Part shown: positions 1 through 49,303 of the stretch, one piece after another
How positions within the stretch are numbered: position 1 is the first letter of the stretch
How the letters are laid out: every line of letters starts with the position of its first letter
Source of the DNA: a bacterium
Lineage (GTDB): Bacteria > Bdellovibrionota_G > JALEGL01
Reading direction: 5' to 3'
DNA length: 49,303 nucleotides
Assembly: GCA_022763185.1 (NCBI GenBank)
Contig: JALEGL010000002.1
Coordinates: forward strand, 1-49,303
The notes under the pieces: generated by a model
Databases searched by the model: none
The model's input: only the letters and a program-made list of their open reading frames with translations
What the model was told of the DNA's origin: nothing
Translations under genes and position numbers: made by a program

Positions 1-1315
1 ATAAAATGTGCTTGAGTTCTTGGTACTGAAAGCTGAGAGACTTCCAAAAATACCATAAAAAATGCATGGCCAAAGGTTTATTTCTAGAAAAAATTAAAGC
101 TAAGCCAGCTTTATCAATGAAAACTAAATCACACTCTTGTTTTACTTTTGCTGTAAACATACTTTTCTCATGAATAAGAATATTTTCATGGCCAAAAAGC
201 TGACCCTCCGTAAAAAAAAGGTTGAAATTTTGATTGGAGTATTCAATCAAACCCCGTTCAATAAAGTATATCCCATAACAAGGCTCATTTTCATGAAAGA
301 CATAAGCATCTTCTCTTAGACTTATAAATGATGTGAAGTTAGCAATGGTTAAGCGTTCTTGGGGACTCAGATTTTTAAACAGTGTATATTGGTTTAGTTT
401 TTCAGCAATTTCTTTGAGTTCTTCATTGCTTTTATGAAACTTCAAGTCTGGGTCTTTTTTAAATTCTTGGACAACAGAAACTTGAGATGTTTCTGGTAAG
501 TCTGCAAGACTTGTCATTTTTGTAGAGCTTGAATTCATGCTTAAGTCTTGATCTTCATCTGCAACAAACCAATGATCCAGTGAATCACTTACATCAACAG
601 TTGTATTGGAAGGAAGAGCGCTTTTTAAGTCATTAATCAATTGGCGAAGGCGCTTTTGTCTTTTTTTAAAGAGCATATTTCTGTCAGACTTATTGAAGCC
701 AGCAACTTTATTTTGTGCATTACGAATATGTGTTTTAAAAAACACGATATCTTCTTGGTTTTGCGTTGGGATGGTCAAAATTAAGCCGTCCATCCAATAC
801 TTTAAAGCATCAAAAGTTTCACCTAGAATGTAACAGGCCAAACCAAGTTTTTTTAATGTAAATATATGGAAAGGATCAATCGTATTAGCAGACTTAAACT
901 CTTTGATTGCTTGAGCAAAAGTATTGTTATCAAAATAAATCTGACCTAATCGAAAACAAGCCAAAAAATTTTCCTTATCTATAGTTTTTAAAATTGTATA
1001 GAGTGTAATGGCATCTTGAGTTTTATTGGCCTTGGAAAACACATTAGCAATACTTTCAATACGATGAATTAAAAGTTTTTTGTGCTTTAAGTCATTTGGC
1101 TTCAAGTCAATTTCTTTTGATGATTCCTGTTTAAGGTTTTCAAAAAGAGTGTTTTTTAAAATAGCTAAAGCTGTATTGTTAGGATGATACTTTAAAGCAA
1201 TATCGCAAACTTCTAAAGCTTTACGCGTATTACCCATATCAAAAAGTGACTGTATGACTTCAATTTGGTCATCTGGATCAATAGAAGGAAAGTTATTTAG
1301 ATTTATCTCATCCAT
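1..1315 (-). CDS. TPR protein with C-terminal cyclic-nucleotide-binding domain (3' end cut off by window)
   Basis: I translated this frame by hand from ATG at 1315 and met no stop down to base 1, so the gene runs off the left edge with about 438 codons visible. The first 200 or so residues are helical with TPR-like spacing (for example GNTRKALEVCDIALKYHPNN and ACFRLGQIYFDNNTFAQAI). A polar linker follows. The last roughly 120 residues read as a cNMP-binding (CRP-type) beta roll: LSPQERLTIANFTSF, then HENEPCYGIYFIERGLIEY, then EGQLFGHENILI. No DNA-binding domain is visible before the edge. The role is probably signalling or scaffolding in the cytoplasm; the ligand is unknown. A DUF4388 gene lies 60 bases upstream on the same strand, so the two may be cotranscribed. 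Upstream, the frame stays open only to a stop at 1376-1378 and has no better start. Confidence 0.8.
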   Translation of the reverse strand, partial: MDEINLNNFPSIDPDDQIEVIQSLFDMGNTRKALEVCDIALKYHPNNTALAILKNTLFENLKQESSKEIDLKPNDLKHKKLLIHRIESIANVFSKANKTQDAITLYTILKTIDKENFLACFRLGQIYFDNNTFAQAIKEFKSANTIDPFHIFTLKKLGLACYILGETFDALKYWMDGLILTIPTQNQEDIVFFKTHIRNAQNKVAGFNKSDRNMLFKKRQKRLRQLINDLKSALPSNTTVDVSDSLDHWFVADEDQDLSMNSSSTKMTSLADLPETSQVSVVQEFKKDPDLKFHKSNEELKEIAEKLNQYTLFKNLSPQERLTIANFTSFISLREDAYVFHENEPCYGIYFIERGLIEYSNQNFNLFFTEGQLFGHENILIHEKSMFTAKVKQECDLVFIDKAGLALIFSRNKPLAMHFLWYFWKSLSFQYQELKHIL

Positions 1316-1375
1316 AGAGCTTTTACTGAGTATACGGCATTTGTATAGGCAAGCAAAGCATTTATCAAAACATGG

Positions 1376-2776
1376 TTAGTTTAAAATAAAAAAACCTAAG
1401 TTGTTGATGGAGCTTTCTTCGAGGGTTTCTTTTACTTCATTTAGAAAGTGTGCATCCATTGATTGATGTAAAATGCATACAGCATTGTTAGGCTGAGAAG
1501 TATAAAAGGGCAGCTTCTCCCATGTCATGTAATGTATACCCTGGGTTGCAGGATCGTTTACAGAGTCTTGAGCAATGGTGAAATCTTCATTATCTAAAAA
1601 TGAACTTTCAATCACTACAAAACCCAAGTCTTCAAATAAAGTCTTAAATAAAGAAAGATTTTTTTTAAATACAATAAACGTGGCATCACTTTTGAGAGTA
1701 TGAATTGTTTTTAGTATATCTTGATTGGCTAAGTGGTTTGAACTTTGTAAATCTAAGGGGAGTGGTTGAGTATCATTTGCAGATAAATCGCCTTCAAAAT
1801 GATAATAACCAACTTTCCAGTGAAAAATCTGTAAATACTGTTCAAATTTCAATATTTTTTTTGCTTGATTAAGCTCTTGAGCCGTTAAACTTTTATCTTC
1901 CAGTAGCAATTTCTCCATCTCTTGATCCGTATAACCTGAAACAAAATTAATCTTTTCTGAAGACAAGAAGTTCCAGCGCAATAGGGTTGTTTTTAGAGAT
2001 TCATGGGGTTTACTGGAATCAATATGTTGTATATTCCCATTCTTAAATGTAATTTTTTTCGTAAAGTCATCTTTATTTAAGGTTAAAGTACCTGTAGCAT
2101 TGTAATAAGATAAGCTTGAAAGAACATTGGAAATACAGGTAAAAATAAGCTGACTTTTATGCTTAAATTTGGACTTTTCTAGTTTAGGGCTTTGGTATTG
2201 ATGTTCAAATAGTGGCAAAGCATGTAGAAAAAAATTTTGTAAATTTTTATAGAGTATTTCCAAGTAAACACCGAAATGCTGGTCTGGAAGGCTATGAGAG
2301 TAGTTTTCCTGAATTAAAAACTCTCCTTGAAACCAGCCCAAAAGGTCGAGTAATTTTTCTAAACATACGTGTTTTTCTATAGATGCAACTTGAGCACTAT
2401 TAATATTGAGTAAGTATTTGGCTTGTTCATGGTGTTCAAGAATATTTTCTTTTCTAAAGGCTTCTATTTCATCCAGTTTAGTAGCACTTTTTTTAATTTT
2501 ATCTTGTTCAAGCAGTTGTTTCTTCAAAATAATATTTTTATAAGATTCATCTTGCAGGTTTGAATGAATATTAAGAATATGACCCTGATGAAAGTAAACA
2601 TGTTTAATTCTTTGCTTATTTTCAAAAATGATTCTACCGCTAAACTTATTTTTGAAGCTGTTTAAAATAATAATATAGGCCGGAATTTTGATTAAACTGC
2701 CTGTGATAGGTATGTTTTTACCAAAGTCTGCATTTAAAGAGGGTATTTCAAAATTGGCGGACTGCATAAGAGCCAC
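1376..2776 (-). CDS. Protein with two DUF4388 (PATAN-like) modules
   Basis: A 466-residue soluble protein. The first module (about residues 25-160) has the DUF4388 hallmark of a short beta meander with FSGRIIFENKQ and HVYFHQGHILNI, followed by helices and GWFQGEFLIQ. A second module (about residues 215-340) repeats the plan: ATGTLTLNKD, KKITFKNGNIQHI and later KVGYYHFEGD. The last 110 residues have receiver-like strand/helix alternation, but I see no clear phospho-acceptor. DUF4388 proteins are common in Deltaproteobacteria and are linked to gliding, polarity and signalling scaffolds. The function here is not known. The start used is GTG at 2776; an ATG three codons later (2767) is equally possible because neither has a good ribosome site. 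A paralogue lies at 25061-26533. Confidence 0.75.
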   Translation of the reverse strand: MALMQSANFEIPSLNADFGKNIPITGSLIKIPAYIIILNSFKNKFSGRIIFENKQRIKHVYFHQGHILNIHSNLQDESYKNIILKKQLLEQDKIKKSATKLDEIEAFRKENILEHHEQAKYLLNINSAQVASIEKHVCLEKLLDLLGWFQGEFLIQENYSHSLPDQHFGVYLEILYKNLQNFFLHALPLFEHQYQSPKLEKSKFKHKSQLIFTCISNVLSSLSYYNATGTLTLNKDDFTKKITFKNGNIQHIDSSKPHESLKTTLLRWNFLSSEKINFVSGYTDQEMEKLLLEDKSLTAQELNQAKKILKFEQYLQIFHWKVGYYHFEGDLSANDTQPLPLDLQSSNHLANQDILKTIHTLKSDATFIVFKKNLSLFKTLFEDLGFVVIESSFLDNEDFTIAQDSVNDPATQGIHYMTWEKLPFYTSQPNNAVCILHQSMDAHFLNEVKETLEESSINNLGFFILN

Positions 2777-2852
2777 TTATATAGTACTATCTCAAACTTA
2801 TATCAATGCTAAAGTCATAAAGTTTTAGATAAAAATCAAATAAAAAATTTTC

Positions 2853-2881
2853 TAGTCAAACGCTACTGATACTATTATTAT
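2853..2881 (+). promoter_or_regulatory. Candidate sigma70-type promoter, leaderless arrangement
   Basis: TAGTCA (2853-2858), a 17-base spacer, then TATTAT (2876-2881), with only 7 A/T bases before ATG 2889. The expected transcription start falls at or next to the start codon, and there is no Shine-Dalgarno sequence. The -35 matches consensus at 4 of 6 bases and the -10 at 5 of 6. The surrounding sequence is AT-rich, so chance matches are possible. Confidence 0.45.
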
Positions 2882-2888
2882 AATAAAT

Positions 2889-5800
2889 ATGCCCTACATA
2901 TACTCTTTATTACTCGTATGCGTTTTTATCTTATCCTCTTGTCAACAAAGTGGATCAACTGTTGGTGGAGGAAACCCTATACCTACGCCTCCTATAGTTG
3001 ATATCATTGAACCACCAGAGCCTGGAGAAGAAGAAACCATTGTTATTGGTGACCCTGGGTTATGCAATTCTGGGGATACTGCCAGAGTCGGTGTTTCAGG
3101 AGCTGGTAGCGCGCGTTTTTCACTCGTCTCCGATGATTTTCCTTGTACTCCAGCAAAGGATAATCGTTTGGAAGAGTACAGTATGATTTTATTCAACACA
3201 ACTGAATCACCCATTGCATTTAGAGTAGACTCTCCATCTGCAGTTAACCCCTTTGGCTTTTCTAATACCAATTATAGTAGCCAAGATGCTTATGATAAAC
3301 CTGTTACCTTGGGTGTTGAACCTAAAAATTATGATATTGGTGCGGTCCATACATCTCTTGAAGCTGCTAATTTACCCTTGGCAGGTCAAAATAACTATTT
3401 TAATGACGGTCCGGTGGTTAATGCACTGGTTTCTGAATATGTTTTAGGAGATGAGGTAGAGCTAAGAGTATTAAGTGATCCATCCGATACCAATACCTTT
3501 ATAACAACCTCCGCAATACTAAGAGCACAAGGAACCTATATTAATTTGTTTGTTGATAGAGATGTCCCAATGGGGGGAATTCATGCCGATTCTCCAGAAC
3601 AACAAGACTTAGATCATGCTGTGGAAGTTTTTGATAGAAATATTTACCCCTTGGTAACCACATTACTGGGTGAACCCTCTGATATAGATGGGAACACAAG
3701 AATCAATGTACTTATTACTCCAATTATTAACAGAAACATTTCAGCCGCAAGCTATGTAGATGCTCGAAATGTATCAGAATATAACCCAATCAGTAATCCT
3801 GTTTCCAATGAAGGTGAGTTTATTTTTATGTATGCTCCAGATTCATTAGCCAACTACTCATCCGGTGGAAACAATACTGATGTTGAAACATATTTCAAAA
3901 ATAAACTGTTCAATGGCTGGTTGGCCTTTCAGCTACCAAAGATTATCAGTTATAATCAAAAAGTAATTATCAATGGCGGTGCTCCCGAATTAGACTGGAT
4001 CGATGACGGTATTGGGGCGGTTATGGCCGATTTATGTGGGTTTAACTTGTTTAGAAGAGCTGCTTGGAGATATTTAGCTGCTCCACAACTTGACGATTTA
4101 AGGAAAGCAGATCTTTTTGAAACAATCTCTGGGCAAGGAGCAGAGTATTTATTTATGCTCTATTATGTTCAATCAAATATAGATGATACGGTACAAGATA
4201 CAAACACCGATGGTTTTGATGATGATTTAGAGTTTCTATCTGAGGTTTATGCTGCTAGTGGTGTTGGTCCGCAAAACTTGGTTGAACATGTAGATGTTTT
4301 ATATGATCCAGAGATTGAAAGTGAGTTTGATGGCTTATTTAAAGATTACGTTATTGCTTTGTTAACCAGTGGCTCTGGCCAAGCCGCATTACAACAAAGT
4401 GGTCAAACTGCGTTAAAGTATTATTTGAACTATAACCCTCTGGTCTACGGCTCTCAAATAAGTGATAGTAATGGTTCTGTTAGAGCTGGAGCAGACGGTA
4501 TAACAGTAAGTTTGAATGATGGCGACCTTTTGGATGGTGATATGACACAAAACTTGATCGGTCTCGATTTACATCGTTATAATGAAGAGGATAGAGTTTT
4601 ATTTGAAAATGCAGATGAATATGTCTATGCGCCAGGGAACTCAATGAATGGTTATATTGATCCTTATTCAGCTATGTTTGTCAGAATGTCAGGCTTATTG
4701 ATGTCTGAACAGTCTGTAGGATTGTTTTCTTCTTCAACATCTTTAAAAGGATTTTTAGTTCGTAGACCTGATTTAACGTATCCAAAAACATACCATGAAA
4801 GTATTTATGGCGCGATCAATCAAATGCATGAAGATTTAGATCAGATTGGTCCAAACCCCTTCTGGGAAAATCAAGGTCCAGCTGAAAATGCCAAGCGAAT
4901 AAATTTAGCAGGTATGATTGAGTCAAATCCAAGTGTTGGAGAAACATCGGAAGACTTTATTTCCATTGTTGGTGAAATTGATGCTTCACAATCTATTTTT
5001 GTCTGTCCTGAATTTACTGAAGATTGTTCTGATGAAACTGTACAAGACACAGACAAATATATATTTACAGTTCCTGATCTTGGGAGAGGAGATGAAGGCC
5101 TCTTGAGTATTAGTATTCGAAGACGTTTTGACGCTGGTCTTGACTCAACTGGATTTAATCCTCTTTTAGCTATCGTTTCATCTAAAGATGTTCCTTACCC
5201 TTATGTTCCTCATCCTATTAGAAATGTAGTAAATAATGACTTAGGAGGGACGGATACTCGTCAACAATATCGCTGGAGAACTTCTCAGTTAATATGTGGT
5301 GATGGTCAGGGAGACGCGATGGGAGATGCAGATGCTACACTAACAGCAACCAATACAGGAGTGGACTGTGTCCCTGGAGGTGAAGATGATTCATTAAAAA
5401 TTATTTTTGATCCTGAACTTTTTGTTGAAAATACAGGTGCTTTGAGTACTTCTTTAGGAAGTTGGGATGGTAATATTGTTGGTGGTGAATGCGATGCTTT
5501 ACCTGCTGCTTTTGGAGTCAATGGTTTGGGTTATGGTGATTATGATGCCTATCCTGTGACAAATATTGAGGTTTCTGGTTCGAGCTTAGGACAATATCCA
5601 TGGAGTGATTCTTTTATGCAAATCAGTTATAACGGTTCACCTTATCCTAAGGTCTTGTTTGATCGTGAGTTTTTGAAAGTTTCACCTGAGTACCCTTTTT
5701 TGGGTGATGAAAACAACCCTCCTTATGATCCAAGAGCCGTTAATGATCTTTCTCTAAACTGTCATATAGAAACAGGTGGTGACATTGATCTTATTGCAGA

Positions 5801-6338
5801 CGCTCCAGATGATTTTATTTCCTATCAAGAGTTGGCTTCTGTTGAAGTGTCAACGCTTGCACAGCAAGTTTTAGCTGAAATGTCCAGGTTTAGATTTTCT
5901 AGTTCAAGTCAAGCAGAAAGTGCTGTGCTTGACCCCAAATACGATACTCCTGATATCTTTATTATTGATGGAGATAGTAGAGACCTTGATAGCGGCTGTT
6001 CAACCTCAGATTTAACCCATAATATGAATACCTATACGGTCAGAGGAGGTGGAGAAGGCGCAATGTTAATGGCCGAAGATAATAAAATGCTAGAACACAT
6101 CGCTTTTAATTACAACAGTTCAAGTAGTGGTTTTCTTAACCAAGGTATTTACAGCAATGACGGTGGAGAAACCAAATTAAAATTGGTTCCAGGAAAAAGT
6201 TATACTTTAATTGTTGGTGGAGAAGGAGGTAGTACGGGTGATTATGAGATTAGAATTCGTAAAGTATCCTCAGCAACAAAAAACTTTGCCCAATTAAAAG
6301 ATGTTGATAACAGTGAACCTTGTTTCTTACAACTATGA
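2889..6338 (+). CDS. Giant lipoprotein, M30-like protease fold with apparently lost zinc site
   Basis: An 1149-residue exported lipoprotein: a hydrophobic leader ending in lipobox LSSC (Cys18), then a Pro/Gly-rich linker. Around residues 220-385 the layout resembles secreted M30/hyicolysin-like metalloproteases: a DIDGNTRINVLITP strand, then a helix where HExxH is expected, then a W-x-x-(E)-G helix. Here the helix reads LAFQLPKIISYNQK, so the H, E and H positions hold Phe347, Gln348 and Lys351, and the later motif is WIDDG (Asp373 where Glu is usual). If the alignment is right the enzyme is dead. The C-terminal 400 residues are beta-rich with several Cys and Asp/Gly-rich loops, ending in GKSYTLIVGGEGGSTGDYEI, which resembles a bacterial pre-peptidase C-type domain. 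The stop overlaps the start of the epimerase gene (ATGA). The family assignment is inference. Confidence 0.75.
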   Translation: MPYIYSLLLVCVFILSSCQQSGSTVGGGNPIPTPPIVDIIEPPEPGEEETIVIGDPGLCNSGDTARVGVSGAGSARFSLVSDDFPCTPAKDNRLEEYSMILFNTTESPIAFRVDSPSAVNPFGFSNTNYSSQDAYDKPVTLGVEPKNYDIGAVHTSLEAANLPLAGQNNYFNDGPVVNALVSEYVLGDEVELRVLSDPSDTNTFITTSAILRAQGTYINLFVDRDVPMGGIHADSPEQQDLDHAVEVFDRNIYPLVTTLLGEPSDIDGNTRINVLITPIINRNISAASYVDARNVSEYNPISNPVSNEGEFIFMYAPDSLANYSSGGNNTDVETYFKNKLFNGWLAFQLPKIISYNQKVIINGGAPELDWIDDGIGAVMADLCGFNLFRRAAWRYLAAPQLDDLRKADLFETISGQGAEYLFMLYYVQSNIDDTVQDTNTDGFDDDLEFLSEVYAASGVGPQNLVEHVDVLYDPEIESEFDGLFKDYVIALLTSGSGQAALQQSGQTALKYYLNYNPLVYGSQISDSNGSVRAGADGITVSLNDGDLLDGDMTQNLIGLDLHRYNEEDRVLFENADEYVYAPGNSMNGYIDPYSAMFVRMSGLLMSEQSVGLFSSSTSLKGFLVRRPDLTYPKTYHESIYGAINQMHEDLDQIGPNPFWENQGPAENAKRINLAGMIESNPSVGETSEDFISIVGEIDASQSIFVCPEFTEDCSDETVQDTDKYIFTVPDLGRGDEGLLSISIRRRFDAGLDSTGFNPLLAIVSSKDVPYPYVPHPIRNVVNNDLGGTDTRQQYRWRTSQLICGDGQGDAMGDADATLTATNTGVDCVPGGEDDSLKIIFDPELFVENTGALSTSLGSWDGNIVGGECDALPAAFGVNGLGYGDYDAYPVTNIEVSGSSLGQYPWSDSFMQISYNGSPYPKVLFDREFLKVSPEYPFLGDENNPPYDPRAVNDLSLNCHIETGGDIDLIADAPDDFISYQELASVEVSTLAQQVLAEMSRFRFSSSSQAESAVLDPKYDTPDIFIIDGDSRDLDSGCSTSDLTHNMNTYTVRGGGEGAMLMAEDNKMLEHIAFNYNSSSSGFLNQGIYSNDGGETKLKLVPGKSYTLIVGGEGGSTGDYEIRIRKVSSATKNFAQLKDVDNSEPCFLQL

Positions 6339-6736
6339 TAAAAAAAATAAACCACATAGGCATTGCCGTAAAATCTATTGAACAAAGTCTACCTTTTTAC
6401 AAAGATACTCTAAAACTTAATTATATCGGACAGGAGTTGGTAAAATCAGAGGGTGTGAAGGTTGCTTTTTTTTCGATTGGTGAAAGTAAAATAGAATTGC
6501 TAGAAGCTATTTCTGATGATTCACCAATAGCAAAGTTTATTAAAAAAAAGGGTGAAGGTGTTCATCATGTAGCTTTTGACTGTAACCAAATAAGTAACTT
6601 TAGCGAAAATCATCAGAATCTACTCATTGAACCAGCACTGAGATCCGGTGCTCACAATTGTTGGGTTTCTTTCATTCACCCAAAATATAGCAGTGGTGTA
6701 CTGATTGAACTTAGTGAAAAAAAAGATAGCTCTTAA
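6335..6736 (+). CDS. mce: Methylmalonyl-CoA epimerase
   Basis: A 133-residue glyoxalase/VOC-fold protein that interconverts (2R)- and (2S)-methylmalonyl-CoA in propionyl-CoA metabolism. The paired beta-alpha-beta modules are visible: KINHIGIAVKSIEQSLPFY at the N-terminus with the metal-ligand His, KIELLEAI in the middle, GVHHVAFD with the second His, and VLIELSEK with the terminal Glu. The length is normal for the family. The start is ATG 6335, overlapping the lipoprotein stop as ATGA; a TTG at 6320 in the same frame is less likely. The stop overlaps the next start by one base (TAATG), so all three genes look translationally coupled. Pairing an epimerase with a lipoprotein and a TPR protein is unusual. 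The mutase is not in this window. Confidence 0.9.
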   Translation: MIKKINHIGIAVKSIEQSLPFYKDTLKLNYIGQELVKSEGVKVAFFSIGESKIELLEAISDDSPIAKFIKKKGEGVHHVAFDCNQISNFSENHQNLLIEPALRSGAHNCWVSFIHPKYSSGVLIELSEKKDSS

Positions 6737-8556
6737 TGCCTAAATATTACCCATGTGAAAAAAATAATTTATGTGGTGCTTTGGATAAGCTAGACGTAAA
6801 CTTCTTACCCAGAGAAAGTTTTGAGTTAGAGTGTTCAATGTGTAATGAAAACGTCATCATTAACCCAGAGATCTTAAAAAAACAAACTCATGAAAAAATC
6901 AACGATGATCCTGATACACATGTGGCAATTGATGTAAATTCAGTCAACAACTTAAAACCTTCACAAAAAAATATAAAATCTAAATTTATTCCAGTTGTGA
7001 GTATTATTTCTGGTCTTCTCATTGTAGTCATTATTAGTTTTTTGATAATTAAAGTTGTCTTTAAAAGCAGCTTAAGTAAATATAAAACCCTTTCTAAAAA
7101 ACAACTGGGTCAAGAACAAATTTACTATAATAAGCAAAAAATTATTTTAGATATTTCAACAGAAGACTCTGTTGATTTAAAAACTGAAGCTTCTGATGAG
7201 TTAAAAAAAACCACGACCCGAAGTCAATCAAGAGTCAACCAGTCATTACAAGCAAAGCGTTATAACCACTCAAAACAATATTCTGACTATATAAAAAGAT
7301 ACTCTAAATTACCAAAAAATATTCGAGAAGTTTATGAATCATTTAAAATCGATCAAATAAAAGGAACTCGGGAGTTGATTATACAATATATCAATACCAC
7401 ACCTGAACATAAGTACATCAGTAATATAATTTTGTCTGAACTGTACTCTTACTTAAGTTATATTGAAAATAAACCCGAGTTAAATACCTTTGCTATTGAG
7501 AATTTAATAAAACTAAACAATTCATATCCAGAAACAGCTGAATGGCAACGCTCTATGGCTTTTGCATTGTATTGCAAAGAAGACTATAAAAAAGCCTATC
7601 AACAGGCTTTACTTATTAAAGATATTTTTCAAAATGATCCTATTGTTCAAGCTACTTATGCAATGTTGGTTTATCGCTTAAAAAATAAAGATCAAGGAAG
7701 AACTCTTTTACATAGAGCTTATCTTATCTCACCAAAACATTATCTTGTTAATCATTTTTATAGTGATCTCTTGTTTGAGGCAAAAGAATACTCAAAAGCT
7801 GCAACACTTTATAAAAAAATGGTCTTTTCAAAAAATGTTCACCCAGAAATTATTAAAAAAGCCATTTATGCTTACAACCATGAAAATGAATGGGCAGCTT
7901 TAGCAAAGCTATACCAAGAAAACTCCAACTCATCTGATGATACTGTAATTAAACTTAATTTAGCCAAAGCGCTTTCTAGATCAGGTAAATCCACAGAAGC
8001 TTTGAGAGTTTTAAATGACTTAAATATTGAAAAATTAGATAACAAACAACGCTACACCTATCTATTTGAACAAGCTTATGCACATTATATCAATAAAAAC
8101 TATCTTCAATCCAACAGACTTTTTTTAGAGGCAGATAAAGCTTCTCCTAATACACTGATCAATTTAAAGTATATTGGCAACTCATATTTTAGATTGGGCC
8201 GATATTATAATGCAATAGATTATTATCAACGCGCATATAAATTAGAACCTAATGAGGCTTTGCAAAAAAATATCGCGCTGTCATATTATGAAAGCAAGCA
8301 ATATGAAAATGCCATCAATGAATTTTCTATATTATTGAAAGATAATCAAAATAACTTTATTTTCACCTTTTATCTTGCAAAAGCTTACTTGAAACTCAAA
8401 CAAGATAAAAAAGCTTTGGATTATGCTAAAAAAGCTCTGGCTTTATCAGAAAAAAATTCACAAATAAAAATCTTCATCAGAAATTTAGAAAAACAAATCG
8501 CGTCTAATAATAATTTAAAAAACTCTAAACAAGATAAGAAGAAACTAAAAGAATAA
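6736..8556 (+). CDS. Membrane-anchored TPR protein with N-terminal Cys motif
   Basis: A 606-residue protein. The first 40 residues carry four cysteines (Cys7, Cys13 and a CSMC pair near 33-36), which may form a small zinc ribbon. A single membrane span follows at about residues 88-112 (IPVVSIISGLLIVVIISF). After a charged linker, the C-terminal 400 residues are a run of TPR repeats, clearest near the end (NLKYIGNSYFRLGRYYNAID, then ALSYYESKQYENAINEFSIL). The zinc-ribbon/TM/TPR layout is common in deltaproteobacterial genomes and suggests a scaffold or assembly factor, but I cannot name a partner. The gene starts one base into the stop of mce, so it is cotranscribed and probably coupled. Confidence 0.8.
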   Translation: MPKYYPCEKNNLCGALDKLDVNFLPRESFELECSMCNENVIINPEILKKQTHEKINDDPDTHVAIDVNSVNNLKPSQKNIKSKFIPVVSIISGLLIVVIISFLIIKVVFKSSLSKYKTLSKKQLGQEQIYYNKQKIILDISTEDSVDLKTEASDELKKTTTRSQSRVNQSLQAKRYNHSKQYSDYIKRYSKLPKNIREVYESFKIDQIKGTRELIIQYINTTPEHKYISNIILSELYSYLSYIENKPELNTFAIENLIKLNNSYPETAEWQRSMAFALYCKEDYKKAYQQALLIKDIFQNDPIVQATYAMLVYRLKNKDQGRTLLHRAYLISPKHYLVNHFYSDLLFEAKEYSKAATLYKKMVFSKNVHPEIIKKAIYAYNHENEWAALAKLYQENSNSSDDTVIKLNLAKALSRSGKSTEALRVLNDLNIEKLDNKQRYTYLFEQAYAHYINKNYLQSNRLFLEADKASPNTLINLKYIGNSYFRLGRYYNAIDYYQRAYKLEPNEALQKNIALSYYESKQYENAINEFSILLKDNQNNFIFTFYLAKAYLKLKQDKKALDYAKKALALSEKNSQIKIFIRNLEKQIASNNNLKNSKQDKKKLKE

Positions 8557-8566
8557 AAATATTTTC

Positions 8567-9469
8567 TTATAACTGTGTGTATGCAATTGTTTTATAAATT
8601 AATTTACAAGCTGTAATTTCAGAATATAAAGGTATTTGACTAGGACAAATCTCATTAAAGTCAGCACCTACAAGCGTGTGTCTTGCACATGTTTTTCTAA
8701 TTAAATTTAATGCATCAAACCAACCCAAACCACCCGGTTCAGGAGTTCCTAAGCCTGGAACAACAGATGGATCCAAACCATCTAAATCAAAACTAAGGTA
8801 GACATTTTCTGTTTTAATTTGACTAAGAACTTTGTCAATCCAATTTGGGTTTTGATGGACTTCTTCTGAGTACATTACATCAAGCCCCTCACTTGACTCA
8901 ATTAATTGAAACTCTTCCTTATCGATGCTCCGAATACCTACAGAAACTATAGGTAATTGCCCCAATAAACGCTTCATTACACAAGCATGACTTAATTGAC
9001 TGCCTTCATAACTTTCTTTTAAATCTGCATGAGCATCAATATGCAATAGGGTAATATTATCTTTATATTTTTCAACAAAAGGGGGCACTGTACCTACACT
9101 GATTGTATGTTCCCCACCCAATGAGATAACACATTTATTTTGCTCTAGAAGCCGAGAAACATGTTGGTTGATTGTTTTAACGATATCCTTACTTTCTGCT
9201 TGATTAAAATGCTCAGGGTCTTTCCCTAATGACCAATCTGTGAAAATACCGGAGTGACAAGGCTCTGTTTTTGTCTCAGTATCAAAATACTCTAGTTGAG
9301 TACTGGCTTCTACAATTTTATGAGGTCCAAATTGAGTCCCTTTCATGTATGAAGTCGTTTTCTCCATTGGAATGGGTAAAATAACGTATTTAGAGTCTTC
9401 AAGAGAAAAATCGCTTTCTTGACCAAAAAGAAACTGCATTTTTTCTATATTTTTGATATCGGCTTGCAT
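8567..9469 (-). CDS. speB: Agmatinase (ureohydrolase family)
   Basis: Hydrolyses agmatine to putrescine and urea with a binuclear manganese centre. All ureohydrolase metal motifs are present: GGEH (His121 counted from the ATG used here), DAHAD (Asp145, His147, Asp149) and SFDLDGLDP (Asp228, Asp230), followed by PGLGTPEPGG. I used ATG 9469 (300 residues). A TTG nine codons upstream (9496) gives 309 residues but no ribosome site. A TTGATA hexamer lies 17 bases before a poor -10 and then 8 bases before ATG 9469, which would favour the ATG as a near-leaderless start. Arginine decarboxylase is transcribed divergently next door, so agmatinase rather than arginase is the better call. Confidence 0.92.
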   Translation of the reverse strand: MQADIKNIEKMQFLFGQESDFSLEDSKYVILPIPMEKTTSYMKGTQFGPHKIVEASTQLEYFDTETKTEPCHSGIFTDWSLGKDPEHFNQAESKDIVKTINQHVSRLLEQNKCVISLGGEHTISVGTVPPFVEKYKDNITLLHIDAHADLKESYEGSQLSHACVMKRLLGQLPIVSVGIRSIDKEEFQLIESSEGLDVMYSEEVHQNPNWIDKVLSQIKTENVYLSFDLDGLDPSVVPGLGTPEPGGLGWFDALNLIRKTCARHTLVGADFNEICPSQIPLYSEITACKLIYKTIAYTQL

Positions 9470-9535
9470 AAGGAATGTCTTTAAGGTTATTTCCAAGCTT
9501 TATCAACCATTTTTAGGAATTGTGAGACTTTTTAT

Positions 9536-11407
9536 ATGGATGGATTTTCTATTAAAACTGCAAAAGAACTGTATGGCATAGATTCATGGGGAGCAGGCTA
9601 CTTTGACATAGACTCAAAAGGCTATTTATCGGCCATGCCAACTAAAAATGTGAAATCAAGTATACCGCTGACGCAAGTTTTAAAGGAAGCCCAGAAAAAA
9701 AATATTTCAACGCCCATTTTATTAAGATTTCCTCAAATTTTACATGGTCAAGTTCAAGCCATTAACAATGCTTTTGCAACAGCCATAAAAGAATACAAAT
9801 ATAAAAATCAGTACACTCCCGCTTATCCAATTAAAGTGAATCAAAAAAAGAGCGTTGTGGATGCTATTATGGAAGCCGGTTATAGCAACTCAATCAATAT
9901 TGAAGTAGGGAGCAAAGCCGAAGCGGTAGCTTCTTTTGCCTTAAAGTTGAATAAGAAAGCGATGACCATATGCAATGGCTTTAAAGATAAAGACTATTAC
10001 AATATCATGGCGACAGGTGAAAAACTGGGTCGCAATATGTTGGCTGTGATTGAAAAACCGTTTGAACTGGATGGTTTATTGCAACTTAAAAAAGAGAAAA
10101 AAGCTATTCCTTCTTTAGGTTTTAGAATTAAGCTTGATGCTAAGGGCTCTGGCATGTGGCAAAAGTCAGGTGGGAGTGCCAGTAAGTTTGGTCTTTCAAT
10201 GAGTCAGCTTTTGCAAGCTATAGAGTGGCTTAAAAAACATGATTTAATTGAGCATTTAAAAATGTTTCATTTTCATATTGGTTCTCAAATTACAGATATT
10301 CGTAAAATCAAACAAGCCATCAGAGAAGCGGCTAGAGTTTATGCAAAATGTAAAAAAATAGGTTTAGACTTGGAGTTTCTCAATGTTGGGGGAGGTCTGG
10401 GAATTGATTATGATGGAAGTAAAACTTCTTCAGATGCTTCAGTTAACTATGGCGTACAAGAGTATGCCAATGATGTGGTTTACAATGTTTTAGAGATTTG
10501 TAATGACGAACAAGTATCTCATCCACAGTTAATCTCCGAAAGTGGTCGTTTCTTAACAGCGTATCATGCCGTATTGCTGGTTGATGTTAGAGATCAATAC
10601 CATGAACGTTATATCAACCCACCTAAGTTTAAAAAACAAGAGAGTAAAATTATTCAGGATATCTTGTATATTGATGAAAATATGACCGCAAAAAATTTTC
10701 GTGAGTTTTATCATGACAGTTTGGTTAAAAAAGATGAATTACAAGCCATGTTTCATTTAGGTCTGTTATCAATTGAAGATAGATCTAAAGGAGAATGGCT
10801 ATTTTGGGCGATCGCAGAAAAAGCTGTCAAATACAGTCAAAATGCAAAATACATAGCAGATGAATTTGTTGAGCTTAGAGAGCATTTGTATGAAAAGGTT
10901 GTATGTAATTTTTCATTATTTCAATCACTTCCAGATCATTGGGCTTTGGATCAGTTATTTCCAATCATGCCAATTTCACATTTACAAAAAAAACCGACAC
11001 AAAAAGCAACACTTGTCGATATAACATGCGACTCAGATGGAGAAGTTGATAAATTTGTTGATCTAAAAGATATTAAATCTTACTTAGATATTCATCAAAT
11101 TGATGACTACAAAGATTATCACTTGGCTTTTCTATTTGTAGGAGCCTACCAAGATACCATGGGTGACATGCATAATTTATTTGGAGAAGTCAATGAGTTA
11201 TCTGTCACAATCAACAAAGACAATACAATGAAGATCGATCAAATTTATGAAGGTGAAAAAATTAAAGATACCATCGCAATTTTTGATTACTTTCCTGAAA
11301 AAATTATCAACAATCTAAAAAACAAAAATTTAACAGAAAAAGATGAAAGTGATCTGAAAAAAGATATTTTAAACTATTGTAATATGTACACCTACCTTAT
11401 GGATTAA
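9536..11407 (+). CDS. speA: Biosynthetic arginine decarboxylase
   Basis: A 623-residue PLP enzyme of the alanine-racemase-fold (fold III) decarboxylases, converting arginine to agmatine. The PLP lysine is Lys100 in YPIKVNQ. The substrate/PLP signatures MFHFHIGSQ and FLNVGGGLGIDYDG follow, and SESGR in the middle is the usual phosphate-binding segment. Length and order match bacterial SpeA. With speB divergent across a 66-base gap it completes a two-step arginine to putrescine route. The ribosome site is weak (GTGAGA about 12 bases upstream). The stop codon lies inside a perfect hairpin shared with the convergent gene. Confidence 0.95.
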   Translation: MDGFSIKTAKELYGIDSWGAGYFDIDSKGYLSAMPTKNVKSSIPLTQVLKEAQKKNISTPILLRFPQILHGQVQAINNAFATAIKEYKYKNQYTPAYPIKVNQKKSVVDAIMEAGYSNSINIEVGSKAEAVASFALKLNKKAMTICNGFKDKDYYNIMATGEKLGRNMLAVIEKPFELDGLLQLKKEKKAIPSLGFRIKLDAKGSGMWQKSGGSASKFGLSMSQLLQAIEWLKKHDLIEHLKMFHFHIGSQITDIRKIKQAIREAARVYAKCKKIGLDLEFLNVGGGLGIDYDGSKTSSDASVNYGVQEYANDVVYNVLEICNDEQVSHPQLISESGRFLTAYHAVLLVDVRDQYHERYINPPKFKKQESKIIQDILYIDENMTAKNFREFYHDSLVKKDELQAMFHLGLLSIEDRSKGEWLFWAIAEKAVKYSQNAKYIADEFVELREHLYEKVVCNFSLFQSLPDHWALDQLFPIMPISHLQKKPTQKATLVDITCDSDGEVDKFVDLKDIKSYLDIHQIDDYKDYHLAFLFVGAYQDTMGDMHNLFGEVNELSVTINKDNTMKIDQIYEGEKIKDTIAIFDYFPEKIINNLKNKNLTEKDESDLKKDILNYCNMYTYLMD

Positions 11408-11414
11408 GGTAGGT
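11390..11414. terminator. Hairpin at the convergent speA / M16 gene ends
   Basis: A perfect 10-base stem, ACCTACCTTA (11390-11399) pairing with TAAGGTAGGT (11405-11414), with a 5-base loop. The right arm contains the speA stop codon, and the convergent gene ends two bases further on. Neither side has a strong T run, so it may be a weak bidirectional terminator or an mRNA 3' end protector. Confidence 0.5.
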
Positions 11415-11415
11415 C

Positions 11416-12732
11416 TTATAAAGTAGTTAAGTAATTTTTTTTAGTAATATCCCAGCCCTTAAAATTCTCTTCAAGCTTTTTAGACAGGTTATCTGCAGTA
11501 GCTAAAAGGCTAATAGAAAGTTGGTTCTGGTGGATGTGCTTCTTAGCGGCGTCTCTTATTTCATTGATTGATAAAGTATGAATAGCTTTTTTGTATTTAA
11601 ACAGTCTATCCTCATCTAAGTTGAGCATTTTATGATATAACATTTCTGACATAATCTTTTGTGGTGTATCAACTTTAAATGGGAAAGATTTCATCATATA
11701 GTTCTTAGCAAAATCAATATCTTTATCTTCCAATAAATCTCCTTCAACAGCTTGTTGTAAAAGTTCTAGTGAAAGTTTCATTGCATCAACAGTGTCTTTT
11801 TCTTCTGGATAAGTATACAAGAACAATGATCCTAAATCTCTATGCAAACTTAAAGATCCATAGGCCCCATAGGCCCAACCTCGTTTAACTCTGATTTCTT
11901 GCATGTATTTTGCTTGAAATATACCTCCAGCAAAAGCCATCATAAATGTTTTTAAAGCGTAGTAATCTGGATGTTGATAGTTAAAGCAAGGGTGACCAAT
12001 AAAAAAATGACATTGTGAGCGGTTGGGTTTATCAACAATAAGTAGTTTTTTTTGATTGTTGTATTGATGAGAAATCTTTTTTTCAGGGACATTCCAAAAA
12101 GATTGTATATCAAATTGATTGGAAAATAGATCAAGGGTTTTATGAATATGACTGTCTTCTATAGCCCCTGAAAAACCAAAAGTTAAAGGTAAATTTGATA
12201 TGAAGTTATTGTAACAGTCTTTGATATCATGAATACCAACTTGTTCCAGGCTTTCTAATGTTCCCCATGCTTGGTCAGCATAAGGATGATCTGCATAAAT
12301 TAAGTTTAAAAACCCTTTTTTAGCTAATGATGCATCGGATTCTGAAGATTGTTTTAATTTACTTTTGGTTTTTGATACAAGCTTTTTAAATTCGTTTTCT
12401 GACAACATAGGTTCTGATAATGCAGACAAACATAAATCTATAAGCTGAAAATAATTTTTACTTAAGACTTCTCCCTCTAAAGCTATACTATGATTACCAA
12501 CAGACACAGAAAGAGAAGCACCCATCGCATCTATCTTTTCATTAAAACTTTCTTCATCATAGCGAAGGGTTCCTCTAAGGAGCATTTGAGCCATCAGATA
12601 CAAAACACTTTTATTATTAAGACTTAATTGATCAATATTAAAGGCAATATAAAAATCTACAATAGGGCGATCATGTTTTTCAATATGAATGTAAGGTATG
12701 TCCGCATGTTTTTTCCAAGTATAAGTATTCAT
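11416..12732 (-). CDS. M16 peptidase homologue, non-catalytic partner
   Basis: A 438-residue protein with the two-lobed M16 (insulinase/processing peptidase) fold but no HxxEH motif in the first lobe. The corresponding segment reads YLMAQMLLRGT. The second lobe keeps the substrate-binding signature RVKRGWAYGAYGS. This is the usual division of labour in two-gene bacterial M16 systems, where the upstream gene carries zinc and this one supplies the R/Y motif. I see no signal peptide, so it may act in the cytoplasm. The ribosome site is AGGA, 6 bases before ATG 12732. Only 2 bases separate it from the catalytic subunit upstream, so the two probably form a heterodimer made from one message. Confidence 0.88.
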   Translation of the reverse strand: MNTYTWKKHADIPYIHIEKHDRPIVDFYIAFNIDQLSLNNKSVLYLMAQMLLRGTLRYDEESFNEKIDAMGASLSVSVGNHSIALEGEVLSKNYFQLIDLCLSALSEPMLSENEFKKLVSKTKSKLKQSSESDASLAKKGFLNLIYADHPYADQAWGTLESLEQVGIHDIKDCYNNFISNLPLTFGFSGAIEDSHIHKTLDLFSNQFDIQSFWNVPEKKISHQYNNQKKLLIVDKPNRSQCHFFIGHPCFNYQHPDYYALKTFMMAFAGGIFQAKYMQEIRVKRGWAYGAYGSLSLHRDLGSLFLYTYPEEKDTVDAMKLSLELLQQAVEGDLLEDKDIDFAKNYMMKSFPFKVDTPQKIMSEMLYHKMLNLDEDRLFKYKKAIHTLSINEIRDAAKKHIHQNQLSISLLATADNLSKKLEENFKGWDITKKNYLTTL

Positions 12733-12734
12733 AA

Positions 12735-14021
12735 TTATTTTCCTGTTTTTGGTTTTGCTAAAAGTACATTTTTTTGATTTTTATTCAAATAAGTCTTTGC
12801 TACACGCATCACATCTTGAGCCGTAACGTTATTCAGTTTTTCCATTTCTTTAAATAGCTCTCTAAAGTCTCCAAAAACAGTTTGATAGAAGCCTAAGGCT
12901 TGTGCTTTATCATCAGCAGTAGAGAAATTACCCCAAAACGAGGCTTCAACAATATTTTTTATTTTTTCTAATTCTTGTTCGGATACTAAAGTATTTTGAA
13001 CAGTATCAATTTGTTTTTGAATATAGGGTTCTATATCTTTATGTGATTTTTCACCTTGTAAAGTGAATGCAAAATGAATTAAGCCAGGGTCCATGGTTTG
13101 ATCAACCCAGCCAGAGCAGTCATTGCATAAACTTTTTTCTGAAACCAGAAGCTTATCAAAACGAGAACTTTTGCCATCAAATAAAATAGCCATCAATACA
13201 GTTAATGGAATATAGTCTTCATGCCGCATAGAAGGTGCTTTAAAAGCCCAAATAAGCTTTTCTGAAGCAATGGTTAAAGAAAGTTCTTTGTAACGTTCTT
13301 CGGTTTGTTTTGGCTCAATAATATTTGGATTACGCTTAATCTCTGAAGCTTGCATGTGGCCATAATACTGAATGATTTTTTTTACGATTGTGTCTTTATC
13401 CAAATCACCTACAAAAACCAAACAAGCATTATTAGGCGCATAGTATTGTTTATAAAAGTTCATACAATCTTGCAGGGATATAGACTTAATATCTTTCATC
13501 CAACCAATAATAGGCCAATGATAGGGATGCTGTGTAAAGCATAGTTTGTATAATTCTTCGTACATGGTGCCAGAAGGAGAGTTATCAACCCTAAATCGAC
13601 GTTCATTGACGACAACTTCTCGTTCGCTGTTCAATTGATGTTCATTGAGAACAACATTTTCCATTCGATCTGCTTCTAATTTTACAGAAATATCAAAAGC
13701 TTCTTTAGGAAGACATTGTCTATAGTAAGTCCAATCTAGATAAGTACCTGCATTGATGGATCCACCTTCTTGCTCTAAAATTTTATCAAACTCACCTTCC
13801 TTGTAATTGCTGGTTTCTTTAAACATCAAGTGTTCAAACAAATGTGCAATCCCGGTGATGCCTTCTTTTTCATCTTTTGATCCAACAGAAAACCATGAGT
13901 GATAAGCAAAAACAGGTACTGAATCATCAGGTAAAAATAAACATTTAAGACCATTGGAAAAGTCTACTTCATGAATATTTAGTTGTTGATAGCTGTAGTT
14001 TTTTTCTTGGCTTATTTGCAT
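12735..14021 (-). CDS. M16 zinc metallopeptidase, catalytic subunit
   Basis: A 428-residue M16B-type peptidase. The inverted zinc motif HLFEH (His60, Glu63, His64) is followed 75 residues later by the third ligand Glu140 in VVNERRF, the classic HxxEH-x(about 75)-E spacing. The start is ATG 14021 because AAGGAA sits five bases upstream; a TTG six codons earlier lies before that ribosome site and is rejected. No export signal is visible. The gene order OmpA, DcrB-like lipoprotein, this gene, inactive partner on one strand suggests an operon, although a 44-base gap precedes this gene. The substrate is unknown. Confidence 0.93.
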   Translation of the reverse strand: MQISQEKNYSYQQLNIHEVDFSNGLKCLFLPDDSVPVFAYHSWFSVGSKDEKEGITGIAHLFEHLMFKETSNYKEGEFDKILEQEGGSINAGTYLDWTYYRQCLPKEAFDISVKLEADRMENVVLNEHQLNSEREVVVNERRFRVDNSPSGTMYEELYKLCFTQHPYHWPIIGWMKDIKSISLQDCMNFYKQYYAPNNACLVFVGDLDKDTIVKKIIQYYGHMQASEIKRNPNIIEPKQTEERYKELSLTIASEKLIWAFKAPSMRHEDYIPLTVLMAILFDGKSSRFDKLLVSEKSLCNDCSGWVDQTMDPGLIHFAFTLQGEKSHKDIEPYIQKQIDTVQNTLVSEQELEKIKNIVEASFWGNFSTADDKAQALGFYQTVFGDFRELFKEMEKLNNVTAQDVMRVAKTYLNKNQKNVLLAKPKTGK

Positions 14022-14065
14022 TTTTTCCTTGGGTTTCAAATTGAATGATAAGTCAAAAGCATAAA

Positions 14066-14626
14066 TTATTTTCTTATACTTGCAACCGATTTAGGTATTT
14101 TTAATGTTTTAATGAACTTTAAATAGTTTTGAAGCAATTGTTCTTCTTGATTCTTTCTACACGTGAATGTGATTGTATATTCAAGATCTTCAGTCTTAAA
14201 AATAGTGGTTCTGATAATTCTTGGGTCATTAAGAGCTTCATACTTTGAGCGCAACTCAATGGCAGGATACCCAGAAACCTTAATATCAGTCTCAGATAGA
14301 TGTTTAAATTCAGACAAGAGTGTACTGAGTTGTTTGTTAGCTAAATAAGCCAACTGTTCAAGATTAAGTTTGGAAGAGGGTTGAATAACAAAATTAATAT
14401 TAGGTTTGAATATAGGGTCATCTATATCCATCAAAATACTCAATTGCGTTTGAAATGTTGCTTCTTCAGAAACTTTCCAAGACTTAGGATGTTTAAAGCT
14501 AAAAAAGAATGAAGGATGTTCATACTTTGTCCAAAACCAAGTACATGCTTGCAATATCACCAGTACTGAAAGGCAAAAACAAAATCGCAACACATTTTTT
14601 TTAAAGGATGAATTAAACAAATGCAT
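14066..14626 (-). CDS. DcrB/PsbP-like lipoprotein
   Basis: A 186-residue exported lipoprotein: a positively charged start, a hydrophobic stretch, then lipobox LQAC (Cys28). The mature part starts with FSFKHPKSWKVSEE, a typical opening of the PsbP/MOG1/DcrB fold (short strand, P-x-x-W, strand), and ends with a TFTCRKNQEEQLLQNYLKFI helix as in those proteins. Such lipoproteins are often annotated DUF1795 or PsbP-related and have no known enzyme activity. It starts six bases after the OmpA gene stop, so it is probably cotranscribed. The fold call is from pattern only. Confidence 0.7.
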   Translation of the reverse strand: MHLFNSSFKKNVLRFCFCLSVLVILQACTWFWTKYEHPSFFFSFKHPKSWKVSEEATFQTQLSILMDIDDPIFKPNINFVIQPSSKLNLEQLAYLANKQLSTLLSEFKHLSETDIKVSGYPAIELRSKYEALNDPRIIRTTIFKTEDLEYTITFTCRKNQEEQLLQNYLKFIKTLKIPKSVASIRK

Positions 14627-14632
14627 CGAAAA

Positions 14633-15871
14633 TTATTGGGTTTTACTGGGTTTGGTCAGCAGTTTAAATTCAATTCGTCTGTTTTGGGCTCTACCTTCAT
14701 CAGTATCATTGTTAGCCATGGGTTTTTTAGATCCATAGCCTTTGACGGCAAGACGTTTAGCATCTAAACCACGCTCAATTAAATAATTTTTAACACTCTT
14801 GGCGCGAGCCAAAGACAATTTATCATTGTACTCATGTGAACCTATTGAGTCTGTATGACCTTCAATAAGAACAAATAAATCTGGGTAACGTTGCAAGGTT
14901 TTGATGGACTGATTCAAGTGGCCATAACTGGTTTTACGAATGGTCGCTGAGTCAAACTCAAAGAAGATATTTTCTATGCGTCCAACAAAAGCTTTTAAGT
15001 CATTAGGAACTTGATCCGGACAACCATCATCATCTTGATAATCATTTTTTGTTTCCGGTTGAAGAGGGCATTGATCTTGATCATCCATTATACCATCGCC
15101 ATCGGAGTCCAACATATGTTTTGGCAAAGTGTCTGGACAACCATCTTCATCTTCAAATTGATTGATTGTCTCAGGTTGTAAAGGGCAGTTATCTTTGTCA
15201 TCCATGATGCCATCACCATCAGAGTCTAGAGTTGACTTATCTACTTTTTTAACCTGTTTGTATTTTGAAGAACTGTTTGTATAAACGGTTAGGAGAAGGC
15301 CAGACCAATAGCCTGTATGTGATTTATCAAAGTTATTGATAGCATGAAATTCTGCACGAACCGCCATTTTAGGACTTAAAAAATAACGTAAGCCTAAGCC
15401 ATAATAAGCAGAGAAATCATAATAATTGAATGCAAATTGATTCACCATGCTTAAATTGCCGGCACCCGCAAGAATATATGGCGCAAATTGATCATGAAAA
15501 AAATTGAAGTTGTACAAAGCGTGCCCACCATATAAGTAAACAGTCTGTCTATTGACGCCTCTTCTAGTATTGCTGTACATAAAACTGGTTTCAACTTCAA
15601 AAGCAGGACTAAATACATAACCTAATCTGAAACCATAAGCCCAAATATTTGACCATCGATCACTATTTGATGTGAAGGTTTGTTCAAATCCTTCATAATA
15701 GGCGCCAAAGCTGGGCGAAAACGTAAAACCACGCTCAGGTCTGTAAAAATATGAGCTTTCAGATACTTCTGGTTTGGAAGGACTTTGCTCTTGAGCAGAG
15801 CTTAAAAATGGAAAAAATAACAGAAAAAATAACAAAATTGAGTATTGTTTCGTTTTATTTTGCATTTTCAT
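14633..15871 (-). CDS. OmpA-family outer membrane protein with thrombospondin type 3 repeats
   Basis: 412 residues. The signal peptide ends near SSA-QEQ (about residue 26). An N-terminal beta barrel of roughly 180 residues with alternating aromatic strands follows (FSPSFGAYYEG, FAPYILAGAG, YYGLGLRYFLSPKM). Then come two calcium-binding thrombospondin type 3 repeats of the form DSDGDGIMDD-x-D-x-CPLQPE. The C-terminus is an OmpA peptidoglycan-binding domain with FEFDSATI, LIEGHTDSIGSHEYN and SLARAKSVKNYL, ending in RRIEFKL. It links the outer membrane to the wall. It is first in a minus-strand run with the DcrB-like lipoprotein and the M16 pair. No clear ribosome site precedes ATG 15871; a second ATG two codons on could also serve. 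Confidence 0.93.
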   Translation of the reverse strand: MKMQNKTKQYSILLFFLLFFPFLSSAQEQSPSKPEVSESSYFYRPERGFTFSPSFGAYYEGFEQTFTSNSDRWSNIWAYGFRLGYVFSPAFEVETSFMYSNTRRGVNRQTVYLYGGHALYNFNFFHDQFAPYILAGAGNLSMVNQFAFNYYDFSAYYGLGLRYFLSPKMAVRAEFHAINNFDKSHTGYWSGLLLTVYTNSSSKYKQVKKVDKSTLDSDGDGIMDDKDNCPLQPETINQFEDEDGCPDTLPKHMLDSDGDGIMDDQDQCPLQPETKNDYQDDDGCPDQVPNDLKAFVGRIENIFFEFDSATIRKTSYGHLNQSIKTLQRYPDLFVLIEGHTDSIGSHEYNDKLSLARAKSVKNYLIERGLDAKRLAVKGYGSKKPMANNDTDEGRAQNRRIEFKLLTKPSKTQ

Positions 15872-15917
15872 CGTATATATTACTTGTAAAGCTTAGGCAA
15901 AGGATAAATAAAGCAAA

Positions 15918-17078
15918 ATGAATTTGAACTCAGTACCCATATTTGAACATTATGAAAATCAGCTGTCAGAGTTGGCCGTTAAAACAGCACATTCTAAAGG
16001 CAGAAAAATTACCGAAGATTCTGCTGAACATAGAAGTTTATTTCAACGTGATCGTGATCGTATCTTACATTGTGCCGCTTTTAGAAGAATGGAGTATAAA
16101 ACCCAGGTTTTTGTGAACCATGAAGGCGATCATTACCGTACACGGTTAACCCATAGTCTTGAAGTTGCACAAATTGGTAGAACTGTAGGCAGAGCCTTAA
16201 AACTCAATGAAGATCTAATTGAAGCTTTGGTCTTAGCGCATGATCTTGGGCATACACCCTTTGGTCATGCCGGTGAAGATATGATGGCAAAATTGATGCT
16301 AGACTATGGTGGTTTTGAGCATAATGCGCAAAGCTTAAGAATTGTCGACGTTTTAGAGCAGCGCTATCCCAATTTTAGGGGCTTAAATTTAAGCTTTGAA
16401 GTTAGAGAAGGCATTATAAAGCATTCAGCCAATTGGCAAAAAGATAAAATTCCAAGTGAGCTCTTACCTAAAGAACATCCTTCATTAGAGGCGCAGCTCA
16501 TTGATTATGTTGATGAAATTGCTTACAATAATCATGATATTGATGACGGCTTGGCTTCTAATATGATTGATATTGAAGATCTAAGAAGCGTTTCATTGTG
16601 GCAAATGGCTGAAAAATCAGCACAAAAAAAATATCCAGATGTAGCTTGGCCCGATAATAAATATGTGTGCATTTCCAGTATGATGAGTATTTTGGTTTCT
16701 GATCTGATTGAGCAAACACAAAAGAATATTAAAAACAGTGGGGTACAAAACTATCATGATATTCGTGCGTATAATCAATCCATAGCGGGCTTTTCTTCTG
16801 AAATTTATGAGAACAATCAAAAACTTAAAATATTTTTGAGAGAAAAACTGTATTCGCATTATCGTGTGGTCAGAATGGAAGAAAAAGCCAAAAGAATTAT
16901 TACAGACTTGTTTCATACTTTTTTTCAAAGACCTGGGCAAATTCCATCAGACTTTATACAAAAGCACCCTGAACCCAACAACACAGCAAGAATGGTATGT
17001 GATTATATTGCTGGAATGACCGATAGATTTGCAACACAAGAGCATGTGAAGTTATTTAATCCTCAAGCTAAAGTATAA
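15918..17078 (+). CDS. dgt: dGTPase-like HD-domain triphosphohydrolase
   Basis: A 386-residue protein of the dGTPase (deoxyguanosinetriphosphate triphosphohydrolase) family, shorter than E. coli Dgt and like the form common outside Enterobacteria. The HD metal ligands are clear: RTRLTHSLEV (His79), LAHDLGHTPFGHAGE (His108, Asp109) and a later Asp in LIDYVDEIAY. The N-terminal SKGRKITEDSAEHRSLFQRD and CAAFRRMEYKTQVF are family signatures. It releases triphosphate from dNTPs and helps set dNTP pools. It is divergent from the OmpA gene across a 46-base gap. A purine-rich AAAGGA lies about 14 bases before the ATG. Confidence 0.92.
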   Translation: MNLNSVPIFEHYENQLSELAVKTAHSKGRKITEDSAEHRSLFQRDRDRILHCAAFRRMEYKTQVFVNHEGDHYRTRLTHSLEVAQIGRTVGRALKLNEDLIEALVLAHDLGHTPFGHAGEDMMAKLMLDYGGFEHNAQSLRIVDVLEQRYPNFRGLNLSFEVREGIIKHSANWQKDKIPSELLPKEHPSLEAQLIDYVDEIAYNNHDIDDGLASNMIDIEDLRSVSLWQMAEKSAQKKYPDVAWPDNKYVCISSMMSILVSDLIEQTQKNIKNSGVQNYHDIRAYNQSIAGFSSEIYENNQKLKIFLREKLYSHYRVVRMEEKAKRIITDLFHTFFQRPGQIPSDFIQKHPEPNNTARMVCDYIAGMTDRFATQEHVKLFNPQAKV

Positions 17079-17155
17079 TAGGCTTCTTTAAAAAGAATAG
17101 TCATTAAAACATAGAATTCGGGCGTAAAAAAAATGCATCTTTACCGGTTCAAACA

Positions 17156-17174
17156 GTTGGCAGACAAAGCCAAC
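17156..17174. other. Small hairpin in the 206-base dgt / CAP gap
   Basis: GTTGGC (17156-17161) pairs with GCCAAC (17169-17174) across a 7-base loop. The two flanking genes converge on this gap, so it may end transcription, but no T run follows on either strand. I see no other feature or small gene in 17079-17284. Confidence 0.3.
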
Positions 17175-17284
17175 CAAAACTCATTGTACAAGTAGTATTT
17201 TTTCTTACTTGAAAAGCTATTGTCCTAAGTTTTATTGCTATAACTATAGACCTAATCGAAAGAGCAAATGTACCAGATATTTTT

Positions 17285-17779
17285 TTAACGGCGGGTAAAA
17301 ACATGTGTCCATACGCCAGGTGACGCGAGTCCTACGCCATGATGGGTATAATCACAGTTTTCTAAGTTGAATTTATGGCCTGGACTATCAATCCACGCCT
17401 GCAAAACATCTATGCCTTGCATGGAGTTGATGGCAATGTTTTCTGCCGCCTCAACATAAAAAACATTATAATTGGTCAATCTATCCCAAAACTGATCACC
17501 ATTTAAACCGACATGAGAAAAGTAGCTGTTTTGTTGCATGTCTAAACTATGCAATTGAGCTACAGTATGCAAATCATCAGCCCAGATTAAATCTTCCGTG
17601 CAACCTATATTTTCTCGGTGTTGATTGGCCCGCAGAATAAAATCATCTATACTGCTCTGTTCTTCAGGTGTTATGGCATAGCTTGGATACGGGTAGGATG
17701 ATTTTGAACATGCCGCCAAAGATAAAATCAGCGCAAAAAATAATAAAATGTGACCTTTACAAGAATTAAAAATCATCAC
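17285..17779 (-). CDS. CAP-domain (SCP/PR1, YkwD-like) lipoprotein
   Basis: A 164-residue lipoprotein with a hydrophobic leader and lipobox LAAC (Cys24). The mature protein is a minimal CAP domain: helix ILRANQHRENIGC, then LHTVAQLHSLDMQQ, the His-containing SYFSHVG, AENIA, the W-x-x-S-P-G-H motif as WIDSPGHKFN, and the closing HHGVGLASPGVWTHVF. CAP proteins are secreted; bacterial ones have few known roles. It begins six bases after the aldehyde dehydrogenase stop on the same strand, so it may be the last gene of the lysine-catabolism operon, though no metabolic link is obvious. Confidence 0.9.
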   Translation of the reverse strand: MMIFNSCKGHILLFFALILSLAACSKSSYPYPSYAITPEEQSSIDDFILRANQHRENIGCTEDLIWADDLHTVAQLHSLDMQQNSYFSHVGLNGDQFWDRLTNYNVFYVEAAENIAINSMQGIDVLQAWIDSPGHKFNLENCDYTHHGVGLASPGVWTHVFTRR

Positions 17780-17785
17780 TTCATT

Positions 17786-19399
17786 TTACGGCATAATATC
17801 ATTTAAATCCAGTTGAGAGTTTTGTGTCTGATCCAAACCTTCAGTATCCATTTGTGCCAACTGCAATTTTCCAGACATCTCATCATTGACCGCATGCCAT
17901 TCAGTGTAAGCATCAATGACCCAGATACCGGATTCACGGGTACCATTACCAGAAGACTTTCTTCCACCAAAGGGAAGGTGGGCTTCAGCACCGGTTGTTG
18001 AATTGTTGATAGAGCTCATACCGGCTTCAATTTCATTTTTAAATTGGTAAGCATACATTCTGTTATTGGTGTAAATTGCTGATGACAAACCGTAAGCTGT
18101 TCCGTTAGCAACATCAATGGCTTCATTGATATCTTTTACCGATAATATTCCTACGGTAGGTCCAAACACTTCATTCTGAGCAATCCAATGCTTAATCTTG
18201 ACGTCTGTCCACACGGTTGGCCAGACATAAAATCCCTGTTGGGGATCATGCTTGAAAGTATGAGGTTTATTATCTTGGGTAATTCTTTGCTGGCCATAGG
18301 CCAAAGTTGGTCCATTATTTTCTTTAGCCTGTTCAAAGTGTTCAAAAAAATGAGTCATATAATGCTCTTCAATCATTGGACCATACAAGGCTGTTTCATC
18401 CAGTAAAGGGTTGCCTATGTGAATTTGTTTTACTTTTTCAAGAAAGCGTTGGGTAAATTCTTGTTCAATGCTGTGATGGACAATAATATTGCCTGCTGAT
18501 GTACATCTTTGACCGGCTGTACCAAAAGATGACCATAAAGCACCCTCAATGGCCAAATCCAAGTTAGCATCTTCCATGATAATCAAAGGATTTTTACCGC
18601 CAAGTTCTAAAGAAGGATTATGTAAATTACGGCCACAGATTTCACCCACTATTTTGCCAACTCGAGTAGAACCGGTAAATGAAACTTTATCAATTTTACC
18701 CGCATCCACGTAATCCAAGAGTTTCTGTCCTACCTCACCATTGCCATGAATAACGTTGAGAACACCTTTAGGTAAGCCTGCAAGGCTACATAATTTAGCA
18801 AAGACATAGGCAATAGCAGGTGCTTCTGGAGGGGTTTTCCAAACAACTGTATTGCCGGCCAATAATGCTGGAATAAACTTCCATGAAGCTACCGCGATTG
18901 GAAAGTTTGAGGGTGTAATAATAGCAACAACACCATAGGGACGTCGGTAAGTGTATAACTCTTTATTGCGCATTTCAGAAGGAACCGTTTGTCCATACAA
19001 ACGCCGACCTTCACTTTGAAAAAAGTGACAGGTATCAATGGCCTCTTGCACTTCTCCACGCGCTTCTTTTAAGGTCTTACCAATTTCACGTGTTACCAGG
19101 TAAGATAAAGTTTCTTTATGTTCTGTCAATAACTCACCAAGTTTACCTATTACTTGCGCTCTGACTGGCGCAGGTGTGTTTTTCCATAGTTTTTTTTGCT
19201 GATTGGCGGCATCTACAGCATTTTTAATGATATCATCGCTGGCTTGATACACTTGCCCCACAATATCTCTTAAGTCTGATGGGTTGCGTGAATCAAAGCT
19301 TGCATCACTGGTGATATCTTCACCCATGATGATGTTTTTACAGACAATGGTTTTGCCATATTGATTGTTACATTGTTCTGAGTCAGTATAATTTAACAT
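17786..19399 (-). CDS. Aldehyde dehydrogenase, probable 2-aminoadipate 6-semialdehyde dehydrogenase
   Basis: A 537-residue NAD(P)-dependent aldehyde dehydrogenase. Catalytic residues are present: PSNFP (Asn165), LELGGK (Glu265) and GTAGQRCTS (nucleophile Cys299), plus the cofactor motif FTGSTRVGK. GTAGQRC resembles the ALDH7/antiquitin group that oxidises 2-aminoadipate semialdehyde. The next gene upstream is lysine 6-aminotransferase, whose product is exactly that aldehyde (or its cyclic form, piperideine-6-carboxylate), so the substrate follows from context. The start is ATG 19399 with AAGAAAG upstream; a second in-frame ATG lies at codon 25. It is cotranscribed with lat (32-base gap). Confidence 0.9.
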   Translation of the reverse strand: MLNYTDSEQCNNQYGKTIVCKNIIMGEDITSDASFDSRNPSDLRDIVGQVYQASDDIIKNAVDAANQQKKLWKNTPAPVRAQVIGKLGELLTEHKETLSYLVTREIGKTLKEARGEVQEAIDTCHFFQSEGRRLYGQTVPSEMRNKELYTYRRPYGVVAIITPSNFPIAVASWKFIPALLAGNTVVWKTPPEAPAIAYVFAKLCSLAGLPKGVLNVIHGNGEVGQKLLDYVDAGKIDKVSFTGSTRVGKIVGEICGRNLHNPSLELGGKNPLIIMEDANLDLAIEGALWSSFGTAGQRCTSAGNIIVHHSIEQEFTQRFLEKVKQIHIGNPLLDETALYGPMIEEHYMTHFFEHFEQAKENNGPTLAYGQQRITQDNKPHTFKHDPQQGFYVWPTVWTDVKIKHWIAQNEVFGPTVGILSVKDINEAIDVANGTAYGLSSAIYTNNRMYAYQFKNEIEAGMSSINNSTTGAEAHLPFGGRKSSGNGTRESGIWVIDAYTEWHAVNDEMSGKLQLAQMDTEGLDQTQNSQLDLNDIMP

Positions 19400-19431
19400 G
19401 ATTGATCTTTCTTGCTGGTTTCAATTTAAAA

Positions 19432-20790
19432 TTAAAGTTGATCATGAGCCTTTTTAAAGATTTGAAGCGCATGATCTGCATTTTGTTGCGTAAAGTCTAG
19501 GTGACAACGTAAACGCACACTTTTTTCACCGCAACCTAACATGATTGCACCTTGATTAAAAACATGCTCTCTAAAGGCATCTCTTTGCTCGGCGTCTTTA
19601 AAGTCAAAGGCAATCATTAGACCTTTGCCTCTTAGATTGCTTAAATGAGGGCTAGCATCAACAAAATCTTGAAGCTGCGTCATAAAGTATTGGCCCATGC
19701 TGTTAACATTATCCAGAAGTTTATCCTCATGAATAATATCTAACATTTTTTGCATACGCATGATATCTACCAGGTTACTGCCCCAAGTAGAATTGATTCT
19801 ACTAGACAGTTCAAACACATTGTTTTTAACTTCATCTACTCGCGTTGAAACAGCACATCCGGCAACTTGAGCCTTCTTACCAAAAGCAATAATGTCAGGT
19901 TTGATTGAATAATGCTCAAAACACCACATTTTACCGGTTAAACCTAAACCTGTTTGAACTTCATCAAAAATCAACATAAACTCATGTTCATCCGCCAGTT
20001 TTCTTAAGGCTACAAAAAACTCATCTCGAAAATGATTATCTCCACCTTCACCTTGGATGGGTTCAATAATAAGGGCTGCAATATCATTGGGATTTTGATC
20101 TAAAGCCTGTTTAATTTCGTCAAGTGCTTGTTGCTCAACTTTAATGCATGCTTGTAGGTTATCTTCATTAAGGGGAAAGTTAAGGGCAGGAGGTGTGACT
20201 CTTGGCCAATCAGTAAATTTAGGGAAGTTCATGTATTTTTTAGGATCGTGGGTATTGGTTAAAGACAAAGTATACCCTGAACGGCCATGAAATGCTTTTT
20301 TGAAGTGAATGACTTTACTCCCAACTTCACCGCTTATGCCTTTTGCTTGATTTTTTCTGACTTTCCAATCAAAAGCGACTTTTAAAGCATTTTCTACACC
20401 TAAGGCACCACCTTCAATAAAAAAGAAATGCTTGAATGCTTGTTGATGATTGGCAATTTTGTCAAATGTTTCTATAGCTGCTGCAAAATCTTGTGTATAG
20501 ACATCAGACAAAGAAGGTCTATGAATGGCAATCTCACCCAACTTTTCCTTAAAAGCTTTTGTATTGAGTTTTGGGTGATTAAATCCAATGGGTTGTGAGG
20601 CAAAAAAAGAAAACAAATCTAAATAGTCTTTATTGGTTCTAGCATCACGAATGTAGGCACCATGACTATTGGCTTGATCAAAAACAATAGGCAAGCCATC
20701 GGCTAAAATATAACGACTAAGCGTTTTATGAACATTGTTAGGGTCTATTTTTATTTTTGATTCTGGCTGGGTAAATATTTCTTTTAACAT
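19432..20790 (-). CDS. lat: L-lysine 6-aminotransferase
   Basis: A class III PLP aminotransferase of 452 residues that moves the epsilon-amino group of lysine to 2-oxoglutarate. PLP motifs: IFDEVQTGLGLTG for the Asp and IIAFGKKAQVAG, whose Lys305 or Lys306 holds PLP. The segments FFASQPIGFNHP, FIEGGALGVENALK and HGRSGYTLSLTNT match the lysine 6-aminotransferase subgroup known from Mycobacterium and lactam-producing Streptomyces. I use ATG 20790: the alternative TTG at 20826 is the first base of a good -35 element. The ATG has no ribosome site and lies 7 bases after the -10, consistent with a leaderless transcript. Confidence 0.92.
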   Translation of the reverse strand: MLKEIFTQPESKIKIDPNNVHKTLSRYILADGLPIVFDQANSHGAYIRDARTNKDYLDLFSFFASQPIGFNHPKLNTKAFKEKLGEIAIHRPSLSDVYTQDFAAAIETFDKIANHQQAFKHFFFIEGGALGVENALKVAFDWKVRKNQAKGISGEVGSKVIHFKKAFHGRSGYTLSLTNTHDPKKYMNFPKFTDWPRVTPPALNFPLNEDNLQACIKVEQQALDEIKQALDQNPNDIAALIIEPIQGEGGDNHFRDEFFVALRKLADEHEFMLIFDEVQTGLGLTGKMWCFEHYSIKPDIIAFGKKAQVAGCAVSTRVDEVKNNVFELSSRINSTWGSNLVDIMRMQKMLDIIHEDKLLDNVNSMGQYFMTQLQDFVDASPHLSNLRGKGLMIAFDFKDAEQRDAFREHVFNQGAIMLGCGEKSVRLRCHLDFTQQNADHALQIFKKAHDQL

Positions 20791-20797
20791 GAAGCGT

Positions 20798-20826
20798 ATA
20801 CTATAGCGCTCTTTTATGAAGGTCAA
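20798..20826 (-). promoter_or_regulatory. Promoter of the lat operon, leaderless arrangement
   Basis: On the minus strand: TTGACC (20826-20821), a 17-base spacer, TAGTAT (20803-20798), 7 bases, ATG 20790. The -35 matches consensus at 5 of 6 bases. The predicted transcription start is at or within a base or two of the start codon. TATAGT two bases upstream is an alternative -10 with a 15-base spacer. Confidence 0.55.
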
Positions 20827-20937
20827 ACTTGCTCAGAAAAACATTGTTTTTTAAACTAGCGATTATTTGCATTTAACTGGCTTAAAAACGATTTTCATTG
20901 TCTTTCTAAAAGAGCTTGGTTAATTTAGGCTTTAGTT

Positions 20938-22986
20938 ATGGCCTTACCCAAATCTGTATCTGAGCAGTACAAAAAATTAAAATCCGCATTGCATGAACAT
21001 AATTATGCTTACTATGTTTTGGATGATCCAAAAATAAGTGATCGCCAATATGATCAAATGTATAAAGATCTCATCAGTATAGAAGAGAACTACCCAGAGT
21101 TAATTGGCCCGGATTCGCCATCACAAAGAGTTGGGGGGAAGCCTTTAGATAACTTTACAAAAGTGACCCGTGCAGAAAAAATGATGTCTTTGGATAATAC
21201 TTATTCTAAGGAAGAACTCAGCGATTTTCATCAACGTTTGCTAGATCAACTGGGTTTGGAAGCCAATTCTGAACTTGAATATGTGTGTGAACCCAAAATT
21301 GATGGTTTGGCTATTGAATGTATCTATGAAAACGGTATTTTTAGTGTAGGGGCAACTCGTGGTGATGGTTGGGTAGGAGAGGATGTTAGCCAAAACTTAA
21401 AGACTTTAAACTCTATTCCTTTACAACTCAGGCAAGGTTTCAATAAACAAAAGTTGGTAGTAAGAGGGGAAGTGTATATCGATAAAAGTGATTTTATAAA
21501 GCTTAATCAACAACGCATGCAACAACAAGAATCACTTTTTAAAAACCCGCGCAACGCTGCAGCAGGTTCTTTAAGACTTTTAGATGCAAAAATCACAGCC
21601 AAAAGGCCTTTAAAGGCTATTTTTTACCATCTTATGAGTGATGAAACACTAATAGGCCAAACCCATGCCCAAAATTTAGAGCAACTAAAACAACTCGGTT
21701 TTCCTAGTCATAAAGATTACAGTATATGCAAAACAATAAACGAGTTGTTTGATGTTATTGAGCTATGGAAAGAAAAAAAAGAAAGTTTACCCTATGAAAT
21801 AGATGGTTTGGTTATAAAAGTTAATCAAATTAAATTACAACAAGAAGCTGGATTTACGGCCAAATATCCTAAATGGGCCATTGCCTACAAGTATGAAAGT
21901 GAACAAGCTTATACTCAAATTTTGGATGTACGTTTTCAAGTAGGGCGGACAGGCGTTTTAACTCCTGTTGCTGATTTACAAAGTATAGAGCTGGGAGGGA
22001 CTACCGTATCCAAAGCCAGTCTGCACAATTTTGAAGAAATTCAACGCAAAGATATTCGATTAAATGATTTTGTATGGATAGAAAAAGCAGGTGAAATTAT
22101 TCCTAAAGTTATGCAAGTTGACCTTGAAAATCGTTCTAAGCAAGTTAAAAAAATCAAAATCCCTGAAAAATGTCCTGTTTGTCATTCCCCAGTGGGCAAA
22201 CTCTTTGAAGAAGATGTCGCTGTACGCTGTTTAAATGGATTTAATTGTCAGGCCCAGCTTAAGGAATCTGTTCGTTATTTTTGTTCAAGACAGGCATTTA
22301 ATATTGAGAACATTGGGCCTTCATTGATAGATCAATTGATAAATTACAAAAAAATCACAAATCCAGGTGATTTATTTGCATTAAATGTTGATGACTTAAA
22401 AGACTTAGAGCGCATGGGAGAAAAATCAGCTCAAAATGTAATCCATTCAATCACCGAAGCTAAAAAAAATATTACTTATGCTAAAGTATTAACTGCTATT
22501 GGCATACCCTTGATGGGTAATGTTGTGGCCAAGTTAATTGCAAAAGAAACAAAAAGTCTAAAGTCTTTATGGGAAAGATATGTAATCACTGATCAACTTG
22601 ATCAATTAGAACATATCCATGGTGTTGGTCCAAAACTGATTGAGTCCATTAAAAAATATTTTCATCAAGACTATGCTAAACAGCTATTGCAGACCTTACT
22701 TGATCAGGGCATTAACCCAAAAGATGTTCAAAACCAGCCAGAGGATACAAATCCTTCTTTTAAAGATAAGATTTTTTGTATCTCTGGAACACTGAGTGTT
22801 TCTCGCGATCAAATGAAAGAAAAAATAGAGTCTTTGGGTGGCAAAGTCAACTCTAGTATCAGTAGCAAAACAGATTATCTTTTAGCAGGAGAAAAAGTAG
22901 GGCAGAATAAACTTTCTGCAGCTCAAAAGTATGGAACACGCATCATTAATGAAAAAAACCTTCAAGAAATGATCCAACACTCATAA
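20938..22986 (+). CDS. ligA: NAD+-dependent DNA ligase
   Basis: 682 residues, full length. The N-terminal NMN-binding Ia domain (ALHEHNYAYYVLDDPKISDR) is followed by the adenylation motif CEPKIDGLAIE with nucleotidyl lysine Lys120, GEVYIDKSDF, and ALKYE-like YPKWAIAYKYESEQ. The OB fold carries QVGRTGVLTPVADL. A four-cysteine zinc finger (CPVC, then RC and NC) precedes helix-hairpin-helix repeats (GEKSAQNVI and GVGPKLIESI) and a C-terminal BRCT domain (FCISGTLSVSRDQMKEKIES). It seals nicks in replication and repair. It converges with the thioredoxin gene, only one base apart. There is no clear ribosome site before ATG 20938. Confidence 0.97.
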   Translation: MALPKSVSEQYKKLKSALHEHNYAYYVLDDPKISDRQYDQMYKDLISIEENYPELIGPDSPSQRVGGKPLDNFTKVTRAEKMMSLDNTYSKEELSDFHQRLLDQLGLEANSELEYVCEPKIDGLAIECIYENGIFSVGATRGDGWVGEDVSQNLKTLNSIPLQLRQGFNKQKLVVRGEVYIDKSDFIKLNQQRMQQQESLFKNPRNAAAGSLRLLDAKITAKRPLKAIFYHLMSDETLIGQTHAQNLEQLKQLGFPSHKDYSICKTINELFDVIELWKEKKESLPYEIDGLVIKVNQIKLQQEAGFTAKYPKWAIAYKYESEQAYTQILDVRFQVGRTGVLTPVADLQSIELGGTTVSKASLHNFEEIQRKDIRLNDFVWIEKAGEIIPKVMQVDLENRSKQVKKIKIPEKCPVCHSPVGKLFEEDVAVRCLNGFNCQAQLKESVRYFCSRQAFNIENIGPSLIDQLINYKKITNPGDLFALNVDDLKDLERMGEKSAQNVIHSITEAKKNITYAKVLTAIGIPLMGNVVAKLIAKETKSLKSLWERYVITDQLDQLEHIHGVGPKLIESIKKYFHQDYAKQLLQTLLDQGINPKDVQNQPEDTNPSFKDKIFCISGTLSVSRDQMKEKIESLGGKVNSSISSKTDYLLAGEKVGQNKLSAAQKYGTRIINEKNLQEMIQHS

Positions 22987-22987
22987 A

Positions 22988-23674
22988 TTAGTATTCAAGA
23001 TAATTTTGTTCTAAAAAACTCTGGAGTGCTTTTTTCAATTGATACGCATCAATGTAACCAGTTAATCTTTTTTGTTTGTTTTGTTGTTGATCCAATAGAA
23101 TGATACTTGGGAAAGCATTCACTCTAAAAGTACGCATCATATGGTTGGAAAGTTTATTCGGTTGAGTGGCATCTACTTTAAGAGGAATATAATTTTGACC
23201 AATCATGGATTGAACATTTTGATCAGAAAAAGTATTGATTTCCATTTGTCTACAGGGCATGCACCAATCAGCAAAAAATTCTATAATTAAAGGTTTGTTT
23301 TCTGCTCTTGCTTGTTTAAAAGCAGGCTCTTTTGCACTATGCCATTGAATTTCATTGTTATGTTTTGCAGCAGCATATTTTTGTTTACTATTGATAAGAA
23401 CTGAAACTTGAGGAAAAATAAAAATGTACAAAGCCAAAAAAAATAAACTCGCCCAAAACATTTTTACGCCAAAGACCAGTTTTTTTTTGAATGAAGGGTT
23501 AACTTTAAGAGTACTGAATAAAGGTTCTGTTTCACGCCACAGAACATAAAAGAAATATATTATCGCAACTTTATAAAAAATAGCGTTGATGTACAGTTCC
23601 GATTGTAAGTACCATAAGGTAAAAACAACAATAATATAAAAAGGTATGGTTAAGTGCTTAAAATTATTGATCAT
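22988..23674 (-). CDS. Membrane-anchored thioredoxin-like protein (DsbD C-terminal type)
   Basis: 228 residues. Three hydrophobic spans at about 7-25, 29-46 and 70-93 are followed by a thioredoxin domain with redox motif WCMPC (Cys138, Cys141) and the cis-Pro in NAFPSI. The sequence FFADWCMPCRQMEINTF is typical of the periplasmic C-terminal domain of DsbD and related lipoprotein/cytochrome maturation reductases. The membrane part is too short to be a full DsbD beta domain and has no conserved Cys pair in its spans, so it may receive electrons from another protein. The domain is probably periplasmic. It is a single gene with no obvious operon partner. Confidence 0.85.
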   Translation of the reverse strand: MINNFKHLTIPFYIIVVFTLWYLQSELYINAIFYKVAIIYFFYVLWRETEPLFSTLKVNPSFKKKLVFGVKMFWASLFFLALYIFIFPQVSVLINSKQKYAAAKHNNEIQWHSAKEPAFKQARAENKPLIIEFFADWCMPCRQMEINTFSDQNVQSMIGQNYIPLKVDATQPNKLSNHMMRTFRVNAFPSIILLDQQQNKQKRLTGYIDAYQLKKALQSFLEQNYLEY

Positions 23675-23829
23675 TATTGTTGTTTGTCCAGACGAAAGGC
23701 TTTATCTTATTGGAATACATTTAGTTTTTATTATAAATCATGTTCAAACAGTTTACGAAATCTTTTTTAGATAAATAAAAAAAAGAATATGAATTCAAGC
23801 ATTTATATCTGTTTTTTGATAAAAAATAC

Positions 23830-23858
23830 TTGTTTTTTATTTCATTCAAACATATTAT
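23830..23858 (+). promoter_or_regulatory. Candidate promoter of ihfA
   Basis: TTGTTT (23830-23835), a 17-base spacer, TATTAT (23853-23858), leaving a leader of about 50 bases before a good ribosome site (GGAG, 23909-23912) and ATG 23919. The whole gap 23675-23918 is very AT-rich; I see no small gene in it. Confidence 0.5.
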
Positions 23859-23918
23859 AAATATATTAGATACTTACGATTATCATAATAAACCAATGAC
23901 AACACACGTGGAGATAAA

Positions 23919-24251
23919 ATGGCCTTTACCAAAGCAACGATTGTAGAAGAAATTTGTGAAAAAATTGGATTGCCCAAAAAGGATGCAACAGATGTTGTTG
24001 AGTTTTTATTTGATACCATGAAAAATTGCTTAATTGATGGAGAGTCTTTAAAAATTTCTGGTTTTGGATCGTTTTTGGTTCGTAATAAAAAAGCTAGGCT
24101 GGGAAGAAACCCGCAAACCGGTGAAGCTATGGAAATTTCTGCAAGACGGGTTGTAACCTTTAAAACCAGTCAAGTACTTAGAGATATTCTTGATGAAGAA
24201 GAGTCTGAGCGGGCTTATGGTTATGATGAGTTTGCTGATGAAGATGAGTAA
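23919..24251 (+). CDS. ihfA: Integration host factor alpha-like nucleoid protein with acidic tail
   Basis: A 110-residue HU/IHF-family protein. MAFTKATIVEEICEKIGLPK, SGFGSFLVRNK and GRNPQTGEAMEISARRVVTF are diagnostic. The Pro in the arm (RNPQTGE) is the DNA-intercalating residue, and the arm sequence fits the alpha subunit of IHF better than HU. The protein bends DNA and supports replication, recombination and regulation. It is about 10-15 residues longer than usual because of a highly acidic tail after the last helix (DEEESERAYGYDEFADEDE). A strongly basic H1-like protein is encoded convergently next door, so the two nucleoid proteins may be functionally linked. Ribosome site GGAG lies six bases before the ATG. 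Confidence 0.93.
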   Translation: MAFTKATIVEEICEKIGLPKKDATDVVEFLFDTMKNCLIDGESLKISGFGSFLVRNKKARLGRNPQTGEAMEISARRVVTFKTSQVLRDILDEEESERAYGYDEFADEDE

Positions 24252-24384
24252 GCAAAAATTCTAAATTTTTCCCTATAAATTTACAGTTAAACTGACTTGA
24301 TTATTCTAAATCATCTTGTTGCTTTATAGACTTAAAAAAATATCTGTCTGAATAAAAGTAGTTTTAAAAAATTTTTTCTCATAT

Positions 24385-24425
24385 AACAAAAAACCCTCTT
24401 TAAGATAAGTCCTTAAAGAGGGTTT
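24385..24425 (-). terminator. Intrinsic terminator of the H1-like gene
   Basis: A perfect 14-base stem (24391-24404 with 24412-24425) with a 7-base loop. Read on the minus strand, the stem ends in GAGGGTTT and runs into a total of six T, so it terminates the minus-strand gene ending at 24453. On the plus strand no T run follows beyond the stem, but it may still stop readthrough from ihfA. Confidence 0.9.
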
Positions 24426-24452
24426 AATCAAAGTAGGTCTTTACTTAAAAAC

Positions 24453-24827
24453 TTACTTTTTTCTTTTGCTTGTTTTCTTTTTAGCTGTTTTTTTCTTGGT
24501 AACTTTCTTTTTAGCTTTTTTCTTAGCTACCTTCTTTTTAGCTGTTTTTTTCTTAGCAGCTTTCTTTTTAGTTTTTTTCTTAGCTACCTTCTTTTTAGCT
24601 TTTTTCTTGGTTGCTTTCTTTTTAGTCTTTTTCTTAGCTACTTTCTTTTTAGCTTTTTTCTTAGTAACTTTCTTTTTGGCTGTTTTTTTCTTGGCAGCTT
24701 TCTTTTTAGTCTTTTTCTTAGCTACTTTCTTTTTAGCTGTTTTTTTCTTGGCTACTTTCTTTTTGGCTTTTTTCTTAGTCACCTTTTTTTTAGTTGTTTT
24801 CTTCTTCGTTGCTTTTTTCTTTGGCAT
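24453..24827 (-). CDS. Histone H1-like lysine-rich DNA-binding protein made of xKKK units
   Basis: 124 residues built almost wholly of short units: one or two of Ala, Thr or Val followed by KKK, repeated about 26 times, closing with TSKRKK. There is no globular domain, acidic residue or aromatic residue. Such sequences occur in histone H1 C-terminal tails and in bacterial H1-like proteins (chlamydial Hc2, Bordetella BpH1, Pseudomonas AlgP tail), where they bind and compact DNA non-specifically. The start is secure: GGAG lies seven bases before ATG 24827, a consensus-like promoter sits upstream and a strong terminator follows. The opposite-strand frame is an artefact of the repeat. It converges with ihfA. 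Confidence 0.88.
   Translation of the reverse strand: MPKKKATKKKTTKKKVTKKKAKKKVAKKKTAKKKVAKKKTKKKAAKKKTAKKKVTKKKAKKKVAKKKTKKKATKKKAKKKVAKKKTKKKAAKKKTAKKKVAKKKAKKKVTKKKTAKKKTSKRKK
24456..24824 (-). repeat. In-gene tandem array of 12- and 15-base units encoding xKKK / xxKKK
   Basis: The coding DNA repeats units of 4 or 5 codons. A higher-order block reading VAKKKTKKKAAKKKTAKKK recurs with small changes, so the gene probably grew by unequal crossing-over or slippage, and its length may vary between strains. Confidence 0.8.
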
Positions 24828-24874
24828 TATAAATCTCCATAAATTAATTGTGTAGGTTAATGTTAGATTCTTTT

Positions 24875-24903
24875 ATTATAAGAAAAAAAAATTATCTTTA
24901 CAA
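24875..24903 (-). promoter_or_regulatory. Sigma70-type promoter of the H1-like gene
   Basis: On the minus strand: TTGTAA (24903-24898), a 17-base spacer containing nine consecutive T, then perfect TATAAT (24880-24875). The leader to ATG 24827 is about 40 bases and contains GGAG. The T run in the spacer could raise curvature or vary by slippage. The rest of 24828-25060 also holds a TATACT before the next plus-strand gene and the inverted repeat GCTAA-TAT-TTAGC next to it. Confidence 0.7.
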
Positions 24904-25060
24904 CAATTTATCCAATGTTTTTACATTTATTGTTGTAACTCACCCGAGTATTATTTTTTTATAGCATTAATGAAAGTAAAGTTGTGTGACTATTTTCAAT
25001 AAACAAACTTAAGATTGTATAGGCAAAGGCTAATATTTAGCTTATACTATCTACTGTTGC

Positions 25061-26533
25061 ATGAATAAGTTACAAAATAAACTGATCAGCATTTTTATCA
25101 ATAGATTTTCTGGCAAAGTCACATTAAGATCGCAAGAAAAGCAAAAAGAATTGTTTTTTAAATATGGTGAGATCATTTTTGCTCATAGTCATGATGATAA
25201 AAACTTATTCTTAGAAATATTACTCAGTCAGATTCAATTAAAAAAAAAAGATATTGAAGACCTTGAAGCTTTCAATACTATTGATGAGCAGCAAAAGTAC
25301 ATTCTTAAAAACAATATTTTGAATGCAAAAGATATTTTTTTAAATCGACAAAAAATTGTAGAGGAAAGTTTATACAGTACATTTTTTGAAAGCTATGAAA
25401 ATATTACAGTTGAAAAAGAACAACTTCAATCTCCATTAAGTTTTGATATTCAAACATTTCCAATTGTTTTAAGGTTTATTGAAAAATATGCTCAAAAAAA
25501 TGATCTTATTGATAAGCAGCAAGAACTTTATCTTTCTGATCATCATAAAGATATCTTTGCCAATATAAAATTAAAAACAAACTTCAGAAAAGTTCTTGAT
25601 TTACTAAATCAAAAAAAACAAAGTTTAGAGAGCTTGCATATTGCTGAAAAATCAGGAGATATCTATACATTTCTTTATTTTTTATTTATTTTAGGTTTTA
25701 TCGGTCAAAACACCAAAGCTACAGATGTTGAAGCTTCGCAAATATCAAAGTCTGAGTTTGATTTAAATACAGTTGACGACTTAAAAGAAAGACAAGTAGA
25801 GCGTCTATTAAAAGCCCCTCCACATATTTTGATTGGTGCAGATAGAAATTTATCTGAAGCCATTCTATATAAAAACACAATTAAACTCATAAAACGATAT
25901 GATATTTTTTCAAACCTTTCAAAGCATAATTATAAAAAATTTTACGACAATCTGATTAAGTCACTTTATATATTAACTTCTCCAGAGCAGAGTAAAGCTT
26001 ATTATAAAGCCATAAACAATAATGAAGCTTATACCTTAAAAGAAGATTCAGAGCTTAAAAGCTGTTTGCTTTATACAGAAGCTAAATTTTTCTTTACTGA
26101 GAATATGCTTAATGAAGCTTTAGAAAAAGTTAAAAAAGCTATAGAGCTTGCTCCAAAAAATAATAAATTTAAAGTTTTTATGTATGAAATTGTTTTGTAT
26201 TTTTGCGAGAGAAATCAAAAACAACCTTCAGAAAAAATAGGTCAAGAGTTACACGCAATGCTAGAAGTTGATAGCACAGATAAAGAAGTTCTACTGACCC
26301 TTGCACAATACTACAAAATGGTAGGTAAAAAGAAAAAACAGTTGTCTATTTTAGTTGCAGCATTAAAAAATGATCCAGAAGATCTATTGTTAGAAAAACA
26401 AGTTATGAGGTTAAAAACCCAACTTGTTAAAAATAAAGCGAATTCATCCGGTATTTTTAAATTAGAAAAAAGTGAAAAAAAATTACCCTTTGCAGGCTTA
26501 TTTAAGAAAAAAGATTCTAAAAAGAAGAAGTGA
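25061..26533 (+). CDS. DUF4388 protein with C-terminal TPR repeats
   Basis: 490 residues. The N-terminal 80 residues form a DUF4388-like module (INRFSGKVTLRSQEKQKELF, then FKYGEIIFAHSH), paralogous to the protein at 1376-2776. A central helical segment follows. The last 150 residues hold TPR-like helices (SCLLYTEAKFFFTENMLNEA, EKVKKAIELAPKNNKFKVFM, LLTLAQYYKMVGKKKKQLSI), and the tail is very basic. It is probably a cytoplasmic scaffold; the partner is unknown. TATACT lies 12 bases before ATG 25061 and there is no ribosome site, so the leader must be very short. The stop overlaps the next gene start (GTGA), suggesting coupling to the CCA enzyme. Confidence 0.75.
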   Translation: MNKLQNKLISIFINRFSGKVTLRSQEKQKELFFKYGEIIFAHSHDDKNLFLEILLSQIQLKKKDIEDLEAFNTIDEQQKYILKNNILNAKDIFLNRQKIVEESLYSTFFESYENITVEKEQLQSPLSFDIQTFPIVLRFIEKYAQKNDLIDKQQELYLSDHHKDIFANIKLKTNFRKVLDLLNQKKQSLESLHIAEKSGDIYTFLYFLFILGFIGQNTKATDVEASQISKSEFDLNTVDDLKERQVERLLKAPPHILIGADRNLSEAILYKNTIKLIKRYDIFSNLSKHNYKKFYDNLIKSLYILTSPEQSKAYYKAINNNEAYTLKEDSELKSCLLYTEAKFFFTENMLNEALEKVKKAIELAPKNNKFKVFMYEIVLYFCERNQKQPSEKIGQELHAMLEVDSTDKEVLLTLAQYYKMVGKKKKQLSILVAALKNDPEDLLLEKQVMRLKTQLVKNKANSSGIFKLEKSEKKLPFAGLFKKKDSKKKK

Positions 26534-27765
26534 AAATTATGTTCATGGCTATACCCAACGATGTAACAGCCTGTTTAAAAAAACTGACTGCCCATGGTTT
26601 TGAAGCTTATATTGTAGGTGGCGCTGTCAGAGATAGTTTGATCAACAAAACAACCTATGATTGGGATATTGCTTGCAATGCAAACCCACAGCAGTTGTTA
26701 TCTCTTTTTCCAAAAGGAATTTTTAAGAATAAAAAGTATGGAACCATCAGTATTTTTAAGAATCCTTTTTCCATAGAAGTTACGCCATACAGGATAGAAT
26801 CAGATTATGATAACCATAGGCATCCAAAAATAGTTTCTTTTAGTAAAAACCTTCATGATGACCTTCAAAGGAGAGACTTTACCATAAACGCTATGGCTTA
26901 TGATTATATAAAACATAAGTTGATTGATCCATTCAACGGTTTAAAAGATCTCAGTGCAAAGCAATTAAACACAGTCGGTTTGGCAAAAGAGCGACTCAGT
27001 GAAGACTATTTACGTATTTTAAGAGCAGCTCGCTTTGCAACGAGACTTAACTTAAAAATAGCAAAAGATATCGTCGATGCATCCAAAAACTTATCAACAA
27101 AAATCACCAGAATTAGCCAGGAAAGAATTGGTGCAGAATTTTTAAAAATATTTGAAGCAAAAAGCAGCGTCACAGCCTTAGATTTTTGCAATCAAACACA
27201 ACTTACACAATCTATCTTTTTTCAACATACAAAAGTTAATTCAAAGGCCTTTTCCAAAGTTTTATCTAAGGACTATCAAGCGGTGTGTCGACTGTTAAAG
27301 GTTTTAAATAATAATATTGATCAAACATCCAAAACAATACAGCAATGGTCATGGCAAAAAATATATCAACATAAACTTAAACACTTACAACTTTGTTTAA
27401 AGTATTATCAGCCGTCTAAAAAATCTTTAAGCTTAAAGCATGAATTTTTATTAAATTTAGAACCCCTGCGTCTTGATGACTGGCAACAAATCTACGAGTT
27501 CTTATATGAGGGGTATGAGAGTGATTATATTAAAGAGCTTAAATTAATGCTTAAGCAGCAAAAACTATTTGCTCAGTCTGATTTATCAATTAATGGAGAA
27601 GATATTAAAAATATTTTGCAGGAACCACAGTATCACCAACTTATCGGAAAAGCTCTGCATGATTTGACGGAACAAGTTAGGCTTAAAAAACTGACCAACA
27701 ACAGGCAAGATCTCTTAAGATATATACAGAAAAAATACTCGGTGTCAGTTGACAAATCATCTTGA
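26530..27765 (+). CDS. cca: CCA tRNA nucleotidyltransferase / poly(A) polymerase family protein
   Basis: 411 residues, class II nucleotidyltransferase fold. GFEAYIVGGAVRDSLI and the metal-binding TTYDWDIACNA supply the catalytic carboxylates; RRDFTINAMAYD and the downstream ERLSEDYLRILRAARFATRL are family motifs. It adds or repairs the 3' CCA end of tRNA, or acts as a poly(A) polymerase; sequence alone does not separate these reliably. The start is GTG 26530, overlapping the previous stop as GTGA; ATG at 26539 or 26545 is also possible. It heads a short run with a small unknown gene and trmB. Confidence 0.88.
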   Translation: MKIMFMAIPNDVTACLKKLTAHGFEAYIVGGAVRDSLINKTTYDWDIACNANPQQLLSLFPKGIFKNKKYGTISIFKNPFSIEVTPYRIESDYDNHRHPKIVSFSKNLHDDLQRRDFTINAMAYDYIKHKLIDPFNGLKDLSAKQLNTVGLAKERLSEDYLRILRAARFATRLNLKIAKDIVDASKNLSTKITRISQERIGAEFLKIFEAKSSVTALDFCNQTQLTQSIFFQHTKVNSKAFSKVLSKDYQAVCRLLKVLNNNIDQTSKTIQQWSWQKIYQHKLKHLQLCLKYYQPSKKSLSLKHEFLLNLEPLRLDDWQQIYEFLYEGYESDYIKELKLMLKQQKLFAQSDLSINGEDIKNILQEPQYHQLIGKALHDLTEQVRLKKLTNNRQDLLRYIQKKYSVSVDKSS

Positions 27766-27783
27766 AAAGATTATCTGGCCATT

Positions 27784-28131
27784 ATGCAGTGGACACTTCC
27801 CAAATGGCAAGAAAAACAAAAAATTCTTTATACGGCGGTTAAAATCAGCCAACAAAAAATAGAAGCCATTGTTGAGCAGGCTATAAAAGATCAGTTTTTT
27901 CATGAAGCCTTAGCTTATATTTCTAAGCTGGAATCTAAAGATAAACAGCAGGCTTATTTAAATGATATTGTTCGTTATGCTGTTGAGCAAGGTGATCTGT
28001 TCTTGTACCGGGCCTGTTCAGATAACGGTTATCAAAGCAATAACTCAGAGCTTAATCTTTTACAGCAAAATGCACAAAAACTTGGAAAAAGTTTTGCGAG
28101 TTTAAAATCTGAAGAAGACGATGATTCATAG
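27784..28131 (+). CDS. Small protein of unknown function between cca and trmB
   Basis: 115 residues, not recognised. It is soluble and mostly helical, starting MQWTLPKWQEKQKILYTAVK and ending in an acidic SEEDDDS tail. The segment HEALAYISKLESKDKQQAYL could be one helical hairpin of a TPR-like repeat. It lies 18 bases after cca and overlaps the start of trmB by 11 bases, so it is cotranscribed with two tRNA-modifying genes. Codon use matches its neighbours, supporting a real gene. No function is assigned. Confidence 0.75.
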   Translation: MQWTLPKWQEKQKILYTAVKISQQKIEAIVEQAIKDQFFHEALAYISKLESKDKQQAYLNDIVRYAVEQGDLFLYRACSDNGYQSNNSELNLLQQNAQKLGKSFASLKSEEDDDS

Positions 28132-28702
28132 TCTAGATGAACTTAAGAAACCTTTAAATTTTGTAGATCTTTTTGCTAAAACCCAAGATATTCATTTAGA
28201 AATAGGGGTTGGCAAGGGTCGTTATCTTAAGGAAATTGCGCAAGATAGGCCGGATTTAAATTTTATTGGCTTAGAAAAATCCATCAAATGGTTTAAAAAA
28301 GCAGAAGAAAAAGTTCATAAAAAGTTAGGTCTCAATGATCAAGTTGTATTGATTCATGCCTATGCGGAAGAACTTTTTGGCGGATACCTTGAAGATAAAA
28401 GTTTAGCGGCCATTCATATTTTGTTTCCTGACCCATGGCCAAAACGCAGGCATTTGCCCAGAAGAATTTTTAGTACTGATAATATCAAACACTTTCATAC
28501 AATACTCAGAGATAAGGGCTGTATTTACTTTGCTACAGATTATTTGGAGTATTTTGAAGATGTAAAAAAGTTATTCATGAATGATTTTGTGGAGCAGTTT
28601 AGCTTTAAAGTGGTTGAACCTTTTGCATATACAACAAATTTTCAAGCCAAATATCAGTTAGAAAACCGCTCCATGGGATTTGCCATCATTCATAAAATAT
28701 AG
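28121..28702 (+). CDS. trmB: tRNA (guanine-N7-)-methyltransferase
   Basis: 193 residues, class I SAM-dependent methyltransferase that makes m7G46 in tRNA. SAM motif I is HLEIGVGKGRYL, the acidic residue ends LNFIGLEKS, and the family signature FPDPWPKRRHLPRR is intact, followed by FATDYLEY. The length is close to minimal TrmB proteins. It overlaps the upstream small gene by 11 bases. The downstream GNAT gene has its own promoter inside the end of trmB. A second, diverged member of the family is encoded at 31499-32101. Confidence 0.93.
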   Translation: MIHSLDELKKPLNFVDLFAKTQDIHLEIGVGKGRYLKEIAQDRPDLNFIGLEKSIKWFKKAEEKVHKKLGLNDQVVLIHAYAEELFGGYLEDKSLAAIHILFPDPWPKRRHLPRRIFSTDNIKHFHTILRDKGCIYFATDYLEYFEDVKKLFMNDFVEQFSFKVVEPFAYTTNFQAKYQLENRSMGFAIIHKI

Positions 28703-28709
28703 CTATACT
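28680..28709 (+). promoter_or_regulatory. Promoter inside the 3' end of trmB for the GNAT gene, leaderless arrangement
   Basis: TTGCCA (28680-28685), an 18-base spacer, TATACT (28704-28709), then only 6 bases to ATG 28716. Both hexamers match consensus at 5 of 6 bases. There is no Shine-Dalgarno sequence between the -10 and the ATG, so the message probably begins at the start codon. Confidence 0.6.
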
Positions 28710-28715
28710 ATTTTC

Positions 28716-29270
28716 ATGCTCTTGTTAGAAACAAAACGCTTGTTATTAAGGCCTTATAAAGAAGAAGATTGGTCAAGCGTTCATGCTTATGCAAAACTGA
28801 AAGATTTTGCGCAATACGATGTATGGGGACCCAATACCGAGCAAGATTCAAAAAAATTTGTTCAGGACTGTATTTTAAAAAATTCAAATAAGAATGCCTA
28901 TGAGTATGAATTTGCGATCACACTCAAATCTAGCCAAAAACTTATTGGCGGTTGTTCTTTAAGAAAAGTCTGTGAACACAGTCAAGTGGCCAATATTGGT
29001 TATGCGGTTAACCCTGACTACCAAAAGCAAGGTATAGCAACCGAAGCGACTTTGACTTTATTAAAACATAGTTTTGAAGCACTCAATGTCCTTCTTGTTT
29101 TTGCCTTATGCCATACAGAAAATAAGGCTTCTGCCAAAGTCATGGAAAAGTGCACAATGTATAAAGCTGGAGTTGTAAAAAATTATTTTAAATTAAAAAC
29201 CGGTCCCGCCGATGCGTTTAGATATGAGATCAGTCGAGATCAGTTTTTATTGCTGCATGTTAACGTATGA
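28716..29270 (+). CDS. GNAT acetyltransferase, RimJ/RimL type
   Basis: 184 residues. LLLETKRLLLRPYKEEDW is the standard opening of RimJ/RimL-type N-acetyltransferases; ANIGYAVNPDYQKQGIATEA holds the acetyl-CoA pyrophosphate loop (Q/R-x-x-G-x-A); CHTENKASAKVMEKCTMYKA is the closing motif. The substrate is unknown: these enzymes modify protein N-termini, antibiotics or small molecules. The start is ATG 28716, not the upstream frame extension, because a -10 element sits six bases before it. Its 3' end overlaps the convergent small secreted gene by 31 bases. Confidence 0.88.
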   Translation: MLLLETKRLLLRPYKEEDWSSVHAYAKLKDFAQYDVWGPNTEQDSKKFVQDCILKNSNKNAYEYEFAITLKSSQKLIGGCSLRKVCEHSQVANIGYAVNPDYQKQGIATEATLTLLKHSFEALNVLLVFALCHTENKASAKVMEKCTMYKAGVVKNYFKLKTGPADAFRYEISRDQFLLLHVNV

Positions 29271-29638
29271 AGTAGCTTAATAACATTGTTTGAATTATTA
29301 GGATCCACCTCCAAATATTGTGAACTAAATGAACATTTAGATTTTTGATCATTATATTCTGCAAGATTTAATCGCAAAAGAGTTTCATTTTCTGGTGTTA
29401 GAATATCAACAAAACTCGGACAAAGTGAAGAGTTATGATCTAAGGTGATTTTTTTATCAATTAATACCGTTGAAATATCTTTAGAGACTGTTTTTTTTGA
29501 TATAGCACTTTCTGCACTTAAACCACTAATTACTACGATATAGTCGCATGAAAGGTCATCAAAGTCTTTTGCTTGTGTTATATTACTATAAAGAACAGTT
29601 AGTGTTAAAATCATTATGTATATAAATTTATTACTCAT
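29240..29638 (-). CDS. Small secreted cysteine-containing protein of unknown function
   Basis: 132 residues from ATG 29638. A clear signal peptide (short basic start, a hydrophobic run IYIMILTLTVLYS, cleavage near ITQA-KDF). The mature part has four cysteines (SCDY, LCPS, KCSF, TCSN), enough for two disulfides, so it is probably periplasmic or secreted. No family was recognised. A TTG six codons upstream is rejected. A perfect TTGACA sits upstream at promoter distance. Its 3' end overlaps the convergent GNAT gene by 31 bases. Confidence 0.65.
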   Translation of the reverse strand: MSNKFIYIMILTLTVLYSNITQAKDFDDLSCDYIVVISGLSAESAISKKTVSKDISTVLIDKKITLDHNSSLCPSFVDILTPENETLLRLNLAEYNDQKSKCSFSSQYLEVDPNNSNNVIKLLHTLTCSNKN

Positions 29639-29646
29639 GATCAAAA

Positions 29647-29675
29647 CTGGTAGCAAAAAAAATGCACTGTGTCAA
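29647..29675 (-). promoter_or_regulatory. Candidate promoter with consensus -35 for the small secreted gene
   Basis: On the minus strand: perfect TTGACA (29675-29670), a 17-base spacer with an eight-T run, TACCAG (29652-29647, a poor -10), then 8 bases to ATG 29638. The geometry matches the other leaderless candidates, but the -10 is weak. Confidence 0.35.
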
Positions 29676-29710
29676 TGATGGTTATTTAATTTAAAGATCT
29701 GAAATTGTTT

Positions 29711-30841
29711 TTAATAATTAAGTTTTCTATAATAACTTAAAACATATTTTAAGCTGTTTTTTTCAATATTTTTAAGTTTACAAGCATGGTTTAAAAAATT
29801 TTCATCTAAACAGCTGTTCTCTTGATATGAAGATAACTTTAAAAAACGCACTTGTTCTAAGGCATCAAAACTTTGCGGAATTCTTTTGGTAAAAGACTGT
29901 TCGCTTTTGCAGTTTTGTAATTGTTTATTCAATTTTATTTCTAGTTTTTTAACATGTTCTAGTTGCTTATCATTTAAATAGCTTTGCAAAGACAAGCGTT
30001 GAGTGTGCCAAAAACTTTTAACTTCATATAGAAGATACTTAAGCTCAGTAAAAGCTTGCAGTTTTGGTAGCCAAACAGCTTGATCATTTTGACTTAAATA
30101 AAAACCAGTTCCCAAATAAACCCGATTAGATTTTCTTGCAGCCGGTATAACTTTTAATTGTGGTAAATATGCAATGGGGCTTATTTTTCTTAATTTATTG
30201 AGGTAATGAAAATCTTCCGTAGCGTCTTTTTCTACCATTCCACCGGATTTTAAATAAAGCTCTTTGCTCAAACCAAAAGCACTGCCTATAGGGATATAGC
30301 TAAAAGCTGATCCTGCATATTTTAAACCTTGGGCCAAGTAGCGTAAATACAATTCATAAGATCTTATTTTATAGTCTTCTTCTCTAGGGCTTAACTGTAA
30401 AGTAGGGTGTTCAAAATAACTGGACCAAGCTTGCTGTGCCGGCAATTGTTGTAATTGGTGGATATAATCTGCATGCAGAGGGGTATCGGCATCTAAAGAA
30501 ACAAGATAAGATTGTGGTTCATCAGGTAAGATATGCTGGCAGGCATAGTCCATGCCTATTTTTCTAGCTTGGCCCACACCGTGAAGCAAGGCCTGCTCTT
30601 CATGCAAGATATGAAGGGTAAAGTTGGCTTGGTTTTGAAAAATATTAAGATAGCTTAAACTGTCTTGATTGTTTTTTAAATGTTCTTTGCTTGCATGTTT
30701 TGGATGATTGATCACAAATACTGCATGCACTTGATTTTTTTGTAAAACAGTATATCTCATACTGGCTTGCAGACTGGCGAGGGTACTTCCTATCCAATCT
30801 CTTTCATTAAAACAAGGTATGACAAAGGCAACACAAAACAT
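29711..30841 (-). CDS. Family 2 glycosyltransferase
   Basis: 376 residues from ATG 30841. The GT-A fold opens with VAFVIPCFNERDWIGSTL; the nucleotide-sugar DxD region is SLDADTPLHADYI, and GGMVEKDATEDFHYLNKL resembles the acceptor-side ED motif. No membrane span is visible, so it is a soluble or peripheral enzyme; donor and acceptor are unknown. The frame stays open 48 codons further upstream, but those overlap miaE, and AGAGGAAGAAG precedes ATG 30841 as a good ribosome site, so I use the shorter form. The gene starts divergently from, and overlapping, miaE. Confidence 0.85.
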   Translation of the reverse strand: MFCVAFVIPCFNERDWIGSTLASLQASMRYTVLQKNQVHAVFVINHPKHASKEHLKNNQDSLSYLNIFQNQANFTLHILHEEQALLHGVGQARKIGMDYACQHILPDEPQSYLVSLDADTPLHADYIHQLQQLPAQQAWSSYFEHPTLQLSPREEDYKIRSYELYLRYLAQGLKYAGSAFSYIPIGSAFGLSKELYLKSGGMVEKDATEDFHYLNKLRKISPIAYLPQLKVIPAARKSNRVYLGTGFYLSQNDQAVWLPKLQAFTELKYLLYEVKSFWHTQRLSLQSYLNDKQLEHVKKLEIKLNKQLQNCKSEQSFTKRIPQSFDALEQVRFLKLSSYQENSCLDENFLNHACKLKNIEKNSLKYVLSYYRKLNY

Positions 30842-31484
30842 CAGTAAAACTTCTTCCTCTTCGCTTGCAAAAACAGTGGATGTTTCTGCGATTGAAGCTC
30901 TTATACAAGGAATTCCTTTAAAACACCATACATCCAAGCATTGGGTAAAGGCAGTACTGAATGATTTTCCTTTATTTTTAGCCAATCATGCTTCTAATGA
31001 GCGCAAAGCTGCTTCTATTGCTATGGAGTTGGTGGTACGTTATCCAGATAAATTGAGTTTGGTTGCAGTTGCGGTGCAAATCGCTCAAGATGAAATTGAG
31101 CATTTTGCTTTGGTGTTTGAAAAAATGCGTAAGCTCGGCTACCCCCTACAAGCTGATGAAAAGTGTAGGTATGCCAGATACATGCACAGACGCGCAGCAG
31201 AAGGTGGTCAAGAACGTTTATTGGACCATTTGATGATCAACAGCATGATTGAAACCCGAGGTATGGAACGTTTTGGTTTATTGGCCATTCACCATCCAGA
31301 GCCAGAGTGGCAAATGTTTTTTAAACGACTTTCTTTGGGTGAAAAAGGCCATGCACAAGTTTACATTACGGAAGCCAAAAAAATATTTGATCATGACTTG
31401 GTAGAGGACACCTATGAAAAATGGTTAAGCATTGAGGCAGAAGCCAGTCAAAATTATCCAGAAACCTATCGCTTATTCACATAA
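30819..31484 (+). CDS. miaE: tRNA-(ms2io6A)-hydroxylase
   Basis: 221 residues, ferritin-like di-iron four-helix protein. NHASNERKAASIAMELV, the ExxH pair in AQDEIEHF, MIETRGMERF and the second ExxH in GEKGHAQVY match MiaE, which hydroxylates the isopentenyl group of ms2i6A37 in tRNA with oxygen. This implies aerobic life and MiaA/MiaB elsewhere. ATG 30819 places the first eight codons on the opposite strand of the glycosyltransferase. GTG 30876 would remove that overlap and fits the usual MiaE length, but neither has a proper ribosome site. The start is therefore unresolved. The second TrmB-like gene follows 14 bases later. Confidence 0.88.
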   Translation: MTKATQNISKTSSSSLAKTVDVSAIEALIQGIPLKHHTSKHWVKAVLNDFPLFLANHASNERKAASIAMELVVRYPDKLSLVAVAVQIAQDEIEHFALVFEKMRKLGYPLQADEKCRYARYMHRRAAEGGQERLLDHLMINSMIETRGMERFGLLAIHHPEPEWQMFFKRLSLGEKGHAQVYITEAKKIFDHDLVEDTYEKWLSIEAEASQNYPETYRLFT

Positions 31485-31498
31485 GACCCATACCTATC

Positions 31499-32101
31499 AT
31501 GCGCGCATTTAATAAAAACTTGGTTCCCAATCCCAGCCATCACAGCTACCCAAACATTGAAGTTCTGAAAAAGCCACTCAATATTGAAATTGGCTGTGGA
31601 GTGGGCAGACATCCTATTTTATGGTCAAAAAAAAACCCAAAGCAAACTTTATTGGCCATTGAAAAGTCTCCGATGCGTTTTAGAAAGTTCAATGATCAGC
31701 TTCATGCAATGGATATTAAGAATATTATCCCCATTCAAAGCAATGCTATTTCATTCATTACCCATCATATTCCTCGCAATAGCGTTCAAAATTATTTTTT
31801 ATTGTACCCAAATCCTTATCCTAAAGAGGGGCAAGCCAACAAACGCTGGCATAACATGCCGTTTATGCAACATGTATTGGATACACTGATTGAGGGGGGA
31901 CAGATTCATTTGGCCACCAATATGGAGTTTTATGCAAAAGAAGCAGAACACATGATGCAAAGCCAATGGCAGTGTAAGGTTGTTAAGCAAGAGATCTACA
32001 ATAAAGATAATTTACCCAACCATTACCATACACACTTTGAAGAAAAATATATTTTACGTGGTGAGAGCTGTTACCATTTTAGTTTTCAAAAAATAAAATA
32101 A
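31499..32101 (+). CDS. Diverged TrmB-like SAM methyltransferase
   Basis: 200 residues. The SAM motif is LNIEIGCGVGRHPILW and the acidic residue ends TLLAIEKS, as in TrmB. The TrmB signature FPDPWPKxRH is replaced by YPNPYPKEGQANKRWH, followed by HLATNMEFYAKEA in the place of TrmB's ATD segment. It is a member of the same superfamily but not the m7G46 enzyme, which is at 28121-28702. Its position 14 bases after miaE suggests coexpression with tRNA modification, so an RNA substrate is plausible but unproven. Confidence 0.75.
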   Translation: MRAFNKNLVPNPSHHSYPNIEVLKKPLNIEIGCGVGRHPILWSKKNPKQTLLAIEKSPMRFRKFNDQLHAMDIKNIIPIQSNAISFITHHIPRNSVQNYFLLYPNPYPKEGQANKRWHNMPFMQHVLDTLIEGGQIHLATNMEFYAKEAEHMMQSQWQCKVVKQEIYNKDNLPNHYHTHFEEKYILRGESCYHFSFQKIK

Positions 32102-32124
32102 TATTAATAAATTATTTATGTTTT

Positions 32125-32982
32125 CTAATCTTTAGCTTTAGATTTTGCAAAAATGATTGCCACAGTGATCAACACTGAGCCCATTAGCAATTTAAGAATA
32201 TTGCCTTCTTCATGAAAAACAACAATTGCCGTTAAAATGGTCAATGGAATTTTTAAGTTGTTAAAACTGGCCAATGTTGCATGTTTGACCAAAGTAGCGC
32301 CATAATTCCATAAATAAAAACCTACACCAGAAGCAACTGCTCCTAAATAAAGTAAGATCCACCACTGACTATTGTTGATGCTATTGATATGATTTAATTT
32401 TTGATTCAAAACAAGAAACATAAAATTGAAAAGGGTAGCTCCAAAAAACAAATAGGCAAAAACCTGAGCTTGTTTAAGCGCACTATACTTGGGTAAGTTT
32501 TGCCACCAGTGCTTATAATAAACCTGGCCTAAAGCAAAACAGATATTGGCTGCTTGCACCAGAACAAAGCCTTGGCTCAATGAATATATATTTTCAGAAT
32601 TGTACACTAAAACAAGCGCTCCGATACAGGCCAAACCAGCAATAATCCAAGCCAACAAAGAAAAACGTTTATGCATCAATTGTGCGCATAAAACAACCCA
32701 AAGTGGGGTGGTTATGGTAAACAGAGCCACTTCATAACTTTTTAAGTGCTGATAAGATTGAATATAGAGCGCATACATCAAGCCATATTGAATCATGCCT
32801 AAAGCAACAAGTTTTAGTTTATCTTTGTGACCAAGGTTAAAACTTATGAAGGGTAAAAAACATAGTAAAGAGATACCCAAACGCAACATGGCCACAAGAC
32901 TGCTATCGATACCTACAAGATAGAGCTTGATCAGTGGAAAAGAAAAAGCCCACAAACATGAAACCAGAAATAAATACAACAT
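32125..32982 (-). CDS. EamA/DMT-family membrane transporter
   Basis: 285 residues with about ten hydrophobic spans in two five-helix EamA repeats (start LYLFLVSCLWAFSFPLIKLY; second half opens ALKQAQVFAYLFFG). MIQYGLMYALYIQSYQHLKS and TLASFNNLKIPLTIL are typical of drug/metabolite exporters. It is an inner membrane protein whose substrate cannot be told from sequence. It is a lone gene, convergent with the TrmB-like gene and divergent from the exonuclease. Confidence 0.9.
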   Translation of the reverse strand: MLYLFLVSCLWAFSFPLIKLYLVGIDSSLVAMLRLGISLLCFLPFISFNLGHKDKLKLVALGMIQYGLMYALYIQSYQHLKSYEVALFTITTPLWVVLCAQLMHKRFSLLAWIIAGLACIGALVLVYNSENIYSLSQGFVLVQAANICFALGQVYYKHWWQNLPKYSALKQAQVFAYLFFGATLFNFMFLVLNQKLNHINSINNSQWWILLYLGAVASGVGFYLWNYGATLVKHATLASFNNLKIPLTILTAIVVFHEEGNILKLLMGSVLITVAIIFAKSKAKD

Positions 32983-33031
32983 GCTTTTAGAGCAAATACA
33001 CTTTTTAAATAAATTATGGTAGGGAATCTTT

Positions 33032-33778
33032 ATGAATTTTAAATTAGAGCGTCCTCTCTGTTTTTATGATTTAGAATGCACAGGGGTCAGTACGGTTAAA
33101 GATAAAATTGTCCAAATTTGCATCATCAAATTACATCCAGATGGCACAAGAGACATTTATAAAAAATACATTAATCCAGGCATGCCTATTCCTCCAGAAT
33201 CGATAGCTGTGCATGGTATAACGGATGAAAAGGTTAAAGACTGTCCACAATTTCCAGACCTAGCGGCAGAGATTTTAGCGTTTTTTGCTGGCGCAGATAT
33301 TGCTGGTTACAACTCCAATCAGTACGATGTTCCACTGCTCATTGAAGAGTTTGCCAGAGCCAACATGAGTTTTCCACATGAAGACGCCAAACTCATTGAT
33401 ATGAGCGTGATTTTTAGAAAAAAGGAACCCAGAACCTTAACCGCAGCCCTTAAATTTTATGCCAATAAAGATTTAGAAGGGGCACATGATGCACAAAATG
33501 ATGTTGAAGCCACCATTGATGTGTTTGTGGGTCAATGTCAAAAATACGAAGACATTGCACAAATGAATATCCATCAGCTGCATGATTATTGTACACGTCC
33601 GGGTGTGGTGGATTACGGTGGAAAGCTTAAAAAAAATCCGCAAGGCGACATTGTCTTTACCTTTGGCAAACACAAAGATCAACCGGTAAAAAACCATCCA
33701 GACTATGCCAAGTGGATGCTGAACTCAGATTTTCCCAGCGATACCAAAAATATCTTACGCAAGCTCATTGAGCTCTAG
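33032..33778 (+). CDS. DEDD 3'-5' exonuclease, exonuclease X / DnaQ-like
   Basis: 248 residues. Exo I motif FYDLECTG (Asp13, Glu15), Exo II region ADIAGYNSNQYDVPLL, and Exo III HDAQNDVEAT with the His and Asp of the DEDDh type. The C-terminal 50 residues (FTFGKHKDQPVKNHPDYAKW) form the small module found at the end of exonuclease X-like proteins, often annotated DUF3820. It probably degrades single-stranded DNA or acts in repair; it is not obviously a polymerase proofreading subunit. AGGGA lies seven bases before ATG 33032. Confidence 0.88.
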   Translation: MNFKLERPLCFYDLECTGVSTVKDKIVQICIIKLHPDGTRDIYKKYINPGMPIPPESIAVHGITDEKVKDCPQFPDLAAEILAFFAGADIAGYNSNQYDVPLLIEEFARANMSFPHEDAKLIDMSVIFRKKEPRTLTAALKFYANKDLEGAHDAQNDVEATIDVFVGQCQKYEDIAQMNIHQLHDYCTRPGVVDYGGKLKKNPQGDIVFTFGKHKDQPVKNHPDYAKWMLNSDFPSDTKNILRKLIEL

Positions 33779-33805
33779 CCTAAACATTTTATTTTCTATC
33801 AAAAC

Positions 33806-34813
33806 TTAAAACGAAGCATCAAAGCTTATATCAGAGACATTGGTGTTCAAGCCTTTTTGATATTCGGTTACTCTTTTTTCAAAGAAATTGGTCAAAGGTT
33901 GAACATCTTGCAAAATCATAAATGAAAAAGGATTGCTTACTTTGTAATGCTTGTCATAGCCCAATTGTGTTAAGCGAACATCGGCAATGTGTTGCAAGTA
34001 CTGTTTCATATCTTTTTCGGTTAAACCCGTCACACCAAAACTTAAGGCATCTTTACAAAACAGCAATTCCGCTTCAATGGCCTCTTCCAACATGGCATGA
34101 ACCTTTGCTTTAAGCGTTTCTGTAAACAGCTCTGGATATTCTTTTTTGATGACCTCAATCACGGCCATGGCACCATTGATATGCATGCTTTCATCTCTAA
34201 ACACCCAGTTGGTGGCTGTGGACAAGCCAGGCAATAAGCCTTTGCTTCTTAAAAAATACACATAGGCAAATGAGCCAAAGAAAAATAATCCTTCAATCAC
34301 AGCTGCAAAACAAATCAAGTTTTCTAAAAAGGCTTGGCGTTCTTCTGTTGTCTGAGTAGCTTGCAATTGGTCAATGCTATCCATGTATTTAAAACAAAAA
34401 TCGGCTTTGGTTTTGATGCTTTCTATTTGCATGTAGGCAGAAAATGCATCATTTCTTTCTTTTGGATCTGGAATATAATTATCAACCAGAAGCAAGTAGG
34501 TTTCAACATGCAGCATTTCGTCAAACAGTTGTTTGCCAAGAAACATTCTATATTCGGGAGAGTTGACGTGTTTATAAAAATTAAGCACTAAATTGTGTGC
34601 CACAATGTTATCGGCAGTTGCAAAAAAAGCCACCAAACGTCTGATTAAATGAGCTTCAGAAGGCTGGATTTTATCTCTTAAGTGCTCAATGTCCATTGAG
34701 AAGTCTATTTCATCTGTGGTCCAGATGTTTTTGATAGAATCTCTGTACAGTTGAAAAAACTGTGGATACTGCATGGGTCTTAAGGTTAAATTTAATTTTG
34801 GGTCAAGAATCAT
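33806..34813 (-). CDS. nrdB: Ribonucleotide reductase class Ia beta subunit
   Basis: 335 residues. All six di-iron ligands are present with E. coli NrdB spacing (Asp68, Glu99, His102, Glu174, Glu208, His211), and the radical tyrosine is there (Tyr106 in EMLHVETY, four after the His). It is therefore an oxygen-dependent tyrosyl-radical subunit rather than a class Ic type lacking the tyrosine. The C-terminal tail for docking to NrdA ends VSDISFDASF. AAGGAG lies before ATG 34813, and the nrdA stop is 31 bases upstream, so nrdA and nrdB form one operon. Confidence 0.96.
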   Translation of the reverse strand: MILDPKLNLTLRPMQYPQFFQLYRDSIKNIWTTDEIDFSMDIEHLRDKIQPSEAHLIRRLVAFFATADNIVAHNLVLNFYKHVNSPEYRMFLGKQLFDEMLHVETYLLLVDNYIPDPKERNDAFSAYMQIESIKTKADFCFKYMDSIDQLQATQTTEERQAFLENLICFAAVIEGLFFFGSFAYVYFLRSKGLLPGLSTATNWVFRDESMHINGAMAVIEVIKKEYPELFTETLKAKVHAMLEEAIEAELLFCKDALSFGVTGLTEKDMKQYLQHIADVRLTQLGYDKHYKVSNPFSFMILQDVQPLTNFFEKRVTEYQKGLNTNVSDISFDASF

Positions 34814-34844
34814 TTTTTATTCTCCTTATCAGTCCAGAAATGAC

Positions 34845-37190
34845 TTACTGACAGCTTTCACAAGACTCTGGGTTTTCCAAAGAGCAGGCAAGCGCTTCTT
34901 CACTTAAACGAGCGTCCGGCAAGCTCTGACTGTTTGAGTTCTCGTGCTGCGTGGTTTTGTTGATGCTGGTTTTTGCCCTTGATCTTAAATAATAGGTGGT
35001 TTTCACACCCGATTTCCAAGCATACATGTACATGGAAGACAATTTATTCAGATCAGGCGCTTCCATAAATAAATTGAGGGATTGCGACTGACAAACAAAA
35101 GCTGAACGAGAAACGGCCATATCAATCAACTGCTTCTGAGAGATCTCCCAGGATGTTTTGTATACATCTTTTATTTTTTGTGGAATTTCTTCAATGTTCT
35201 GAACAGACCCGTCATGCATGACAATTTTATCTCTTAGACTGTGTGACCAGAGTTTTTCAGCTTTTAAGGCTTCAATCAGATACTTATTAACTTGCAAAAA
35301 CTCACCGCTGAGTGTTTCGCGTTTAAAGATATTGGCCGTTTGCGGCTCTATGCTTTCATAGACGCCTTGTATACTGGCAATGGTTGCCGTAGGTGCAATG
35401 GCAATCATCAAACTGTTGCGAATACCTTGGTTTTTTACTTTTTCAGCCAAAGCTTGCCAATCATAATTAAGCGCAGGCATGTGTTGTTGATACTCAGAAG
35501 CCAGCATGGGTTGCAGCATGGCTTTGGCATATTTAGAGTTGTCAAACTCTTCAAACGATCCAAGCTCTTGAGCAAGTTCAACACTTTTTTCAACCGCGTG
35601 GTAATACACACACTCAGATATTTTATCAGACAAAATTTTAGCTTCATCGCTTTCAAAGGGGATGTTCATTTTAAATAAAACATCCTGCAAGCCCATAATC
35701 CCTAGACCAATAGGACGCCATTGTTGATTGGAGTTTTTGGCTTTGGCGGTAGGATAGAAGTTGATATCAACCACTCTGTCCAAATATTTTACGGCGGTTT
35801 GCGCGGTTTGTTTCAAGCCTTCAAAGTCAAACTCGGTTTTAGACACAACAAAGCTCGCTAAATTGATGCTGCCTAAGTTACAAACAGCAGTGTGCTGTGA
35901 ATCGGTTACTTCTAAAATCTCAGTGCATAAGTTAGAACTGTGAATGATGTTATTATTTTTACCGGTTTGCGCAGATCTTAAGTTGGCTTTATCTTTAAAA
36001 CACATCCAGCCATTCCCGGTTTCAGCCAAAGTTTTAATCATCTTTGCATACAGTTCACGCGCCGGAATTTGTTTTTTATAAAGCTCTTGAGCCTCATAGG
36101 CTTTGTATTTTTCATTAAATGCTTCACCATACAGCTCATTAAGCTCAGGGGCATCACTGGGGCAAAACAAGCTCCAGTTTTCATTGTTTTCAACCCGCTG
36201 CATGAATAAGTCAGAAATCCAAAGAGCAAGGTTAAGGTTATGAGTTCTTCGCTCTTCCGCACCGGTATTGTTACGCAACATCAAGAAGTCTTCAATATCT
36301 GCATGCCAGTTTTCTAAATAAATGGCTGCTGCGCCTTTGCGTTTTCCACCTTGATTGACAGCATGCACTGAAGAGTCAAAAACTTTTAAAAATGGAATAA
36401 TACCATTGCTTAAACCATTGGTTCCTTTGATCAATGAACCGGATGAGCGGACTTTGGTCCAATCAATGCCAATACCGCCAGAAAATTTAGAAAGCTTGGC
36501 GCAATCGGTAATGGAACTGTAAATACCATCTAGACTATCATCTTCAACGGTTAACAAGTAACATGAACTCAATTGCGGTCTTTGCGTACCGGAATTGAAA
36601 AGAGTAGGGGTGGCTGGAGAGTATTTAAAGGTGCTCATCAGCTCATAAAACTCAAGTGCTTCATCTGTATTTTGGCTTAAACCCAAAGCGACGCGCATGT
36701 ATAGCCACTGCGGTCGTTCGATGACGGTTCTTTGTTTGGGATGTCTTAACAAATAACGATCATACACAGTTTGTAAGCCAAAATACTCAAATAAATCATC
36801 TCTTTGGTGGGCAATGCTGTATTCTAAGCGGTCAAAATCTTGGCTGGCCAGGTCATACACTTCTTTGCTCAATAAATTAAGGTCATAGGCGTTTTGAATG
36901 TATTCACGGAAAGAAGTGTCACGCCCAACTTCTTTTCTAATCATGTCAGCAAGCATGCGTGCTGCAACTTTTGAGTAAGCGGGTTCTTCAGCCATCAACA
37001 TCACGGCATTCTGAATGGATAATTTATCCAATTCTTCCGTGGTGCTGTTTTCATGCAAGCCACTGATGGTCTTTTTTGCTATTTCAATGGATTCTACATT
37101 ATCAATTCCGCGACAGGCTTTGTCCACGGCATAAAGAATTTTTTCTATTTTGACGTCTTCATAAGAACCGTCACGTTTGATAACTCTCAT
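34845..37190 (-). CDS. nrdA: Ribonucleotide reductase class Ia alpha subunit
   Basis: 781 residues. The N-terminal ATP-cone (MRVIKRDGSYEDVKIEKI to about residue 90) gives dATP feedback control. Active-site cysteines are in LSSCYLL, SNLCTEIL (with the catalytic Glu) and HTAVCNLGSINLA; the radical-path tyrosine pair is in TTYYLRSRA. The C-terminal shuttle pair is CESC at the very end. It reduces ribonucleoside diphosphates to deoxy forms with NrdB. AAGG lies eight bases before ATG 37190. I did not find a convincing pair of NrdR boxes upstream. dgt in the same window acts on the opposite side of dNTP balance. Confidence 0.96.
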   Translation of the reverse strand: MRVIKRDGSYEDVKIEKILYAVDKACRGIDNVESIEIAKKTISGLHENSTTEELDKLSIQNAVMLMAEEPAYSKVAARMLADMIRKEVGRDTSFREYIQNAYDLNLLSKEVYDLASQDFDRLEYSIAHQRDDLFEYFGLQTVYDRYLLRHPKQRTVIERPQWLYMRVALGLSQNTDEALEFYELMSTFKYSPATPTLFNSGTQRPQLSSCYLLTVEDDSLDGIYSSITDCAKLSKFSGGIGIDWTKVRSSGSLIKGTNGLSNGIIPFLKVFDSSVHAVNQGGKRKGAAAIYLENWHADIEDFLMLRNNTGAEERRTHNLNLALWISDLFMQRVENNENWSLFCPSDAPELNELYGEAFNEKYKAYEAQELYKKQIPARELYAKMIKTLAETGNGWMCFKDKANLRSAQTGKNNNIIHSSNLCTEILEVTDSQHTAVCNLGSINLASFVVSKTEFDFEGLKQTAQTAVKYLDRVVDINFYPTAKAKNSNQQWRPIGLGIMGLQDVLFKMNIPFESDEAKILSDKISECVYYHAVEKSVELAQELGSFEEFDNSKYAKAMLQPMLASEYQQHMPALNYDWQALAEKVKNQGIRNSLMIAIAPTATIASIQGVYESIEPQTANIFKRETLSGEFLQVNKYLIEALKAEKLWSHSLRDKIVMHDGSVQNIEEIPQKIKDVYKTSWEISQKQLIDMAVSRSAFVCQSQSLNLFMEAPDLNKLSSMYMYAWKSGVKTTYYLRSRAKTSINKTTQHENSNSQSLPDARLSEEALACSLENPESCESCQ

Positions 37191-37239
37191 AATTCTACCT
37201 TCTGAGCTAAAAATATTTGGATAATAGGGCTACGAGATA

Positions 37240-37491
37240 ATGAACAACAGAACTGTTTCACACTTCCTCCTCGGGATATTAAAGGTTAAATCAATCAACG
37301 ATCGGGCTTATGCATTTACCGTTGCGGGACAGCGTTGGATTTTCACCAAACTTCAGTCAATTGATCAATATCTAGATTACATAAATTCAGTGCAGGATCT
37401 TGTCAAAGAAATAAAATTAATTTTAAACTCTACAGCTAAATATGACCAAATTCGTTCCCAAAAAGAAGGTATGAGGCCTGACATAACTTGA
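37240..37491 (+). CDS. Small hypothetical protein divergent from nrdA
   Basis: 83 residues, not recognised; it starts MNNRTVSHFLLGILK and has a mixed hydrophobic/charged composition without signal peptide or domain motif. A weak GAGA ribosome site precedes ATG 37240. Several codons (CGG, CTC, GCG) are rarer in the neighbouring genes, so it is either acquired DNA or a chance frame. The remaining gap to 37583 holds nothing I can name. Confidence 0.4.
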   Translation: MNNRTVSHFLLGILKVKSINDRAYAFTVAGQRWIFTKLQSIDQYLDYINSVQDLVKEIKLILNSTAKYDQIRSQKEGMRPDIT

Positions 37492-37583
37492 AGAAGGCTG
37501 ATTTTGAGATCAAGCATGTATTTTCTCAAATATAATTTAACATAATATACATTATCAGAAGTAGAATATATTTCAGGATGCAC

Positions 37584-38123
37584 TTAGTATTTAATATTTG
37601 AGTATTGGCCTCTTGGTGCACGATTTATTATTTCTGACCTTCTTGCATAACCCAGTTCATTTATTCTTGGCGTATAGTTTTTTTCTTCAGCAACCAAGAT
37701 TCCTTCATTGGAACAAAAAAATTGGTCATGCGTAATATCAATAATAAAACTCCTATTGTTAAATTTTACAATAACTACGGCATGAAATATTTGAGTATTA
37801 TCAACCTGCCCATTGGGATGATAAAAAAGTAAATTGGATTTTAATTGGCTATGCTTTCGTAAAGCACTATTTAATTTTTGACTGGTTGTATCGCAATGAT
37901 GTAAATTACCTGTTTGATAAGCAATCTTTCTGTATTCAGAATAAATCCTTATCATTTCATCTTTTATTGGCTTACCTTTTTGACTGTTCAAATAATCTAT
38001 CAAATCATTTGTTTCGTTAAAGTCTGTATAAATTCTTACTTCATTAGAAGGTAAAAACTCACATATATTTTGTCCAAAACTGTATGAAGCTATAAAAAGC
38101 ATTATACACAATGATTTTTTCAA
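37584..38123 (-). CDS. Secreted protein with possible papain-like Cys-His-Asp triad
   Basis: 179 residues with a short signal peptide (KK then hydrophobic, cleavage near SFG-QN). The layout after residue 70 fits papain-like or transglutaminase-like folds: Cys77 at the start of a helix (HHCDTTSQKLNSAL), His114 opening a strand (FHAVVIVKF) and Asp129 in the next strand (SFIIDITHDQFF). No family name is certain. The start is TTG 38123 because it restores the basic start of the signal peptide and AGG lies upstream; ATG 38102 would remove the basic residues. It is separate from the following cluster by 148 bases with no visible feature. Confidence 0.6.
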   Translation of the reverse strand: MKKSLCIMLFIASYSFGQNICEFLPSNEVRIYTDFNETNDLIDYLNSQKGKPIKDEMIRIYSEYRKIAYQTGNLHHCDTTSQKLNSALRKHSQLKSNLLFYHPNGQVDNTQIFHAVVIVKFNNRSFIIDITHDQFFCSNEGILVAEEKNYTPRINELGYARRSEIINRAPRGQYSNIKY

Positions 38124-38271
38124 AAAGAGCCTGCTATTTAAAAATTTGATTATCGTTCCCCCACAAAACGTATTTATTTATTACTCATTACTATTATACC
38201 TAAATACTCAATAAGATGTAAATCATAAAATACAGAAACACTCAGGCAGGTTTATTACCCTTATAACCTAC

Positions 38272-38994
38272 TTACGAATTGAATTTATGATACAATTGAA
38301 AATCTTTATTTTTATTGCGATCGATATAGACTTTTAAACTCAAACCGTAGCCTTTTTTATAAAAATTTTTTATTAAGATATGACAGGTTTTGCTGGATTT
38401 GGCCGCAACAGCATTGCATGTACTTTTAAAGTTTCTAAAATACTTTATAGGCTTTGTTTTTAACGCTAAAAAGCCTCTTCGTTTAAAAGTACTGATTTCA
38501 AAATCACAATTCTCTAAGGCCCTACTCTTTTGATTGTTGATTTTAAGCTCTATAATCATATGCTGATGAATGTATTTTAACTGTTTTAACTCTACAGAAA
38601 CTGCACCTTGTTGTTGTTTTGTATTCGATATTTCAGTACTGAACTGACTTAAGTTAATAGAACTTTTTTTACGATTCTTGATAAACAATGCGCAAGGTTT
38701 ACGCTTATATTTATTGTATTTGTAGATAATCTTATGTCTTTGTTGTCCAGAGACAATAACCATAGCTGTTGCTTTGTGATTGTTTTTAAAATGAATCTTT
38801 AATGTTTTGTATTTCTGAGTGTCTATATCAACTTTTGTATTGTTTAACTCTTTGTATTCTACCGAGTCTATGACCTGATTTAAATGAATAATACAGGTTT
38901 TACTCTGGCCATACTGTAAAGTGTATGTTTTTGCATGAAGCATAGCCGGCATAAAACAAAAAAGGTAACCCATCAATAGCCGTAAGCTTGCCAT
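38272..38994 (-). CDS. Secreted basic protein of unknown function
   Basis: 240 residues; the signal peptide ends at LHA-KTY (about residue 21). The mature protein is Lys-rich (estimated pI above 10), with beta-strand character and six cysteines (KTCIIH, KPCAL, ENCDF, STCNA, KTCHIL and one in the leader). The closing segment VYIDRNKNKDFQLYH resembles a calcium loop but lacks the full DxDxDG pattern. No family recognised. It starts two bases after the barrel protein gene stop, so it is the last gene of a three-gene operon with the FG-GAP lipoprotein and the barrel protein. Confidence 0.65.
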   Translation of the reverse strand: MASLRLLMGYLFCFMPAMLHAKTYTLQYGQSKTCIIHLNQVIDSVEYKELNNTKVDIDTQKYKTLKIHFKNNHKATAMVIVSGQQRHKIIYKYNKYKRKPCALFIKNRKKSSINLSQFSTEISNTKQQQGAVSVELKQLKYIHQHMIIELKINNQKSRALENCDFEISTFKRRGFLALKTKPIKYFRNFKSTCNAVAAKSSKTCHILIKNFYKKGYGLSLKVYIDRNKNKDFQLYHKFNS

Positions 38995-38996
38995 CG

Positions 38997-39506
38997 TTAA
39001 AACTCAATCAATGCAGATAGTTGAAAAAACTCCCAAATCAATTCATGGGGTTTTTCTGCCATAACAATGGCTTGATTGGATAAACGCAATGATAAAAAAG
39101 GAGAAAGACTGTCTACAGGAAAAATAAAGCCAAATCCTATGCTTGCACCATAGTTTTGTGTGGGTTGAAACTGAACAAGTGCCCCCAAACTAAAATAAGG
39201 TTTTACTTGAAATTGATGGGAAACAATATTTAACCTGGGCTGCAACCAAAATTCATTTAAACCTTCAACAGCATATGAGACATGGGTTTCAAATTGATAA
39301 TTTTTTTGCAGTTGAACAATATGATTAAATCCAATGTTAAAATCACCGGCTTCTTTTTTGGGCTGAAAATAATAACTATCCCCTACACTTAACCCTAGAA
39401 GATGTTGATTAATATTTTGAGCATTGGCTTTAGTATATAATAAGATAGCCAGGCTTAAGAACACTTTATAAAGCAAGAAAAGTTTGAGGCTGTTTAATCT
39501 ATTCAT
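38997..39506 (-). CDS. Probable small outer-membrane beta-barrel protein
   Basis: 169 residues from ATG 39506. The signal peptide ends ANA-QNI. The rest is a series of amphipathic strands with aromatic girdles (HLLGLSVGDSYYF, YQFETHVSYAVEGL, VKPYFSLGALVQF, YGASIGFGFIFPV) and the protein ends in a strand closing with Phe (LSALIEF), the usual C-terminal signal for insertion by the BAM complex. About eight strands fit. The frame is open 28 codons upstream, but that part overlaps the previous gene; ATG 39506 overlaps the previous stop by eight bases, a normal coupling. Confidence 0.7.
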   Translation of the reverse strand: MNRLNSLKLFLLYKVFLSLAILLYTKANAQNINQHLLGLSVGDSYYFQPKKEAGDFNIGFNHIVQLQKNYQFETHVSYAVEGLNEFWLQPRLNIVSHQFQVKPYFSLGALVQFQPTQNYGASIGFGFIFPVDSLSPFLSLRLSNQAIVMAEKPHELIWEFFQLSALIEF

Positions 39507-41211
39507 CTTTATAAATTTTGATGTTAACAACTGAAGGGTTTTGCCAGTTTCCCTGACTATTGGATTGTACAAACAGTAAAAACCGTTCATTCAAATTATT
39601 TTTGATGGGTAAAAATACTGCTTGTTCATTAGACTCTCCCAACTGTAAGTCTGTTAAATAGTTTAAAGTTTCATTGCTGTTGGATAATTTAACATCAAAA
39701 AACAGCGCATGATTGGATGGATTCCGATTTAGGAAAAGATAATCAAAAAAGCCATCACCATCAAAGTCAAAAGACTTAACTTGAAGGTGATATTCATCTT
39801 GTACAATATTATGCGAGTTAAGATAAACGGTTTGTTGATCAGATACAATCTGATTCATTTCAAGGTAATTAAAATCTGAATAATTACATGAAGTTTGAGA
39901 GCTAATGCATTGATTGTAAATCAAATTATAATCCAAGTGACTGTCTAAATTCACATCTTCTAGAATTGAAACTCGCGCTTTAGGAAAACTATTGCTTGTT
40001 ACATATGGGGCAATGCCTTGGTCAAGAATGTCATCAAAAATATGGCGTGAATGGATGGCCTCACCTAAATAATAAGACTTGTTTTTTCCTCCATAAAGAA
40101 CCGTCATTACTTTTTCTTGGTCATTGCTGTCGGGCTTATACCAACCATTGATGATGATATCATCATGACCATCAAAGTTGATATCTTTTGAGTTGGAAAA
40201 GTAGGTATTGGCATCACCAAAAATTCCTGAAGGATATTGACTATGTAAACTACTATACTCTGTATAATCATCTTTACTTAAAGTGTTACTGTTTTTATTG
40301 TAGACAAAGAAATCCAACTTTGCTGGCAATACCGTAAAGTTTTCTTGATAGGCATTGCCGTTGAATTGCATGATTCTTCCTTTTGAACCGCCTTCTAAAT
40401 TGGCACAGCCTATTTTAGCTCCTGCATACTCATAAAAGTATCCAGTTTCTGCAGAGTAAGTGTGTGCGCCATGGTACTCAGCCGATTCAGTAAAAGTTTT
40501 ATTATTAAGCATGGGTCCAAAATAAACTTTAATTTTTCCAGCAGTTCCATGATAACGATTTCCCAAAACTATATCTTGAATGCCATCTCCATTAACGTCA
40601 CAGTTATACGTTGAGCTATACCAATGCTCTTCGGAAACATCCCACTGATTTTGAAAATCTGGGCCTAATAAAATTTTTGGTTGGCTATCTATATGTAAAA
40701 ATGCATCCATATAACCATCTAAATTGATGTCACCAACTTCAAAAAATTTAGCCTCATGTTGACCAATATTTTCTGCTTTTATAAAAGAGTGTTCATTGTG
40801 ATATTCATACTGATGCGTGTTTTTAAATACTTTGATAGATTTGTGAGTGACTCGGTCATCTTGATCAATAACAACAACATCTAAGTCATACATGCCATCC
40901 ACACCAATATTATCCAGATCAATCCAGTGTGAACCTTCTTTTATAGGCTGATCACCATAGTTTAAGTCTAAACTCCCTAAGTTAATTTTTATTTGCTTCA
41001 AAGCCTTTGAACTGTGAATATGATAATAAAGTTTAAAGTTGTTGTTGAATCGAATACCATCAAATATAGGTATGGCTGTATAAGCATCACCTATAATGTA
41101 ATCAAAACTCAAATTAATTTTGGGCTGTTCTAGCTCTGCCGGCGACCTGAAACCACAAGCAGAATATAAGCCAAGCAATAGCAATAAACTCATTTTTTTT
41201 ATCGACAACAT
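39499..41211 (-). CDS. FG-GAP/VCBS-repeat lipoprotein
   Basis: About 570 residues with a lipobox leader (LLLLLGLYSAC). After an N-terminal immunoglobulin-like part (to about residue 150) there are at least five FG-GAP/VCBS-type calcium loops: VGDINLDGYMDAFL, CDVNGDGIQDIVLG, DINFDGHDDIIING, EDVNLDSHLDYNLI and FDFDGDGFFDYLFL. This predicts a beta-propeller, often used for adhesion or sugar binding on the cell surface. I use ATG 41211 as the start (LSIKK then hydrophobic); an ATG six codons on is also possible and the upstream 41235 is less likely. First gene of the operon with the barrel and basic proteins. Confidence 0.85.
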   Translation of the reverse strand: MLSIKKMSLLLLLGLYSACGFRSPAELEQPKINLSFDYIIGDAYTAIPIFDGIRFNNNFKLYYHIHSSKALKQIKINLGSLDLNYGDQPIKEGSHWIDLDNIGVDGMYDLDVVVIDQDDRVTHKSIKVFKNTHQYEYHNEHSFIKAENIGQHEAKFFEVGDINLDGYMDAFLHIDSQPKILLGPDFQNQWDVSEEHWYSSTYNCDVNGDGIQDIVLGNRYHGTAGKIKVYFGPMLNNKTFTESAEYHGAHTYSAETGYFYEYAGAKIGCANLEGGSKGRIMQFNGNAYQENFTVLPAKLDFFVYNKNSNTLSKDDYTEYSSLHSQYPSGIFGDANTYFSNSKDINFDGHDDIIINGWYKPDSNDQEKVMTVLYGGKNKSYYLGEAIHSRHIFDDILDQGIAPYVTSNSFPKARVSILEDVNLDSHLDYNLIYNQCISSQTSCNYSDFNYLEMNQIVSDQQTVYLNSHNIVQDEYHLQVKSFDFDGDGFFDYLFLNRNPSNHALFFDVKLSNSNETLNYLTDLQLGESNEQAVFLPIKNNLNERFLLFVQSNSQGNWQNPSVVNIKIYKDE

Positions 41212-41342
41212 GTTCAGGACTTCTGCACAGTCCATGCCAACAAAAAAATACTTATACTTTTAAATATTTAAGCTTTCATTGATGTGAATTTTGTTCAATT
41301 TATGAACAGAGTGTTTATAATTAAAACACCTTGTATTATATA

Positions 41343-43472
41343 TTAATTAATACTGTTATTTCTTTTTAATCTTATGGTTTGTCCGGCATTGATTAGCAGT
41401 ACAAAAGCAATTAAAAACAGTAATCCAGTTGCATTTTCCTGTGTACTTGATTGACAAGCTTTAAAGTTGACAAAGTTTACCATTTCTCCAGCATTATTGA
41501 TTGCTTCTCCACCATCAACAATACTAAATTGTGTGCAAGCAATCATTACTTTGCTTTGCGAATCTTCTAACAATGCACAGGCTTCATAGTCACCATCAGC
41601 ATAAATATGTTGTTTATTGGGTGCGCAGCTTTCATTGCTGCTACCATCACCAAACTGCATATCACAGCTAGATAGAGCGCTGGCGTTACCGGAATCTAGG
41701 TTAAACGTTACTTTCCCATCAGCACCAAAACTTGCATGCAAAACAGCATTATCAAAGGCGTCACTGGGTTCACCGGGTTGCAATACTTTAACGGTTACTG
41801 TCCCTTCATTGGAGTCTTTATCATCATCATTCATGCTCCATTTGTAGGTATCGGTTCCAATAAAATTACTGGGAGCTTGATAGGTTTTGTAGACACCAGA
41901 TCCTGTTTGGCTGCCTTTAACAACATTTTCTTCAGTACGGTATGTATAGGGTCCAGGACCATAATTATCATCATTGTAATCCAGTGAATACGATACTTCA
42001 TCATTGTGCTTGACAACAACAACTTGATCATTGGCGACAGGCGCTGGATTATTGGCATTATTTGCAGGAACTCCGTTAACCGTTACTTCTACTTTTGCCC
42101 AAGCGTTACCAGGGCCTATTTCATTAAGTTTAACACTGATACCATTAGAGTTATTATACGTTTCACCCAACTCAATGGTCTTTTTAATTTGTGAATCAAA
42201 CGCCAAGGAGGTACCTTTTTCATGAAAACTGACTTGATTTAAGTATGAACTGGTTAAATTAGCATCCAAGCCAACGGCTGTCCTAAAAGAAAGATAAATG
42301 GTTTTACTTAATAAAAAACGTAAAGCTTGAGGGCCATCAGACATAGCTGGATCAACTCTTAAGGGATAAATGGTATAAAATCCGGATTGTACCGTACCAA
42401 TTCTATTTTGGTAGTTTCTAAAGCCTTGTAATTCATCAACATTGACAGCATTCATCGACATGGTTTTAAAACCAATGCTGCTGCCGTTACCCATGACCGA
42501 TGAATCATCGCCGTAGGTTTGACTATTATTTGCAGCGTGAGCAAGTCCCATGGTGTGACCAATTTCATGTGGAATTACAACACTATGATTACTGCTGGCA
42601 AAAAGCCTTACGATAATAGCTCGCATGGTCTGACTTGTAGAAGGTGAACCAAACTCTGCATAACCTCCTAAACCACCACAAGTACTGGACATATTAGGAG
42701 TTATTAAAACAATATTATCAAAAGTATTGATATCAACACCATAATCATTTAAAATTTCGCTTCTTGCTTGAGGAACAAAGGTGTCCAAACCTACTCCAGA
42801 ACTACACCACGAAGATCCTGAGTTTAATGTTATGCTAAAAATCTCTGGATTACCATCAGCATCTGGATCATTATCAAACTGTAAATATCCCCAGCTGCCT
42901 TCATAATACTGTTGATTGGTACGATTATGATGTGCTGTAACTCCTGATTCAGACAATTGACTCTGTTGACCATTTGAAAAATTAACTCTAACATACACAA
43001 TATTTCTCACATTGACTGTGGAAGCCACCATAAACTGATTCATCAAGCTTTGCTCATCAATATTTAAGTTGTTAATCATCAGAGCATTGTTTTCAACTTT
43101 ACCTTCAGCCTGAATATGCATGGTTGAATTTAATAATTCTTTATCAATATGATCAGCAAATATTACCTCTTTATGTTTTTGAGTATCTGGATCTAAAATT
43201 CTGAATTTTTTTTCATGCGTATGCTCAGCAAAATTATCTGAAATTAAAACCTGAATAGGACCTTCATAAGAAAAACTTGAACCTTGTTGTAAAAAGCGAT
43301 GTTGTTGAAACTGGGAAGCGTTGGATTTAGCGCTTTCAGTAACATTATCTTGATAAGAAGGATCAAGAATTTCATTAGCATTTTGTGATTTTAAGCTGCT
43401 ACAAGCATTAAAAAGTAGAAAACTTATTAAAAGTAATAATTGTTTGAATTTTTTATGTTTGGCTAAAATCAT
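41343..43472 (-). CDS. Metzincin metalloprotease lipoprotein (M11/gametolysin-like) with PKD-type domains and C-terminal anchor
   Basis: 709 residues. Lipobox LFNAC (Cys24), a propeptide-like region, then a metzincin domain: HEIGHTMGLAH gives zinc ligands His302, His306, His312 and catalytic Glu303, and SSVMG holds the Met-turn (Met327). The YGDDSSVMG form is like peptidase M11. Downstream are a cadherin/Ig-like tandem region (PAPVANDQVVVV, NFIGTDTYKWSMNDDDKDS) and a PKD-like domain (CDMQFGDGSS). The extreme C-terminus has Cys, then a hydrophobic span LLFLIAFVLLINAG and a basic tail RLKR, like MYXO-CTERM type sorting signals. It is predicted to be on the cell surface and proteolytically active. 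Confidence 0.88.
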   Translation of the reverse strand: MILAKHKKFKQLLLLISFLLFNACSSLKSQNANEILDPSYQDNVTESAKSNASQFQQHRFLQQGSSFSYEGPIQVLISDNFAEHTHEKKFRILDPDTQKHKEVIFADHIDKELLNSTMHIQAEGKVENNALMINNLNIDEQSLMNQFMVASTVNVRNIVYVRVNFSNGQQSQLSESGVTAHHNRTNQQYYEGSWGYLQFDNDPDADGNPEIFSITLNSGSSWCSSGVGLDTFVPQARSEILNDYGVDINTFDNIVLITPNMSSTCGGLGGYAEFGSPSTSQTMRAIIVRLFASSNHSVVIPHEIGHTMGLAHAANNSQTYGDDSSVMGNGSSIGFKTMSMNAVNVDELQGFRNYQNRIGTVQSGFYTIYPLRVDPAMSDGPQALRFLLSKTIYLSFRTAVGLDANLTSSYLNQVSFHEKGTSLAFDSQIKKTIELGETYNNSNGISVKLNEIGPGNAWAKVEVTVNGVPANNANNPAPVANDQVVVVKHNDEVSYSLDYNDDNYGPGPYTYRTEENVVKGSQTGSGVYKTYQAPSNFIGTDTYKWSMNDDDKDSNEGTVTVKVLQPGEPSDAFDNAVLHASFGADGKVTFNLDSGNASALSSCDMQFGDGSSNESCAPNKQHIYADGDYEACALLEDSQSKVMIACTQFSIVDGGEAINNAGEMVNFVNFKACQSSTQENATGLLFLIAFVLLINAGQTIRLKRNNSIN

Positions 43473-43510
43473 TAAACATAATTAAAGCAAAATCCAAACC
43501 ATTTATTTTT

Positions 43511-43559
43511 TAAATAAAAACAGCTAGTTATCTGGGTCCATCTGTGGAGATCAACAGCT
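43511..43559 (-). terminator. Probable terminator after glutamine synthetase
   Basis: On the minus strand, AGCTGTTGATCT (43559-43548) can pair with AGATAACTAGCT (43533-43522), with two mismatches and one G-T pair and a 14-base loop, followed by GTTTTTATTT. A 10-base direct repeat AACAGCTAGT covers both arms. It would end glnII transcripts 48-96 bases past the stop. The rest of this gap must also hold the promoter of the metzincin gene. Confidence 0.5.
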
Positions 43560-43606
43560 AGTCTGCAAATTTTGCGTAATAAAGCCAGCGTATTTAATGT
43601 ATACTT

Positions 43607-44653
43607 CTATAAGTCACAAATGGTCTTTAAAATTCTTGAAGCAATTTGATATGGATCAGCATTGGCTCCTGGACGTCTGTCTTCCAAGTATCCGCAACCA
43701 TCTTTAATCACTTTTACAGGAATACGAATGGATGCTCCTCTATCTGACTCACCTGATCTAAACTCATCGATATGACAGGTTTCATGTTCACCCGTTAACC
43801 TGCTGGACAAACCATGTCCATAAACGTCAATATGTTCAGAATGTTTTTTTGACAAACGTTCAATGACTTTGGCAATGGTTTCTTTACCTGTTTTAGCATC
43901 ACGCATAGCTTTGGTAGAAAAATTGGTGTGCTGGCCAGCACCGTTCCAATCACCTCTTACCGGTTTGTTGTCCAATGTGGCCGTAACGTCATAGTTTTCA
44001 CCCGTTCTGTACAATATCCAACGCGCAAACCAAGCATGGTCACATACAGTTAGCGGGTCAGCCGACTCACCCTCTACCCCACGGTAACCAATTTGGAACT
44101 CCCATTGGCCGGGCATTACTTCAGCATTGATACCATACAACATCACTCCGGCTTCTAAACAAGCCGCAGCATGATCTTCAACCAAACTTCTGCCAAATAC
44201 TTCATTGGCACCCACACCACAATAAAACGGTCCTTGTGGAGCGGGATAACCTCTTTCAGGCCAGCCCAAAGGGGTACTGCCTTTAAATAAAGTGTACTCT
44301 TGTTCAAATCCAATCCAAGGTTCTTCATCTTGAGCGCCAGCCAACAAAACTTCTCTCAATGCAGCTCTTGTGTTGCTTGCATGTGGGCTACCGTCAACAT
44401 TAAAAACCTCACACATCACCAAAAAACTGCCTTCTCCTCTAAATGGATCATGAACAAAGTTTACAGGTTTTAAAACAAGGTCAGAGTTGTTACCTTTTGC
44501 TTGATAAGTACTGGAACCATCAAACCCCCATTCAGGAAAAACTTCGATGCTGAACTCTTCATCAACCGGGATATCAATAACACGCGTTTTTGAACGTAGC
44601 TTTTGTGTTGGTTTTGCTCCATCCATCCAAATATACTCTGCCATTGCCAACAT
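43607..44653 (-). CDS. glnII: Glutamine synthetase, eukaryotic-type (GSII)
   Basis: 348 residues, the short GSII form, not the bacterial GSI (about 470). WGFDGSSTYQA, DPFRGEGSFLVMCEV, WIGFEQEYTL, NAEVMPGQWEFQIG, GDWNGAGQHTNFS and the closing GEHETCHIDEFRSGESDRG are the GSII signature blocks; metal-ligand Glu residues are present in EQE and AEVMPGQWE. It makes glutamine from glutamate, ammonia and ATP. GSII is not adenylylated like GSI, so control is probably transcriptional. AAGGAGG lies 7 bases before ATG 44653, the strongest ribosome site in the window, and a perfect palindrome sits just upstream. Confidence 0.95.
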   Translation of the reverse strand: MLAMAEYIWMDGAKPTQKLRSKTRVIDIPVDEEFSIEVFPEWGFDGSSTYQAKGNNSDLVLKPVNFVHDPFRGEGSFLVMCEVFNVDGSPHASNTRAALREVLLAGAQDEEPWIGFEQEYTLFKGSTPLGWPERGYPAPQGPFYCGVGANEVFGRSLVEDHAAACLEAGVMLYGINAEVMPGQWEFQIGYRGVEGESADPLTVCDHAWFARWILYRTGENYDVTATLDNKPVRGDWNGAGQHTNFSTKAMRDAKTGKETIAKVIERLSKKHSEHIDVYGHGLSSRLTGEHETCHIDEFRSGESDRGASIRIPVKVIKDGCGYLEDRRPGANADPYQIASRILKTICDL

Positions 44654-44683
44654 AAAAACGCCTCCTTGATTGAAATAATACCC

Positions 44684-44698
44684 TATAGATTATCTATA
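44684..44698. promoter_or_regulatory. Perfect palindrome upstream of glnII, possible operator
   Basis: TATAGAT-T-ATCTATA, seven-base arms with a one-base centre, 31-45 bases before the glnII start in the 67-base gap after nadB. The size and position suit a dimeric regulator, but the AT content makes chance symmetry possible. Confidence 0.4.
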
Positions 44699-44720
44699 TA
44701 CAGACTTGATGAAATTGTCT

Positions 44721-46307
44721 TTATTTTTTTGTCTCGACTTTGACTTTTAAATAATGGCTGCCTTGGCTATGTTTATTTCTTTGTGCGGCTGTGACAATGA
44801 GCTGGGCTACGGTGACGGCATTTCTTAAACCTAAAAGATTTTGTGACAACTTACCGTTAGCATAAAACTTAGAAACATCTTCACTTAATGTTCTGATAAT
44901 CCCTTGCGCTCTATCCAAACGTTGCGGGGTTCGAACCAAGCCTACATAATTCCACATGGTGTGCTGGATACTGATCCAATCTTGAACAAGCAATTCGTCT
45001 TCAATATCCACTTCACCGTTTTTCCAATGTGAAATATCCACAAAATGAGGAGAAGGTGATTGTTTCAAAGATTTAGCAATGGCTTGTCCACCACGATAAC
45101 CAAAAACAATATTTTCCAGCAAAGAGGTGCTTGCCAATCGATTTGCGCCATGCAGACCAGTGCAAGCTGTTTCTCCAACGGCCCATAATTGCTCAATACT
45201 GGTTTGAGCATATTCATTGGTATAAACACCGCCACAAGAATAGTGGGCTGCAGGCACGACAGGAATAGGATCCTTACTGATATCAACGCCCTGCTTTAAG
45301 CATTGTTTATAAATATAAGGAAAACGCTGTTTCAGCCAGGCTTCTTTTTTGTGGCTGATATCAAGATATACATTGCTAACATTTTGCTTTAGCATTTCAT
45401 TATGAATGCTTCTTGCTACAATATCTCTTGGCGCAAGATCAGATAAAGGATGATAAGCATTCATAAAAGCATGACCAGAGTGATCAATCAACACACCCCC
45501 TTCGCCTCTAAGGGTTTCACTGATTAAAAACTTTTTACTGCCTTTTTTGTAAAAGGCTGTGGGGTGAAATTGAATAAACTCTAAATTCATTATCCTTGCA
45601 CCCAAACGGTATGCCATGGCAATGCCATCACCCCGAGAAAGTTTGGGATTGGTTGTGTTTAGAAATAACCTCCCAAGGCCTCCTGTAGCCAGAACTGTGT
45701 GATGAGCAAGAATAGTTTTCACACATTGTTTTTGTTCATCAAAAACATAGGCGCCCACACACTTTTGTGGCGCATAACGATCCAGCTGATTGGTAGAATG
45801 ATGCGAAGGCGTCAGTAAATCAATGGCTGTATGCGAACTTAAAAAGGCTATGTTTTTCTGCTCTTTAAGATAATGAAGAAAATGATTTTGGATGCTTAAT
45901 CCCGTTTGATCTGCACAATACAATACTCTTGGATAAGAATGGGCTGCTTCTTCTGTTAATTTATAGCCTTCTTCATTTTTTTCAAAAGGTACCTTTAGCA
46001 CATCCAATAAAATATCTTTGATTAATGTAGGACCTTCTTTGGCAACAATCTCTGCCGCTTTAGGATTAGAAAGACCTGCACCGGCATTTAAAATATCATT
46101 GACCAAATCATTGGCTTGCTCATCTGGATTTTTATAGACAATACCCCCTTGCGCCCAAGCACTGGCACTGTACTCTAAGTCTTTGGCACTGCTAAGAATG
46201 GTAATTTGAACTTTAGGATTTTCTTTCAACAAAGCAAAAGCCGTTGTGCATGCGGATAACCCACTGCCCACAATAAGGACATCTGTTTTATGGATAAAGT
46301 CACTCAT
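44721..46307 (-). CDS. nadB: L-aspartate oxidase
   Basis: 528 residues, FAD flavoprotein that oxidises aspartate to iminoaspartate for quinolinate synthesis. FAD binding: VLIVGSGLSACTTAFALL and ATGGLGRLF. SAWAQGGIVY, EFIQFHPTAF, ETLRGEGGVLID and APRDIVARSI are shared with the succinate dehydrogenase/fumarate reductase family; the aspartate-oxidase block AHYSCGGVYTNEYAQTSI and GLHGANRLASTSLLE identifies NadB. It starts eight bases after nadC, so they are one operon. Quinolinate synthase (nadA) is not in the window. Confidence 0.95.
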   Translation of the reverse strand: MSDFIHKTDVLIVGSGLSACTTAFALLKENPKVQITILSSAKDLEYSASAWAQGGIVYKNPDEQANDLVNDILNAGAGLSNPKAAEIVAKEGPTLIKDILLDVLKVPFEKNEEGYKLTEEAAHSYPRVLYCADQTGLSIQNHFLHYLKEQKNIAFLSSHTAIDLLTPSHHSTNQLDRYAPQKCVGAYVFDEQKQCVKTILAHHTVLATGGLGRLFLNTTNPKLSRGDGIAMAYRLGARIMNLEFIQFHPTAFYKKGSKKFLISETLRGEGGVLIDHSGHAFMNAYHPLSDLAPRDIVARSIHNEMLKQNVSNVYLDISHKKEAWLKQRFPYIYKQCLKQGVDISKDPIPVVPAAHYSCGGVYTNEYAQTSIEQLWAVGETACTGLHGANRLASTSLLENIVFGYRGGQAIAKSLKQSPSPHFVDISHWKNGEVDIEDELLVQDWISIQHTMWNYVGLVRTPQRLDRAQGIIRTLSEDVSKFYANGKLSQNLLGLRNAVTVAQLIVTAAQRNKHSQGSHYLKVKVETKK

Positions 46308-46315
46308 AACAGCCT

Positions 46316-47149
46316 TTAAGTGTATTGCATTTCCATACTGATGTCAGCAGCTTTGACCGTATGGGTCAATGCTCCCACGGATATGTAGTCAACGCCCAAT
46401 CGACACAAACTTGGAATTCTTTCCAATGTAATGCCACCGGACACTTCAACTTTAATCTTGCCATTCAAGATCGATAAAGATTCTTTAATCAATTCATTAC
46501 TCATATTATCCAACATGACACGTGAAATTTTGTTGGCTAAAGGCAATATGGATTTTACATGTTCCAGCTGAGTAACTTCCAGCACCAGTGTTTTATCTGG
46601 GTATTTTTCATGAGCCTTGCCCACAGCTTGCTTAAAATCATAGTTAAGAACTTCCAAATGGTTGTCTTTGATCATGATTTCATCCGATAAACTAAGTCTG
46701 TGATTGCAAGCTCCCCCTTGTAAAACAGCATATTTTTCAAGATTCCGCATTAATGGCGTGGTTTTGCGGGTATCTAAGATTTTTGTTTGCGTACCCTGGC
46801 AAGCATCAACATATTCTTTGGTTTGGGTAGCAATTGCGCACATGCGCTGCAGAATATTTAAAGCCAGCCGCTCAGCTTTTAACAAGCTCTGTGCTTTACC
46901 TGTAACTTCTAAGATATACGCACCTTTTTTGTACAATTGGCCATCACTCGCAAGCTTGCAGCATTCAACAGCACTGTCTACGGCATGAAAGACCTGTTGC
47001 GCATGCTTTATGCCCGCCAAAACTAAATCTTGTTTACATAATAGTCTTGCTTTTGCAAATTGCTCTTTAGGGATAATAGACTCAGAAGTAACATCCCCTT
47101 CAGGGCAATCTTCTTCTAAAGCATAATGGATAAATTCGCTAAAATTCAA
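46316..47149 (-). CDS. nadC: Quinolinate phosphoribosyltransferase
   Basis: 277 residues. It converts quinolinate and PRPP to nicotinate mononucleotide. ALEEDCPEGDVTSESI opens the alpha/beta N-domain; ILDTRKTTPLMRNLEKYAV, GGACNHRLSLSDEIMIKDNH and VEVSGGITLERI are the active-site blocks with the conserved Arg, His and Lys. The start is TTG 47149: no in-frame ATG precedes it before the stop at 47168-47170, and the protein would lose its N-terminal helix if started later. First gene of nadC-nadB. The 170-base gap upstream (47150-47319) shows no clear feature other than AT-rich sequence and a GGGGGA ribosome site at its far end. Confidence 0.94.
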   Translation of the reverse strand: MNFSEFIHYALEEDCPEGDVTSESIIPKEQFAKARLLCKQDLVLAGIKHAQQVFHAVDSAVECCKLASDGQLYKKGAYILEVTGKAQSLLKAERLALNILQRMCAIATQTKEYVDACQGTQTKILDTRKTTPLMRNLEKYAVLQGGACNHRLSLSDEIMIKDNHLEVLNYDFKQAVGKAHEKYPDKTLVLEVTQLEHVKSILPLANKISRVMLDNMSNELIKESLSILNGKIKVEVSGGITLERIPSLCRLGVDYISVGALTHTVKAADISMEMQYT

Positions 47150-47319
47150 AACACGTACTGAGTTATGCTAGTTTAGATCTTAGGTCAACTATCCGACCCA
47201 CTTGTTTTAAAGTTTCATTCATGTTAGGTTCATCTCAATAGAGTATCCGTATTTAAAAAAGCAATAGCTTTTTAAATAACAAAATTATACAAATTAATTG
47301 GTACCTATGGGGGAAAAAA

Positions 47320-48396
47320 ATGAATAAGATAACTTTAACGGCACTGCTAGTTTTAATAACTGCAGTCAACTCTGTATTTTCACAAACAATATATATCTAT
47401 CCAGAAAAACATGATTCGCAAGCATGTATTTTACAAAGGGAATCTTTATTTGAGCAATCCATGGAGTCAAAAAAAGACTTTACTGTCATCGAAGGTGCTT
47501 TTTTTGATTCCAATTATGGCATGGACTTACTCAGTAGAGAATATGAATCCATTAAAAATACATTCCATTTATCGTTTTTACGGACTTTGCAAAAAAACAC
47601 ACCTTTAGAAGACTTTGCAGCAAAAGATATTTTAAATGATCTTCAAAAATCAAAACTCTTTGGTCTTGAAGATAAGTTGGTTCAGATGCTATCAAGCAGT
47701 ATTCATGGTGCTTCTGATGCTCAAATTATTACTATGGATATCAGAAATTATGGTTTCAAAAACATTCAAAATGATCCAAACTTAAGTCATTTTCTTAAAA
47801 ATTATTTTGCAAACTTTTTAGGTCTTTATATCAATTTAAAAAGCCTAAAAAGCGCTTCTCCTGAATTCAATGCTCTTTATTCAACCTACCATTTGAATCA
47901 ATTTTCTGATCATGTTGATGATATTTACAATGATATTTACCAAAACGGACAAGTTGGTAATTTAAATCAAAGCTATTCATGGATTATGCAACTTAAACCA
48001 TTTTATGAAAGATTGTTTTTTGCATTGTATGATTATATCCAACTTGTTCATGAAAATGAGATGAACTCTGTCATCAGCAAATTAAACATGCTATTAGGAC
48101 ATACAAACATAAAAAAAATCGATGCATGGGCCAAGGCTATGCAAAGCAATGATCAAATTCAAATCACATTAGGAAACTCGTATTCTGATTATTTCTGGTT
48201 ATCTTTTGAAAACACTATCAATGTTGATTTACGAAATCACAGTTTTGTACAAAATATTGAATCTATATGGGAGTGCCTTGACAATGACCAAAACTTGCAT
48301 GTTATTTTAGGTGCAAACCATGTTAGAGGTTTAAGAACTTTGCTTAACAACAGTAAGCTTTCAGATTATGTTGTTCAAAAGCCAAAATGCTTTTAA
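47320..48396 (+). CDS. Secreted protein, possible TraB/TIKI/ChaN-like family member
   Basis: 358 residues; the signal peptide ends near VFS-QTI (about residue 21). The first strand leads to PEKHDSQ where that superfamily has G-E-x-H, the next strand FTVIEGAFFD has the usual acidic end, and near the C-terminus LHVILGANHVRGLRTLL matches the closing G-x-x-H-x-x-G-L helix entry. The middle 200 residues are helical and not recognised. Proteins of this superfamily include heme-binding ChaN and TIKI metalloproteases; I do not claim an activity. GGGGGAAAAAA precedes ATG 47320 directly. Confidence 0.6.
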   Translation: MNKITLTALLVLITAVNSVFSQTIYIYPEKHDSQACILQRESLFEQSMESKKDFTVIEGAFFDSNYGMDLLSREYESIKNTFHLSFLRTLQKNTPLEDFAAKDILNDLQKSKLFGLEDKLVQMLSSSIHGASDAQIITMDIRNYGFKNIQNDPNLSHFLKNYFANFLGLYINLKSLKSASPEFNALYSTYHLNQFSDHVDDIYNDIYQNGQVGNLNQSYSWIMQLKPFYERLFFALYDYIQLVHENEMNSVISKLNMLLGHTNIKKIDAWAKAMQSNDQIQITLGNSYSDYFWLSFENTINVDLRNHSFVQNIESIWECLDNDQNLHVILGANHVRGLRTLLNNSKLSDYVVQKPKCF

Positions 48397-48411
48397 TATA
48401 ATATAAAAAAG

Positions 48412-48455
48412 CAATCGAACCAGTGTTAAACCGAAGCGACACACTGGTTTGATTG
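48412..48455. terminator. Bidirectional intrinsic terminator
   Basis: A 15-base stem (48412-48426 with 48441-48455, one G-T pair) and a 14-base loop between convergent genes. On the minus strand it is followed by CTTTTTTATA, so it ends the FHA transcript well; on the plus strand TTTGTT follows, adequate for the secreted-protein gene. Confidence 0.88.
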
Positions 48456-48459
48456 TTTG

Positions 48460-49020
48460 TTAAATACTAATTCTTTTACGAATACGTTTGCTACCAAACA
48501 CCATTTCTACTTCTACGTAATTGGGCATACCGTTGACTTCTTCTTCAAAACTTACTTCTTTTTCAATCATACGCGAACCCATCTCAAAAAACATTTGCAC
48601 TTTTGGGTTGTAACTGCCCGTTACAGCGCCTAAGTTAGCTTCATTGATATTCATGGTTGTGTTGAGGTTCATGGTATTTTCCTCATCATCTTCTTCTATG
48701 CGAACAGCTCTTTTAGCCTGTGTATTTTCTATCAACCTTAATATGTATCGTCCCAACTCAATTCTATCACCCAAAGCGATAGGCGCTTTACTAACTTTTT
48801 GACCGTTAAGATAAGTTCCATTTTCACTGGCTTGATCTTCTATTCTATAGCCTCTAAGTTCATCATAGATAATGCACATATGTGACCTCGACACCTCAGG
48901 ATCATCTAAAACTATATGATTCTCTGCCAAACGTCCAACATAGGTGATGTTAGGTTCTAACAAAATATTTTCAATGACTTTACCTTCAAGCTGGATTTCT
49001 ATGGCTAGTGATTGCGACAT
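48460..49020 (-). CDS. FHA-domain protein
   Basis: 186 residues. The forkhead-associated domain (about residues 5-97) has all phosphothreonine-binding landmarks: VGR (Gly29, Arg30), DPEVSRSHM (Ser44, Arg45, His47), ENGTYLNG (Asn67, Gly68) and a closing GDRIELGRYILRL strand. A Thr/Asn-rich linker (MNLNTTMNINEANLG) follows, which might itself be phosphorylated, then a basic C-terminal segment GSKRIRKRISI. It implies Ser/Thr kinase signalling. It starts 21 bases after the acyl-CoA dehydrogenase stop, probably in the same transcript, with a GATACT six bases before the ATG. Confidence 0.9.
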   Translation of the reverse strand: MSQSLAIEIQLEGKVIENILLEPNITYVGRLAENHIVLDDPEVSRSHMCIIYDELRGYRIEDQASENGTYLNGQKVSKAPIALGDRIELGRYILRLIENTQAKRAVRIEEDDEENTMNLNTTMNINEANLGAVTGSYNPKVQMFFEMGSRMIEKEVSFEEEVNGMPNYVEVEMVFGSKRIRKRISI

Positions 49021-49041
49021 AATTTTAGTATCAGCTAAACT

Positions 49042-49303
49042 TTAAACAATTTCAAGATTTTGGCTTACATTTGCTAAATCTTTTATGGTTTCATCCATAT
49101 TGATGTCCATATGCTTAAAGTTAATTTTTATTCTTTGATGTGCTTGCTCACAAAAGATCTGTGTCATTTGCAAAGTTTGTTTAATATCTTTCCCCTCTTG
49201 TTTGATTTGCTTTGAGCAGCGTGAAACACAGGCCACCATCAGGTATAAGTCTATTGTGATATCGGCCAAACGCTTTTGCACCAATTGCATTTCAATGATT
49301 TTG
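49042..49303 (-). CDS. Acyl-CoA dehydrogenase family protein, C-terminal end only
   Basis: The frame is open to the right edge (it reads KIIEMQLVQKRLADITIDLY upstream of the first internal ATG), so the gene is truncated by the window. The 86 visible residues are helical; LADITIDLYLMVACVSRCSK is like the last helices of large acyl-CoA dehydrogenases (VLCAD-type C-terminal extensions), followed by FCEQAHQRIKINFKHMD and DETIKDLANV. The identification rests on this tail only. Methylmalonyl-CoA epimerase elsewhere in the window fits a fatty-acid or amino-acid degrading lifestyle. Confidence 0.65.
   Translation of the reverse strand, partial: KIIEMQLVQKRLADITIDLYLMVACVSRCSKQIKQEGKDIKQTLQMTQIFCEQAHQRIKINFKHMDINMDETIKDLANVSQNLEIV

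Follow-up and report, generated by a model that had tools for sequence, protein, structure and literature searches.

A predicted lipoprotein with an M30/lugdulysin-like protease domain that lacks the catalytic zinc-site residues

The locus and its gene context

The window, by which we mean the whole stretch of 49,303 nucleotides that was analysed, carries near its start a gene for a predicted lipoprotein, which is preceded by a divergently oriented gene and followed by two genes on its own strand. The features of this region are as follows.

1376..2776 (-): divergent upstream DUF4388 gene (Pfam E = 7.8e-16), 112 bp from the lipoprotein gene; also present at L044 and L045
2889..6338 (+): ORF of 1149 residues for the predicted lipoprotein with the apparently dead M30/lugdulysin-like domain (ORF translation; single match in the genome)
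2889..2942 (+): predicted signal peptide with lipobox LSSC (residues 15–18) and Cys18 (translation; Cys18 is invariant in a 13-row alignment)
3504..4373 (+): region homologous to HExxH M30-like peptidases, residues 206–495 (hhalign and lugdulysin matches)
3795..3842 (+): N-x-x-S-N-E-x-E...P-D stretch, residues 303–318, N-terminal to the former zinc helix (column counts)
3927..3932 (+): Phe347-Gln348, replacing a zinc-binding His and the Glu base (lugdulysin alignment and column counts)
3939..3941 (+): Lys351, replacing the second zinc His (lugdulysin alignment and column counts)
4005..4007 (+): Asp373, replacing the third zinc ligand, Glu (column counts)
4026..4028 (+): Ala380, replacing a Glu present in 22 of 24 relatives (column counts)
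6335..6736 (+): glyoxalase/epimerase-like gene (Pfam Glyoxalase_4, E = 4.4e-15); also present at L044, L045 and L046
6736..8556 (+): downstream gene for a TPR protein (Pfam TPR) with an N-terminal Cys-containing stretch

The gene is present in a single copy in its genome (2.25 Mb, 15 contigs, 97% complete). Its product gave no match in Pfam or NCBIfam up to E = 10, and six members of alignment A2 gave two chance-level Pfam matches only (E = 0.24 and 0.66). The Cys of the lipobox is found in all 13 of the long homologues described below; a lipobox-like string was detected by regular expression in nine of these, and in the remaining four the Cys was judged by eye from the translations. The protein is therefore predicted to be lipidated and to reside in the cell envelope.

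The lipoprotein gene and the glyoxalase/epimerase-like gene overlap at ATGA, where the stop codon of the first shares bases with the ATG of the second. When nine genes of the window were compared by tblastn (1e-5) with other loci that encode the lipoprotein, all nine were found at L045 and seven at L044, which lacks the TPR and agmatinase-like genes. L046 has two of the nine, the lipoprotein and glyoxalase-like genes, and L043 and the short contig L042 have the lipoprotein gene alone. The TPR gene gave a match at L045 and none at L044 or L046 at this threshold. Two genomes with a lipoprotein of 45–49% identity (tblastn) share most of the neighbouring genes, and the glyoxalase-like neighbour is also retained in the one other genome of the window's phylum. 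The tblastn counts therefore indicate that the gene-order context is preserved inside the window's order and not beyond it. We note that at L044 (8580–9305, +), L046 (12677–13402, +) and L045 (7915–8811, -) the glyoxalase-like gene is separated from the following TPR-type gene by an ORF with no Pfam match. These intervening ORFs, which were compared by position, are absent from the window.

Two other ORFs of the window may be mentioned. A 709-residue lipoprotein-like ORF (41343–43472, -) has an intact metzincin site, HEIGHTMGLAH, and matches Pfam Peptidase_M11 (E = 1.7e-10), so that the window also encodes a metalloprotease of another family; its site suggests that the product is probably active. 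A 124-residue ORF (24453–24827, -) consists almost entirely of KKxAKKK-type repeats and has no Pfam match; presumably it resembles a histone H1-like or DNA-binding tail.

Relationship to lugdulysin and the HExxH peptidases

A sequence-only reading of this DNA had proposed that the segment at 3900–4030 lines up with the active site of secreted M30-type proteases, with Phe347, Gln348 and Lys351 in place of His, Glu and His. The translation of the ORF does read LAFQLPKIISYNQK and then WIDDG, and the codons of Phe347 (3927–3929), Gln348 (3930–3932), Lys351 (3939–3941), Trp370 (3996–3998) and Asp373 (4005–4007) all fall within this interval. The proposed alignment was reproduced by phmmer. Among 177,635 distinct PDB sequences the best match of the single protein is the neutral metalloprotease lugdulysin (7bb9, E = 0.003; 7bb8, E = 0.0053), with the three residues opposite the His, Glu and His of its HExxH motif, and the next-best matches are two aminotransferases (E = 0.39 and 0.41). 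A profile of four orthologues matched lugdulysin at E = 5.1e-6, both lugdulysin sequences being the sole matches up to E = 1. With the 13-row profile the match improved to E = 1.3e-9 over about 250 residues that include both zinc-site segments, and the only other match, calnexin (E = 0.21), lies outside the domain. Lugdulysin is thus the only credible match in the PDB.

The same relationship is seen with relatives that retain HExxH, 12 of which (alignment A5) match lugdulysin at E = 1.7e-38. Comparison of the profile of the window protein's family with the 12-row HExxH profile using hhalign gave E = 1.8e-42 over 376 columns, and the 13-row profile gave E = 2e-38 over 291 columns. In a control run the unmasked profiles gave 2.4e-43; masking the zinc-site block in both profiles gave 9.9e-36, and reversing A5 gave 0.59. 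The last two values rule out a chance motif match, and the homology holds with or without the zinc-site block.

The significant profile match across the catalytic domain identifies the window protein as an M30/lugdulysin-like homologue, but it does not have the residues of an active enzyme. The window protein carries F-Q-L-P-K in place of the HExxH of lugdulysin and Asp373 in place of the Glu of its W-x-x-E; at the site where the HExxH relative L017 has LPHEIQHAISYNQHVLLRGGSPERTWLNEAL, the window protein has LAFQLPKIISYNQKVIINGGAPELDWIDDGI. It also differs in possessing a lipobox and in its length, 1149 residues compared with 410 in the lugdulysin PDB chain. AlphaFold predictions, made from alignments of three rows only, had a mean pLDDT of 25.2 for the full length and 33.5 for residues 206–495; because both values are too low, the proposed gluzincin fold, like that of 7bb8, rests on sequence profiles.

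We take lugdulysin and hyicolysin to belong to M30, and PF10460 to represent the hyicolysin family. As a label for the present family, M30 is weak. Peptidase_M30 (PF10460) is matched by one of the 12 HExxH relatives, L008, at E = 3.4e-4, which is below the curated cut-off; the remaining 11 gave no match to it at E up to 0.01 and the window protein none up to E = 10. When PF10460 was used as a genome query no matches were returned, but the controls likewise gave 0/14 and the result is uninformative.

Loss of the catalytic site and its distribution

The columns of the catalytic domain were compared between 13 long homologues that have lost the site, which we call dead, and 24 other related rows, which include the near-duplicate pairs L005/L039 and L008/L022 and the HNYQH sequence L025. 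For this, 32 distinct rows were chosen from 54 ORF matches (E <= 1e-4, zinc-site region covered, repeats dropped) and six rows were added to give 38. Among the rows left out of the final counts were L027, L028, L030 and L032, all four of which have HExxH, and the degenerate L082 was counted apart from both sets.

His347, Glu348 and His351 are found in none of the 13 dead rows, compared with 24, 23 and 24, respectively, of the 24 others. The sequence-only reading had described three replaced zinc-site residues. All three are indeed changed, but only the two His are zinc ligands, the Glu being the catalytic base. In addition, the window protein has Asp373 where the third ligand, the Glu of W-x-x-E, would be expected. 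Glu at 373 is kept in 3/13 dead rows compared with 24/24 others, and Asp373, or the Glu of these three rows, could join some metal site. Two further columns show a similar pattern: Glu380 (0/13 compared with 22/24) and Gly288 (2/13 compared with 22/24). The remaining ten columns that are common to at least 20 of the 24 other rows are retained in between six and 13 of the dead rows.

As to whether Phe, Gln and Lys are themselves conserved, the loss of His, Glu and His is common to all 13 orthologous rows, but the substitutes vary at each of the three positions. At 347 they are Phe (five rows), Ala (four), Leu, Gln, Tyr and Ser (one each), at 348 Gln (ten), His (two) and Gly (one), and at 351 Ser (four), Asn (four), Lys (three), Gln and Arg (one each). 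The same loss with different letters in 13 rows rules out a sequencing or assembly error. The predominant Gln at 348 is the same change as E242Q in the lugdulysin mutant 7bb9. The second mutated residue of 7bb9, Tyr315 (Y315F), corresponds to column 416 by manual counting on the printed alignment; here Arg (19) and Tyr (three) occupy most of the 24 other rows, and the dead rows have no consensus (two Arg and one Tyr of 13).

At several positions the dead rows vary less than the other rows, namely Pro278 (13/13 compared with 6/24), Asn303 (13/13 compared with 7/24), Glu308 (13/13 compared with 10/24) and Asp318 (12/13 compared with 9/24). Asn307 (13/13 and 21/24) and Glu310 (13/13 and 17/24) are common to both sets, and Ser306 is present in 19 of the 24 other rows. 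From these counts, therefore, the loss is aimed at the catalytic apparatus, and the strand N-terminal to the former zinc helix is preserved. Part of this conservation reflects shared ancestry, since a single phylum-level group contributes eight of the 13 rows.

The 13 long dead homologues are distributed over three phylum-level groups. They occur in four of the five genomes of the window's phylum, in one of two from the phylum of G191 (the other, G046, has a shorter HNYQH relative) and in eight of 58 from the phylum of G219. In a domain-wide sample 24 of 385 genomes gave any match, comprising six with a long dead homologue, 13 with HExxH relatives, G046 with HNYQH and four that were left unclassified (G201, G218, G286 and G331), as were the later matches in G058, G061, G077 and G204. 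A search of genome contigs with the single protein as the query found no relative. With an alignment as the query, two copies were found in named records, Bdellovibrionales bacterium HKST-UBA30 and Oligoflexia bacterium PL23a_bin.77; Oligoflexia bacterium is a name that NCBI assigns to Bdellovibrionota. In protein sequence, the nearest orthologue found is about 52% identical.

In a 38-row tree calculated without the zinc-site columns, the 13 long dead proteins form one clade (support 95/94) beside nine HExxH rows; the clade is less well supported (65/91) in the 32-row tree. The midpoint root serves for drawing only. That HExxH is the ancestral state is suggested by its spread among the relatives and by general knowledge of zincins. 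All 13 dead frames are free of internal stops, that of G191 reaching the contig end and including a run of unknown bases. Such frames in one deep clade rule out a pseudogene or a recent mutation. Because the loss is common to a 13-member clade it is not a local mutation, and the gene has stayed intact over the long divergence marked by the deep branches although the catalytic residues are gone. The pattern is consistent with a single loss long ago and lasting retention thereafter, as would be expected of a pseudo-protease. The profile matches and the loss across the clade thus strongly support the original proposal of a secreted M30/lugdulysin-like core from which the zinc chemistry has disappeared.

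Possible roles of the retained domain

In our view, the data described above are best, and fairly probably correctly, interpreted as a cell-envelope lipoprotein whose middle domain derives from a secreted M30/lugdulysin-like zinc protease and has been retained for a non-catalytic role. We infer that the window protein would hold no catalytic zinc and cleave no peptides. Since the gene is intact in distant relatives that lack the zinc-holding parts, it has probably taken on a new, non-cutting job in the envelope, most likely one of binding. More loosely, the old substrate groove or the adjoining strand (PxxN, residues 278–281, and NxxSNExE, residues 303–310) might bind a partner without cutting it, and the lipid-tethered protein might then act as a receptor, adhesin or scaffold. 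The Glu-to-Gln change may have come first, abolishing catalysis and sparing binding, with the ligands being lost later; we guess at this order because Gln is found at 348 in ten of the 13 rows. Only tentatively do we extend this to an ancient and so far undescribed family of pseudo-M30 lipoproteins of Bdellovibrionota-like lineages, whose groove would have been converted into a conserved receptor at the surface or into a catalytic pocket of a new kind (Pro278, Asn281, Asn303 and SNExE 306–310), needed for envelope function or for contact with other cells.

The 13-row alignment, in which several rows end early at the C-terminus at locus boundaries, has 12 invariant columns: Cys18, Glu96, Asp223, Pro278, Asn281, Asn303, Asn307, Glu308, Glu310, Asp720, Asp722 and Pro758. 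The invariant polar residues Asn281, Asn303, Asn307, Glu308 and Glu310, together with the frequent Gln at 348, could be read as the Asn/Glu/Gln lining of an old cleft that now catalyses a zinc-free reaction, and other activities are sometimes found in pseudo-enzymes according to a review (PMC11266112). However, Ser306, Asn307 and Glu310 are probably structural, because they are frequent in the 24 other rows as well, and the invariant core columns include no His, Cys, Lys or Ser; we consider new chemistry quite improbable. The same columns bear on another possibility, in which the protease domain would be no more than an inert structural shell or spacer and the last ~600 residues would carry the function. 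This C-terminal half is long, has been assigned to no family and includes the invariant Asp720, Asp722 and Pro758, but seven of the 12 invariant columns (Asp223, Pro278, Asn281, Asn303, Asn307, Glu308 and Glu310) lie in the protease-like core, which makes a mere spacer unlikely.

A binding or decoy role on the cell surface had been suggested in the sequence-only reading. If the cell also makes an active M30-like protease, the protein might be its decoy, its inhibitor or its partner. An HExxH paralogue does coexist with the long dead gene in six of the 13 genomes (G001, G004, G191, G391, G397 and G404), in each of them on a different contig from the dead gene, most of the assemblies being fragmented. 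In the other seven (G000, G002, G219, G405, G406, G408 and G409) the A5 search of 16 genomes found none at E up to 0.001; these include the window's own genome, which is 97% complete, and G002, which is only 74% complete. Because seven of 13 genomes showed no HExxH paralogue, such a role is not general. It is possible in some genomes, but as the explanation of the family we give it little credence, and a non-catalytic binding role in the envelope is preferred.

The dead metallopeptidases with which the family may be compared are, as far as is known, eukaryotic examples. In ADAM22/23, FtsHi, alpha-MPP and Gone early the zinc site is lost and the scaffold retained, as is the case here (PMC11266112). 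Table 1 of this review (PMC11266112, 2024) covers dead members of M1, M12, M13, M14, M15, M16, M24 and M41, and M30 is absent from it; a term search of the text likewise gave no mention of M30. Dead metallopeptidases are well known in eukaryotes, whereas the present proteins are bacterial and predicted to be lipid-anchored, a kind absent from section 3 and Tables 1 and 2 of PMC11266112. None of the literature matches listed for lugdulysin (including PMC10482373), hyicolysin, pseudoproteases and Bdellovibrio, mainly from open full text, concerned a dead M30/lugdulysin-like family. As far as our searches reach, the dead clade is undescribed, and it belongs to a protease superfamily that is already known. 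Any search for the HExxH motif would overlook the clade, and the window protein is nameless in Pfam and NCBIfam. With dead and HExxH relatives both at hand, the positions that survive the loss of catalysis can be compared, and these positions indicate a candidate binding site.

Three other relatives deserve mention. L082 (G191:C150, ORF 38–1852, +, 605 residues) is a short M30-like protein with Gln, Ala and Asp at the positions of His, Glu and His and with the Glu ligand present. It sits outside the dead clade in the tree and is possibly a second, independent loss, although a single clade including it was not rejected (p-AU 0.247). L042 (G191:C321, 169–5190) encodes a dead homologue of at least 1674 residues that reaches the contig end; its C-terminal half contains many DxDxDG-type repeats, for which TSP3_bac matched only at E = 0.66. 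In L025/L062 from G046 (about 607 residues), the HNYQH motif leaves all of the zinc ligands in place and changes the catalytic Glu to Asn, so that these proteins may bind zinc and are probably inactive.
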